Shown here one piece after another: positions 1 through 41,819 of a DNA stretch of 41,819 bases. The DNA is taken from contig PLHC01000059.1 in NCBI GenBank assembly GCA_003138795.1, positions 1 to 41,819 on the forward strand. Direction: 5' to 3'. Below the pieces are notes generated by a model, which made no database searches, was not told the origin of the DNA, and saw only the letters and a list, made by a program, of their open reading frames with translations. Made by a program: the position numbers and the translations under genes. Source of the stretch: Granulicella sp. GTDB lineage: Bacteria > Acidobacteriota > Terriglobia > Terriglobales > Acidobacteriaceae. How positions within the stretch are numbered: position 1 is the stretch's first letter; the number at the start of each line of letters is the position of its first letter.

Positions 1-67
1 TTGTTGTGCTGGGACGATCCGGCAATCATAAACATGATCAGCCTAGTCGTTGCAGTTGTCTAGTTGG

Positions 68-97
68 GTCCTGCGCGGACGGCGGGGGCTTCGCGTG
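68..97. repeat. Interspersed repeat, copy 1
   Basis: A 30-base G-rich block that begins GTCCTGCGCGGACGG and ends CTTCGCGTG. It recurs at 443-473 with one extra G in the G-run. The two copies flank the small glycine-rich gene at 233-439. Apart from this copy I see no gene or RNA in bases 1-232. Confidence 0.75.
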
Positions 98-232
98 TTG
101 GCGGTGGGGTGCGTGGGTGGCGCGGAGGAGGTGGGTGGTTGTCTGGGTGGGGTGGTGGTCGCGAGCCTGCGGCATTGTGCATCTGAATAGGAGATGCGAG
201 GTGGGCGAATGAGGCTTATGGATGGAGTTGAT

Positions 233-439
233 ATGAAGAATGCGGCCAAAACGGTAGCGGTGGTGGGGGCGTGGGCGGTGGGTGCGAGCATGGTTTCGGG
301 ATGCGTCGCGGGTGGGTATTCGGGGATGGGCGGAGGCGGGATGAGCGGAGGGTATATGGGCGGAGGGTATATGTGGCCGGGTGGGGTGGTGCTTTTGCTG
401 GTGGTGGTGCTGGTGGTGGTACTGCTTCGGCGACGCTAG
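233..439 (+). CDS. Small glycine-rich lipoprotein-like membrane protein
   Basis: This 68-residue protein is not recognised as a named family. The N-terminus is basic and then hydrophobic and runs into VSGC at about residues 21-24, which looks like a lipobox. The middle is Gly/Met/Tyr-rich with tandem GGGYM-like repeats. The C-terminus is a run of Leu and Val (about residues 49-65) closed by three Arg, so it could be anchored at both ends or be a miniature C-terminal sorting signal. The start at 233 is preferred over the upstream 194 because GGAG lies 5 bases before it and the signal sequence then begins at the first residue. It sits between two copies of the same repeat. The function is unknown. 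Confidence 0.6.
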   Translation: MKNAAKTVAVVGAWAVGASMVSGCVAGGYSGMGGGGMSGGYMGGGYMWPGGVVLLLVVVLVVVLLRRR

Positions 440-442
440 GTC

Positions 443-473
443 GTCCTGCGCGGACGGCGGGGGGCTTCGCGTG
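443..473. repeat. Interspersed repeat, copy 2
   Basis: Second copy of the block at 68-97, identical except for one more G in the G-run. It lies in the gap between the stop of the small glycine-rich gene and the end of the opposing asnS gene. Confidence 0.75.
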
Positions 474-506
474 GTGGGGGTGGGGGTATTGGTGACGTGG
501 AGGAGC

Positions 507-2030
507 TTACGGATAAATGCGGTTTAGGGTTCTGGGGAAGGGGATGGTTTCGCGGACGTGTTCTAGGCCGCAGATCCAGGCTACGCAGCGCTCGATGCCC
601 ATGCCGAAGCCGGAGTGGGGGACGCTGCCGTATTTGCGGAGGTCCAGGTACCACTGGAAGGCTGCGAGGGGGAGGTTGTGCTGCTCGATGCGGGATTTTA
701 AGAGGTCGTAGTCGTCTACGCGCTGCGAGCCGCCGATGATTTCGCCGTAGCCTTCGGGGGCCAGGACGTCGACGCAGAGAGCCTTGGTGGGGTCGAGGGG
801 GTCGGGCTGCATGTAGAAGGCCTTGACCGCGGCGGGGTAGCGGTGGACCATGACGGGCTTGTCGAATTGAGAGCTGATATAGGTCTCGTCGGGGGAGCCG
901 AAGTCGTCGCCGTAGGTGTGGGCGGTTTCGATGAGGCCGCGGGCGTGGGCGTCGACGAGCATGGCGTGGGCTTCGTCGTAGGTGAGGCGCGGGAACCCAC
1001 TTCGTGGGGATTTACCGCCTTCGGCGTGGCCCGCTGAGGAAGTGGTGGTGGGGGCGGGCGTGGTTGAAAGGGGCGCGGCGGTAGGGGTGATGTCAGCACC
1101 CTCGGGGCCCTTCGACTCCGCTGCGCTGCGCTCAGGATGACAGGCTTCAGCGGTAGAGGTTGGGGCGATGACGGCTTCTAGTTTGGTGATGTCTTTGCCG
1201 ATGAGCTTGAGGTCGGCGCGGTGGGTCTCGAGGACGCGCGAGACGATGTGCGTGAGGAAGGACTCGGCGAGCGACATGAGGCCGTCGAGGTCGAGATAGG
1301 TGACCTCGGGCTCGATCATCCAGAACTCGGTGAGGTGGCGGCGGGTCTTGGATTTTTCGGCGCGGAAGGTGGGGCCGAAGCTGTAGACTTTGCCGAGAGC
1401 CAGGGCGGTGGCTTCGATGTAGAGCTGGCCGGATTGCGTGAGGTAGGCCTTGTCGTCGCCGAAGTAGTCCATCTCGAAGAGCTCTGAAGTCCCCTCACAC
1501 GCATTGGGAGTCAAGATGGGGGGATCGGTGCGGAAGAAGCCGTTGGTGTCGAAGTACTCGGCGGCCGCGCGCTGGATGGTGGCGCGGACGCGGAGGATGG
1601 CCGACTGGCGCGGAGTGCGGATCCAGAGGTGGCGGTGCTCCATGAGGAAGTCGACGCCGGCTTCCTTGAGCTGGATGGGGAAGGGGGTTTCGTCGGGGAT
1701 GCGCTGGGTGATGGAGATGTCGTCGACGTCGAGCTCGAAGCCGGAGGGGGCGCGGGAGTCGGCGCGGACGCGGCCGGTGACGACGAGGGAGGACTCGAGG
1801 GTGAGGGTCTTGAGGGTCTCGAATACGCGCTCGGGGACGGCGGCTTTGGGGACGATGCCCTGGATGGTTCCGGTGCCGTCGCGGAAGGTGGGGAAGAGCA
1901 GCTTGCCGGAGGAGCGGAGGTTGTAGAGCCAGCCGCGCAGGGTGATGGATTGGCCTTCGTGCTGGCCGATTTCGGCGATGGTGGTGACGGGAGCGGCGGG
2001 CGTGGCTGGTGGCGTGGCTGGAGTCGACAT
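507..2030 (-). CDS. asnS: Asparaginyl-tRNA synthetase with inserted low-complexity segment
   Basis: Charges tRNA-Asn with asparagine in the cytoplasm. The N-terminal OB-fold anticodon-binding domain spans about residues 14-115 ([16 protein letters not shown]). The class II core follows, with motif 2 at about 222-241 ([11 protein letters not shown]) and motif 3 at about 474-490 ([12 protein letters not shown]). At 507 residues it is longer than the roughly 430-465 usual for the family. The excess is a Pro/Ala/Thr/Ser-rich stretch at about residues 290-346, just before the FPRLTYDEA segment. The DNA of that stretch carries two palindromic repeat elements (see separate entries). The frame stays open and all catalytic motifs are present, so the enzyme is probably functional. 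It is followed on the other strand by the M3 peptidase gene. Confidence 0.95.
990..1035. repeat. Palindromic element inside asnS (a)
   Basis: The block contains two adjacent mini-hairpins, CCCAC-TTC-GTGGG and CGCC-TTC-GGCG. It encodes the end of the extra segment in AsnRS ([13 protein letters not shown]). It looks like an intergenic interspersed element that has landed in a coding frame. Confidence 0.55.
1101..1145. repeat. Palindromic element inside asnS (b)
   Basis: Read on the minus strand it contains TGTCATCCTGAGCGCAGCG followed by GCGGAGTCGAAGGGCCC. I recognise this from memory as an interspersed element common in acidobacterial genomes. Here it is translated as [15 protein letters not shown] within the extra segment of AsnRS. 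Confidence 0.6.
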
Positions 2031-2109
2031 GAGGACTCCAGTTTACGCGGGCGGGGTTGTCTTGCGGCGCTCGCGTGGCGTAGCGTCGGAGGGATAGGAG
2101 CAACGACGG

Positions 2110-4299
2110 ATGATGGCAGCGGATAAGGGTCTGGGGAGGATGTGCGGCTTGGTGAAGACAGGGGCGATGGTTGGGGCGTTGGCGGTGAGTGTGAGTGGCG
2201 TGGCTGGCGCGCAGGGTGGGGCATCGAGCGATGGGTTGGCGTTTGGGCCGGCGAATCCGTTCTATGCGGCGAGTGCGCTGCCGTTCCAGGCTCCGCCGTT
2301 CGACAAGATCAAGGACGCGGATTACCAGCCGGCGATCGAGGCGGGGATTGCGCAACAGCTCGCGGAGACGGAGGCGATCGCGAATAATCCGGCGGCGCCA
2401 ACGTTTGAGAACACCCTGGTTGCGATGGAGAGGTCGGGGCAGTTGCTGACCCGCGTCACGCTGGTGTTCGAGGGGATTACGCAGGCGAATACAAATCCGA
2501 CGCTGCAGAAGGTGCAGGAGATTGTGACGCCGAAGCTGACGGCGTTGCAGGATGCGATTTATCTGAACAGCAAGCTGTTTGCGCGCGTGCAGACGCTGTA
2601 TGACGAGCGGTCGACGCTGGGATTGGATGCGGAGTCGCTGCGCTTGCTGGAGTACGACTACCAGGAGTTTGTGAAGGGCGGGGCGAAGCTCAACGACGCG
2701 GACAAGACGAAGCTGAAGAAGCTGAACGAAGAGGAGGCCGTGCTGTCGAATGCGTTTACCAACAAGCTGCTGGCAGGGACGAAGGCGGCGGCGTACAGCA
2801 CGACAGACAAGGCGACGCTGGCGGGGTTGAGCGAAGCGCAGATGGAGGCGGCTACGCTGGCGGCGAAGGAGCGTGGGCAGCAGGGCTATGTGATTCCGCT
2901 GCAGAATACGACACAGCAGCCGGATCTGACGTTCCTGAGCGATCGCGCGGCGCGGAAGGCGATGTTTGAGGACTCGTGCACGCGGACCGAGCGCGGTGGC
3001 GATAACGATACGCGGGCGACGATTGCGCGGGTGGCGCAGGTGAGGGCGGAGAAGGCGCAGTTGTTGGGTTTCCCGAACTATGCGGCGTGGACGCTGCAGG
3101 ACCAGATGGCGAAGACTCCGGAGACGGCGCTGAAGTTTATGGATGCGCTGGTGGCTCCGGCGACGGCGAAGGCTCGGGGTGAGGGTGATGAGATTCAGGC
3201 GCTGATTGGTTCACAGAAGGGCGGATTCAAGCTGCAGCCATGGGATTGGAATTTCTACTCGGAGCAGGTGCGCAAGGCGAAGTATGACCTGGATGAAGCG
3301 CAGGTGAAGCCGTACTTCGAGTTGAATCGCGTGCTGCAGGATGGGGTGTTTTATGCGGCGCACGAGCTGTATGGAATCAGCTTCAAGGAGCGCAAGGATA
3401 TTCCGGTGTATGAGCCGGATGTGCGGGTGTTCGAGGTGTTCGATGTCGATGGCAAGCCGCTGGCGCTGGCTTACTTCGACTACTTCAAGCGCGATAACAA
3501 GGATGGCGGCGCGTGGATGAGCGAGTTTGTCGGGCAGTCGAAGCTGCTGGGCAGGCTGCCGGTGATCTACAACGTGGCGAACTTCCAGAAGCCTGCTCCG
3601 GGGCAGCCAACGCTGATCAGTTTCGACGATGTGACGACGATGTTCCATGAGTTTGGGCATGGGCTGCATGGGATCTTTGCGGACACGGAGTATTCGAGCT
3701 TGTCGGGGCCGAATGTGCCGCGGGATTTTGTGGAGTTTCCGTCGCAGTTCAATGAGCACTGGGCGAGCTATCCGCAGGTGTTCAATCATTTTGCGCGGCA
3801 CTACAAGACGGGTGAGCCGATGCCCGCGGAGTTGGTGGCGAAGATCAAGAAGGCGGCGAAGTTCAACCAGGGATACAAGGTGACCGAGGCTCTGGCGGCC
3901 GCGCAGTTGGATATGCAGTGGCATACGCTTCCGGCGAATGCACCGCTGCAGGATGTCGACGTGTTTGAGAAGGAAGCGCTGGCGAAGACGAAGCTGGATC
4001 TGGCAGCGGTGCCGCCGCGGTATCGGTCGAGCTACTTTCTGCACATCTGGGCGAATGGGTATGCGGCGGGATACTACGCGTACTCGTGGAGCGAGATGCT
4101 GGATGATGACGCGTACCAGTGGTTCGAGGACCATGGCGGGCTGACGCGGGCGAATGGCGATCGGTTGCGGAAGATGGTGTTGTCGCGCGGTAATACAGAG
4201 GATTTGCAGAAGATGTATTCGGCGTGGCTGGGCGCGGAGCCGACGACGGGGCCGATGCTGAAGCACTTAGGACTGGTGGAGGATCGGTCGGAGAAGTAG
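2110..4299 (+). CDS. dcp: M3 family zinc metallopeptidase (peptidyl-dipeptidase Dcp-like), exported
   Basis: A zinc dipeptidyl carboxypeptidase/oligopeptidase of family M3. The zinc motif HEFGH is at residues 513-517, and a downstream glutamate in VEFPSQ at about 542 is the expected third ligand. The C-terminal FLHIWANGYAAGYYAYSWSEM block (about 642-662) is typical of the Dcp branch. Unlike cytoplasmic E. coli Dcp, it starts with a signal peptide (hydrophobic segment about residues 14-34, ending VAGAQ), so a periplasmic role in degrading short peptides is inferred. The length of 729 residues is normal once the signal is included. ATG codons at 2110 and 2113 are both possible starts. It converges with ggt across a palindromic repeat. 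Confidence 0.93.
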   Translation: MMAADKGLGRMCGLVKTGAMVGALAVSVSGVAGAQGGASSDGLAFGPANPFYAASALPFQAPPFDKIKDADYQPAIEAGIAQQLAETEAIANNPAAPTFENTLVAMERSGQLLTRVTLVFEGITQANTNPTLQKVQEIVTPKLTALQDAIYLNSKLFARVQTLYDERSTLGLDAESLRLLEYDYQEFVKGGAKLNDADKTKLKKLNEEEAVLSNAFTNKLLAGTKAAAYSTTDKATLAGLSEAQMEAATLAAKERGQQGYVIPLQNTTQQPDLTFLSDRAARKAMFEDSCTRTERGGDNDTRATIARVAQVRAEKAQLLGFPNYAAWTLQDQMAKTPETALKFMDALVAPATAKARGEGDEIQALIGSQKGGFKLQPWDWNFYSEQVRKAKYDLDEAQVKPYFELNRVLQDGVFYAAHELYGISFKERKDIPVYEPDVRVFEVFDVDGKPLALAYFDYFKRDNKDGGAWMSEFVGQSKLLGRLPVIYNVANFQKPAPGQPTLISFDDVTTMFHEFGHGLHGIFADTEYSSLSGPNVPRDFVEFPSQFNEHWASYPQVFNHFARHYKTGEPMPAELVAKIKKAAKFNQGYKVTEALAAAQLDMQWHTLPANAPLQDVDVFEKEALAKTKLDLAAVPPRYRSSYFLHIWANGYAAGYYAYSWSEMLDDDAYQWFEDHGGLTRANGDRLRKMVLSRGNTEDLQKMYSAWLGAEPTTGPMLKHLGLVEDRSEK

Positions 4300-4339
4300 C
4301 GACAGTGGAGGGTGGGATGCGAGTTGTGATGCGCCTGCG

Positions 4340-4385
4340 AACCCCACCCATGACGATGAAGATGTCATGAATGGGGCACCCGGAT
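4340..4385. repeat. Palindromic GGGGCACCC-type repeat between convergent genes
   Basis: AACCCCACCC is followed by the inverted pair CATGAC (4349-4354) and GTCATG (4364-4369), then ATGGGGCACCCGGAT. The same frame of AACCC..., a central dyad and GGGCACCCGGAT recurs at 16689-16742. GGGGCACCC also appears near 23298 and 29268. It could act as a bidirectional terminator for dcp and ggt, but there is no T-tract. Confidence 0.6.
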
Positions 4386-4416
4386 TCCTGTAGGTGGCCA
4401 ACCGCAAGGATGGTCG

Positions 4417-6282
4417 TTAGTAGCCGGCGGCTTTGCCGAAGGTGTGGCGTTTGTCCTGGCCGCCGGTGAGTTGGCCGTGCTTTTCTCCGGGAGGGACGAG
4501 GGGGTCGACTTCGATTAGTTCGTTGTCGCCCCAGGTGCCGGGACTCTTTTCGTCGAACTCGGACTGACGCTGGGTGATGTAGCCGGTGGCCTTGAGGGCG
4601 TCGATGGTGGGGATGGGGAAGGCCTTTTCGAATTGCAGGACGTCGGGGAGGTATTGGTGGTGGAAGCGGGGGGCGTCGGCGGCGGCCTGGATGTCGAGGC
4701 CGTTGTCGACGATGCTGATGAGGTCGTTGGCGACGGTGGTCATGATGGTCGAGCCGCCGGGGGAGCCGAGGACCAGGCGTAGTTTGCCGGGGGTGGTGGC
4801 GCCGTGTTTGCCGACGATGGGTGGTTCGCTGACGATGGTGGGCGTCATGCAGGAGAGTGGGCGCTTGCCGGGAGCGATGGCGTTGGCAGGGCCTTGAATG
4901 AGGCCGAAGGCGTTGGGAACGCCCTGCTTGGAGGCGAAGTCGTCCATCTCGTCGTTGAGGAGGAAGCCGAGGGGCGAGACGGTGATGCCGGAGCCGAAGC
5001 CGAAGTTGAGGGTATAGGTGCTGGAGACGGCGTTGCCGTCGGCGTCGACGACGGAGAAGTGGGTGGTCTGGTTGGATTCGTGGGGTGCGGGGTCGCCCTT
5101 GGGGGGCTCGGGCAGGAAGCCGGCGGGGCGGACGAGGGTGGCGGAGGGGCTGGGCGCGATGGGGTCGATGGTTTTGCGCCAGGCGGCGGCGTAGGCGGGC
5201 GAGGCCAGCTGGGCGAGAGGCATGGTGTTGAAGTCGGGGTCGCCGAGGTAGTCGCCGCGATCCATGTAGGCGCGGCGGAAGGCCTCGGTGATGATGTGGA
5301 TCTGTGCGGGCGAGCGGTCTGGACCTAGCCTGGGGAGGTCGTAGCCGCTGAGGATGTTGAGGATTTCGATGAGGGCGATGCCGCCGGAGCTGGGTGGGGG
5401 CGAGGTGAGGACCTCGAGGCCGCGGTAGGTGCCGATGAGCGGGGCGCGCTCCTTGACCTGGTAGGCGGCGAGATCCTGGGCGGTGATGAGGCCGTGGTGG
5501 GCGGACTCGAAGGCGGCGATCTGGGCCGCGAGTTTGCCGCGGTAGAAGTCGGAGGGGTCGGCGGCGATGCGGACGAGCGTGTCGGCGAGTTCAGGTTGCT
5601 TGAAGGTGTCGCCGGGTTTGTAGAGGTCGCCGTCGCGCTGGAAGATGCGGCGCGAGGTGGGGAACTGGGTGAGGAGTGGGGAGTGGAGGGCGCGGGCTTC
5701 GTCGGCGGTGAGGACGTAGCCGTCGCGGGCGAGGCGGATGGCGGGCTGCATGACGCGGGCGAGACTGAGGCGGCCGTAGTGCTGCTCGGCGTAGGTGAGG
5801 CCGGCGACGGTGCCGGGGACGCCCGAGGCCCTGGAGCCGACGGTGGAGAGCTTGGGGATGACGTTGCCCTGGGCGTCGAGGTACATGTCGGCGCTGGCGG
5901 CGGCGGGGGCCTTCTCGCGGTAGTCCAGGAAGGTGGGCTGGCTGTGGCCGAGGGCGGCTTGTCCCATGCCGCGGGCACCGCCGGGGCGGATGAGCATGAA
6001 GCCGCCACCGCCGATATTGCCGGCGGCAGGGAAGACGACGGCGAGGGCGAAACCGACGGCTACGGCTGCGTCGACGGCATTGCCGCCGGCACGGAGGATT
6101 TCGACGCCGGCGTCGGTGGCGTCGTGGTGGATGCTGACGACCATGGCGTGGTCGGTGCGGACGGGTGGGATGGGGGGCAGTGGCGCGGGCTGGGTTTGCG
6201 TGCCCGATTGGGCCGTGGCCGTGAGAGTCGCCATCGTTATAGCCATTGTGGCGACAAGGCTACGGCGCAGAGAGTTCTTCAT
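4417..6282 (-). CDS. ggt: Gamma-glutamyltransferase, periplasmic
   Basis: An N-terminal nucleophile hydrolase that cleaves gamma-glutamyl bonds of glutathione and similar peptides. The signal peptide covers about residues 1-25 (ending TATAQ). The family landmarks GGNAVDAAVA (about 67-76) and GNIGGGGFML (about 88-97) are present. The autoprocessing site is TTHFSVVD, with the catalytic Thr at about 406. SSTYTLNFGFGSG and the conserved SPGGSTI near the C-terminus are also present. The length of 621 residues is slightly over the usual 560-590. It is transcribed alone, divergently from the Hsp20 gene across a 365-base gap. Confidence 0.95.
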   Translation of the reverse strand: MKNSLRRSLVATMAITMATLTATAQSGTQTQPAPLPPIPPVRTDHAMVVSIHHDATDAGVEILRAGGNAVDAAVAVGFALAVVFPAAGNIGGGGFMLIRPGGARGMGQAALGHSQPTFLDYREKAPAAASADMYLDAQGNVIPKLSTVGSRASGVPGTVAGLTYAEQHYGRLSLARVMQPAIRLARDGYVLTADEARALHSPLLTQFPTSRRIFQRDGDLYKPGDTFKQPELADTLVRIAADPSDFYRGKLAAQIAAFESAHHGLITAQDLAAYQVKERAPLIGTYRGLEVLTSPPPSSGGIALIEILNILSGYDLPRLGPDRSPAQIHIITEAFRRAYMDRGDYLGDPDFNTMPLAQLASPAYAAAWRKTIDPIAPSPSATLVRPAGFLPEPPKGDPAPHESNQTTHFSVVDADGNAVSSTYTLNFGFGSGITVSPLGFLLNDEMDDFASKQGVPNAFGLIQGPANAIAPGKRPLSCMTPTIVSEPPIVGKHGATTPGKLRLVLGSPGGSTIMTTVANDLISIVDNGLDIQAAADAPRFHHQYLPDVLQFEKAFPIPTIDALKATGYITQRQSEFDEKSPGTWGDNELIEVDPLVPPGEKHGQLTGGQDKRHTFGKAAGY

Positions 6283-6647
6283 TGATCACTCCAGGTGCTC
6301 CGCAGGGTGCATCCGCGTACGGGGTGTTCCTACGTTATACGAGGTGCGAAAACTTTCGAAACGAATGACGTTGTCAGGGCCAGGGGGTTGGTGGTGGCAA
6401 TGCTGGTGAACCCGGGATGAGATTCTGGCGCAGGAGAAGAACCGACCTGCAATTTGGTGCACAGCAGGCGGGATGGCCCTGAATCGTTGATCCCCGCCGC
6501 CATATTTTTTGACCATAAATTATGAGTGAGTTTCTATCATGTTATATGCAACCACCACGCGTCATGTTTGCATCCAAGTGGATGTGGATTGGTAAAGATG
6601 GTTCCAGGTCCACGAGATTTCTCTATGAGAATAAAGGAGATAGAGCG
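6283..6647. other. Divergent intergenic region ggt / Hsp20
   Basis: This stretch holds the upstream regions of ggt (minus) and the Hsp20 gene (plus). For ggt, TATAAC on the minus strand at 6339-6334 could be a -10 box, but no good -35 is seen. Towards Hsp20 it becomes AT-richer. No CIRCE element (TTAGCACTC-N9-GAGTGCTAA) and no coding sequence were found. An in-frame extension of the Hsp20 frame back to 6522 exists but lacks family similarity. Confidence 0.5.
6509..6537 (+). promoter_or_regulatory. Tentative promoter for Hsp20
   Basis: TTGACC (6509-6514), 17 bases, then TTCTAT (6532-6537). The -35 is good and the -10 is poor. The position is about 110 bases before the start codon. No alternative heat-shock promoter consensus was recognised. 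Confidence 0.3.
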
Positions 6648-7148
6648 ATGTCATTGACTAGATTTGTACCGTTTCGTGGATTGAATGATGTGGCAATACT
6701 ACAGAATCGGCTTAACTCGATCTTTCAGGATTTTGCACGGCCTGATGAAGCTACAGAGATGCTGATGGAAGGGAACTTTGTGCCGGCAGTCGATGTGTAT
6801 GAGGATGCAGAGAAGTTGGTGCTGAAGTTCGAGGTTCCGGGAATCCGGCGCGAGGATCTGGATATTCAAGTTGAAGGTCGCACGCTGACGGTGAAGGGCG
6901 AGCGTAAGTTCGAGAAGGAAGAGAAGGAAGAGAACTTCCACCGTATTGAGCGCCGCTATGGCTGCTTTGTGCGCAGCTTCACGCTGCCTGCGATGGTGAA
7001 CCCTGAGAAGGTAGAGGCGACGAGCGCGGAGGGAGTGTTGACCATCTCGATGGCGAAGAAACCAGAGGCCCAGCCGAAGCAGATCCAGGTGCAGGTTGCA
7101 CCGGCTGCGGCGGAGCATAAGCAGGTAGAGGCGAAGGCGAAGGCCTAA
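6648..7148 (+). CDS. Hsp20 / alpha-crystallin small heat-shock protein
   Basis: An ATP-independent holdase that binds unfolding proteins and passes them to disaggregases. The alpha-crystallin domain lies at about residues 44-135: FVPAVDVYEDAEKLVLKFEVPGI is followed by LTVKGERKFE, the RRYGCFVRSFTLP block and GVLTI. An Ala/Lys/Gln-rich tail follows. The start at 6648 is chosen because AAGGAGA precedes it by 7 bases and the N-terminal arm then has normal size; the protein is 166 residues. A strong terminator follows at 7206. The ClpB gene comes next, and the two products would act in sequence on aggregates. Confidence 0.93.
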   Translation: MSLTRFVPFRGLNDVAILQNRLNSIFQDFARPDEATEMLMEGNFVPAVDVYEDAEKLVLKFEVPGIRREDLDIQVEGRTLTVKGERKFEKEEKEENFHRIERRYGCFVRSFTLPAMVNPEKVEATSAEGVLTISMAKKPEAQPKQIQVQVAPAAAEHKQVEAKAKA

Positions 7149-7485
7149 GGTAGATCCTCTCCCCTTCAGCAAACTCAGGGTCAGGATGATCGTTCAGTTT
7201 GAGATTGGGGCGGGTCCGGGTTGATGTCGGACCTGCCCCATTTTCTTGCGAGCGAGCGGGGTGGCCCGGCTGCGGCAGAGAAGAGTGAGGACGATGACGA
7301 TATGGGGGTTCGCGGAATTTGGGTGGACGGCTTCAGGGCGGTGCGATCGAAGGCGTTTTTACCCATTGACGGGGGTGCGGGGGTTGCTGGTTGTGAAGAT
7401 GGAGTCGTCGTAGGGGTATAGGATTTTTGGAAGTTGGGATGAAGATTGCTTGTGATTTGCGAATGCCGGTAATGAGGAGATAGCG
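7149..7485. other. Intergenic region Hsp20 / clpB
   Basis: It carries the Hsp20 terminator (7206-7245) and then about 240 G-rich bases leading to clpB. TTGACG at 7367-7372 could be a -35, but I see no convincing -10 at the right distance. There is no CIRCE element and no coding signal. Confidence 0.5.
7206..7245 (+). terminator. Strong intrinsic terminator after Hsp20
   Basis: A 13-position stem (TGGGGCGGGTCCG pairing with CGGACCTGCCCCA, one G-T pair) has a 9-base loop and is followed by TTTTCTT. It separates the Hsp20 gene from clpB, so clpB needs its own promoter. Confidence 0.88.
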
Positions 7486-10137
7486 ATGGCGATCAAGTGG
7501 GACAAATTTACGGTGAAGTCGCAGGAGGCGCTGCAGGCGGCGCAGGGGCACGCGGCGGAGAATGGCAATCCTGAGGTGCTGCCGTTGCATTTGATGGGGG
7601 CGCTGCTGGAGGACAAAGAGGGTGTGGTGCTGCCGGTGCTCGAGAAGGTGGGCGTGCCGGTGCAGCAGTTGCTGGCGACGGTGAATACGGCGATAGCGAA
7701 GCTGCCGAAGGTGCAGGGCGCGGCGCAGCAGTCGGGGATGAGCCAGACGCTGACGAAGGTGCTCGATGGCGCGTTCAAGGAGGCGGAGAACTTCAAGGAC
7801 GATTACGTGTCGACGGAGCATCTGTTGCTGTCGTTGGCCAAGCAGAAGCATGAGCCGGTGCAGCTGGCGCTGGCGGCAGAGGGCGCGGATCACAGCACGA
7901 TTCTGAAGGCGCTGCAGGCAGTGCGTGGATCGCAGCGGGTGACGGACCAGAATCCTGAGGGGAAGTTCCAGGCGCTGGAGAAGTATGCGAAGGACCTGAC
8001 GGAGATGGCACGGCGTGGAAAGCTCGATCCGGTGATTGGACGCGATGAGGAGATTCGCCGCGTGATCCAGGTGCTGAGCCGCAGGACGAAGAACAACCCC
8101 GTGCTGATTGGTGAGCCGGGCGTGGGTAAGACGGCGATCGTCGAAGGACTTGCGCGGAGAATCTTTCACGGGGATGTGCCGGAGGTGTTGCGGGATAAGC
8201 GGGTGATCTCGCTGGACCTGGGATCGATGTTGGCGGGGGCGAAGTTTCGCGGCGAGTTCGAGGAACGGCTGAAGGCGGTGCTGAAGGAGATCGAGGAGTC
8301 GAATGGGCAGATTATTTTGTTCATCGATGAACTGCACACCCTGGTGGGCGCAGGCGCGGCAGAGGGGGCGATCGACGCGAGCAACATGCTGAAGCCGGCG
8401 CTGGCGCGCGGAGATCTGCGGGCGATTGGCGCGACCACGCTGAGTGAGTACCGGAAGTACATCGAGAAGGATGCGGCGCTGGAGCGGCGATTCCAGATTG
8501 TGTATGTCGGCGAACCGAATGTCGAGGACACGATCGCGATTTTGCGGGGACTGCGGGAGCGCTATGAGACGCACCACAAGGTGCGGATCAAGGATGCGGC
8601 GATTGTGGCGGCGGCGGAGTTGAGCCACCGGTATATCAGCGATCGATTCCTGCCGGATAAGGCGATCGATCTGGTGGATGAGGCGGCTGCGGCGCTGGCG
8701 ATTCAGATTGGATCGGTGCCGGTGGAGATCGATGATCTGGAGCGCAGGGCGACGTCGCTGGAGATCGAGCGGAATGCGTTGCAGCGTGAGGATGACCCGG
8801 CATCGCGCGAGCGATTGCAAGTGGTGGAGCGCGAGTTGGCGGAGGTGAAGGAGCAGGCGGCCGGTTTGCGTGCGCGGTGGCAGAAGGAGAAGGGAGCTAT
8901 CGGCGAGATTGCGGCGCTGAAAGAACGGCTGGAACAGTTGCGTTTCGATGCGGCCGAGGCGACGCGCAAGGGTGATCTGCAGCGTGCGGCGGAGTTGCAG
9001 TATGGCGAGATTCCGAAGACCGAGCGCGAACTGGCGGAGCTGACGGCAACGCAGGATGCAGGCGTGGCAGATGCGAAGGCTGGCGGGAGTGCGTCGAGAC
9101 TGCTGAAGGAGGAGGTCGACGAGGAGGACATTGCGAAGATCGTCTCGAAGTGGACGGGAATTCCTGTGGCGAAGATGCTCGAGGGCGAGGTACAGAAGCT
9201 GACGCATATGGAGCAGCGGCTGGGCGAGCGCGTGGTCGGGCAGGACGAGGCGCTGGTCGCAGTCGCAAATGCGATACGGCGGTCACGCGCGGGACTGAGC
9301 GATCCGAAGCGGCCGATTGGAAGCTTCATCTTCCTGGGGCCGACGGGCGTTGGCAAGACGGAGACCGCGAGGGCACTGGCGGAGTTTCTGTTCGATGATG
9401 AGCAGGCGATGGTGCGCATCGACATGAGCGAGTATATGGAGCGGCATGCGGTCGCGCGGTTGATTGGAGCGCCTCCGGGCTATGTGGGCTTCGAGGAGGG
9501 CGGGCAGTTGACCGAGGCGGTGCGGCGCAGGCCGTATGCAGTGGTGCTGTTCGATGAGGTCGAGAAGGCGCATCCGGATGTGTTCAATGTGCTGCTGCAG
9601 GTGCTGGATGATGGAAGGCTGACAGATTCGAAGGGACGCACGGTGGACTTCAAGAACACGGTGCTGATTATGACGTCGAATATTGGCGCATCGGCGTTGT
9701 CAACGGTGTGGGCTGATGGGGAGGAGGGCTTTCAGGACGCGAAGCATCGCGTGATGGAGGAGCTGCGCAAGCACTTCAGGCCGGAGTTTTTGAACCGTGT
9801 CGATGACATTGTGGTGTTTCATCCGCTGGGTGAGGACCAGCTTACCCATATCGTGGATTTGCGGCTTGCTGATCTGCAGAAGATGCTGGTCGACCGGCAC
9901 ATCACGCTGGAGCTGACGGCTGCGGCCAGAGAGGCCATCTTCAAGGCTGGGTACGATCGTGCGTATGGAGCGCGGCCGTTGAAGCGGGCGATCCAGCGGA
10001 TGGTGCAGGATAAGCTGGCGATGAAGATCCTCGACGGCAGCGTGCTGCATGGCGATCACGTGGTAGTGGACGCAGGTACGGAGGGGCTGGAGTTTCTCGT
10101 CCATCGCGCCGCTGATGCTGCTGCCGCTGCGGAGTAG
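7486..10137 (+). CDS. clpB: ClpB protein disaggregase (AAA+ chaperone)
   Basis: A hexameric ATPase that extracts polypeptides from aggregates together with DnaK. Domains in order: Clp N-domain (about 1-150); AAA1 with Walker A GEPGVGKT at about 209-216, DELHTL Walker B and the ERRFQ arginine-finger region; the coiled-coil middle domain (about 410-540); AAA2 with Walker A GPTGVGKT near 618; and the D2-small C-terminal domain ([12 protein letters not shown]). The length of 883 residues fits ClpB and the middle domain excludes ClpA or ClpC. AGGAGA lies 6 bases before the ATG. The last residues are Ala-rich. It lies directly behind the Hsp20 gene and meets the glycosyltransferase gene tail to tail. 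Confidence 0.97.
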
Positions 10138-10161
10138 CAGCTGTGGAGACGGGTGTTGCGG

Positions 10162-11739
10162 CTAGTTCGTAGGCGCTGGAGGATTCGTGAGGCGAACGAG
10201 CTGTCCTCGCAGGCAGAAGGCGAGGGGTGTCTGCGGAGTGTGGTCGGCGTCGAGTTGCTTGTCGATCCACTCCCAACTGGTGTGGCTGAGGATGAGCAAG
10301 GGGTGAGGCTGGTTGCGGAAGTCCGCGTAGGTGGTCAGCGATAACGGCGCGAAGCTGAGCATGTTCACGGCTGTGATGTAGTTGGTGTCGTGCTGGAGCC
10401 AGTGGATCTCTTGTTGTTGTCCGTAGATGAGAGAGAAGCGCGGGCGCAGGGTGAGGTCGGGGTCGTAGTAGGTGTCGAGATAGAAGTCGTTCAGGCTCTG
10501 GAGGTAGATGAGTTCGTGCGGGTTGTGATGGAGCGCTGCTGCGGCTTCAGGTGAGAGCTGGAAGCTGGCGAGGATCTCGTTGGAGGCGCGACGCTCTTTG
10601 ACGATGTTCCAGGTGTTGATGGCGATCGCGGCAACGAAGATGATGGACAGGGTTGCGTAGTAGAAGCTGTTGCTGCGGGCTTTGCGCTCGAGCACGATGG
10701 CGAAGGTGGCGGCGAAGGCGATCAGGGCCGCGATGACGTAGCGGACTTCCATGGTGTGGGCGACGAAGCGGCCGAAGAGATATCCGAAGAAGGGAAGCAG
10801 TGCCATGGCGGAGAGCGCGACCCAGGTGTAGGCGTGCTCTGAGGCTGCCCTGCGTTTGAAGCGTTTGTATCCGGCGACGGCCAGCGTGAGGGCGAGCACG
10901 ACCATGATGGCGGCGGCCAGCTTCTGGAGTGGCATGGGCCTGGTGGTGTAGCGGAGGAAGAGCTCGCGGTAGCCCTGACTGATGTCGTGGATGTTGACGC
11001 CGGCAATGTAGTAGTGATGGCGGTAGACCATCAGAGCTTCTTGGAAGGGCAGGATGAGGCCGACGGAGGCGAGGCCGAGTACCAGGGCGGCGAGGACGCC
11101 GAAGTCGAGACGCTTGCGGGAGATGATCCGCGCGAGTTCTCCGAGTGAGACGTGGATGAGGATCAGGACGCCGAAGTAGTGGCTGGTGATGGCGAGCGCG
11201 ATGGAGAGAGTGAGACCGGCGAGAGGGAGCAGACGAGAGCGACGGATGTCGTCGTCAAGCGCGGCGATTTGCCAGCAGAGAAGCGATAGAGCATAGAGGC
11301 CGAGGAGCAGGCCGTAGGGACGGCCTTCGACGGAGTAGCGGAAGCTTGAGGTGAGTAATGGAATGGCCATCGCGATGACGGCTGCGCGATCTCCGGCGAG
11401 GCGCCGCACGAAGAAGAAGAGACAGAGTTGGAAGAGAAGGAAGCCAGCGAGGGCGGGCAGGCGCAAGGCGATGGCGTTGCGACCGACAAAGTTCATGCTC
11501 AGGTGCGACAGAAGATGATAGGCCGGCGGATCGAGCGAGATGGGGTGGTGCAGTTGGACAAGAACGACTTGCTTGAAGGTCGCTACGCTGTCCGAGTAGA
11601 AGGAGAGGAATTCATCCTGCTCCATCAAGCGGGCATGCGACCAGATCAGAGACAGGACTGCGGTCAGTAGAAGAAAGAAGGCCACCAGAAGATAGGAGCG
11701 GGTTGATTCTTTGTGAGCGAGGTCCATCTGGGGTGTCAT
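10162..11739 (-). CDS. GT-C fold glycosyltransferase (GT39/PMT-like), multi-pass membrane protein
   Basis: A polyprenyl-phosphate-sugar-dependent glycosyltransferase is inferred. About ten hydrophobic segments cover residues 15-390. A QDEFLSFY segment in the first periplasmic loop (about 41-48) offers the acidic residue expected in GT-C enzymes, and EGRPYGLLLG (near 138-147) is typical of the GT39/83 group. The C-terminal 140 residues are soluble. The start overlaps the stop of the UbiA-like gene by four bases (ATGA), indicating translational coupling. A transferase that uses a lipid-linked sugar made with its partner is therefore plausible. Acceptor and sugar cannot be read from the sequence. 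Confidence 0.82.
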   Translation of the reverse strand: MTPQMDLAHKESTRSYLLVAFFLLLTAVLSLIWSHARLMEQDEFLSFYSDSVATFKQVVLVQLHHPISLDPPAYHLLSHLSMNFVGRNAIALRLPALAGFLLFQLCLFFFVRRLAGDRAAVIAMAIPLLTSSFRYSVEGRPYGLLLGLYALSLLCWQIAALDDDIRRSRLLPLAGLTLSIALAITSHYFGVLILIHVSLGELARIISRKRLDFGVLAALVLGLASVGLILPFQEALMVYRHHYYIAGVNIHDISQGYRELFLRYTTRPMPLQKLAAAIMVVLALTLAVAGYKRFKRRAASEHAYTWVALSAMALLPFFGYLFGRFVAHTMEVRYVIAALIAFAATFAIVLERKARSNSFYYATLSIIFVAAIAINTWNIVKERRASNEILASFQLSPEAAAALHHNPHELIYLQSLNDFYLDTYYDPDLTLRPRFSLIYGQQQEIHWLQHDTNYITAVNMLSFAPLSLTTYADFRNQPHPLLILSHTSWEWIDKQLDADHTPQTPLAFCLRGQLVRLTNPPAPTN

Positions 11740-12815
11740 GCAGGATGTTTCTCGATGAAGGCCAATGCGTCGAGTGGAGCAGGTCGCAGTTGCGACGTTG
11801 GAGAGGCGGGCATGGCCTGGGGTGCGGTGGAGGGTGTGGTCGCAGCGGGAAGTGTGGGCATGAAGAAGATCTCGAGCCGCGGCATGCGGATGAACAGCAG
11901 AAGACTCATGACGAGGACGGTGGACGCGAAGGAGGCCATGAGCAGTGGCTCACGGTAGAGTTTTTCGGGGTTCTGGACTGCGCTCTCGGGCTTGAATGAG
12001 AGCTTGAGATAGATGGCCATGGTGAAGGCGACGAAGGGAAAGGCGAGGATGAGCTCGATGCGGTAGCGGATGATGAACGCGCCAAGGAAGAGCATTGCCG
12101 TGGAGGCGTAGAAGACCACGGAGACGAGAAGGGATTCGGGGGTGTAGCGCTTGAAAGAGGCACGGTAGGCGCCGGCCAGAGCTCTGTCGCCGGACTTGTG
12201 AAGCTCGGCGAGCTCGCTGAAACGCTTGAGGGCCATGAAGTAGCAGCCGATCATCCAGTAGGCGAGGAGCAGAGAGACGGGCGGCACGAGGACGCTGGTG
12301 ACGGCATACCAGCCGAGCAACATGCGCAGCGGATTGTTGATGGACTCGGTGAGAACGTCGAGGTAGGGGACGTCCTTGGTGCGGATGGGAGGGAAGTTGT
12401 AGACGCAGCCCATGATCCAGAGGATGAGTGCCATGAGGGCAAACATTTTGGAGATGGTGAGGCCGATCGCGATGCCGGCAACCATCATGAGAATCCACTG
12501 GACGTAGGCGGCGCCGATGTGGACGGCACCACGCGCGGCGGGGCGGTTCTTCTTGATGGGGTGGAGGCGGTCGAAGGGTGCGTCGAGGACTTCGTTGATG
12601 ACGTAGTTGCTGCAGGCGACGAGCGTGATGGCGACGAAGGCCAGGGCGAGCGTTCCAACGAGACGCAGATTGAAGAGAGCAGGATAGACGCTGAGCGGGA
12701 CGATGACGCCGGGAAAAACGAAGAGGTTTTTGATGGAGTGGTCGAGCCGGGCGATGGCGATGTATGCGCGAATCCGCTCTCCGAACGGTATTCTGGTGCG
12801 CTCGCTCTGAGACAT
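11736..12815 (-). CDS. UbiA-family prenyltransferase, decaprenyl-phosphate phosphoribosyltransferase-like
   Basis: An integral membrane prenyltransferase. The first Asp-rich motif is N74-x3-D78-x3-D82 with HPIKKNRP following, which is the pattern of the DPPR-synthase branch (transfer of phosphoribose to a polyprenyl phosphate, the first step towards arabinose-type lipid donors). The second motif region YLDVLTESINNPLR is also typical of that branch. About eight membrane segments are seen. The C-terminus carries an extra Ala/Pro/Ser-rich tail of about 30 residues. It is the first gene of a two-gene operon with the GT-C transferase and is divergent from the UGM-like flavoprotein gene. Ubiquinone or heme prenyltransferases are alternatives but fit less well. 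Confidence 0.82.
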   Translation of the reverse strand: MSQSERTRIPFGERIRAYIAIARLDHSIKNLFVFPGVIVPLSVYPALFNLRLVGTLALAFVAITLVACSNYVINEVLDAPFDRLHPIKKNRPAARGAVHIGAAYVQWILMMVAGIAIGLTISKMFALMALILWIMGCVYNFPPIRTKDVPYLDVLTESINNPLRMLLGWYAVTSVLVPPVSLLLAYWMIGCYFMALKRFSELAELHKSGDRALAGAYRASFKRYTPESLLVSVVFYASTAMLFLGAFIIRYRIELILAFPFVAFTMAIYLKLSFKPESAVQNPEKLYREPLLMASFASTVLVMSLLLFIRMPRLEIFFMPTLPAATTPSTAPQAMPASPTSQLRPAPLDALAFIEKHPA

Positions 12816-12989
12816 CGGCAGGTGCTGCCGGGGGTCGATCGTGGCTGGCTACTGGTAGGCAGAGTATAGCTTGCAGGCGGTTGGCAGAAGCGTCTGCCGA
12901 AGGGTGTTGGATGGGTTGATTGCGCTATGCTGATGGGTAGTGTCTGCCGGTTTGTGCCTGGCGGTACGAACTCTTTCGATAAGGGCCAA

Positions 12990-14729
12990 ATGGGCCAGCG
13001 GGCGATCATTATTGGAGCGGGGCCGGCGGGATTGACGGCAGCACTGGAATTTCTGCGCAAGACGAGTGTGAAGCCGATTGTGCTGGAGGCGTTGGATGAG
13101 ATCGGTGGGATCTCGCGGACGGTTCAGTATAAGGGCAACCGGATGGACATCGGCGGGCATCGGTTTTTTTCCAAGAGCGACCGCGTGATGCAGTGGTGGA
13201 TGGACCTGATGCCGGTGGAGTCGGGCGATGGTCCGGTTGAGCCCGTGGAGATCAGCTATCAGGGCAAGCAGCGAACGGTGGTTGTGCCGGCAAGGCTTGA
13301 GGAAGAGCCGCCGCTGCGCGGCATGGGACCACTGAAAGTCGAGACGGACACGGAAGAGATGGATGCCGTGGGCGAGGAACAGCTTGCGGAGCATGGGCAT
13401 ACGGCGACCGTGGTGGCGGTTGCTCCGGAGAGTGATGACCTGGTGATGCTGGTGCGTCCGCGCAAGAGCCGGATTTATTACCTGCGGAAGTTCTTCGATT
13501 ATCCGATCAAGCTGGGTGGGACGACGGTTGCGAACCTCGGACCCGTGCGGATGGTGAAGATCGGAGTGAGTTATGTAATGAGCCGCGTGAGGCCGATCAA
13601 GGAAGAAAAGAGCCTCGAGGATTTTCTGATCAACCGGTTTGGGCGTGAGCTGTATCTGACGTTCTTCAAGAGCTACACGGAGAAGGTGTGGGGGACGCCG
13701 TGCAATAAGATTTCGGCCGAGTGGGGAGCGCAGAGGATCAAGGGCCTTTCGCTGACGACGGCGGTGAAGCACTTTGTGCGCAAGACGTTTAGGCGGAGGC
13801 CGAAGGGCGCGGATGGAGGTGGCGCCCGCGGCAAGGATATTGCGCTGAACGATATTGCGCAGAAGGGGACAGATACGTCGCTGATCGAGCGATTTCTGTA
13901 TCCGAAGTTTGGGCCGGGGCAGTTGTGGGAGCACGTTGCGGAGAAGGTCGTCGCGATGGGCGGCGAGATTCATATGGGGTGGAAGGTTATCGGGATTGAG
14001 ACCGAGGGCGAGCGCGTGGCGGCGGTCGAGGCGGTGAATGAGGCTGGCGAGCAGAGACGGTTTGAGGGCGATTATTTCCTGTCGACGATGCCGATGCGCG
14101 ACCTGGTGCGGGCGCTGAAGGGGGAGGTTCCGGCGAATGTGCGCGAGGTGAGTGAGGGGCTGGAGTATCGCGACTTTATTACGGTGGGCGTGCTGGCGAA
14201 CAAGCTCGATGTGTCGGAGCCCGAGGGTGGATTGATAAAGGACACGTGGATTTATATCCAGGAGCCGGAGGTGCTGCTGGGGCGGCTCCAGATTTTCAAT
14301 AACTGGAGCCCGTACATGGTGGCCGATCCGACGAAGGTGTGGATTGGGCTGGAGTATTTCTGCTACGAGACTGACCCGCTGTGGACCATGCCGGATGAGG
14401 AGTTGAAGCGGTTTGCGGCAGGGGAGCTGGAGAAGATTGGGATTCTGAAGATGGCTGAGGTGCTCGATGCACATGTTGTGCGCGTGCCGAAGACGTACCC
14501 GGCATACTTTGGAACCTATGACCGCTTTGCAGAGCTGCGCGAGTGGACGGATGGGTTTGAGAATCTTTTTCTGGTGGGGCGGAATGGGATGCATAAGTAC
14601 AACAACCAGGATCACTCGATGCTGACGGCGATGGCGGTGGTGGATGGGATTGCCGCGGGACATGTGGACAAGGCTGCGGTGTGGGGGATTAATTCTGAGC
14701 AGGAGTATCACGAGGAGAAGAAGAACTAG
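12990..14729 (+). CDS. FAD-dependent oxidoreductase, UDP-galactopyranose-mutase-like
   Basis: A flavoprotein of the amine-oxidase/UGM superfamily. The Rossmann motif [15 protein letters not shown] is at residues 7-21, and [10 protein letters not shown] at about 55-64 resembles the UGM active-site region. The C-terminal FAD motif is [17 protein letters not shown]. The start at 12990 places the FAD motif at the very N-terminus as usual; the upstream 12927 start adds unrelated residues. Residues about 95-150 form an acidic, low-complexity insertion before [20 protein letters not shown]. Its head-to-head position with the DPPR-synthase-like and GT-C genes suggests work on an envelope sugar, perhaps a furanose. 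The exact reaction is not established. Confidence 0.82.
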
Positions 14730-14746
14730 TTATTTGGAGAACTGCT

Positions 14747-15130
14747 GTGAGGAAGTTGATTGTGCTGTTGGTGGTGGTTGCGGCGGTGTTTGTGGTGTGG
14801 AATCGGCAGCGGCTGTATGTGCGCGATCCGTTGGGGAGTGTGGCGCGCGATGGGGTGCAGGAGAAGGGCGCGCAGGTGTTTATCAACTATTCGAATGATG
14901 TGCTGCTGGAGAACTATAACGCGCCGATGTATGTGCTGCTGGTGCAGCATGGACAGCGGGTGGGAACGCCGGCGACGTTGCACTGCGTAGCCTACGTGGC
15001 GTGCCTGCTGGATGCGGATGTGGCGACGCTGTTCGCGGTCGATGAGGGGTCGAAAATTGGGTCGATGAGTGGCAAGGTGGTGGAATATCGCGACGCGAAT
15101 GGGCGCGATACGGTGGTGACGCTGCGCTGA
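14747..15130 (+). CDS. Small membrane-anchored hypothetical protein
   Basis: A 127-residue protein with one N-terminal hydrophobic anchor (about residues 4-18), then a soluble domain containing VFINYSNDVLLENYN and a Cys-containing hydrophobic stretch (LHCVAYVACLLD). It is not recognised as a named family. It starts with GTG at 14747, preceded by TTTGGAGA, and lies 17 bases after the flavoprotein stop, so the two are probably co-transcribed. It may be an accessory envelope protein, but no function can be assigned. Confidence 0.7.
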   Translation: MRKLIVLLVVVAAVFVVWNRQRLYVRDPLGSVARDGVQEKGAQVFINYSNDVLLENYNAPMYVLLVQHGQRVGTPATLHCVAYVACLLDADVATLFAVDEGSKIGSMSGKVVEYRDANGRDTVVTLR

Positions 15131-15150
15131 GAGTTTTTGGATGCAGTGTC

Positions 15151-16122
15151 GTGAAAATTCAGACATCAAGAGTCCTTAGCAAATATCGTATAGATATGAA
15201 TTTTTCCGATCGGTTGATTGCAGTTGAGGGGTGCGGACGAATTGTCTCTGCACGTGCATTGTTCTTTACTGCCTTTCTGATTTTCGGTGCTGTAGCAGTG
15301 AGAGCGCAACAGACGACGGCTGCGGAGCCGGATACATTCATTGGACGGTACCAGGCACGAGTTACGGCGACGCAGAATGAGCAGCCGCATTGGGTGACAC
15401 CACTGGTGACCGTGACGCCGAGGCTGGAGCAGGAGTTCCGCACGGACTTTTTGCATTACTACAATACGAGTGGGCACGAGATCTGGAACTACGACAACAG
15501 CAAGGGTCTGGAGTTTATTCCGGAGAAGCATACGGAGTTGATTGTTAATCTGCCGCCATTTTTTGACCGGTCGAATGGCGAGTCAGATGGGTTTGGCGAT
15601 ATCTCGTTTCTGGCGAAGGAGAGGATTTACTCGCGAAATGAAGAGCATGGGAATGGGATTGTGACATTTTTCCTGGGGGCTACGGTTCCGACGGGGAAGA
15701 ACGGGAGTGGAAGCTGCTGCGCGGTGGTGACGCCGACGCTGGCGATGGGCAAGGGGTATGGACTGTGGTCGTTCACGACGACGGCGGGCGGATCGCTGCC
15801 GGTGACGAACGCGCAGGCGTTGGGCCATACGATCACGTGGAACAACACGCTGCAATATCACGTAGCGAAGAAGGGGATGGGGCGGTTCTTCTGGCCTGAG
15901 ATTGAATCGAACAATAGCTTCTACAAGGGTGGATCGAATGATGGGAAGACGGTGTCGTATGTGACGCCGGGGATCATCATCGGACGGATCCCGTTGGACC
16001 ACAATGCTGACGGCACGCCTGGACGCCTGGGGCTGACGTTTGGTGCAGGCGAAGAGATCGCGGTGACGCACTTCAATACGTACAACCACGAGACGATCAT
16101 TACGGCGCGGATTCCGTTCTAG
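15151..16122 (+). CDS. Outer-membrane beta-barrel-like exported protein
   Basis: A 323-residue protein with an N-terminal hydrophobic signal (about residues 36-50) ending AVRAQQ, then alternating short strands rich in Tyr, Thr and Gly and a terminal Phe (RIPF). These are features of an outer-membrane barrel. Repeated strand-turn units such as TFFLGATVPTGKNGSG resemble the transporter/MetA-like barrel families. The start is uncertain: GTG at 15151 gives a long N-terminal extension, while ATG at 15196 gives a more normal signal peptide but lacks a clear ribosome site. A terminator follows at 16143. The substrate is unknown. Confidence 0.7.
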   Translation: MKIQTSRVLSKYRIDMNFSDRLIAVEGCGRIVSARALFFTAFLIFGAVAVRAQQTTAAEPDTFIGRYQARVTATQNEQPHWVTPLVTVTPRLEQEFRTDFLHYYNTSGHEIWNYDNSKGLEFIPEKHTELIVNLPPFFDRSNGESDGFGDISFLAKERIYSRNEEHGNGIVTFFLGATVPTGKNGSGSCCAVVTPTLAMGKGYGLWSFTTTAGGSLPVTNAQALGHTITWNNTLQYHVAKKGMGRFFWPEIESNNSFYKGGSNDGKTVSYVTPGIIIGRIPLDHNADGTPGRLGLTFGAGEEIAVTHFNTYNHETIITARIPF

Positions 16123-16142
16123 GACTGTAAGAGCTTTATGTG

Positions 16143-16176
16143 AGCCCCAGTTGAGGTTTCGGCTGGGGCTTTTTAT
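16143..16176 (+). terminator. Intrinsic terminator
   Basis: AGCCCCAG (16143-16150) pairs with CTGGGGCT (16163-16170) across a 12-base loop, followed by TTTTTATTT. It ends the flavoprotein-to-barrel transcription unit and abuts the end of the opposing folK gene. Confidence 0.88.
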
Positions 16177-16662
16177 TTATGCGGGGAGGTTGGCGAGCAG
16201 CTCCGCGATGGTGCGGTGGAGTGTGGGATGGAGCAGGTTTGGGGCGATTTCGGCGAGGGGAGCGAGGACGAAGCGGCGCTCATGCATGGCGGGGTGGGGC
16301 AGGGTGAGGTCGGGGTCGGAGAGGATCTCGCAGCTCCCACCTTCTCCGATGTAGAGGAGAAGATCGAGGTCGATGCTGCGTGGGCCTTTGGGTGGAGCGG
16401 TGGAGCGGTCGCGACCCATGGCGTGCTCGATGGTGAGAAGGCCGCGGAGGACGTCGAGAGGGCTTAGATCGGTTTCGAGGAGCGCGGCGGCGTTGAGGAA
16501 GCGCGGCTGGTCGAGGTAGCCGACGGGGTCGGTTGCGTGGAAGCTGGAGACGGCAGTGACGTGGCCGAGATCGGCGAGGCGGTGGAGGGCTTCGCGGAGG
16601 TTGTCGGTGGGCGAGCCGAAGCGGGAAGGGAGGTTGGAGCCGAGAGCGATGGCGGCGGTCAT
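16177..16662 (-). CDS. folK: 2-amino-4-hydroxy-6-hydroxymethyldihydropteridine pyrophosphokinase (HPPK)
   Basis: Transfers pyrophosphate from ATP to hydroxymethyl-dihydropterin in folate synthesis. The family signature is complete: IALGSNLPSRFGSPTDNLREAL at the N-terminus, the FHATDPVGYLDQPRFLNAA block, and KGPRSIDLDLLLY followed by LPHPAMHERRFVLAPL. The start is ATG at 16662 (161 residues, family-typical). The longer frame reaching 16842 reads through the intergenic repeat and is not used. It lies downstream of lpxC on the same strand, separated by a 95-base gap that contains a palindromic repeat. Confidence 0.95.
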   Translation of the reverse strand: MTAAIALGSNLPSRFGSPTDNLREALHRLADLGHVTAVSSFHATDPVGYLDQPRFLNAAALLETDLSPLDVLRGLLTIEHAMGRDRSTAPPKGPRSIDLDLLLYIGEGGSCEILSDPDLTLPHPAMHERRFVLAPLAEIAPNLLHPTLHRTIAELLANLPA

Positions 16663-16688
16663 GGGGTCAGCGTCGCATAGGTCGAGAG

Positions 16689-16742
16689 GCAACCCACACT
16701 GGCGCGCGATGAGGCTGCGCGACGAGGATGGGCACCCGGATG
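16689..16742. repeat. GGGCACCC-type repeat between lpxC and folK
   Basis: AACCCACACTGG, then GCGCGATGAGGCTGCGCG with a GCGC...GCGC dyad, then GAGGATGGGCACCCGGAT. Its outer ends match the copy at 4340-4385 (AACCC and GGGCACCCGGAT), while the central dyad differs. Confidence 0.5.
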
Positions 16743-16757
16743 GCCGCTGCAATGGTC

Positions 16758-17714
16758 TCAGACATGGGAGGGTTGCAGCGCGGGGGAGTGGGCCAGCGTG
16801 AGGGCGGCAGATTCCGGATGCGAGGCGGCTGAGGCCTCGCATCGGTGGGCGAGTTCCCAGGTGGAGCGGTCGCGGAGGAGCTTTTGCACGAGGGCGGTGT
16901 GCATGGCGTGGCCGGCGCGCTCGGCGACGACGTGGCCCCAGATGCGGCGGCCAGCGAGGGCGAGGTCGCCGATGAGGTCGAGGACCTTGTGGCGGACGAA
17001 CTCGTCGGGGAAGCGGAGGGGGCCGTTCTGGACGCTGCCGGTGTGGGTGGCGGTGCTGCGGGTGAGGATGATGGCGGACTCGTCGGAGACGCCGCGGATG
17101 AGGCCCATGTTGCGGAGCATCGCCTCGTCTTCCTGGAAGCCGAAGGTGCGCGCGGGGGCGATGAGGTCGGCGTAGGCTCCGGCTTCGAGGTCGCCGATGA
17201 AGGTGTCGCGGCCGATGGGCTCGGGGAAGTCGATGGAGTAGTGGATGGAATAGCCTTCGCCGGGGTAGACACCGATGAACTTCGATCCCTCGTGGACTTC
17301 AATGGGCTTGAGGATGCGGATGTACTCGCGCTTGCGGCGCTGGGCCTTGAAGCCGTTGGCGAGGATGGCGGTGACGTAGGGGAGGGCGCTGCCGTCGAGG
17401 ATGGGGACCTCGAGGTTGTCGATCTCGACGATGACGTTGTCGACGCCGAGGCCGACGAGGGCGGAGAGCAGATGCTCGGTGGTCTGGATGAGGACGCCCT
17501 GGCGCATGAGGGAGGTGGCGTAGGAGACGCGGGCGACGTTGCGGCCGGTGGCGGGGATCTCGAAGTTGTCGAGGTCGGAGCGGCGGAAGACGATGCCGGA
17601 GCCGGCGGGCGCGGGGATGAGTCGCATGGAGACGTCGGCGCCAGAGTGGAGACCGATGCCCTGGAAGTCCAGAGGGCTGTGGATCGTGTGTTCGAATTGG
17701 GGATTGTTGGACAG
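16758..17714 (-). CDS. lpxC: UDP-3-O-acyl-N-acetylglucosamine deacetylase, apparent non-ATG start
   Basis: The committed zinc deacetylase of lipid A synthesis. Zinc ligands are H81 (TTEHLLSAL), H242 and D246 (HKVLDLIGD); the catalytic histidine is H269 (AGHAMH), all numbered from the start used here. The first in-frame ATG (17627) would remove the conserved N-terminal segment: upstream codons read TIHSPLDFQGIGLHSG, the classical LpxC start region. That frame is open back to a TAA near 17768 but contains no ATG, GTG or TTG. CTG at 17714 (LSNNPQFEHTI) gives 318 residues, the usual size. TATAAC on the minus strand at 17751-17746 would put transcription start near 17739, which also favours CTG. 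ATT at 17732 is an alternative, as is a sequence error. Confidence 0.85.
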   Translation of the reverse strand: MSNNPQFEHTIHSPLDFQGIGLHSGADVSMRLIPAPAGSGIVFRRSDLDNFEIPATGRNVARVSYATSLMRQGVLIQTTEHLLSALVGLGVDNVIVEIDNLEVPILDGSALPYVTAILANGFKAQRRKREYIRILKPIEVHEGSKFIGVYPGEGYSIHYSIDFPEPIGRDTFIGDLEAGAYADLIAPARTFGFQEDEAMLRNMGLIRGVSDESAIILTRSTATHTGSVQNGPLRFPDEFVRHKVLDLIGDLALAGRRIWGHVVAERAGHAMHTALVQKLLRDRSTWELAHRCEASAASHPESAALTLAHSPALQPSHV

Positions 17715-17745
17715 GCCAAGGTCTCGCGCAATACTGCAAATGAAG

Positions 17746-17751
17746 GTTATA
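17746..17751 (-). promoter_or_regulatory. Possible -10 box for lpxC
   Basis: TATAAC on the minus strand, about 30 bases upstream of the proposed CTG start. The -35 region is weak, so this is only tentative. Confidence 0.3.
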
Positions 17752-17901
17752 TCTAGTTTAACGAAAGATTAGTGTGTCTAATTTGCCACAGGTGATGGAT
17801 GTGGTGCGGGATTGCCGGTTGTGGTGACGCAGACAAAGAAGAGGGCGTTCCAACTTCGACTACGCACAGGGCAGGGTGACAATGAGTACGAGGGGGACGA
17901 T

Positions 17902-19032
17902 ATGGAAGAGATCGTGAGGAAGATTGCGGCGGGTGAGGCACGGCTGAGGGCGCGGCTGAGGGAGCTGGTTGAGGTGGAGTCGCCGAGTGAGGACAAGGCG
18001 GCGGTGGATCGCGCGGGAGATTTGGTGGTGGCGTGGACTGCGGAGCTCGGCGGCAAGGTTAAGCGGCATAAGCAAAAGGATTTTGGGGATGTGCTGGAGT
18101 TGCGGTTTGGGCCGGCTCGGAGTCGCAAGGGACGCGTATTGCTGTTGGGGCATCTGGATACGGTGTGGCCGATGGGGACGCTGGCAAAGATGCCGTGGCG
18201 CGAGGCGGAGGGAAAGCTTTGGGGGCCGGGCGTGGTGGATATGAAGGCCGGGGTGGTGATGGCGTTGGAGGCCGTGGCGGCATTGCGGGAGCTGAGCGCG
18301 GAGCGGCCCGTGACGCTGCTGCTGGTTAGCGAGGAAGAGGTGGGAAGCCCGGTGTCGCGGGCGATTACGGAGAGGCTGGCGAGGGATTGCAAAGCGGTGT
18401 TTGTGCTGGAGCCGGCGCAGGGGCTGGCGTACAAGACGGCGCGCAAGGGCGTCGGGCACTTTGAGTTGCTTGTGGAGGGAGTGGGCTCGCATGCAGGGGT
18501 GGACTTTGAGAGTGGGCACTCGGCGGTGCTGGAGATGGCGCGGCTGGTGGAGAGGGTGTCTGGGTTTACGGACCCGAGTAAGGGCTTAACGGTTAATGTG
18601 GGTGTGATTGCGGGTGGGACGCGGTCGAATGTGGTGGCGGCGGAGTGTGTGGCGGAGGTGGATGTGCGGATTGCGCGCGCGAGCGATGTGGCGAGGGTGG
18701 AGAAGATGTTCAGGGGATTGAAGACGACCGATAAGGCTTGCTGGCTCACGGTTACGGGCGGGATCAACCGGCCACCAATGGAGCGCAAGGCGGGAACGAT
18801 TGCGCTGTTGCGCTTGGCGAAGAAGCTGGCGGGAGAGATGGGGTTGGAGCTGGCAGAAGCAGCAACCGGTGGCGGATCGGATGGGAACTTTACTGCGGCG
18901 ATAGGGGTGGCAACGCTCGATGGAATGGGCGCTGTTGGCGCGGGTGCGCATGCGGAGCATGAGCATGTGGTGGCGAAACACCTAGTGGAGAGGACGGCGC
19001 TGCTGGCAGGGATGATTGCGGGTGTGGACTAG
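17902..19032 (+). CDS. M20 family metallopeptidase (carboxypeptidase G2-like)
   Basis: A two-zinc exopeptidase or amidohydrolase of family M20. Metal-site motifs are LLGHLDTVWP (H84, D86), GPGVVDMKAG (D113) and the catalytic/ligand acidic run SEEEVGSP (about 144-146). The dimerisation domain with GSHAG is in the middle, and a final ligand His is expected in AHAEHEHV near the C-terminus. GGGSDGNF is typical of the CPG2/ArgE group. The start at 17902 has AGGGGGAC 5 bases before it; the longer frame from 17812 has no family support. At 376 residues it is of normal size. Its stop overlaps that of maf tail to tail. The substrate is not determinable. Confidence 0.88.
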   Translation: MEEIVRKIAAGEARLRARLRELVEVESPSEDKAAVDRAGDLVVAWTAELGGKVKRHKQKDFGDVLELRFGPARSRKGRVLLLGHLDTVWPMGTLAKMPWREAEGKLWGPGVVDMKAGVVMALEAVAALRELSAERPVTLLLVSEEEVGSPVSRAITERLARDCKAVFVLEPAQGLAYKTARKGVGHFELLVEGVGSHAGVDFESGHSAVLEMARLVERVSGFTDPSKGLTVNVGVIAGGTRSNVVAAECVAEVDVRIARASDVARVEKMFRGLKTTDKACWLTVTGGINRPPMERKAGTIALLRLAKKLAGEMGLELAEAATGGGSDGNFTAAIGVATLDGMGAVGAGAHAEHEHVVAKHLVERTALLAGMIAGVD

Positions 19033-19580
19033 AGATCGGTCAGAAGGCGGATGGTGGCGGCGATGGGGAGGCCGACAACGTTGAAGAAGTCGCCTTCGAT
19101 GCGTCTGATCCAGCGAGCGGCGTAGCCCTGGATGCCGTAGGCGCCAGCTTTGTCGAGGGAGTCGCCGGTGGCGAGGTAGTGGGCGAGGTCTGCGGGGGGG
19201 ATGGGGGAGAAGAAGACGTTGGTGGTTTCGATGTGGGTGCGCTGCGTGGTGGGCGTGACGATGGCAATGCTGGTGTGGACCTGGTGGGCGCGGGAGGAGA
19301 GGGCGCGGAGCATGCGCTCGGCGTCGGCGAGGTCGGTCGGTTTGTTGAGGATTTCGTTGTCGAGGACTACGGTGGTATCGGCGCCGAGGACGATGGCGTT
19401 GGGGTGGAGGGCGTGGATGGCCTGGGCCTTTTCGAGGGCGAGGCGCTGCACATAGTTTATGGGGGATTCGCCGGGGTGGAGGGTTTCGTCGATGTGCGCG
19501 GGGAGGACGTCAAAGCGCAGGCCGGCCTGGATGAGAAGATCGCGGCGGCGTGGAGATGCGGAGGCGAGGATGAGGGTCAT
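19029..19580 (-). CDS. maf: Maf-like nucleoside triphosphate pyrophosphatase
   Basis: Hydrolyses non-canonical or excess NTPs to NMPs. Family motifs are LILASASPRRRDLL at the N-terminus, GADTTVVLDNEILNKP (about 66-81) and the C-terminal GYAARWIRRIEGDFFNVVGLP. At 183 residues it is a standard length. The start codon overlaps the stop of the mutarotase gene by four bases (19577-19580, ATGA on the minus strand), so maf precedes... the mutarotase gene lies upstream in sequence order on this strand and the two are coupled. The 3' ends of maf and the M20 gene overlap by four bases. Confidence 0.95.
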   Translation of the reverse strand: MTLILASASPRRRDLLIQAGLRFDVLPAHIDETLHPGESPINYVQRLALEKAQAIHALHPNAIVLGADTTVVLDNEILNKPTDLADAERMLRALSSRAHQVHTSIAIVTPTTQRTHIETTNVFFSPIPPADLAHYLATGDSLDKAGAYGIQGYAARWIRRIEGDFFNVVGLPIAATIRLLTDL

Positions 19581-20515
19581 TCGGCGGAATATCCTGCTGC
19601 GAAATCCTGCACGAAGATGTGAGCTTCCATGGTGTATTGCCCGCCGGGGACGAGGGTGATGGCGTTGGAGACTGCGTTGGCGGTTTCGATGCAGACCATA
19701 GAGCGCCAGCCGTCGGGGGCCATGTCGGGGAGTTTGGCGGTGAGTTCTGACCCGGGATTCCAGATGACGGTGGTCTTCGAGTTGGCCTTGCCGATGGTGA
19801 TGCGGCGATTGAGGATTGGGTCGTCGAGGTTGATGGTGGTTACGGTGTTCAGATAGGGACGGTCGGTTTCGCCGGTGAGTTTGAGCAGAGGTGCGCTCTG
19901 ATGTTTGCGCTTGAAATCGTCGGCCTTGTCGAGGAATTCGGTGTCAGAGAGGCCGATGATGGAGATCTGTTGTACGTCGCCGACGGAGAAGTAGGCGTGG
20001 AGAGCTTCTTCGAAGTGCAGCGGGGTGCTGGACCGATTGGCGACGGCGAGTTGCAGGCGCAGCTCGGTGCCGAGGGTAAGTTGATAGGCGAGCTGGAATT
20101 GGTCGTAACCGAGGGCGCGGCTGGTGTCGTCGGGGCCCAGGGTGAGGGTGAGATGGAGGTCGTCTCCAGCGATGGCGGCGAAGGCGAGGGTCCATTCGGA
20201 GGTGCGTGCGAAGCCGTGGGAGGGACCGTCGGTGCGTGGGTTTTCGGGGGTTGCGGTGCGGGGCCCGAACCACGGGAAGATGATGGGCACGCCGCCGCGG
20301 ATGGCTTTGTCGGGTGCGAAGGCAGAGCTGTCCGAGAGGAAGAGCACGGGCTTCTGGCCGGTGGGCTGCCATTGCGTGAGGTGCGCGCCCTGAAGGTACA
20401 GTTCGGCGGTGCAGGCGGGCGTGGTGATGCTGGCGCGGATCATGCCGGGGTGTGGTTCGTCGAAGGCGAGGACGCCGGGGATGGCGAAGTGGTCGGTGAG
20501 GTTTTGAAGATCCAT
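19577..20515 (-). CDS. D-hexose-6-phosphate mutarotase / aldose 1-epimerase-like
   Basis: Interconverts sugar anomers; it belongs to the galactose-mutarotase fold, YeaD branch. LQGAHLTQWQP (about 42-52) and IRGGVPIIFPWFGPR (about 72-86) are family hallmarks. The putative catalytic His lies in PSHGFARTSEW, and EEALHAYFSVGDV is present. The start is ATG at 20515; the longer frame from 20761 is antisense noise over the neighbouring glycosylase gene. The protein has 312 residues. It ends in an ATGA overlap with maf and begins 12 bases after the glycosylase stop, so the minus-strand genes from 21315 to 19029 look like one operon. Confidence 0.9.
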   Translation of the reverse strand: MDLQNLTDHFAIPGVLAFDEPHPGMIRASITTPACTAELYLQGAHLTQWQPTGQKPVLFLSDSSAFAPDKAIRGGVPIIFPWFGPRTATPENPRTDGPSHGFARTSEWTLAFAAIAGDDLHLTLTLGPDDTSRALGYDQFQLAYQLTLGTELRLQLAVANRSSTPLHFEEALHAYFSVGDVQQISIIGLSDTEFLDKADDFKRKHQSAPLLKLTGETDRPYLNTVTTINLDDPILNRRITIGKANSKTTVIWNPGSELTAKLPDMAPDGWRSMVCIETANAVSNAITLVPGGQYTMEAHIFVQDFAAGYSAE

Positions 20516-20526
20516 CGGATACAAGT

Positions 20527-21315
20527 CTAGTGCGTTGGCGGGGCGGTGAGGTGGAGTTCGGCGAGGTTGCGCTGGCCGGTGGGGCAGATTTTCAGCAAGG
20601 GGCACTTCTCGCATTTGGGGTCGGAGAAGGTGCAGAGAGTCTGGGCGTGGAGCTTGATGAGGGTGTGGTGCTCGTCGAGCATGGCGGCGTCCCAGGTCTC
20701 GGGGACGAGGTGCATGAGGCGCTCTTCTGTTGTCGCCGCGTCGGCTCGTGGCACCGTGCAAAGGCGCTGAATGACGCGGAGGTGGTTGGCGTCGATGCAG
20801 AGGGCGCGGCGGCGGAGGGTGGAGAAGTTGACGACGGCGGCGGAGACCTGGGGGCCGACGCCGTCGAACTGCTCGAGCCAGGAGCGGATCTTTTCGGTGC
20901 GGTATTTGGCGAGGAAGTCGAGGGTGAGGGAGCCAACGCGGGCCGTGATCTGTTCGAGGGCGAGCTTGAGGCGCGGGGCCTTCTGCTCAGGGAAGGTGAC
21001 GATGGCGATGGCGCGTTCGATGGCGGCGATGGAGGCGTCGCGGACGGGTTCCCAGTTGCCCGGGCCGGCGTGGAAGATGCGCTCGAGGTCGCGCATGACC
21101 TGGTGGACGGCGGGAGTTTTGGTGCCGGAGCTGAGCAGCGAGTAGATGAACTGCGTGAGCGGGTCCCAGGGCTCGCGCGCCTTGGGCTGGCCGTAGTAGC
21201 CGAGGAGCAGGCGATGGATGTGCGGAAGCTTGTCGGCCTGCTCGGGGGTGAGTGAGCGGCGGTTGGCTTCGAGATCGGCCGGAGCGTCCGGATTACGGAA
21301 TATTTCGGGCGGCAT
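20527..21315 (-). CDS. Endonuclease III-like HhH-GPD DNA glycosylase, catalytic lysine missing
   Basis: A base-excision repair protein of the Nth/MutY superfamily. The helix-hairpin-helix reads EQFDGVGPQVSAAVV (about 148-162). The 4Fe-4S cysteines are complete: C228-x6-C235-x2-C238-x5-C244. The catalytic aspartate is D175 in CIDANHLRV. The lysine that makes bifunctional Nth a lyase (in GVGRKTA of E. coli Nth) is Gln157 here. Monofunctional glycosylase activity, or a changed substrate, is inferred. An additional 45 residues precede the core. At 262 residues it is longer than E. coli Nth (211). Confidence 0.85.
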   Translation of the reverse strand: MPPEIFRNPDAPADLEANRRSLTPEQADKLPHIHRLLLGYYGQPKAREPWDPLTQFIYSLLSSGTKTPAVHQVMRDLERIFHAGPGNWEPVRDASIAAIERAIAIVTFPEQKAPRLKLALEQITARVGSLTLDFLAKYRTEKIRSWLEQFDGVGPQVSAAVVNFSTLRRRALCIDANHLRVIQRLCTVPRADAATTEERLMHLVPETWDAAMLDEHHTLIKLHAQTLCTFSDPKCEKCPLLKICPTGQRNLAELHLTAPPTH

Positions 21316-21339
21316 GGGGATTGGATGCTGCAGGGATCT

Positions 21340-21400
21340 GTGCTTGCGCTAAGAAGAAGCAGATTCCCTGCGGGGATGACAGAAAGAAAAGAAAAGCAAG
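21340..21400. repeat. Interspersed repeat between glycosylase and isoaspartyl peptidase genes
   Basis: The block reads AAGAAGAAGCAGATTCCC, TGCGGGGATGACAG, then an A/G-rich tail (AAAGAAAAGAAAAGC). I recall similar elements scattered between genes in Acidobacteriaceae. There is only this one copy in the window. Confidence 0.4.
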
Positions 21401-21422
21401 AGCTGGAACGAAAGGGCGGCAG

Positions 21423-22487
21423 CTACCTGTTGCGGCTGATGCCGAGCTGGTGGCCTTCGGCGGTGGCGACGCCCCAGGCCATGCGGGGGGTGTTGTGGGC
21501 GATGCCAATGCGGCCGTCGGGGCCGAGAAGGATGATGCCTCCGTGACCGCCGAGGCGGGAGTATAGATAGTCGATGGCGGCTGAAGCGGCCTCTTGCGGG
21601 GTGGCGCCGCTTTGTACGCGGTCGACAGCCCACTTTCCGAGCACGAGCTTCATGATGGGCTCGCCCCAGCCGGTGAGGGAGACGGCAGCGGAGAGGTTGT
21701 CGGCGTAGCAGCCGCAGCCGATGAGGGAGCTGTCGCCGACGCGGCCGGGGGCTTTGGAGAGTGTGCCACCGGTGGAGGTGCCGGCGGCGAGGTTGCCGAA
21801 GGAGTCGAGAGCGACGGCACCGACGGTGTCGTGGGAGTGGAGGGTGGGGTCGTCGATGCGAAGTTCGTTGGGGAGTGCAGCTTCGACCTCGGCGTCAATG
21901 GCGACTTCCTCGATCGCGCTGACGCTGAAGGTGTTGTCGGGCGCTGTGGAGCCAGGTGCTCTCTCTGGGTTGCCACCGGAAAACGTAGTGTCTCGCTCTC
22001 CTGATGCTTCGGCGCGCTGGAAGGCCATGAGGCGCTCGCGCTCGCGGGGGACGATGAGCTCGGTGTTGTCGATGAGGCCCATGCCGTGCTGCGTGGCGAA
22101 GCGCTCGGCACCGGTGCCGACGAAGTAGACGTGGGGGGACTTCTCGAGGACGAGGCGGGCGGCCTGGATGGGATTGCGGAGGCGCTCGACGCAGGCGACG
22201 CCACCGGTGCGGAGGTCAGCACCGTTCATAAGGAGGGCGTCGAGCTGGACGCGACCGTCGCGGGTGAGGAAGGATCCACGACCAGCGTCAAAGGTGTCGT
22301 CGTCTTCCATGATGGTGACGGCGGCTTCGACGGCGTCGATGGCGGTGCCACCGCGGGCGAGGGCGGACCAGCCGGCGTGGAGCGCAGCGGCGATGCCGCG
22401 TTCATGTGCGGCGACGGCGTCGTCGGGCATGGCCCAGGCGCCGCCGTGGATCAGGAGGATGGGTTGCGGCTTTGGGTTCAGCTTCAT
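21423..22487 (-). CDS. Isoaspartyl peptidase / L-asparaginase (Ntn hydrolase)
   Basis: An autoprocessing type 2 asparaginase that removes beta-aspartyl residues from damaged proteins and peptides. IHGGAWAM opens the protein (13-20). GGTAIDAVEAAVTIMEDD and FDAGRGS are in place. Cleavage would occur before Thr221 in HDTVGAVALD, and STGGTLSKAPGRVGDSSLIGCG completes the beta subunit. Residues about 158-195, just before the cleavage site, form a longer-than-usual linker rich in Ser, Gly, Thr and Glu. The start is ATG at 22487, overlapping the stop of the phosphatidyltransferase gene by four bases. No signal peptide is seen, so it is probably cytoplasmic. Confidence 0.92.
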   Translation of the reverse strand: MKLNPKPQPILLIHGGAWAMPDDAVAAHERGIAAALHAGWSALARGGTAIDAVEAAVTIMEDDDTFDAGRGSFLTRDGRVQLDALLMNGADLRTGGVACVERLRNPIQAARLVLEKSPHVYFVGTGAERFATQHGMGLIDNTELIVPRERERLMAFQRAEASGERDTTFSGGNPERAPGSTAPDNTFSVSAIEEVAIDAEVEAALPNELRIDDPTLHSHDTVGAVALDSFGNLAAGTSTGGTLSKAPGRVGDSSLIGCGCYADNLSAAVSLTGWGEPIMKLVLGKWAVDRVQSGATPQEAASAAIDYLYSRLGGHGGIILLGPDGRIGIAHNTPRMAWGVATAEGHQLGISRNR

Positions 22488-23119
22488 CGAGGAGCGAATT
22501 CGAGTTTGCGGCGCTCGGTCTCTAGATAGGTGTAGCGGATTCGATGAATGACCGTGATGGTCGTCATGATGGCGAGGACCCACAGAGCGGGGGCCATCGC
22601 TCCCCAACGCTCAAAGAGAGCGCCGAGGATGATGAGGACGATGCGCTCGGGGCGCTCCATGAAGCCGACCTTGCAGGAGCCGATGAGGGCCTCGGCGCGG
22701 GCGCGGGTGTAGCTGACCATGAGCGAGGCCGTCATGACGAAGGCTACGAGGAAGACATAGAAGTAGCGGTTGCCGCGTGCGTAGAAGACCAGAAGTCCGA
22801 AGAAGAGAGCGACGTCAGAGTAACGATCGAGGACTGAATCGAAGAAGGCACCAAAGACGGAGACCTGGTTGGTCATGCGGGCGACGCGGCCGTCGACCAT
22901 GTCGAATAAGCCAGCACCAATGATGACCAAGCCCGCGTAGAGGAACATGCGGACGTAGTTGTCGGCGCGCCCGTAGCCGAAGAAGAAGGCCGCGATGACG
23001 TTGATGATGAGGCCGATGAAGGTGAGGGTATTTGGCGAAATGCGCGAGAGCGCAAGACCATTGACGATCTTTTGTAGCAGCCATCCGCTGCCTTTACCGA
23101 ATGCACTTGTCCAGGTCAT
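22484..23119 (-). CDS. CDP-alcohol phosphatidyltransferase (phospholipid synthesis)
   Basis: An integral membrane enzyme that transfers a phosphatidyl group from CDP-diacylglycerol to an alcohol. The catalytic signature D73-x2-D76-G-x2-AR-x8-G-x3-D94-x3-D98 is complete (DMVDGRVAR ... GAFFDSVLD). Five to six membrane segments are visible. The start at 23119 (MTWTSAFGKG) is preferred over 23185, which runs into a repeat-rich gap. At 211 residues it fits PgsA- or PIS-like enzymes; the alcohol (glycerol phosphate or inositol phosphate) cannot be decided from the sequence. It is translationally coupled to the downstream isoaspartyl peptidase gene. Confidence 0.9.
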   Translation of the reverse strand: MTWTSAFGKGSGWLLQKIVNGLALSRISPNTLTFIGLIINVIAAFFFGYGRADNYVRMFLYAGLVIIGAGLFDMVDGRVARMTNQVSVFGAFFDSVLDRYSDVALFFGLLVFYARGNRYFYVFLVAFVMTASLMVSYTRARAEALIGSCKVGFMERPERIVLIILGALFERWGAMAPALWVLAIMTTITVIHRIRYTYLETERRKLEFAPR

Positions 23120-23189
23120 CTCGTCAGACCAGTTTATCGCGGATGTGGGCCAGAGGGGATTTTGTGGTGATGCAGAGGAGAACAAATAT

Positions 23190-23310
23190 AGGGGTCTCTC
23201 CGCTGCGTCCTCGCGATGGGGCCGCGAGGCCTTCGGTCGAGATGGCGGGGTGTGGTGGTGACGCGAAAGAAGGCACCCCCAGGTTGGGGCACCCGGTTTT
23301 AGTCGAGAAG
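23190..23310. repeat. Interspersed repeat block upstream of the phosphatidyltransferase gene
   Basis: It contains a perfect 7-bp hairpin, CCTCGCG (23209-23215) with CGCGAGG (23223-23229), flanked by GGGGTCTCTCCGCTGCG and GGCCTTCGGTCGAGATGG. A GGGGCACCCGG module follows at 23298-23308. It is non-coding on both strands. The layout resembles acidobacterial interspersed elements. Confidence 0.5.
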
Positions 23311-23334
23311 AGAGTAGCTGGTGCGCGGGCGAAG

Positions 23335-23814
23335 CTACCCGGTGATCTTGACGATGTCGTGGATGGTGGAGAGCTTGAGGATCTCGAGTTCGCGCTTGCC
23401 GTTGGGGGTGACGACGGTGGCGATGTCGCCGATCTCTTTGCTGAGCAGGGAGCGGCCGATGGGGGAGGTGGTCGAGATGAGGCCCTTGGTGACATCGGAC
23501 TCTTCGCTGGTGACGAGCTTGTAGGTGAACTCTTCTTCCTTGGTGCTGTCGAAGACGACGACGGTGGAGCCATAGCCGACTTTGTCGCGGGGGATGTTAT
23601 CGAGGTTGACCATGGCGAGCTCGCCCATGCGCTTTTTAAGCTGACCGAGGCGCGCGTTGACGAACTGCTGGCGCTGCTTGGCGGAGTGGTACTCGGCGTT
23701 TTCGGAGAGATCGCCGAGGGCGACCGCCTTCTTGATCTCCGCGGGGAGTTCGGTGGTGAGTTCGTACTCGAGCGCCTTGATCTGCTCTTCGAGGGCTTTC
23801 TTGATGTCTTCCAT
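23335..23814 (-). CDS. greA: Transcription elongation factor GreA
   Basis: Rescues backtracked RNA polymerase by stimulating transcript cleavage. The N-terminal coiled coil includes LGDLSENAEYHSAKQRQ, where the two acidic residues at its tip (Asp, Glu) match the catalytic DxxE of GreA. The C-terminal FKBP-like domain includes GLISTTSPIGRSLLSKEIGD. The start at 23814 gives 159 residues, the standard length; the 23874 alternative adds a Pro-rich leader. It lies on the same strand as ruvX, with an 87-base gap. Confidence 0.95.
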   Translation of the reverse strand: MEDIKKALEEQIKALEYELTTELPAEIKKAVALGDLSENAEYHSAKQRQQFVNARLGQLKKRMGELAMVNLDNIPRDKVGYGSTVVVFDSTKEEEFTYKLVTSEESDVTKGLISTTSPIGRSLLSKEIGDIATVVTPNGKRELEILKLSTIHDIVKITG

Positions 23815-23901
23815 GCGAGGGTCTGCTTTGCTGGCCGTGAGTTGATGCGGCACGGCTGGGGGTGAAAACTCCATTATACGAAAGGAAGGCGAGGTCGAGG
23901 G

Positions 23902-24378
23902 CTAGGAGGCTTCAGGGTCGGGAAGCAGAGTGGGATTGTCGGCGGAGAGAAAGCTCTCAAGGAGGAGCGTGGCGGCGACCTGATCGATGATGTCTTGGCG
24001 GTCGAGACGGGTGGAGCGGCCGGACGAACGCGGGGTACGGCCGGAGGCGTCGAGGAGGGCGTGGGCGTCGTGAGTGGTGAGGCGCTCATCGAGGAAATGG
24101 TGGGTAAGCGTGGGGTGGGCTTCGCGAAGAGCGTCGGCGAAGGCCTGGGCTTTGGCGGCCTGCGGGCTGGGTGTGCCGTCGGCGTGCAGAGGATTGCCGA
24201 CGAGCAGAACTTCCACTTTGTGCTGCCGGATGAAGCGGGCTATGGATTTGAGGTCGGCACGCAGAGTCGTGCGGTGGAGGGTGAAGAGTGGCTGCGCGGT
24301 GAGACCAAGGGCATCGGTGATGGCAAGGCCGATGCGGCGGTCGCCGACGTCAAGCGCGAGGGTGCGGGGATGAGGCAC
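23902..24378 (-). CDS. ruvX: Putative Holliday junction resolvase / pre-16S rRNA nuclease
   Basis: RNase H-fold nuclease of the YqgF family. LALDVGDRRIGLAITD (about 8-23) carries the first catalytic Asp, VGNPLHADGTPS the central motif, FLDERLTTHDA the Glu, and DRQDIIDQVAATLLLE the last Asp region. A short basic insertion (GRTPRSSGRSTRL) precedes the final motif. The protein has 158 residues. Divergent from mltG; ruvX and mltG neighbour each other in many bacteria. Confidence 0.93.
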   Translation of the reverse strand: MPHPRTLALDVGDRRIGLAITDALGLTAQPLFTLHRTTLRADLKSIARFIRQHKVEVLLVGNPLHADGTPSPQAAKAQAFADALREAHPTLTHHFLDERLTTHDAHALLDASGRTPRSSGRSTRLDRQDIIDQVAATLLLESFLSADNPTLLPDPEAS

Positions 24379-24460
24379 GGGGTTAGTGTACGGCGGGGAG
24401 AGGCCGAGGGTAGAGAGTAGAGGTAGGCAGCAATAGAATTCGAAGCAAGAGGTGCTACGC

Positions 24461-25462
24461 GTGCGGTTCCTGAAAACAGTATTGGTGGTAGGGATTTTGG
24501 TCGCGTTGGCCGTGGGGTTCTTCGTGTTTGTGCCCTATGGGCCGAAGTCGGAGACGTTTGTCGAGATTGCTCCGGGGACGGGGACGGTGGGGATTGCGAA
24601 GCAGTTGGAGCAGGCGGGGATCGTGCGCAGCGCCGTGGCTTTTGAAGCGTTGAAGGTATGGAAGAGTGTGCGTGGGTCGGGCGCAGGAACGTTGAAGGCG
24701 GGAGAGTATCGGTTTGATCATCCGGTGAGGCTGGAGGAGGTGTATGACCGGCTGCGCAAGGGAGATGTCTATACCGTGACGGTGGTGGTGCCGGAGGGGT
24801 TCAACATCTTCGATATCGCGAACGCAGTGGCAGCGGCAGGGCTGGATTCAAAGGAGGATTTTCTTCGGGCGGAGCAGCAGCATACGGAACTGATTGCGGC
24901 GTGGACGCCGAGAGGGGCGGCGGCGACGTCGCTTGAAGGGTATCTGTTTCCGGATACGTACAAGTTCAACCGTCATGCGACCGCGGTGCAGATGCTGACG
25001 GCGATGGTGAAGCGCTTTGGGCAGCAGGCAGTACGGTTGGGAATGAGCGGCGACGACGTGGCCAGGACGGTAACGATGGCATCGCTGGTGGAGAAGGAGG
25101 TTCACATCGATACGGAGCGGCCGGAGGTGGCGAGTGTATTTGAGAATCGGCTGGCGGCGGGGATGCCGCTGCAGACTGATCCGGCGGTGATCTATGCGTC
25201 GCTGTTGCGAGGGACGTGGACGGGAGAGATTCACCAGAGCGAGTTGCGGTCGGACTCAGCGTACAACACGTATACGCATGTGGGGCTGCCGCCGGGGCCG
25301 ATCTGCAATCCCGGGGTGGCGGCGCTGGAGGCGGTGCTGCATCCGGCGAAGACGGACTATCTGTACTTCGTGGCCGACGCACGCGGGGCGACGCGGTTTG
25401 CGGCGACGCTGGCTGAGCATAATGCGAATGTGGCGGCGTATCGGGCAGGGGTCAAGCCATAG
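24461..25462 (+). CDS. mltG: Endolytic murein transglycosylase MltG
   Basis: A membrane-anchored lytic transglycosylase thought to terminate nascent glycan strands. One N-terminal membrane segment covers about residues 6-25. The LysM-like YceG domain follows, with the catalytic Glu in ASLVEKEVH (about residue 211), then PLQTDPAVIYA, SAYNTYTHVGLPPGPICNPG and KTDYLYFVADA. GTG at 24461 is chosen because AAGAGG lies 8 bases upstream; GTG at 24452 is also in frame. The protein has 333 residues. The stop is followed by a 516-base gene-free stretch. Confidence 0.94.
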   Translation: MRFLKTVLVVGILVALAVGFFVFVPYGPKSETFVEIAPGTGTVGIAKQLEQAGIVRSAVAFEALKVWKSVRGSGAGTLKAGEYRFDHPVRLEEVYDRLRKGDVYTVTVVVPEGFNIFDIANAVAAAGLDSKEDFLRAEQQHTELIAAWTPRGAAATSLEGYLFPDTYKFNRHATAVQMLTAMVKRFGQQAVRLGMSGDDVARTVTMASLVEKEVHIDTERPEVASVFENRLAAGMPLQTDPAVIYASLLRGTWTGEIHQSELRSDSAYNTYTHVGLPPGPICNPGVAALEAVLHPAKTDYLYFVADARGATRFAATLAEHNANVAAYRAGVKP

Positions 25463-25978
25463 GATCGGTGATACCCAGGTTGGTTTGCCGCTTGTGGTGG
25501 GGATGTGAGAAGCACTATTCGTAGTGGTTGGGAGAGACCCAATAAAGGTTGCGAGAAGGCAACCTGTTGATGGGCGAAGATTTAGCGAACATACGCGGAC
25601 ACAATTCTCGTAAAATACACCTAAATCATTGTAGTTATTGCAGTTAGACCGCTTTGCGTGGTGCAGAAAATTAGATGTTGACAGTGGGTTGGTCCCGGGC
25701 TATAACCGCAGAACTTCAACTAGGGCGATTGTTCGCCGGAGCCCACGAAAAGGGAGCTGCGGAGAGCGAGAGTCTCTCGAGGGGAAATAGGAAGCGGGGC
25801 GGGTTTTCCCAGGACCTGGCTCTGCCAAAGATGACAAACAGGTTGCGCCGCCAGACGGGATTCCGACGAAGAACGTGAGCCGTGGGCGAGCAAAACCTTA
25901 TAGCAACTGAGCGAGCCCATCCGACCGCTGAAAAATGACCGAGGCTCGCCGGGGAGAGCTGTGTCTGGAGAAATAAGA
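25463..25978. other. 516-base gene-free region with promoter and long structured leader
   Basis: The first 215 bases are AT-richer and hold no recognised feature. A near-consensus promoter lies at 25678-25706. From there to the zinc-ribbon start codon, about 270 bases would be transcribed as a leader. It contains the dyad CGAGAG-T-CTCTCG (25767-25779) and a 7-bp long-range pair, GCGAGCC (25911-25917) with GGCTCGC (25943-25949), close to the start codon. No known riboswitch signature was recognised, and the small open frame 25675-25878 lacks a ribosome site. Confidence 0.55.
25678..25706 (+). promoter_or_regulatory. Near-consensus housekeeping promoter
   Basis: TTGACA (25678-25683), exactly 17 bases, then TATAAC (25701-25706). 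This is the best sigma-70-type promoter I see in the window. It faces the zinc-ribbon and sigma-like genes and is about 270 bases upstream of the first start codon. Confidence 0.85.
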
Positions 25979-26173
25979 ATGAAGGACTTCCGCGTTGATT
26001 TGAAAGTGTGTGAAGCCTGTGGTGCGCTTTGGTTGCGCGCCAAGGGCCATGGAGTTTACTGCCGTGGATGCGCTTTGTGGTTGTCGGAGTTTCCGGCACC
26101 GCGGGCGTCAAGCCGTCGGGTACAAAGACGCACGACCGTGAAGACAGCGGTGTGCATGGGAGGTGCTCGATGA
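25979..26173 (+). CDS. Small zinc-ribbon protein, coupled to sigma-like gene
   Basis: A 64-residue protein. CEACG (11-15) and CRGC (28-31) form a Cx2C-x13-Cx2C zinc-ribbon pattern. A basic tail (RRVQRRTTVK) follows. No named family is recognised. The start at 25979 has GGAG 8 bases upstream; the frame also reaches an upstream GTG at 25961. Its stop overlaps the ATG of the next gene (ATGA, 26170-26173), so both are made from one message. It could be a nucleic-acid-binding or polymerase-associated partner of the sigma-like protein; this is inference from coupling alone. Confidence 0.72.
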   Translation: MKDFRVDLKVCEACGALWLRAKGHGVYCRGCALWLSEFPAPRASSRRVQRRTTVKTAVCMGGAR

Positions 26174-26808
26174 AGCAGAAACTTGGCAACAGAGAGCAGG
26201 GAGCAGGATTGATGCTGGTTCCCAAGCGAGTGCGGCAGGCCGAGCACGAGCGGTTCATTCGGGAGGGGAGTACAGGCCGGGTGGTGGCAACACTGTCCAA
26301 TGCCTTGATGCTTCCCCGGGTGTGGGCGGTTGCGGAGAGAGTTGCTGCCGCGCAGCCGGAGATGACACCCGAGACCAGTAAAGAGCCGAAGGTGGAACTG
26401 GCGTTCTATCGCAAGTACACGGAGGGGATGCTGAGACGTTATCTGCGGCTCTCGATGCAGAGCGGCAGAGTGCCGTCACTGCTGGGACGGGAGCTATTTC
26501 GCGGCAACGTGACGAGCTATCGTGTGCATGGCTTTGAGGACGCCGTGATCTTCTGTTTCGACGTGGAGAAGCGACTGGGGAGGCTGCAGGTGATGGATCA
26601 GCAGCTGATCAAGCGGATTGCTCTGCAGGAGTACACGCAGGGCGAAGCTGCGGGAATGCTGGGATTGAGTCTCCGGAATTGCATTCGGCAGTATGGAAAT
26701 GCGCTGGACCAACTGACGGAGCTGTTCCTGGAAGCCCGGATGCTCGAGCCCTTGAAAAGCTGTCAAGGGGGTCGAGGCGAGGAAATCAGCAGAAGTGCTT
26801 CATTCTAA
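26170..26808 (+). CDS. Sigma-region-4-like helix-turn-helix protein
   Basis: A 212-residue protein. The C-terminal part (about 138-185) reads as a sigma-70 region 4 type helix-turn-helix: LQVMDQQLIKRIALQEYTQ, then GEAAGMLGLSLRNCIRQYG. The centre (about 80-130) has FYRKYTEGMLRRYLRLSMQSGRVPSLLGRELF, which I do not recognise as sigma region 2, so this is not a normal ECF sigma factor. A role as a positive regulator or alternative-sigma-like factor is inferred. The start at 26170 is set by the ATGA overlap with the zinc-ribbon gene. A strong terminator follows 74 bases downstream. Confidence 0.75.
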   Translation: MKQKLGNREQGAGLMLVPKRVRQAEHERFIREGSTGRVVATLSNALMLPRVWAVAERVAAAQPEMTPETSKEPKVELAFYRKYTEGMLRRYLRLSMQSGRVPSLLGRELFRGNVTSYRVHGFEDAVIFCFDVEKRLGRLQVMDQQLIKRIALQEYTQGEAAGMLGLSLRNCIRQYGNALDQLTELFLEARMLEPLKSCQGGRGEEISRSASF

Positions 26809-26828
26809 GGCAAATAAAACTTTCCAAA

Positions 26829-26846
26829 AGTTGGCATAGTTGGTAT
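26829..26846. repeat. Tandem 9-bp direct repeat
   Basis: AGTTGGCAT (26829-26837) is followed immediately by AGTTGGTAT (26838-26846), 8 of 9 identical. It lies between the sigma-like gene and the terminator and could be an operator. TTGGCA within it may serve as a -35, but no good -10 sits at 17 bases. Confidence 0.45.
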
Positions 26847-26881
26847 ACCCAAACTGCTATTCTGAATAAGTAGAGATGAAG

Positions 26882-26912
26882 CGGGAGACCCTTATGGGGT
26901 CTCCCGTTTTGC
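26882..26912 (+). terminator. Perfect 10-bp intrinsic terminator just before a start codon
   Basis: CGGGAGACCC (26882-26891) pairs perfectly with GGGTCTCCCG (26897-26906) over a 5-base loop, and TTTTGCTTT follows. It ends the zinc-ribbon/sigma-like operon, but the next gene starts only about 13 bases beyond it, at 26925. Confidence 0.92.
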
Positions 26913-26924
26913 TTTGGGGGCGAG

Positions 26925-27254
26925 ATGACGAAGGGTGAAGAGTTTGATCGGGTGAAAGAAGTCGTGGGTGAGACGAAGGCCAGGTACTTGCGGCCGGGTG
27001 AATGTCGCAGTCACATGAGGCGGACGCTGGCGAAGGAGTTCCAGGGGATTGTGGATGGGTTTGTGGAGGCTGCGAAGAAGGGGAGTTGCCCGCACGTGAA
27101 GCTGGCGACCGAGTTGCTGAAGCCCATACGGAAGAATCCGTCGAGGAAGAAGGGATCGGTTGCCCGGTTTCTGGAGCGAATGGATAAAGAACGGCTCGAG
27201 CGGGAACGATTGCAGAAAGAACAGCTTGGAACGGAATCGCTACACAAGGAATAA
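26925..27254 (+). CDS. Small highly charged hypothetical protein
   Basis: A 109-residue protein, strongly basic and helical, with EECRSHMRRT-like and KNPSRKKGSVARFLERMDK stretches and a C-terminal Arg/Glu/Gln coiled-coil-like end. No family is recognised. Its size and charge are compatible with a small nucleic-acid-binding protein, for instance of a terminase-small-subunit type, but no motif proves that. GGGGGCGAG precedes the ATG. There is no room for a promoter between the terminator and the start, so expression would need read-through or a promoter further upstream whose transcript passes the hairpin. Confidence 0.62.
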   Translation: MTKGEEFDRVKEVVGETKARYLRPGECRSHMRRTLAKEFQGIVDGFVEAAKKGSCPHVKLATELLKPIRKNPSRKKGSVARFLERMDKERLERERLQKEQLGTESLHKE

Positions 27255-27406
27255 GGCTGGGATTGCCAGGTTTGCAGGGATTCTGGTCGGCGCGGCTGAG
27301 ATGTGTATGCGGCTGCATTCGATCCAGCTCCCATGAAGAACGTCATCAACGAGACCTTTGTGGCTGGCAAAACGCAGGACGGAACCGAAAACAGTGGTCG
27401 TCCAAA

Positions 27407-27424
27407 CAAGTTTGAAGTAACAGA
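27407..27424 (+). repeat. 18-bp shared upstream motif, copy 1
   Basis: CAAGTTTGAAGTAACAGA, identical to 36788-36805. It ends 29 bases before the start codon of the holin-like gene at 27454. The other copy ends 24 bases before the endolysin start. Confidence 0.7.
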
Positions 27425-27453
27425 ATGGCGGGCGATTCCCGCAGGAGATAGCT

Positions 27454-27879
27454 ATGAGCGTTTTCAGCAACATTATCAAGGATTTGGAGTCGTTTGCAGC
27501 GAAGGTTGAAGGGGCCTTCAAGAAGTTGTTCGGTGAAGCCCCCTCGTGGATTACCATCGCCCAGGGCGTTCTGACCTACCTGGGCCCGATTGTCGTCACT
27601 ATCCTGACCCTCGGCGGCGGCTCGGCGCTGGGAGATGAGGCCAACACGATCATCGCGAACATCAAGACCGACCTCGCAACTGCGCTGGCAACCGTTACCA
27701 CCGCTGACGCCGCTACCAGCCTCCCGACCCTGCTCGCCAGCATCCAGTCGCAACTTCCGGCCCTTCTCGCCGCAGTCAAGGTGAGTAACCCGGCATCGCT
27801 GAGCACTATTGAGAACGATGTTTCGATCATCGACACCGAACTCACCGCACTCTTGAATGCGGTCCCGGCGACGGCCTGA
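27454..27879 (+). CDS. Small holin-like membrane protein (hypothetical)
   Basis: A 141-residue protein. An amphipathic N-terminus (ESFAAKVEGAFKKLFGEAP) is followed by one membrane segment (about 33-56, ITIAQGVLTYLGPIVVTILT) and an Ala/Thr/Leu-rich helical tail. Size and topology resemble small phage holin-type proteins, but no signature was recognised, so the label is tentative. CAGGAGA lies 6 bases before the ATG. Base use differs from the surroundings: in 27661-27780 I count 53 C against 25 G on the coding strand, whereas neighbouring + strand genes are G-rich. The next gene follows after one base. Confidence 0.65.
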   Translation: MSVFSNIIKDLESFAAKVEGAFKKLFGEAPSWITIAQGVLTYLGPIVVTILTLGGGSALGDEANTIIANIKTDLATALATVTTADAATSLPTLLASIQSQLPALLAAVKVSNPASLSTIENDVSIIDTELTALLNAVPATA

Positions 27880-27880
27880 C

Positions 27881-28114
27881 ATGAGCCAGGCAAGGACATA
27901 TCCCATCTCCGACCCAGCCTCGATTGCCGCAAAGGTGAAAGCGGCTGGTGGGCCTGCCATTGACCCCACGCAAGCCACGGGCCAAGCGTCCGCCGATGGC
28001 GTCACCATCGGCTGGAGCATCACCAATGGCAAAATCCTCATCACTATCATCAGCAAGCCCTGGATTGTGTCGTCCAGTACGATCTGGAGCCACATTGACA
28101 CCGTCCTGGGCTAG
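27881..28114 (+). CDS. Small hypothetical protein after the holin-like gene
   Basis: A 77-residue soluble protein with SDPASIAAKVKAAGG at the start and ITNGKILITIISKPWIVSSS near the end, ending in a short amphipathic stretch. It has no recognised family. It begins one base after the stop of the holin-like gene and shares its C-rich base use, so the pair was probably acquired together. Confidence 0.6.
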   Translation: MSQARTYPISDPASIAAKVKAAGGPAIDPTQATGQASADGVTIGWSITNGKILITIISKPWIVSSSTIWSHIDTVLG

Positions 28115-28332
28115 TCCTGCGCTCAACCGTTACGATGCATTGTGAACACGGTCAGGAACTTCCGGTCGAATCTCTATGTCGTGACCGACTCCACCGGGCG
28201 CACAATACGGCGGCTATGCGCAGACTTCCAGCAACCTAGCCGACCAACTCCGCGAGCTTGTGGAAGTGGAACGGTCAGATTGTGCATCCTGGAGGGGCCA
28301 GCGGGAGTCGATATACTTGGTGACTGCGATTG

Positions 28333-29223
28333 ATGAGGAATTTGAGAGCGTTGTCGGTGCTGGTAATGGCGATGACAGCCGGGTTAACCGGCTGCTTCTC
28401 GACGACGCGCGTCGTCGAGAAGACGCAGGCGCCGGATACGTATCGAACCGAAGGCGTTGAGCAGCTGGAGAAGGATGTCTCGGACCGGGACGCAGCGGTG
28501 AAGACGCTGAATGCGCAAGTGCAGATCATTGCCACGACGGGCGGGTCGAAGGAAGGCAGGGTCAAGGAGTACACCTCGTTCAAGGGGTACATCTTTGTGC
28601 GGAAGCCGGCTGATCTGCGGGTGATTCTGCAGCTGCCGTTGATTGGGTCTCGAGCGCTGGACATGGTGAGTAATGGCGACATCTTTACGCTTATGCGTGC
28701 GTCCTCAAATGGGAATGTGTGGGTGCAAGGCACTGACAAGGTGACGAAACCTTCGAAGAATGGGCTGGAGAATCTGAGGCCGGCGGTATTCCTGGACTCG
28801 TTGCTGGTGCCGGGTGTGAAGCCGGACGAGTTTGTGACACTGACGGAGTCGACGCGGGTGCTGCACGAGGACCCGCACCATAAGTCCGCTATCGTCGAGC
28901 CTGATTACGACCTGAATGTGTTGAAGGCGAAGAGCGGGAATGTTCTGCAGATGCAGCGCGTAGTGCATATCAGCCGGGTGACGATGCTGCCGTTTCAGCA
29001 GGATATTTATGACGATAACGGCGAGATCGTGACGCAGGCGACGTATGAGGCGTATCGGAACTATGGCGATCAGCAGTTTCCGACGGTGATTACGATTCGG
29101 AGGCCGCTGGATGAGTACTCGCTGAAGATCAATGTGACGAAGCTGATACTGAATGAGACGTTCGAGGCGGATCAGTTCGAGTTGACGATTCCGCCGGGGA
29201 CTGCGGTGCAGAAGATGCAGTAG
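28333..29223 (+). CDS. Outer-membrane lipoprotein, LolB/DUF4292-like
   Basis: A 296-residue lipoprotein. The signal peptide ends in the lipobox LTGC (about 18-21). The mature part has LNAQVQI...KGYIFVRKPADLRVILQLPLIGSRALDMVSNGD, then YDLNVLK and late strands such as FPTVITIRRPLDEYSLKINVTKL. This resembles the LolA/LolB-type half-barrel that handles lipoproteins, but the family call is by fold impression only. The start is ATG at 28333, one codon after an in-frame TTG. It converges with the oxidoreductase gene across a palindromic repeat. Confidence 0.75.
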   Translation: MRNLRALSVLVMAMTAGLTGCFSTTRVVEKTQAPDTYRTEGVEQLEKDVSDRDAAVKTLNAQVQIIATTGGSKEGRVKEYTSFKGYIFVRKPADLRVILQLPLIGSRALDMVSNGDIFTLMRASSNGNVWVQGTDKVTKPSKNGLENLRPAVFLDSLLVPGVKPDEFVTLTESTRVLHEDPHHKSAIVEPDYDLNVLKAKSGNVLQMQRVVHISRVTMLPFQQDIYDDNGEIVTQATYEAYRNYGDQQFPTVITIRRPLDEYSLKINVTKLILNETFEADQFELTIPPGTAVQKMQ

Positions 29224-29239
29224 AGATGCAAGACGCACT

Positions 29240-29290
29240 TTAGCCGCGATGAGACTGCGGCTAAGGTGGGGCACCCAGAATGGGTGGCGT
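29240..29290. repeat. Palindrome plus GGGGCACCC module between convergent genes
   Basis: TTAGCCGC (29240-29247) and GCGGCTAA (29257-29264) form a perfect 8-bp stem with a 9-base loop, followed by GGTGGGGCACCCAGAATGGGTGG. It lies between two gene ends, as does the copy at 4340. It may help terminate both genes. Confidence 0.6.
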
Positions 29291-29291
29291 A

Positions 29292-30335
29292 CTAGATCAG
29301 GCCGGCGCGGTGGGCGTGGCTGGCGATCTGTTCGTTGATTGTGAGAGCAAGTGAGAGAGCTGCGCGACCGGCTTCGGCTGGGACGCGGGGTTGCGTGCGC
29401 GTGCGGACGGCGTGGAGGAAGTCTTCGAGCTCAAGGCGGAGGGGTTCGCCTTTGGGGATGTCGGCCCTGGCGAGGGAGAGGCCAGCGGTGGGGTGTGCGG
29501 CGGCGGCGGGCGTGGTGGGCGCAGGGGGAAGCGATGAACCTGCGGCGACCGCCGCTGCGATGACGCCTGGGTCGACGCTGATGGTGAGGAGTTCCTGACG
29601 TGCGAAGTCGAGTGAGAGGTACTGGTGGGGCTGGAAGAGACGGATCTTGCGGACCTGCTCTGTGCTGACGCGGCTGGCAGTGAAGTTGGCGACGCAGCCG
29701 GACTCGAACTCGACGCGGACGTTGGCGATGTCGGTCTTGCGAGAGAGGATGGGCAGGCCGACGGCGCGGACCTCGCGGATGGGTGAGTTGGTGAGGCTTA
29801 GAACGATGTCGAGGTCGTGAATCATGAGGTCGAGGACGACGTCGACGTCGAGCGAGCGCGGCGTGAAGACACTGAGGCGGTGGGCCTCGAAGAACATGGG
29901 CCGGTTGAGAGCGGCGATGGTCGCGGTGACGGCTGGGTTGAAGCGTTCGAGATGGCCAATGGCGACGATGCGGTGGTGGGTGTGAGCCGTGTCGAGGATG
30001 CGATCGGCCTGGGCGAGTGTGGCGGCGAAGGGCTTCTCGATGAGGATGTCGAGGCCGGCAAGCAGAAGCTGCTCTGCGACGGTGGCGTGGTGGATGGTCG
30101 GGACGCAGATGGATGCGGCGTCGAGTGGCAGATCTGCGGCAAGCAGTTCTGCGAGCGTCGCGAAGGCGGGAATGTTGTAGGTAGTGGCGAAGCCGGTGCG
30201 GCGTCCGGCGTCGGGTTCGACAAGAGCGGCGAGCTGAACGAGTTCAGGGTGAGCGTCTTCGAGCTCGCGGTAGACGCGGAGATGATTGCGCCCGAAGGCG
30301 CCAGTCCCAATGACGGCTACGCGTAGAGGTGGCAC
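29292..30335 (-). CDS. Gfo/Idh/MocA family NAD(P)-dependent oxidoreductase
   Basis: A sugar or cyclitol dehydrogenase. The N-terminal Rossmann motif VIGTGAFGRNHLRVYREL (8-25) and the conserved DILIEKPFAATLAQAD (about 95-110) are present. DLMIHDLDIVL in the C-terminal domain contains the His-x2-Asp region often used in catalysis. It starts with GTG two bases after the stop of the 76-residue gene upstream. It is 347 residues long. The substrate is unknown; nucleotide-sugar oxidation is common in this branch. Confidence 0.88.
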   Translation of the reverse strand: MPPLRVAVIGTGAFGRNHLRVYRELEDAHPELVQLAALVEPDAGRRTGFATTYNIPAFATLAELLAADLPLDAASICVPTIHHATVAEQLLLAGLDILIEKPFAATLAQADRILDTAHTHHRIVAIGHLERFNPAVTATIAALNRPMFFEAHRLSVFTPRSLDVDVVLDLMIHDLDIVLSLTNSPIREVRAVGLPILSRKTDIANVRVEFESGCVANFTASRVSTEQVRKIRLFQPHQYLSLDFARQELLTISVDPGVIAAAVAAGSSLPPAPTTPAAAAHPTAGLSLARADIPKGEPLRLELEDFLHAVRTRTQPRVPAEAGRAALSLALTINEQIASHAHRAGLI

Positions 30336-30337
30336 GA

Positions 30338-30568
30338 CTACTTCTGCGCCGCGGTGTCTTGAAGCGGAGATTCAACGGCCTCGCGGCAGCGGGCGTAGAG
30401 GTCGAAGATCTGCGTGACCTGGTCTTCGGGCCTGGGTGCGGAGGGAAGGCCGAAGCCGGTGGATGAGGCGGTTTTGCTGCCGAGGTTAGTATGTGCGGCG
30501 ACGAATTTAAGGAGATCAAGAGCGATGTCTTCAGAGCGACGAGAAGTGCAGTTGTTGCTGGGTTCCAT
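30338..30568 (-). CDS. Conserved-looking small hypothetical protein
   Basis: A 76-residue soluble protein with EDIALDLLKFVAAHTNLG and a C-terminal helix VTQIFDLYARCREAV. No family is recognised. The start at 30568 is preferred to the long upstream frame, whose Ser/Arg-rich sequence looks like antisense noise. It ends two bases before the oxidoreductase start, so the two form an operon and the protein may be its partner. Confidence 0.65.
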   Translation of the reverse strand: MEPSNNCTSRRSEDIALDLLKFVAAHTNLGSKTASSTGFGLPSAPRPEDQVTQIFDLYARCREAVESPLQDTAAQK

Positions 30569-30782
30569 AGGTGCCTTTCGGAGCGCGTTGCTAAGGGTGA
30601 TGGTAGCGGTTCGATGGAGGTGGTTGCAACGTGGGCGTGGCGAAGAGCCGTTTAGCCCCACCCCAGCCGCGATACCACTGCGACGAAACTGGGACAGCCA
30701 GGTGGATGAGGACCAACTCCGCGATGTGGATGAGTTTGATTTTGCATGACAGGGAAGAACCGCGAAGGCGGAGGAGAAGAAG

Positions 30783-31031
30783 ATGAACACAAGTGAACTG
30801 CAGACGATTCTTGGTTACCTGAACATAGGCCTGGCGATTGCCCACAATCCGGGCGTGTCGATTGGGCACTTTGGGAGCACTGACTTTGTTCAGCTTGCGG
30901 AGACTGTCAACAGCGTGTTGCTGCATGCGATTGCACCTGCGGCCGGTACAGTTGCGCCTGTGACTGCTGTCCCTGCTGCGCCGGTCGTCTTCAGCGCTCC
31001 GGCGGCTGCAAGCGGAGCTGTCGCCAGCTAG
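30783..31031 (+). CDS. Small hypothetical protein with Ala/Pro-rich tail
   Basis: An 82-residue protein. The first 50 residues are a likely folded part (LGYLNIGLAIAHN ... FVQLAETVNSVLLHAI). The remainder is Ala/Pro/Val-rich. GGAGGAGAAGAAG precedes the ATG. No family is recognised. It is 69 bases ahead of the secreted tail-like gene and on the same strand, so they are probably co-transcribed. Confidence 0.6.
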   Translation: MNTSELQTILGYLNIGLAIAHNPGVSIGHFGSTDFVQLAETVNSVLLHAIAPAAGTVAPVTAVPAAPVVFSAPAAASGAVAS

Positions 31032-31100
31032 ACAGATGGCGGCGGTGTGCTCAAGAAGCGCGGGTGGGACTGTAGGACGGCAGTGGAGGGTGGAGGAGCA

Positions 31101-31742
31101 ATGAGCGGAGCAAGGCGAGGATTAATGCTGCTGGCGGTTCTAGTGGCGATGATGGCCGGATGGGTGAATACAGTAACGGCCCAGGTGGCGACGACGACCG
31201 TGCAGGACATCTGGCCCGGTGACGTGCTGGCAATCACCAGCGCGGGAGTGACCTCGTCGCTGCTGGTGCGGAGCGTTGTCGTGACCGACGGCAGCGCGGT
31301 GCCCGAGGTGCGGCAGTACGGAGTGAAGTTCGCCAACGACTGGGCCACGGAGTGGGCCGCGGGCATTGGTCTGAAGTTGAGTGAAGAGATTGCGGCGGAT
31401 GCGTATCTGCCGCAGACGGCGTCGAGCGCGCCCGGTCAGGTGCTTGCGAACCTGCAGCAGCTGACCGTGACGAGCCTGACGGATACTGCCTTGCAAGTGG
31501 ACGCCGGAATGGCTCCGCCTGCAGGCGGTGGGTTTGAGGTGCGGCTGAAGGATTGGGAGTTCGGAGTGGGAGTCGACGGCGCGGACCTCGTGCTGCGCAG
31601 CCCGGTTCGAAGCTTTTCGATTCCATGCGCTGCGCAGCTGGAGCGCTATTACATCCGGATGTATGACGCGAGCACGCCGCCGCTGTATTCGCGATTTTCG
31701 AGCGCAGTCTTTGTGAATATGCCGGTCAATGAGCTGGCGTGA
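31101..31742 (+). CDS. Secreted hypothetical protein, phage-tail-like C-terminal segment
   Basis: A 213-residue protein. The signal peptide covers about residues 1-27 (LMLLAVLVAMMAGW, ending TVTAQ). The C-terminal third (LKDWEFGVGVDGADLVLRS, then PVRSFSIP and YYIRMYDASTPPLYSRFSS) has the look of a receptor-binding or fibre-type domain of phage tails. This is recalled resemblance, not a confirmed family. GTGGAGGAGCA leads into the ATG. A signal peptide on a tail-like domain is odd for a phage gene and suggests reuse by the host. The XhlA-like gene follows after 35 bases. Confidence 0.6.
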   Translation: MSGARRGLMLLAVLVAMMAGWVNTVTAQVATTTVQDIWPGDVLAITSAGVTSSLLVRSVVVTDGSAVPEVRQYGVKFANDWATEWAAGIGLKLSEEIAADAYLPQTASSAPGQVLANLQQLTVTSLTDTALQVDAGMAPPAGGGFEVRLKDWEFGVGVDGADLVLRSPVRSFSIPCAAQLERYYIRMYDASTPPLYSRFSSAVFVNMPVNELA

Positions 31743-31777
31743 GAGTGAATTTTGTTTACGGGTCACGAGGTGGGTAG

Positions 31778-32002
31778 ATGACGGATTTTGAGAGTCAGGT
31801 GCTGCAGGAGCTAAGCGTCCTGAAGGCGCAGATGCAGCAGTTGCTGGGGATCGGGCAACCAGGACGGCTGCAACAATTGGAAGCACGAGTGGATTCGCAC
31901 GAGCGCAGTGTGCAGCGACTGAAGGGACTTTGCGCAGCCTTGGGCGGGGTGCTGACCATGCTGCATATCGCCATCGTGTATTTCACGGAGAAACACAACT
32001 AG
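31778..32002 (+). CDS. XhlA-like coiled-coil membrane protein
   Basis: A 74-residue protein. Residues 4-48 form a heptad-patterned helix (VLQELSVLKAQMQQLLG, then LQQLEARVDSHERSVQRLK). Residues 51-69 form one membrane segment, ending FTEKHN. This coiled-coil-plus-C-terminal-anchor layout matches small phage lysis-associated proteins of the hemolysin XhlA type. GAGGTGGGTAG precedes the ATG. It is the last gene of the + strand group before the E2 gene comes in from the opposite strand. Confidence 0.65.
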   Translation: MTDFESQVLQELSVLKAQMQQLLGIGQPGRLQQLEARVDSHERSVQRLKGLCAALGGVLTMLHIAIVYFTEKHN

Positions 32003-32066
32003 CAGGCGACGTGAGGAAACAAATCTTCTTCGCTCGTATCGTTCCTGCAATGAATACTTTGTGCGT

Positions 32067-32099
32067 AAGTCCCGGCATTGGAATACCTTGCCGGGACTT
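32067..32099. terminator. Perfect 11-bp hairpin between convergent genes
   Basis: AAGTCCCGGCA (32067-32077) pairs with TGCCGGGACTT (32089-32099) over an 11-base loop. There is no long T-tract on either side. It lies between the end of the XhlA-like gene and the end of the E2 gene and probably serves as a bidirectional terminator or RNA-end stabiliser. Confidence 0.65.
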
Positions 32100-32153
32100 C
32101 ACGTCGCAACTATTGATTTCAGAGACTTTACAAAATGAGGGGAGGGGGTACCC

Positions 32154-33809
32154 CTACCCGATGTCTTCCGACCAGTTCTCGAGACAGGCCTTGAAGTCGG
32201 ACATGAACTTGCCGGCATCCGCGCCGTCGACGATGCGGTGATCGAAGCCCAGCGTAAAGTGCTGGATGCTGCGGATCGCGATCGTGTCCTGACCATCCTT
32301 GTCGGTCAGCACGACGGCTTCCTTGGTGAGGCCGCCGATGCTGAGGATTGCCGACTGAGGCTGCGCGATGATGGGCATTCCGAACTGCTCGCCGAAGATG
32401 CCCGAGTTGGTCAGGGTGAACGTTCCACCGGCAACCTCGTCGGGGGCAAGCTTCTTGCCGCGGGCGCGTTCCGCCAGATCGACAACAGCGCGGGCAATGC
32501 CGAGGAAGCTCTTCTCTTCCGCCTGCTTGATGACCGGGACAATCAGACCCCACTCCAGCGCGACGGCGATACCAACGTTGATGTTCTTGTTGTAGAGAAC
32601 CGCTTCGCCCTGCATGGATGCGTTGACGATCGGGTGCTTGCGGAGGGCCTGCACGGCAGCGCGCGTGATGAACGGCATGTAGGTCAGCTTCACTCCGTTG
32701 CGCTGCTCGTACTTGCTCTTCTCCTTTTCGCGCAGCTTGACGATGCGCGTCATGTCCACCTTGAAGACGGTGTGAACGTGTGGGCTGGTGGCCTTGGACT
32801 CGACCATGCGCTTGGCGATGATGGAACGCATCTTGGAGAGTGGAACGAGCTCGCCAAGTGTCGGTGCGGGAGCAGGTGCAGCTGCGGCCTTTACAGGAGC
32901 CGCGGGTGCCGGAGCCGTTGCCACTGGCGCCACGGCGGCCAGAGTAGTGGTCGGAGCAGCGGCGGGTGCGCCTTCGAGATGACCGAGGATGTCCTGTTTG
33001 GTGATACGACCGGAAGCGCCTGTTCCTGAGATAGCCCTGAGGTCGATGCTGTTCTCGGAGGCAATCCTGCGGACCAGCGGCGAGGAGCGTGAAGCTTCGC
33101 CGGTTGACGCAGCAAGTACGGGCGCTGCAGCGGGCATAGGTGTGCTCGGCGCTGCGACTACAGGAGCCGGAGTTGCGGGTTTGGGTGCGGCTGCGGAGGC
33201 GGCTGCACCTCCACCGATGACGGCGACCACGGTGTTGATGGTGACGGTCTGGCCTTCCTGAACGCGGATCTCGGAGAGGATACCGGCGACGGGCGAGGGG
33301 ATCTCGGCGTCGACCTTGTCCGTGGAGATCTCAAAGATCGGTTCGTCACGCGCGACGGAGTCACCGATCTTTTTGAGCCACTTGGTGAGGGTGCCTTCGG
33401 TGATGGACTCACCCATCTGCGGCATCAGGACTTCCGTGCCGGGACCAGTTGGTTCGGGAGCGGGAGCAGCGACGGTTTGGTCCTTCGCGGCGGTTGCGAC
33501 TGCGGCGGGTGTAACCGTCTCTTCCCTGGGCTTAGGCGCGGTGGCCGGAGCTCCTGCCTCAGCGGCTGCGCCAGATTCGTTGACGGTACAAACTACGGTG
33601 CCGACAACGACGGTAGCACCCTCCTGGACCTTGATCTCGCCGAGCGTGCCGGCAGTGGGCGAAGGGATCTCGGCGTCGACCTTGTCGGTAGAGATTTCGA
33701 ACAGCGGTTCGTCGCGGGCGACGGTATCGCCGGGCTTTTTGAGCCACTTGGTGAGGGTGCCTTCAGTGATGGATTCGCCCATCTGGGGCATAACTACTTC
33801 GGTCGGCAT
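32154..33809 (-). CDS. sucB: Dihydrolipoamide acyltransferase, E2 of 2-oxoglutarate dehydrogenase type
   Basis: The E2 core of a 2-oxoacid dehydrogenase; it passes acyl groups from lipoyl-lysine to CoA. Two lipoyl domains sit at about 2-77 and 125-200, with lipoylated K43 and K165 in STDKVDAEI. An Ala/Pro linker follows, then the peripheral-subunit-binding domain (about 243-280) and the catalytic domain (about 318-551) with H524 and D528 in DHRIVDGADAG. The start is ATG at 33809 (551 residues). Two lipoyl domains and the sequence style favour the succinyltransferase, though branched-chain or pyruvate E2 is possible. lipB and lpdA lie upstream on the same strand, supplying its lipoate attachment and its E3 partner. 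Confidence 0.92.
   Translation of the reverse strand: MPTEVVMPQMGESITEGTLTKWLKKPGDTVARDEPLFEISTDKVDAEIPSPTAGTLGEIKVQEGATVVVGTVVCTVNESGAAAEAGAPATAPKPREETVTPAAVATAAKDQTVAAPAPEPTGPGTEVLMPQMGESITEGTLTKWLKKIGDSVARDEPIFEISTDKVDAEIPSPVAGILSEIRVQEGQTVTINTVVAVIGGGAAASAAAPKPATPAPVVAAPSTPMPAAAPVLAASTGEASRSSPLVRRIASENSIDLRAISGTGASGRITKQDILGHLEGAPAAAPTTTLAAVAPVATAPAPAAPVKAAAAPAPAPTLGELVPLSKMRSIIAKRMVESKATSPHVHTVFKVDMTRIVKLREKEKSKYEQRNGVKLTYMPFITRAAVQALRKHPIVNASMQGEAVLYNKNINVGIAVALEWGLIVPVIKQAEEKSFLGIARAVVDLAERARGKKLAPDEVAGGTFTLTNSGIFGEQFGMPIIAQPQSAILSIGGLTKEAVVLTDKDGQDTIAIRSIQHFTLGFDHRIVDGADAGKFMSDFKACLENWSEDIG
33285..33437 (-). repeat. Lipoyl-domain DNA repeat, unit 2
   Basis: Encodes residues about 125-175 of the E2 protein. 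It is nearly identical in protein, and close in DNA, to unit 1 at 33660-33809; both contain GTGAGGGTGCCTTC on the + strand. Confidence 0.7.
33660..33809 (-). repeat. Lipoyl-domain DNA repeat, unit 1
   Basis: Encodes residues 1-50 of the E2 protein. It is the partner of unit 2 at 33285-33437. The two form a direct repeat about 370 bases apart, a potential site of domain gain or loss by recombination. Confidence 0.7.
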
Positions 33810-33929
33810 GAGGGAACGGTCTCCGGGAGAGCTTGCTGCGCGCGAGGGCGCAACCTCAGGATTATACGGCTGTAGATGAGATGCAGGCGCACAGCGAATG
33901 GCTATTCCATACTGAACGGTATAGATCAC

Positions 33930-34664
33930 TCATAAGTTGGGCTGGTGCGCGGCGAGGAGTTCGTCGAGGGATTCGATGGCGAGCATCTGGCGCTGGAAGA
34001 CGCGGCCGAAGTTGGTGGAGACGCTGTTCGCGGCCGTGGCCAGCGTGGGTGGAGGAGTTTGCGGAGATTCGAGTTCGAGCGAGGTAACGGCCCGGTCGGT
34101 GATGCCGCAGGGGACGATCCAGTCGAAGTCGCGGAGGTCGGTGGTAACGTTGAGCGCGAATCCATGCGATGTGACGGACTGAGAGACATGGATGCCAATG
34201 GCGGCGATCTTCTTTTCCCGGATGCTGCCACCGGCGAGTGTCCAGACGCCGGTGAGTTTGCAGATGCGCTGTGCGGGAACGCCGAAGTCCTTGCAGGTGA
34301 GGATGAGGGCCTCTTCCAAGAGGCGGACGAAGTCGACCGGCCCGAGATGCGGACCGCGTTTGCCGGGGAGGTCGCCGCGGAGGTCGAAGATGGGATAGCC
34401 GACAAGCTGGCCTGGGCCGTGATAGGTTACGTCACCACCGCGGTTGATCTCATGGACCTCGACGCCACGGCGGGCGAGGAGTTCGTCGGTGGCGAGGATA
34501 TTGGCGCGTGTTGCATTGCGACCAAGCGTGAGCACAGGCGGATGTTCGAGCAGGAGGAGTGTGTCGCCGATGACGCCAGCCTTGCGCGCTGCGACCACCT
34601 CGGCCTGGAGGCGCAGGCCTTCGGCATAGGGAATGCGGCCGAGTTGGAGGAGATGGATGTGCAC
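33930..34664 (-). CDS. lipB: Octanoyl-[acyl-carrier protein]:protein N-octanoyltransferase
   Basis: Transfers octanoate from ACP to the lipoyl domains of E2 and GcvH, the first step of lipoate assembly. NRGGDVTYHGPGQLVGYPI (about 74-92) is the family signature. The catalytic dyad is K152 (in KKIAAIGIHVSQ) and C186 (VPCGITDRAVTSL). The protein has 244 residues. It lies between the E2 gene and the remnant GIY-YIG and lpdA genes, all on the minus strand, so substrate protein and modifying enzyme are encoded side by side. Confidence 0.95.
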   Translation of the reverse strand: MHIHLLQLGRIPYAEGLRLQAEVVAARKAGVIGDTLLLLEHPPVLTLGRNATRANILATDELLARRGVEVHEINRGGDVTYHGPGQLVGYPIFDLRGDLPGKRGPHLGPVDFVRLLEEALILTCKDFGVPAQRICKLTGVWTLAGGSIREKKIAAIGIHVSQSVTSHGFALNVTTDLRDFDWIVPCGITDRAVTSLELESPQTPPPTLATAANSVSTNFGRVFQRQMLAIESLDELLAAHQPNL

Positions 34665-34718
34665 GGCGCTATTTGAGGCAATTTTAGATTCGTGACCTGA
34701 TAGGTCCGCGGCTTCTCT

Positions 34719-35183
34719 TCAAGATGTCTTAAAGCTGTTGTGCTCCGACATGAATTCCATGCTCGCGTAAAGCTCCAACAAATATTGCAAGTTTGGATCT
34801 GGAACTTCGACAAAGCGCACATCCATGTTTCGGATGCGTGCTTTCGCGTCATTGAAGGCTTTCAAGAAAATAGGGTCTCCCATCAAGGCTTTACGGCTAC
34901 CCTCCTTCTTGTAAGAGGCTTTTACTCGATCTGTCTCCCGCCTAGCTAGGAGAAAGGCGAATGAAGCCGCGTTGTGGTCGCTTGAGGGGCCGCAATGGTT
35001 CGTGTGTCTTTTCTTGAAATTCTTAGTTCTTCCAAGCTAGATGACCCGACCGCTTTCGGAGAAGCTGTAGACTCCAGGACGATGGAGTGAGCTGATCTCT
35101 GTGAGCTCTAATGGTGGCGATTCTTGGAGTTGCTTCGCCAGAATGGGCAACCTTTGAACATAGGCATTAAATTGTTTGTTCAT
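34719..35183 (-). pseudogene. GIY-YIG nuclease-family gene interrupted by one amber codon
   Basis: One continuous minus-strand frame of 155 codons from ATG at 35183 to TGA at 34719-34721, broken by a single TAG at 35037-35039. Before the stop: PGVYSFSESGRVI (GVY equals the GIY half-motif). After it: LGRTKNFKKRHTNH, so the amber codon stands exactly where the Tyr of YIG belongs (one base from TAC or TAT). Downstream the frame keeps an Arg in LGRT and a late Glu in LQYLLELYASM, positions expected for the catalytic Arg and metal-binding Glu. No other stop or frameshift is present. It starts 8 bases after lpdA ends. Recent inactivation, a sequencing error, or amber readthrough are all possible. 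Confidence 0.85.
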
Positions 35184-35190
35184 GATCGTC

Positions 35191-36654
35191 CTAAACGTTA
35201 ATGGCCATACCTTCGACGCTGGAGAAGGCATCGAGCAGGCTTTCTGAGAGCGTTGGGTGGGCGTGGATGGTGAACATCAGCTCTTCGACGGTGGCTTCGA
35301 ACTCCATCGCAACGACGCACTCGGCGATGAGTTCGGTGGCTTGGGGACCAATGATGTGGACGCCGAGGACTTCGCCATACTTCGAGTCGGAGACGACCTT
35401 CACGAAACCGTCGTGCGAGTCGACGATGGTGGCTTTGGAGTTGCCGACGAAGGGGAACTTGCCGATTTTAACCTGGTAACCCTTCTCCTTGGCTTGCGCT
35501 TCTGTAAGACCGACACTACCGATTTGAGGATCGCAGTAGGTGCAGCCAGGAACACGGTCTTTGCGGACGGGGCGAGCATACTTGCCCGCGAGCTTGCTGG
35601 CAACGACAACGCCGCACATGGCGCCGACGTGGGCGAGTTGCGGCAGGCCTGCGACGATGTCGCCGATGGCGTAGACGCCAGGCTCTGAGGTCTCCATCCA
35701 TTCGTTGACAGGGATGAAGCCGCGATCGAGGGTGATCTTTACCTTGTCGATGCCCGCATCTGCGGTGCGCGGACCGCGACCGACGGCGACGAGAACCTTC
35801 TCGGCTTCCGTGACCTGTGGGTTGCCGGCGGCATCGGTAAAACTGACCTTTGCGCCGCCCTTGATCTTTTCGATCTTCTCGACGTTGCAGCTAACGTTCA
35901 CGTCGATGCCACGCTTCTTGTAGGCGCGGGTGAGCTCTTTGGAGACCTCTTCGTCTTCGACCGGAACCATGCGCGGGAGTGCTTCGATGATGGTGACGTT
36001 GGAGCCAAAGCTCTTGAAGATAGAGGCGAACTCGACGCCGACTGCTCCAGACCCGATGACGACGAGAGACTTCGGCAGTGCGGGGAGAGAGAGGATCTCG
36101 ATGTTGGTGAGGATGGTGTCGTCTGCCTTGTAGCCGGGGAGCATGCGTGCGTCGGAGCCGGTGGCGAGCACGACCTTCTTGCCCAGCACCTGGGTTGTGC
36201 TCTGCAGCTCGGATCCCTGGCCTTTGCCCTTGTCTTCGGCGGACACGTCAACGGTGAAGACGCCGGCCTTGGCGGGGCCGGTGAGACGACCGTGGCCGTG
36301 CATAACGGTGATTTTGTTCTTCTTCATCAGGAAGTCGAGGCCCTTGGTGTGCTTCGTGATGATGTCGTTCTTGCGCTTCAGCAGGTTGTCCCAGTTGAGC
36401 GTTGGCGCGGAGACGCCATCGATACCGTAGCTGGCGGCATGTTTCAAGTGGTCCCAGATTTCGGCGGAGAAAAGCATCGCCTTGGTGGGAATGCAACCTA
36501 CGTGGAGGCAGGTGCCGCCGAGCTTGTCGGTCTTTTCGATGAGGGCGACTTTGAGCCCAAGCTGCGCAGCGCGAATGCCGCAAGTATAGCCGGCGGGGCC
36601 GCCGCCGACGATGACCAGGTCATAGATAGTTTCTGCCAAGACAGTGAGCTCCAT
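35191..36654 (-). CDS. lpdA: Dihydrolipoyl dehydrogenase (E3)
   Basis: The flavoprotein that reoxidises dihydrolipoyl groups of E2 using NAD. The FAD motif is VIVGGGPAGYTCGIRAA (15-31). The redox disulfide is C49/C54 in GGTCLHVGCIPTKAM. The NAD motif VVIGSGAVGVEFAS and the second FAD motif YAIGDIVAG follow. The catalytic His lies in HAHPTLSE near the C-terminus. At 487 residues it is standard length. It is the first gene of the minus-strand group lpdA, GIY-YIG remnant, lipB, E2, all serving lipoate-dependent dehydrogenases except the remnant. Confidence 0.96.
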   Translation of the reverse strand: MELTVLAETIYDLVIVGGGPAGYTCGIRAAQLGLKVALIEKTDKLGGTCLHVGCIPTKAMLFSAEIWDHLKHAASYGIDGVSAPTLNWDNLLKRKNDIITKHTKGLDFLMKKNKITVMHGHGRLTGPAKAGVFTVDVSAEDKGKGQGSELQSTTQVLGKKVVLATGSDARMLPGYKADDTILTNIEILSLPALPKSLVVIGSGAVGVEFASIFKSFGSNVTIIEALPRMVPVEDEEVSKELTRAYKKRGIDVNVSCNVEKIEKIKGGAKVSFTDAAGNPQVTEAEKVLVAVGRGPRTADAGIDKVKITLDRGFIPVNEWMETSEPGVYAIGDIVAGLPQLAHVGAMCGVVVASKLAGKYARPVRKDRVPGCTYCDPQIGSVGLTEAQAKEKGYQVKIGKFPFVGNSKATIVDSHDGFVKVVSDSKYGEVLGVHIIGPQATELIAECVVAMEFEATVEELMFTIHAHPTLSESLLDAFSSVEGMAINV

Positions 36655-36787
36655 TCATTTGGGCGATCGCGGGGGGAGATGCAGCACGCGCGTGTCCGAC
36701 TTCGCTGGACAGCCTAGTTTAGCCGCTGCTGCAGTCCACGTCATTCGATGTGCAGGAACCGGCCTGCGATTCAAGCAGCAGCTTATT

Positions 36788-36805
36788 CAAGTTTGAAGTA
36801 ACAGA
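36788..36805 (+). repeat. 18-bp shared upstream motif, copy 2
   Basis: CAAGTTTGAAGTAACAGA, identical to 27407-27424, 24 bases before the endolysin ATG. After both copies the sequence continues in a similar way (AATGGCG versus ATGCGC). Confidence 0.7.
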
Positions 36806-36829
36806 TGCGCTCGTGGAGGTGCGCTTGTG

Positions 36830-37291
36830 ATGCAACAGTTTATGTATAGCGACAAGGGTTTAGCGCTCACCAAGAGCTTTGAAGGTCTGCACCTGGCAGC
36901 GTATCAGGACTGCGCGGGCGTGTGGACGATCGGTTATGGTCATACCGGGCCTGCACTCTATAAAAGTCTGACAATTAATGAGGCGGATGCTGAGGTGTTG
37001 CTGCGAGCTGACATCGCGGAGGCTGTGGCGTGCGTGAATCGAGCAGTGACAGTGACGATCTCGCAGAACCAGTTCGATGCGATGGTGGACTTCTGCTTCA
37101 ATGCAGGGCGCGGAAACTTTCTGCAGTCGACGCTGCTGCGGAAGGTGAACTTCGTGGATTTTGCGGGCGCGGCGGCGCAGTTTGGGCTATGGGTGCATGC
37201 GGGTGGTGAGGTGGTCGCAGGACTGGTGCGGAGGAGAAAGGCTGAGGCGGAGATGTTTGCGAATGCTGTCGCTGCAAATCAGCAACCGTAG
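36830..37291 (+). CDS. Phage-type lysozyme / endolysin (GH24)
   Basis: A muramidase of the T4/P22/lambda-R-like GH24 family. The catalytic triad region is complete: E18 in KSFEGL, D27 in YQDCAG and T33 in VWTIGYGHT. The second half, QNQFDAMVDFCFNAGRGNF, is also typical of the family. The protein has 153 residues and no signal peptide, so release would depend on a holin-type partner; candidates are the membrane proteins at 27454 and 31778. The start is ATG at 36830 (GGAGGT 9 bases upstream) or the adjacent GTG at 36827. It stands alone between lpdA and hemB with no other phage gene adjacent. Confidence 0.9.
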   Translation: MQQFMYSDKGLALTKSFEGLHLAAYQDCAGVWTIGYGHTGPALYKSLTINEADAEVLLRADIAEAVACVNRAVTVTISQNQFDAMVDFCFNAGRGNFLQSTLLRKVNFVDFAGAAAQFGLWVHAGGEVVAGLVRRRKAEAEMFANAVAANQQP

Positions 37292-37360
37292 AGAAATTCG
37301 CGGAGTTGCGTGGAGATCTAGATGTGAAACTCGGATGTCATGTAAGTGCACCCAGCAGCG

Positions 37361-38347
37361 TTAGAGCAGTTTCGCCGCATCCTTTGCAAAGTACGTAACG
37401 ATGAAATCCGCGCCGGCGCGGCGGATGCCCAGCAGGCTTTCGAGCATGGTGCGTTCGGGTTCGAGCCAGCCGCGCTGGAAGGCAGCGTGCAGCATGGAGT
37501 ACTCGCCCGAGACCTGATATGCGCCCATCGGGAGATCGAAGCGGTTGCGGGCTTCGCGGATGACGTCGAGGTAGGGCATAGCGGGCTTCATCAGCAGCAT
37601 GTCGGCGCCTTCGACGATGTCCTGCTCGATCTCTCGCATGGCTTCGCGGAGGTTTGCGGCGTCCATCTGGTAGGTGCGGCGGTCTCCAAACTGCGGAGCG
37701 GAGTCGGCGGCATCGCGGAAGGGTCCATAAAAGGCTGAGGAGAACTTTGAGGCATAGCTGAGGATCGGCGTGCTCTGTTTGCCTGCTTCGTCGAGTGCTG
37801 TGCGCATAGCGGCAATGCGGCCATCCATCATGTCGCTGGGTGCAACGATGTCGGCTCCGGCTTCGGCGAGCGATGCAGCGGCCTTTGCCAGCAGAGCAAC
37901 GCTGGAGTCGTTTTCCACCTCAAAATGCTCGCCGTCGCGGTTCACAATGCCGCAATGGCCGTGCGAGGTGTACTCGCAGAGGCAGACGTCGGCGATGACG
38001 ACCAGAGACTTTGGGTCGCCGGTCGCCTTGATCGCGCGGAGGCCGCGCTGCACGATGCCGTCTGTGGCGTAGGCGCCGCTCCCAAGCTCATCCTTCTCAT
38101 CCGGAATGCCAAACAGAAGCAGGCCGCCGATGCCGAGCGATGCGCAGGCCTCGACCTCCTTGAGAGCTTCGTCAATGGAGAGATTGAAGACGCCGGGCAT
38201 GCTGCTAATCTCGCGACGCACGCCTTCGCCCTCGCAGATAAACAGGGGATAGATGAGCGCGCCGGGATGTAGATGCGTCTCACGGACCAAGGAACGCATG
38301 GCTTCGGTGGAGCGGAGACGGCGCAGGCGTGTTGCGGGAAATTCCAT
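37361..38347 (-). CDS. hemB: Delta-aminolevulinic acid dehydratase (porphobilinogen synthase)
   Basis: Condenses two aminolevulinates to porphobilinogen in heme synthesis. The zinc-type cysteines C122, C124 and C132 are present in [14 protein letters not shown]. The Schiff-base lysines are K201 ([15 protein letters not shown]) and K254 ([13 protein letters not shown]). At 328 residues it is normal. Transcribed alone, divergently from mutS2. Confidence 0.97.
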
Positions 38348-38526
38348 GCACCTATTCTATGTCCGAGACGATTTTTATGTCCTCAGTTATCTGCATTCGC
38401 AATCTGACCTGCATGGAGATGGGCCTATGCTCCGTGCGGCTTCCTTATTGCGGGTGATGGGGCTGTTTCAGGCATGCAATATTCCAGCCGTATCGCCAGC
38501 CGTATCCTAACCCGTATCGTAGAGGT

Positions 38527-41013
38527 GTGGCATTCCTTCCCGAGATTCCGGTTCCGTTGTCAGAGATTGGCGCAAAGGCCCTGCAGTGGCCTGAACTTAT
38601 CGAACATCTGTCGCGCCGCGCGCAGTCGCCGCTGGGCCGGGAGTGGGTCAGCGCGTTGGAGCCTAGCTCCGATCCTGGATGGATCGGCCAGCAGCAACAG
38701 TGCAACGCCGAGATGCAGAGGCTGATCTCCGGTGGCAGCTTCGACTTCCGCGGCATCTTCGATGTGACCGAGACGCTCGATAAGGCACGGATCGAGGGCT
38801 CCGCGCTTGAGGCTGTCGAACTGCGCGCTGTGATCGTGCATGCGGAACGCGTCGAGGCCTGGCGGCAAACGGTGCTCACGCCCCCGGATGCGGTGCGCGG
38901 GCAGTGGCCCGGAATCGAAGAGCTCTCCGCGCCGTTGTTGCCGCACGATCTCGGGAATCTGCTGCGCTCGCTGAGCGGAAAAATCGAGCCGGATGGCAGC
39001 CTGAGCGATGACGCTTCGCCTGAGCTGCGACGGATTCGCCGCGCGCTTGAGCAGCAGCACCGCACGATCGAGGCGAGCCTGCGGCGCGCGTTGGCGAAGC
39101 TGTCCGAAGATGGCAGCACGCAGGAGTCGCTGATCACTGTGCGCGGCGAGCGCTTTGTGATTCCGGTCAAGGCCGAGTTCAAGCGCAAGGTCGGCGGCGT
39201 GGTGCATGGGTCGAGCTCGAGCGGGCAGACAGTTTTTGTCGAGCCCCTGGAAACCATCGAGCATAACAACGAGCTGACGCGGCTACTCGATGAAGAGCAG
39301 GGAGAGATTCACCGGATCCTTGTGGCGATGACGCGTGCGATCGCCGCCCAGGCCGAGGCTTTGCTGGTGGGTGCGGCGATTCTTGCGGAAGCCGACGCAC
39401 ACCAGGCGATCGCGCGCTTTGCTGTAGAGTTTGCCTGCGTGCGCCCGAGCTTTCCTGGTGACGATTTGTTTTCTTCAGACGAAGAAACTGGCGAGTTCAA
39501 CCTGCTTGCGGCACGCCATCCTCTATTAGAGATGCGGCTTCGTATTCAGGGTGGCGCGATTGTTCCGTTGACGATCGCGCTGCCTGCGGGCAAGAAGCAG
39601 ATGATTGTCAGCGGCCCCAATACCGGCGGTAAGACGGTCGCGCTCAAGACAACGGGTTTGCTTGCGTTGATGGCGCAGGCCGGCGTGCCGGTACCTGCGG
39701 AGAGGGTGCGGTTGCCACTCTTCACAGCGATCTATGCCGACATTGGCGACGCGCAGTCGATCGAGCAGAATCTCTCTACTTTCTCGGCGCACGTGGTGAA
39801 TGTGGACCGCATTGCGCGTCACGCAGATGCGCGTTCGCTCGTGCTGCTGGATGAGCTTGGATCAGCGACTGATCCTGAGGAAGGTGCAGCGCTGGCCGTG
39901 GCTGTGGCCGAACATTTTCTTGAGCGGAGCACCTGGTGCATCATCACGACGCACCTCACCTCGTTGAAGGTCTACGCGGCAAAGCATGATGGCGTGCTGA
40001 ATGCAGCGGTGGGATTTGATGAGGTCGCACTCGCTCCGACATATGAATTGCGTCTGGGAGTGCCGGGCGCCTCTGCGGGGTTGAACATTGCTGCGCGGCT
40101 GGGCCTCGATCCGGCGATCGTCGCGAATGCGCGCGCGCAGATGACCACGCAACAGATCGATATCGGCAGGTTTCTCGATGAGTTGCATGCGCAGCTAACG
40201 GCTGCTGCGGCAGAGCGCGAGCATCTGGCAGGGACCGAGCGTGAGCTCGCCAAGGAGCGGCTGCGGCTTGAGCAGGAGGGCCGCGCCGAGCAGCAGGCCC
40301 GTACGCGTGAACTCGAGCGGCAGCTCAAGAGCCTCATCGAAGACTTTGAGTCGCAACTGCGCGACACAGTGAAGGCGATCGAGGACAAGACGGTTGCACA
40401 GAAGATCGCGCGCGACTCGGCACTGCGCATCGCGCGGCTGAAGCGCGAGTTCTCCGAGCAGTTCCAGACGACGGTGTTTGCGCACAATGCGCCTCCGCAG
40501 AGCGAGGCTGCGAAGAAGATCGCCGATCGCCAGCGCGAGCCAAAGACCGGCGACCTTGTTCGCTTAAAGTCGCTCAACCGCGAAGGTCGGGTGGTGCGAG
40601 TGGTCGACGCGAAGACGCTGGAGGTTGCAGTTGGCCCGATGAAGACACGCGTGCCACGAAGCGATATTGCGGAGATCATCGCCGCGGCAGAGAAGCCGCT
40701 TGATGCAGTGAAACGGCGCGGGGGTATCAGTGTCTCGACAAGCTCGGGTACGGACGACTCCGACTACATGAGTTCGGAGATCAATGTTATCGGTCGCACA
40801 GCGGATGAGGCCGAGAGTGAGGTCGAGCGCTTCGTCGAACGAGCGTTCCTGGCAGGATTGCCACGCATCCGCGTGGTGCATGGAGTTGGGATGGGCATTC
40901 TGCGGCGGACGCTGCGCGAGTTCCTGGGCAAGCACCCGCATGTGACGTCAGTTACCGAGCCACCCTACAACGAAGGTGGCCAGGGTGCGACGATTGTGGA
41001 GTTGCGCCAGTGA
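38527..41013 (+). CDS. mutS2: MutS2 family ATPase/endonuclease
   Basis: A MutS paralogue without the mismatch-recognition domain, linked to suppression of recombination and to rescue of collided ribosomes in some bacteria. The core domain covers about 1-330, the ATPase has Walker A GPNTGGKT at 363-370, and LLDELGSATDPEEGAALAVA is the Walker B/signature region. A long charged coiled coil follows (about 540-660), and the C-terminal Smr nuclease domain (about 750-828) has VHGVGMGILRRTLREFL. At 828 residues it is standard. GTG at 38527 is the best start; its ribosome site is weak, so a slightly different start is possible. Confidence 0.95.
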   Translation: MAFLPEIPVPLSEIGAKALQWPELIEHLSRRAQSPLGREWVSALEPSSDPGWIGQQQQCNAEMQRLISGGSFDFRGIFDVTETLDKARIEGSALEAVELRAVIVHAERVEAWRQTVLTPPDAVRGQWPGIEELSAPLLPHDLGNLLRSLSGKIEPDGSLSDDASPELRRIRRALEQQHRTIEASLRRALAKLSEDGSTQESLITVRGERFVIPVKAEFKRKVGGVVHGSSSSGQTVFVEPLETIEHNNELTRLLDEEQGEIHRILVAMTRAIAAQAEALLVGAAILAEADAHQAIARFAVEFACVRPSFPGDDLFSSDEETGEFNLLAARHPLLEMRLRIQGGAIVPLTIALPAGKKQMIVSGPNTGGKTVALKTTGLLALMAQAGVPVPAERVRLPLFTAIYADIGDAQSIEQNLSTFSAHVVNVDRIARHADARSLVLLDELGSATDPEEGAALAVAVAEHFLERSTWCIITTHLTSLKVYAAKHDGVLNAAVGFDEVALAPTYELRLGVPGASAGLNIAARLGLDPAIVANARAQMTTQQIDIGRFLDELHAQLTAAAAEREHLAGTERELAKERLRLEQEGRAEQQARTRELERQLKSLIEDFESQLRDTVKAIEDKTVAQKIARDSALRIARLKREFSEQFQTTVFAHNAPPQSEAAKKIADRQREPKTGDLVRLKSLNREGRVVRVVDAKTLEVAVGPMKTRVPRSDIAEIIAAAEKPLDAVKRRGGISVSTSSGTDDSDYMSSEINVIGRTADEAESEVERFVERAFLAGLPRIRVVHGVGMGILRRTLREFLGKHPHVTSVTEPPYNEGGQGATIVELRQ

Positions 41014-41307
41014 GCGCTCGGTTGCGCCGATCGCCCTGGAGAAACTGACGGACATTTGGGGTTCCATTGAGCGGTCGTTTTCCCCGTTCGCTGCAAAATA
41101 TCCCCATTCACTGAATAGCCGACGACTTCGCACCACATCTCCCCTAAGCTAAAGCGTGCGCGGCGTAGTCCGTCCGCCTAGCTCGCAACCCCTGCGTACG
41201 AAACGATTCATGTACTGCGCGGGCTACGAGTTAGTTAGCGAAATTAGGCTGGGATTGAACCTCTCGCCGCGCAGACCGTCGTGGCGAATCTTCAGGAGAC
41301 AAAAGAA
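41014..41307. other. Intergenic region mutS2 / radical-SAM gene
   Basis: A 294-base gap. It is less G-rich than the genes around it and must contain the promoter of the radical-SAM gene, but no clear -35/-10 pair stands out. No tRNA or hairpin terminator was found. Confidence 0.4.
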
Positions 41308-41819
41308 ATGGCAAAGGCAACGAAGCTCTTTGAAAAAGGCGTAGTCCTCGGCGCAAAGGCCGGCTGGAGCGTGTTTAATAAGCTGAACTCGATCAGCCCC
41401 AACAAGAGCTTTACGCCGAAGTGGTCGGATAAGCCGCTGCTGAAGTCGTACCAGAAGGAGAAGCCGCCCCTCGGCTGGCCGCGTACGACTGACTCGCTGT
41501 GTCCTAAGTGCGTTCCTCAGATTCGCCAGCAGATCGTGGATGGCAAGCTGCCCCACGAGATTCTGCTGAACGAGAAGGTCGGCGAGATCAAGGCGCAGAT
41601 CATTGAGCGTGATGGCCAGATCCTGATGGTGAAGGACTGCCCGATCCACGGCCACTTTGAAGACGTCATGTCGATCGATCCGCCGATGATGAAGCACCTC
41701 GAGGACGTCTTCCCGGGCCGCGACATTCGCGCTCACAACGACGGCAATCTCCACAATCACGGCACCTCCACCGTCACCCACGGCCGCGGCTCCGTGCTGA
41801 CCATCGACCTCACCAACCG
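41308..41819 (+). CDS. Radical-SAM protein N-terminus, tetraether/membrane-spanning-lipid-synthase-like (partial)
   Basis: The first 170 codons of a gene cut by the window end. CAGGAGAC precedes the ATG by 7 bases. Residues 61-68 (TDSLCPKC) and 107-117 (MVKDCPIHGHF) form a Cys-containing N-terminal domain like that before the radical-SAM core of archaeal tetraether synthase (Tes) homologues, where SLCPEC and KTCPEHG occur. The fragment stops at LTIDLTN plus two bases CG, where the CxxxCxxC cluster motif would be expected to begin (RCN...). Acidobacteria make membrane-spanning iso-diabolic acids, so a role in tail-to-tail joining of lipid chains is an attractive inference. Other radical-SAM functions are not excluded. 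Confidence 0.7.
   Translation, partial: MAKATKLFEKGVVLGAKAGWSVFNKLNSISPNKSFTPKWSDKPLLKSYQKEKPPLGWPRTTDSLCPKCVPQIRQQIVDGKLPHEILLNEKVGEIKAQIIERDGQILMVKDCPIHGHFEDVMSIDPPMMKHLEDVFPGRDIRAHNDGNLHNHGTSTVTHGRGSVLTIDLTN

Follow-up and report, generated by a model that had tools for sequence, protein, structure and literature searches.

How does a reading frame that is otherwise open from end to end come to carry a stop codon at the second tyrosine of a nuclease motif? The frame in question lies in the window, that is, the whole stretch of 41,819 nucleotides of Granulicella sp. (contig PLHC01000059.1) analysed here. A sequence-only reading of this DNA had noted an amber codon at 35037-35039 in a GIY-YIG gene, with a good frame on either side of it. 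We found the amber codon exactly there, and its strand, absent from that reading, is the minus strand. The features on which the argument rests are listed below, A2 being the alignment of 14 family members.

35191 to 36654, minus strand: upstream gene, lpdA-type dihydrolipoyl dehydrogenase (Pfam Pyr_redox_2 and Pyr_redox_dim)
34719 to 35183, minus strand: GIY-YIG family frame with one internal TAG (translation and relatives)
35067 to 35075, minus strand: GIY half-motif, GVY at codons 37-39, kept (A2)
35037 to 35039, minus strand: internal TAG at the YIG Tyr codon, codon 49 (codon reading; profile column on UvrC 1ycz Y29)
35007 to 35009, minus strand: R59, invariant Arg past the YIG half-motif, kept (A2; profile column on UvrC 1ycz R39)
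34995 to 34997, minus strand: H63, invariant His, kept (A2)
34773 to 34775, minus strand: E137, invariant Glu of metal-ligand type, kept (A2)
34737 to 34739, minus strand: N149, near-invariant Asn, 12 residues past E137, kept (A2)
33930 to 34664, minus strand: downstream gene, lipB-type lipoyl transferase (Pfam LplA-B_cat)

The broken frame runs over 154 codons from an ATG at 35181-35183 to a terminal TGA at 34719-34721. Codon 49 is its only interruption, with GVYSFSESGRVI before the stop and LGRTKNFKKRH after it; relatives align across it, and the frame is indeed good on both sides. The stop of the lpdA-type gene is itself a TAG, and 7 bases separate it from the ATG of the broken gene. Translation from this ATG just behind lpdA would halt after 48 residues, short of the second motif strand; lacking the Arg, His, Glu and Asn, such a peptide is predicted to have no nuclease activity. 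A restart of translation past the TAG was considered and rejected: the first in-frame ATG, GTG or TTG is a TTG at 34884-34886 (ORF 34719..34886), which lies behind the Arg and the His, and no nuclease would thus come from it.

We then asked whether the frame belongs to a gene at all, using as homology query the window translation with the internal stop read as X. In a collection of genomes from 84,980 species, each represented once, exact-pattern seeding gave 67 pattern matches, one of which was a relative, an unbroken copy in MAG UBA6106 (L005) with 45% identity to the window copy across residues 1-151. Relatives were also found on 10 plasmid records, at 38-48% identity and, for nine of them, with a query coverage of 80% or more; six are annotated as "GIY-YIG nuclease family protein" and four as "hypothetical protein". 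One unbroken member lies on a Thioclava plasmid (NZ_CP149933.1; L015 4001-4465), whose record places the start at locus position 4244 and annotates only the last part of the gene, missing the GIY-YIG half. Judged from these relatives, the broken frame is a real gene and not a chance opening.

The distribution of the family is patchy. The window gene had no match in the 27 other genomes of the genus and matched in 5 of the 299 other sampled genomes of the taxonomic family. With A2 as the query, the order-level sample of 396 other genomes gave 6 with a match above 200 bits, followed in the same sample by G214 at 152 bits and by G283 at 40 bits across most of the length; the phylum sample added one further partial member (G704, 87 bits). 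Most of the weaker A2 matches in the order and the phylum span the GIY-YIG part of the profile, those in the phylum being mostly frames of about 600-700 codons, and we assign them provisionally to UvrC and further GIY-YIG proteins. A phage origin was rejected, as none of 50,697 phage records matched and none of the 16 stretches of viral contigs that fit the search pattern was confirmed as a relative.

As to the family itself, the Pfam model GIY-YIG (PF01541) matches 13 of the 14 rows of A2 at a limit of E 1 (best 1.6e-6); the exception is the window copy, for which no Pfam family was matched with X at the stop. Against UvrC models the same translation gave weak matches (E 0.012 and 0.022). The A2 profile found UvrC 1ycz in the PDB with a modest E of 0.0011, in an alignment limited to profile positions 35-69, and it puts codon 49 on UvrC Y29 and R59 on UvrC R39. 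The GIY half-motif is present, its Y39 being invariant in 14/14 rows. The YIG half-motif with its Tyr is absent from the window copy as sequenced, where TAG is followed by Leu-Gly; the family itself qualifies. The claim that the downstream Arg and Glu are retained also holds and extends to two more residues: R59, H63 and E137 are invariant and N149 is present in at least 90% of the 14 rows, and all four are encoded behind the stop in the window copy. In UvrC, E76 and N88 also stand 12 residues apart. Both AlphaFold models were weak (mean pLDDT 46.4 and 62.5), and Foldseek with the better of these two gave no match at E <= 0.001.

Which residue did the stop replace? At codon 49, 15 of the 16 distinct unbroken copies that were read have Tyr, and one, from a Bosea plasmid (L017), has His. 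It is therefore very likely that the ancestral residue was Tyr, and the sequence-only reading, which had TAG in place of Tyr, was right on the position of the stop and very probably right on the ancestor. Its label of "catalytic Tyr" is defensible, though the literature, in the parts consulted, is divided between the GIY Tyr and the YIG Tyr. In the mechanism first proposed for UvrC, the YIG Tyr (Y29) accepts the proton of the water nucleophile, according to the part consulted of a paper that also deals with UvrC N88 (PMC2630997). A review of restriction enzymes, likewise consulted in part, assigns the role of general base to the Tyr in the first motif, GIY (PMC4081073). In ANKLE1, in the portion consulted of PMC10287932, the change Y453F at the first Tyr left no detectable activity and Y486F reduced activity 3500-fold with Mn2+; we take Y486 to be the YIG Tyr. 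The consulted part of PMC1564403 held nothing on a lost Tyr, and what we saw of the literature on broken GIY-YIG genes did not name the family of the window gene. This debate hardly matters here, because the peptide ends at the stop and would thus be without the four downstream residues as well.

The kept residues had been read as a sign of very recent loss, a sequencing error or readthrough; the first of these the data allow and do not demonstrate. Among the 1377 single changes possible in the other 153 codons, 61 create a stop. By arithmetic that assumes equal rates, one unit of neutral change per site should therefore yield about 20 stops. Under the same assumption, the lack of a second stop limits neutral change since the loss to about 0.15 per site or less at 95%. 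We also counted departures at 47 near-invariant columns, in 11 rows after three near-duplicates were dropped: the window copy departs at 6, the stop included, nine other members at 0 to 6 and the Bosea copy at 16. The window copy therefore falls within the range of the other members and shows no clear sign of relaxed selection besides the stop. The length of its end branch, 1.27, was set aside as a sign of decay, since L010 and L017 have longer ones and the window copy has no near neighbour; the long branch may reflect only the missing close relatives. Finally, a single change would turn 52 of the 153 other codons into a stop, while the Tyr codon is a two-way target, and a random nonsense change would fall on codon 49 in about 3% of cases (2/63, equal rates assumed). 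That the YIG Tyr codon was the one hit is unremarkable after the fact.

With a lesion count of one, a single wrong consensus base would look identical. The gene could then be intact in the living population, the assembly base being wrong or drawn from a broken subpopulation. In favor of this are the lone lesion, the remaining motif residues, which are kept, and the draft state of the genome, in 172 contigs. Another GIY-YIG gene in this genome likewise has one lone stop. On the other side, the 31 window genes chosen are open and the genome is 94.64% complete, so such errors should not be common; moreover, a family copy in another genome (G165, see below) is decayed by several lesions, meaning that loss of such genes does happen. 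We thus hold an error or a minority variant to be rather unlikely, and infer that the stop is probably present in the DNA of the living cell.

This other gene, different from the window one, lies on contig C158 at about 23.36-23.66 kb (L003 1501-1809). Relatives in G008, G023, G010 and G004 have a Tyr (LVYFE) at the place of its one premature TAA. If the window copy is added to the three GIY-YIG Pfam matches of the genome, two genes of this set are each interrupted by a single stop.

Could a suppressor tRNA, or a recoding of TAG, carry translation past the amber codon, with a low level of full-length nuclease as the outcome? The frame is open on either side of the TAG and the active-site residues are kept, as this would need. 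However, TAG is by these tests a working stop in this genome: RF1 is present, the prfA model scoring 468.9 bits where the cut-off is 423.25, and among 31 window genes, which were chosen by eye from the ORF list with some picks and starts uncertain, the stop is TAG in 17, TGA in 8 and TAA in 6. For five of the 17, reading the TAG would add more than 60 codons before the next stop. The amber suppressor tRNA that had been proposed for checking did not appear: the genome has 37 tRNA matches in Rfam, 36 of them typed by ARAGORN, and none of these 36 has the anticodon CUA, in a set that is incomplete (no His or Ile tRNA is listed). The one untyped match (L087) fell below the Rfam gathering score when searched alone. 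Nor is an in-frame TAG kept in relatives; among the 17 other distinct copies read, the only one with TAG at this codon is decayed. Readthrough, one of the options left by the sequence-only reading, is thus very improbable.

The decayed copy is the third one of the family in G165 (L173, about 6591-6930; contig C12, about 361.6 kb), and its TAG stands at the same YIG codon. Two more copies lie on the same contig, L006, which is unbroken, and L011, which is more distant. A recurrent amber at this codon could mean that it is a selected off-state of a costly accessory nuclease, a switch that is possibly reversible or conditionally suppressed. Besides the TAG, however, the G165 copy has a frameshift and further stops, and the bases that follow the TAG differ, CTT in the window copy and TTA in the G165 copy. 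These extra lesions and differing bases indicate that the two ambers most likely arose apart and that the G165 copy is dead; the difference in bases also led us to reject one two-base event behind the stop and the following Leu in both copies. Only two broken copies are involved, and the supply of codons one change from a stop, with the Tyr codon a two-way target, argues against the switch as well. We therefore took the shared TAG as a coincidence (n=2) and give the switch hardly any credence.

The place where the gene lies is itself variable. The GC content of the broken-gene stretch is 48%, against 61% for the window. The lpd-lipB junction, whose window counterpart is 34665-35190, was readable in 26 of the 27 other genomes of the genus, and between the aligned lpd and lipB flanks we found 41-90 bases in 11 genomes and 498-2345 in 15. 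The sole insert scanned with Pfam (L089) is a DUF1348 gene; of 13 inserts read, about 7 resemble that gene by eye and the others differ. The varied lengths and differing inserts point to the lpd-lipB junction as a site of gain and loss of small genes.

Taken together, these data favor, with a probability of about 0.77, an acquired accessory GIY-YIG nuclease gene at the variable lpdA-lipB spot that was inactivated when the YIG Tyr codon became a stop. A single-domain nuclease gene of a sporadic, often plasmid-borne family would have been acquired between lpdA and lipB, and the nonsense change at its YIG Tyr codon would then have abolished function; that acquisition came first and loss later is the order we infer. 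A pseudogene is accordingly the most likely state of the locus, a consensus error is less likely and readthrough very unlikely. An inactivated gene of this kind would be one more case of the gain and loss of small mobile nucleases, of local interest only, and switched-off genes of this kind are ordinary in bacterial genomes. The locus does call for caution in annotation, as it is easy to overlook a frame of this kind or to enter it as short hypothetical proteins, Pfam being blind to the window copy. Readthrough, if true, would matter for the annotation of the genetic code; the evidence is against it.

The neighbourhoods of some relatives make a defence role of the family possible. In G205, an unbroken member starts 3 bases behind HamB, which lies behind HamA (L162 4973-5443 and 5447-9443), and this GIY-YIG gene is placed like the third gene of a Hachiman defence operon. 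On a Rhizobium plasmid, a member is one gene away from a KwaB-like gene. Among the neighbours tested with PADLOC in G196, G165 and G418, none of the 7 matched at E up to 1e-4. The members themselves gave a weak match to the PADLOC candidate model PDC-S14 in 8 of 14 cases (best 3.1e-4) and a match to UzuA in 2 of 14 (best 4.9e-5).

Among known systems, the N-terminal GIY-YIG domain of UvrC (1ycz and kin) shares with the window family the GIY-YIG motif and the Arg that follows it, but UvrC is a multi-domain repair enzyme whereas the window family is single-domain. The plasmid GIY-YIG nuclease family proteins are small and stand-alone, with the motif order of the window copy, and those of Rhizobium, Ciceribacter, Agrobacterium and Bosea share 38-43% identity with it across 99% of the query. 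In contrast to the window copy with its stop, the 8 of 10 plasmid copies that were fetched are all open at the YIG codon (7 with Tyr, the Bosea one with His). Like the window copy, R.Hpy188I is without the YIG Tyr; as described in the part of PMC2630997 consulted, however, this GIY-YIG enzyme naturally has Lys at that position and is a working restriction enzyme, whereas the window copy has a stop codon there.
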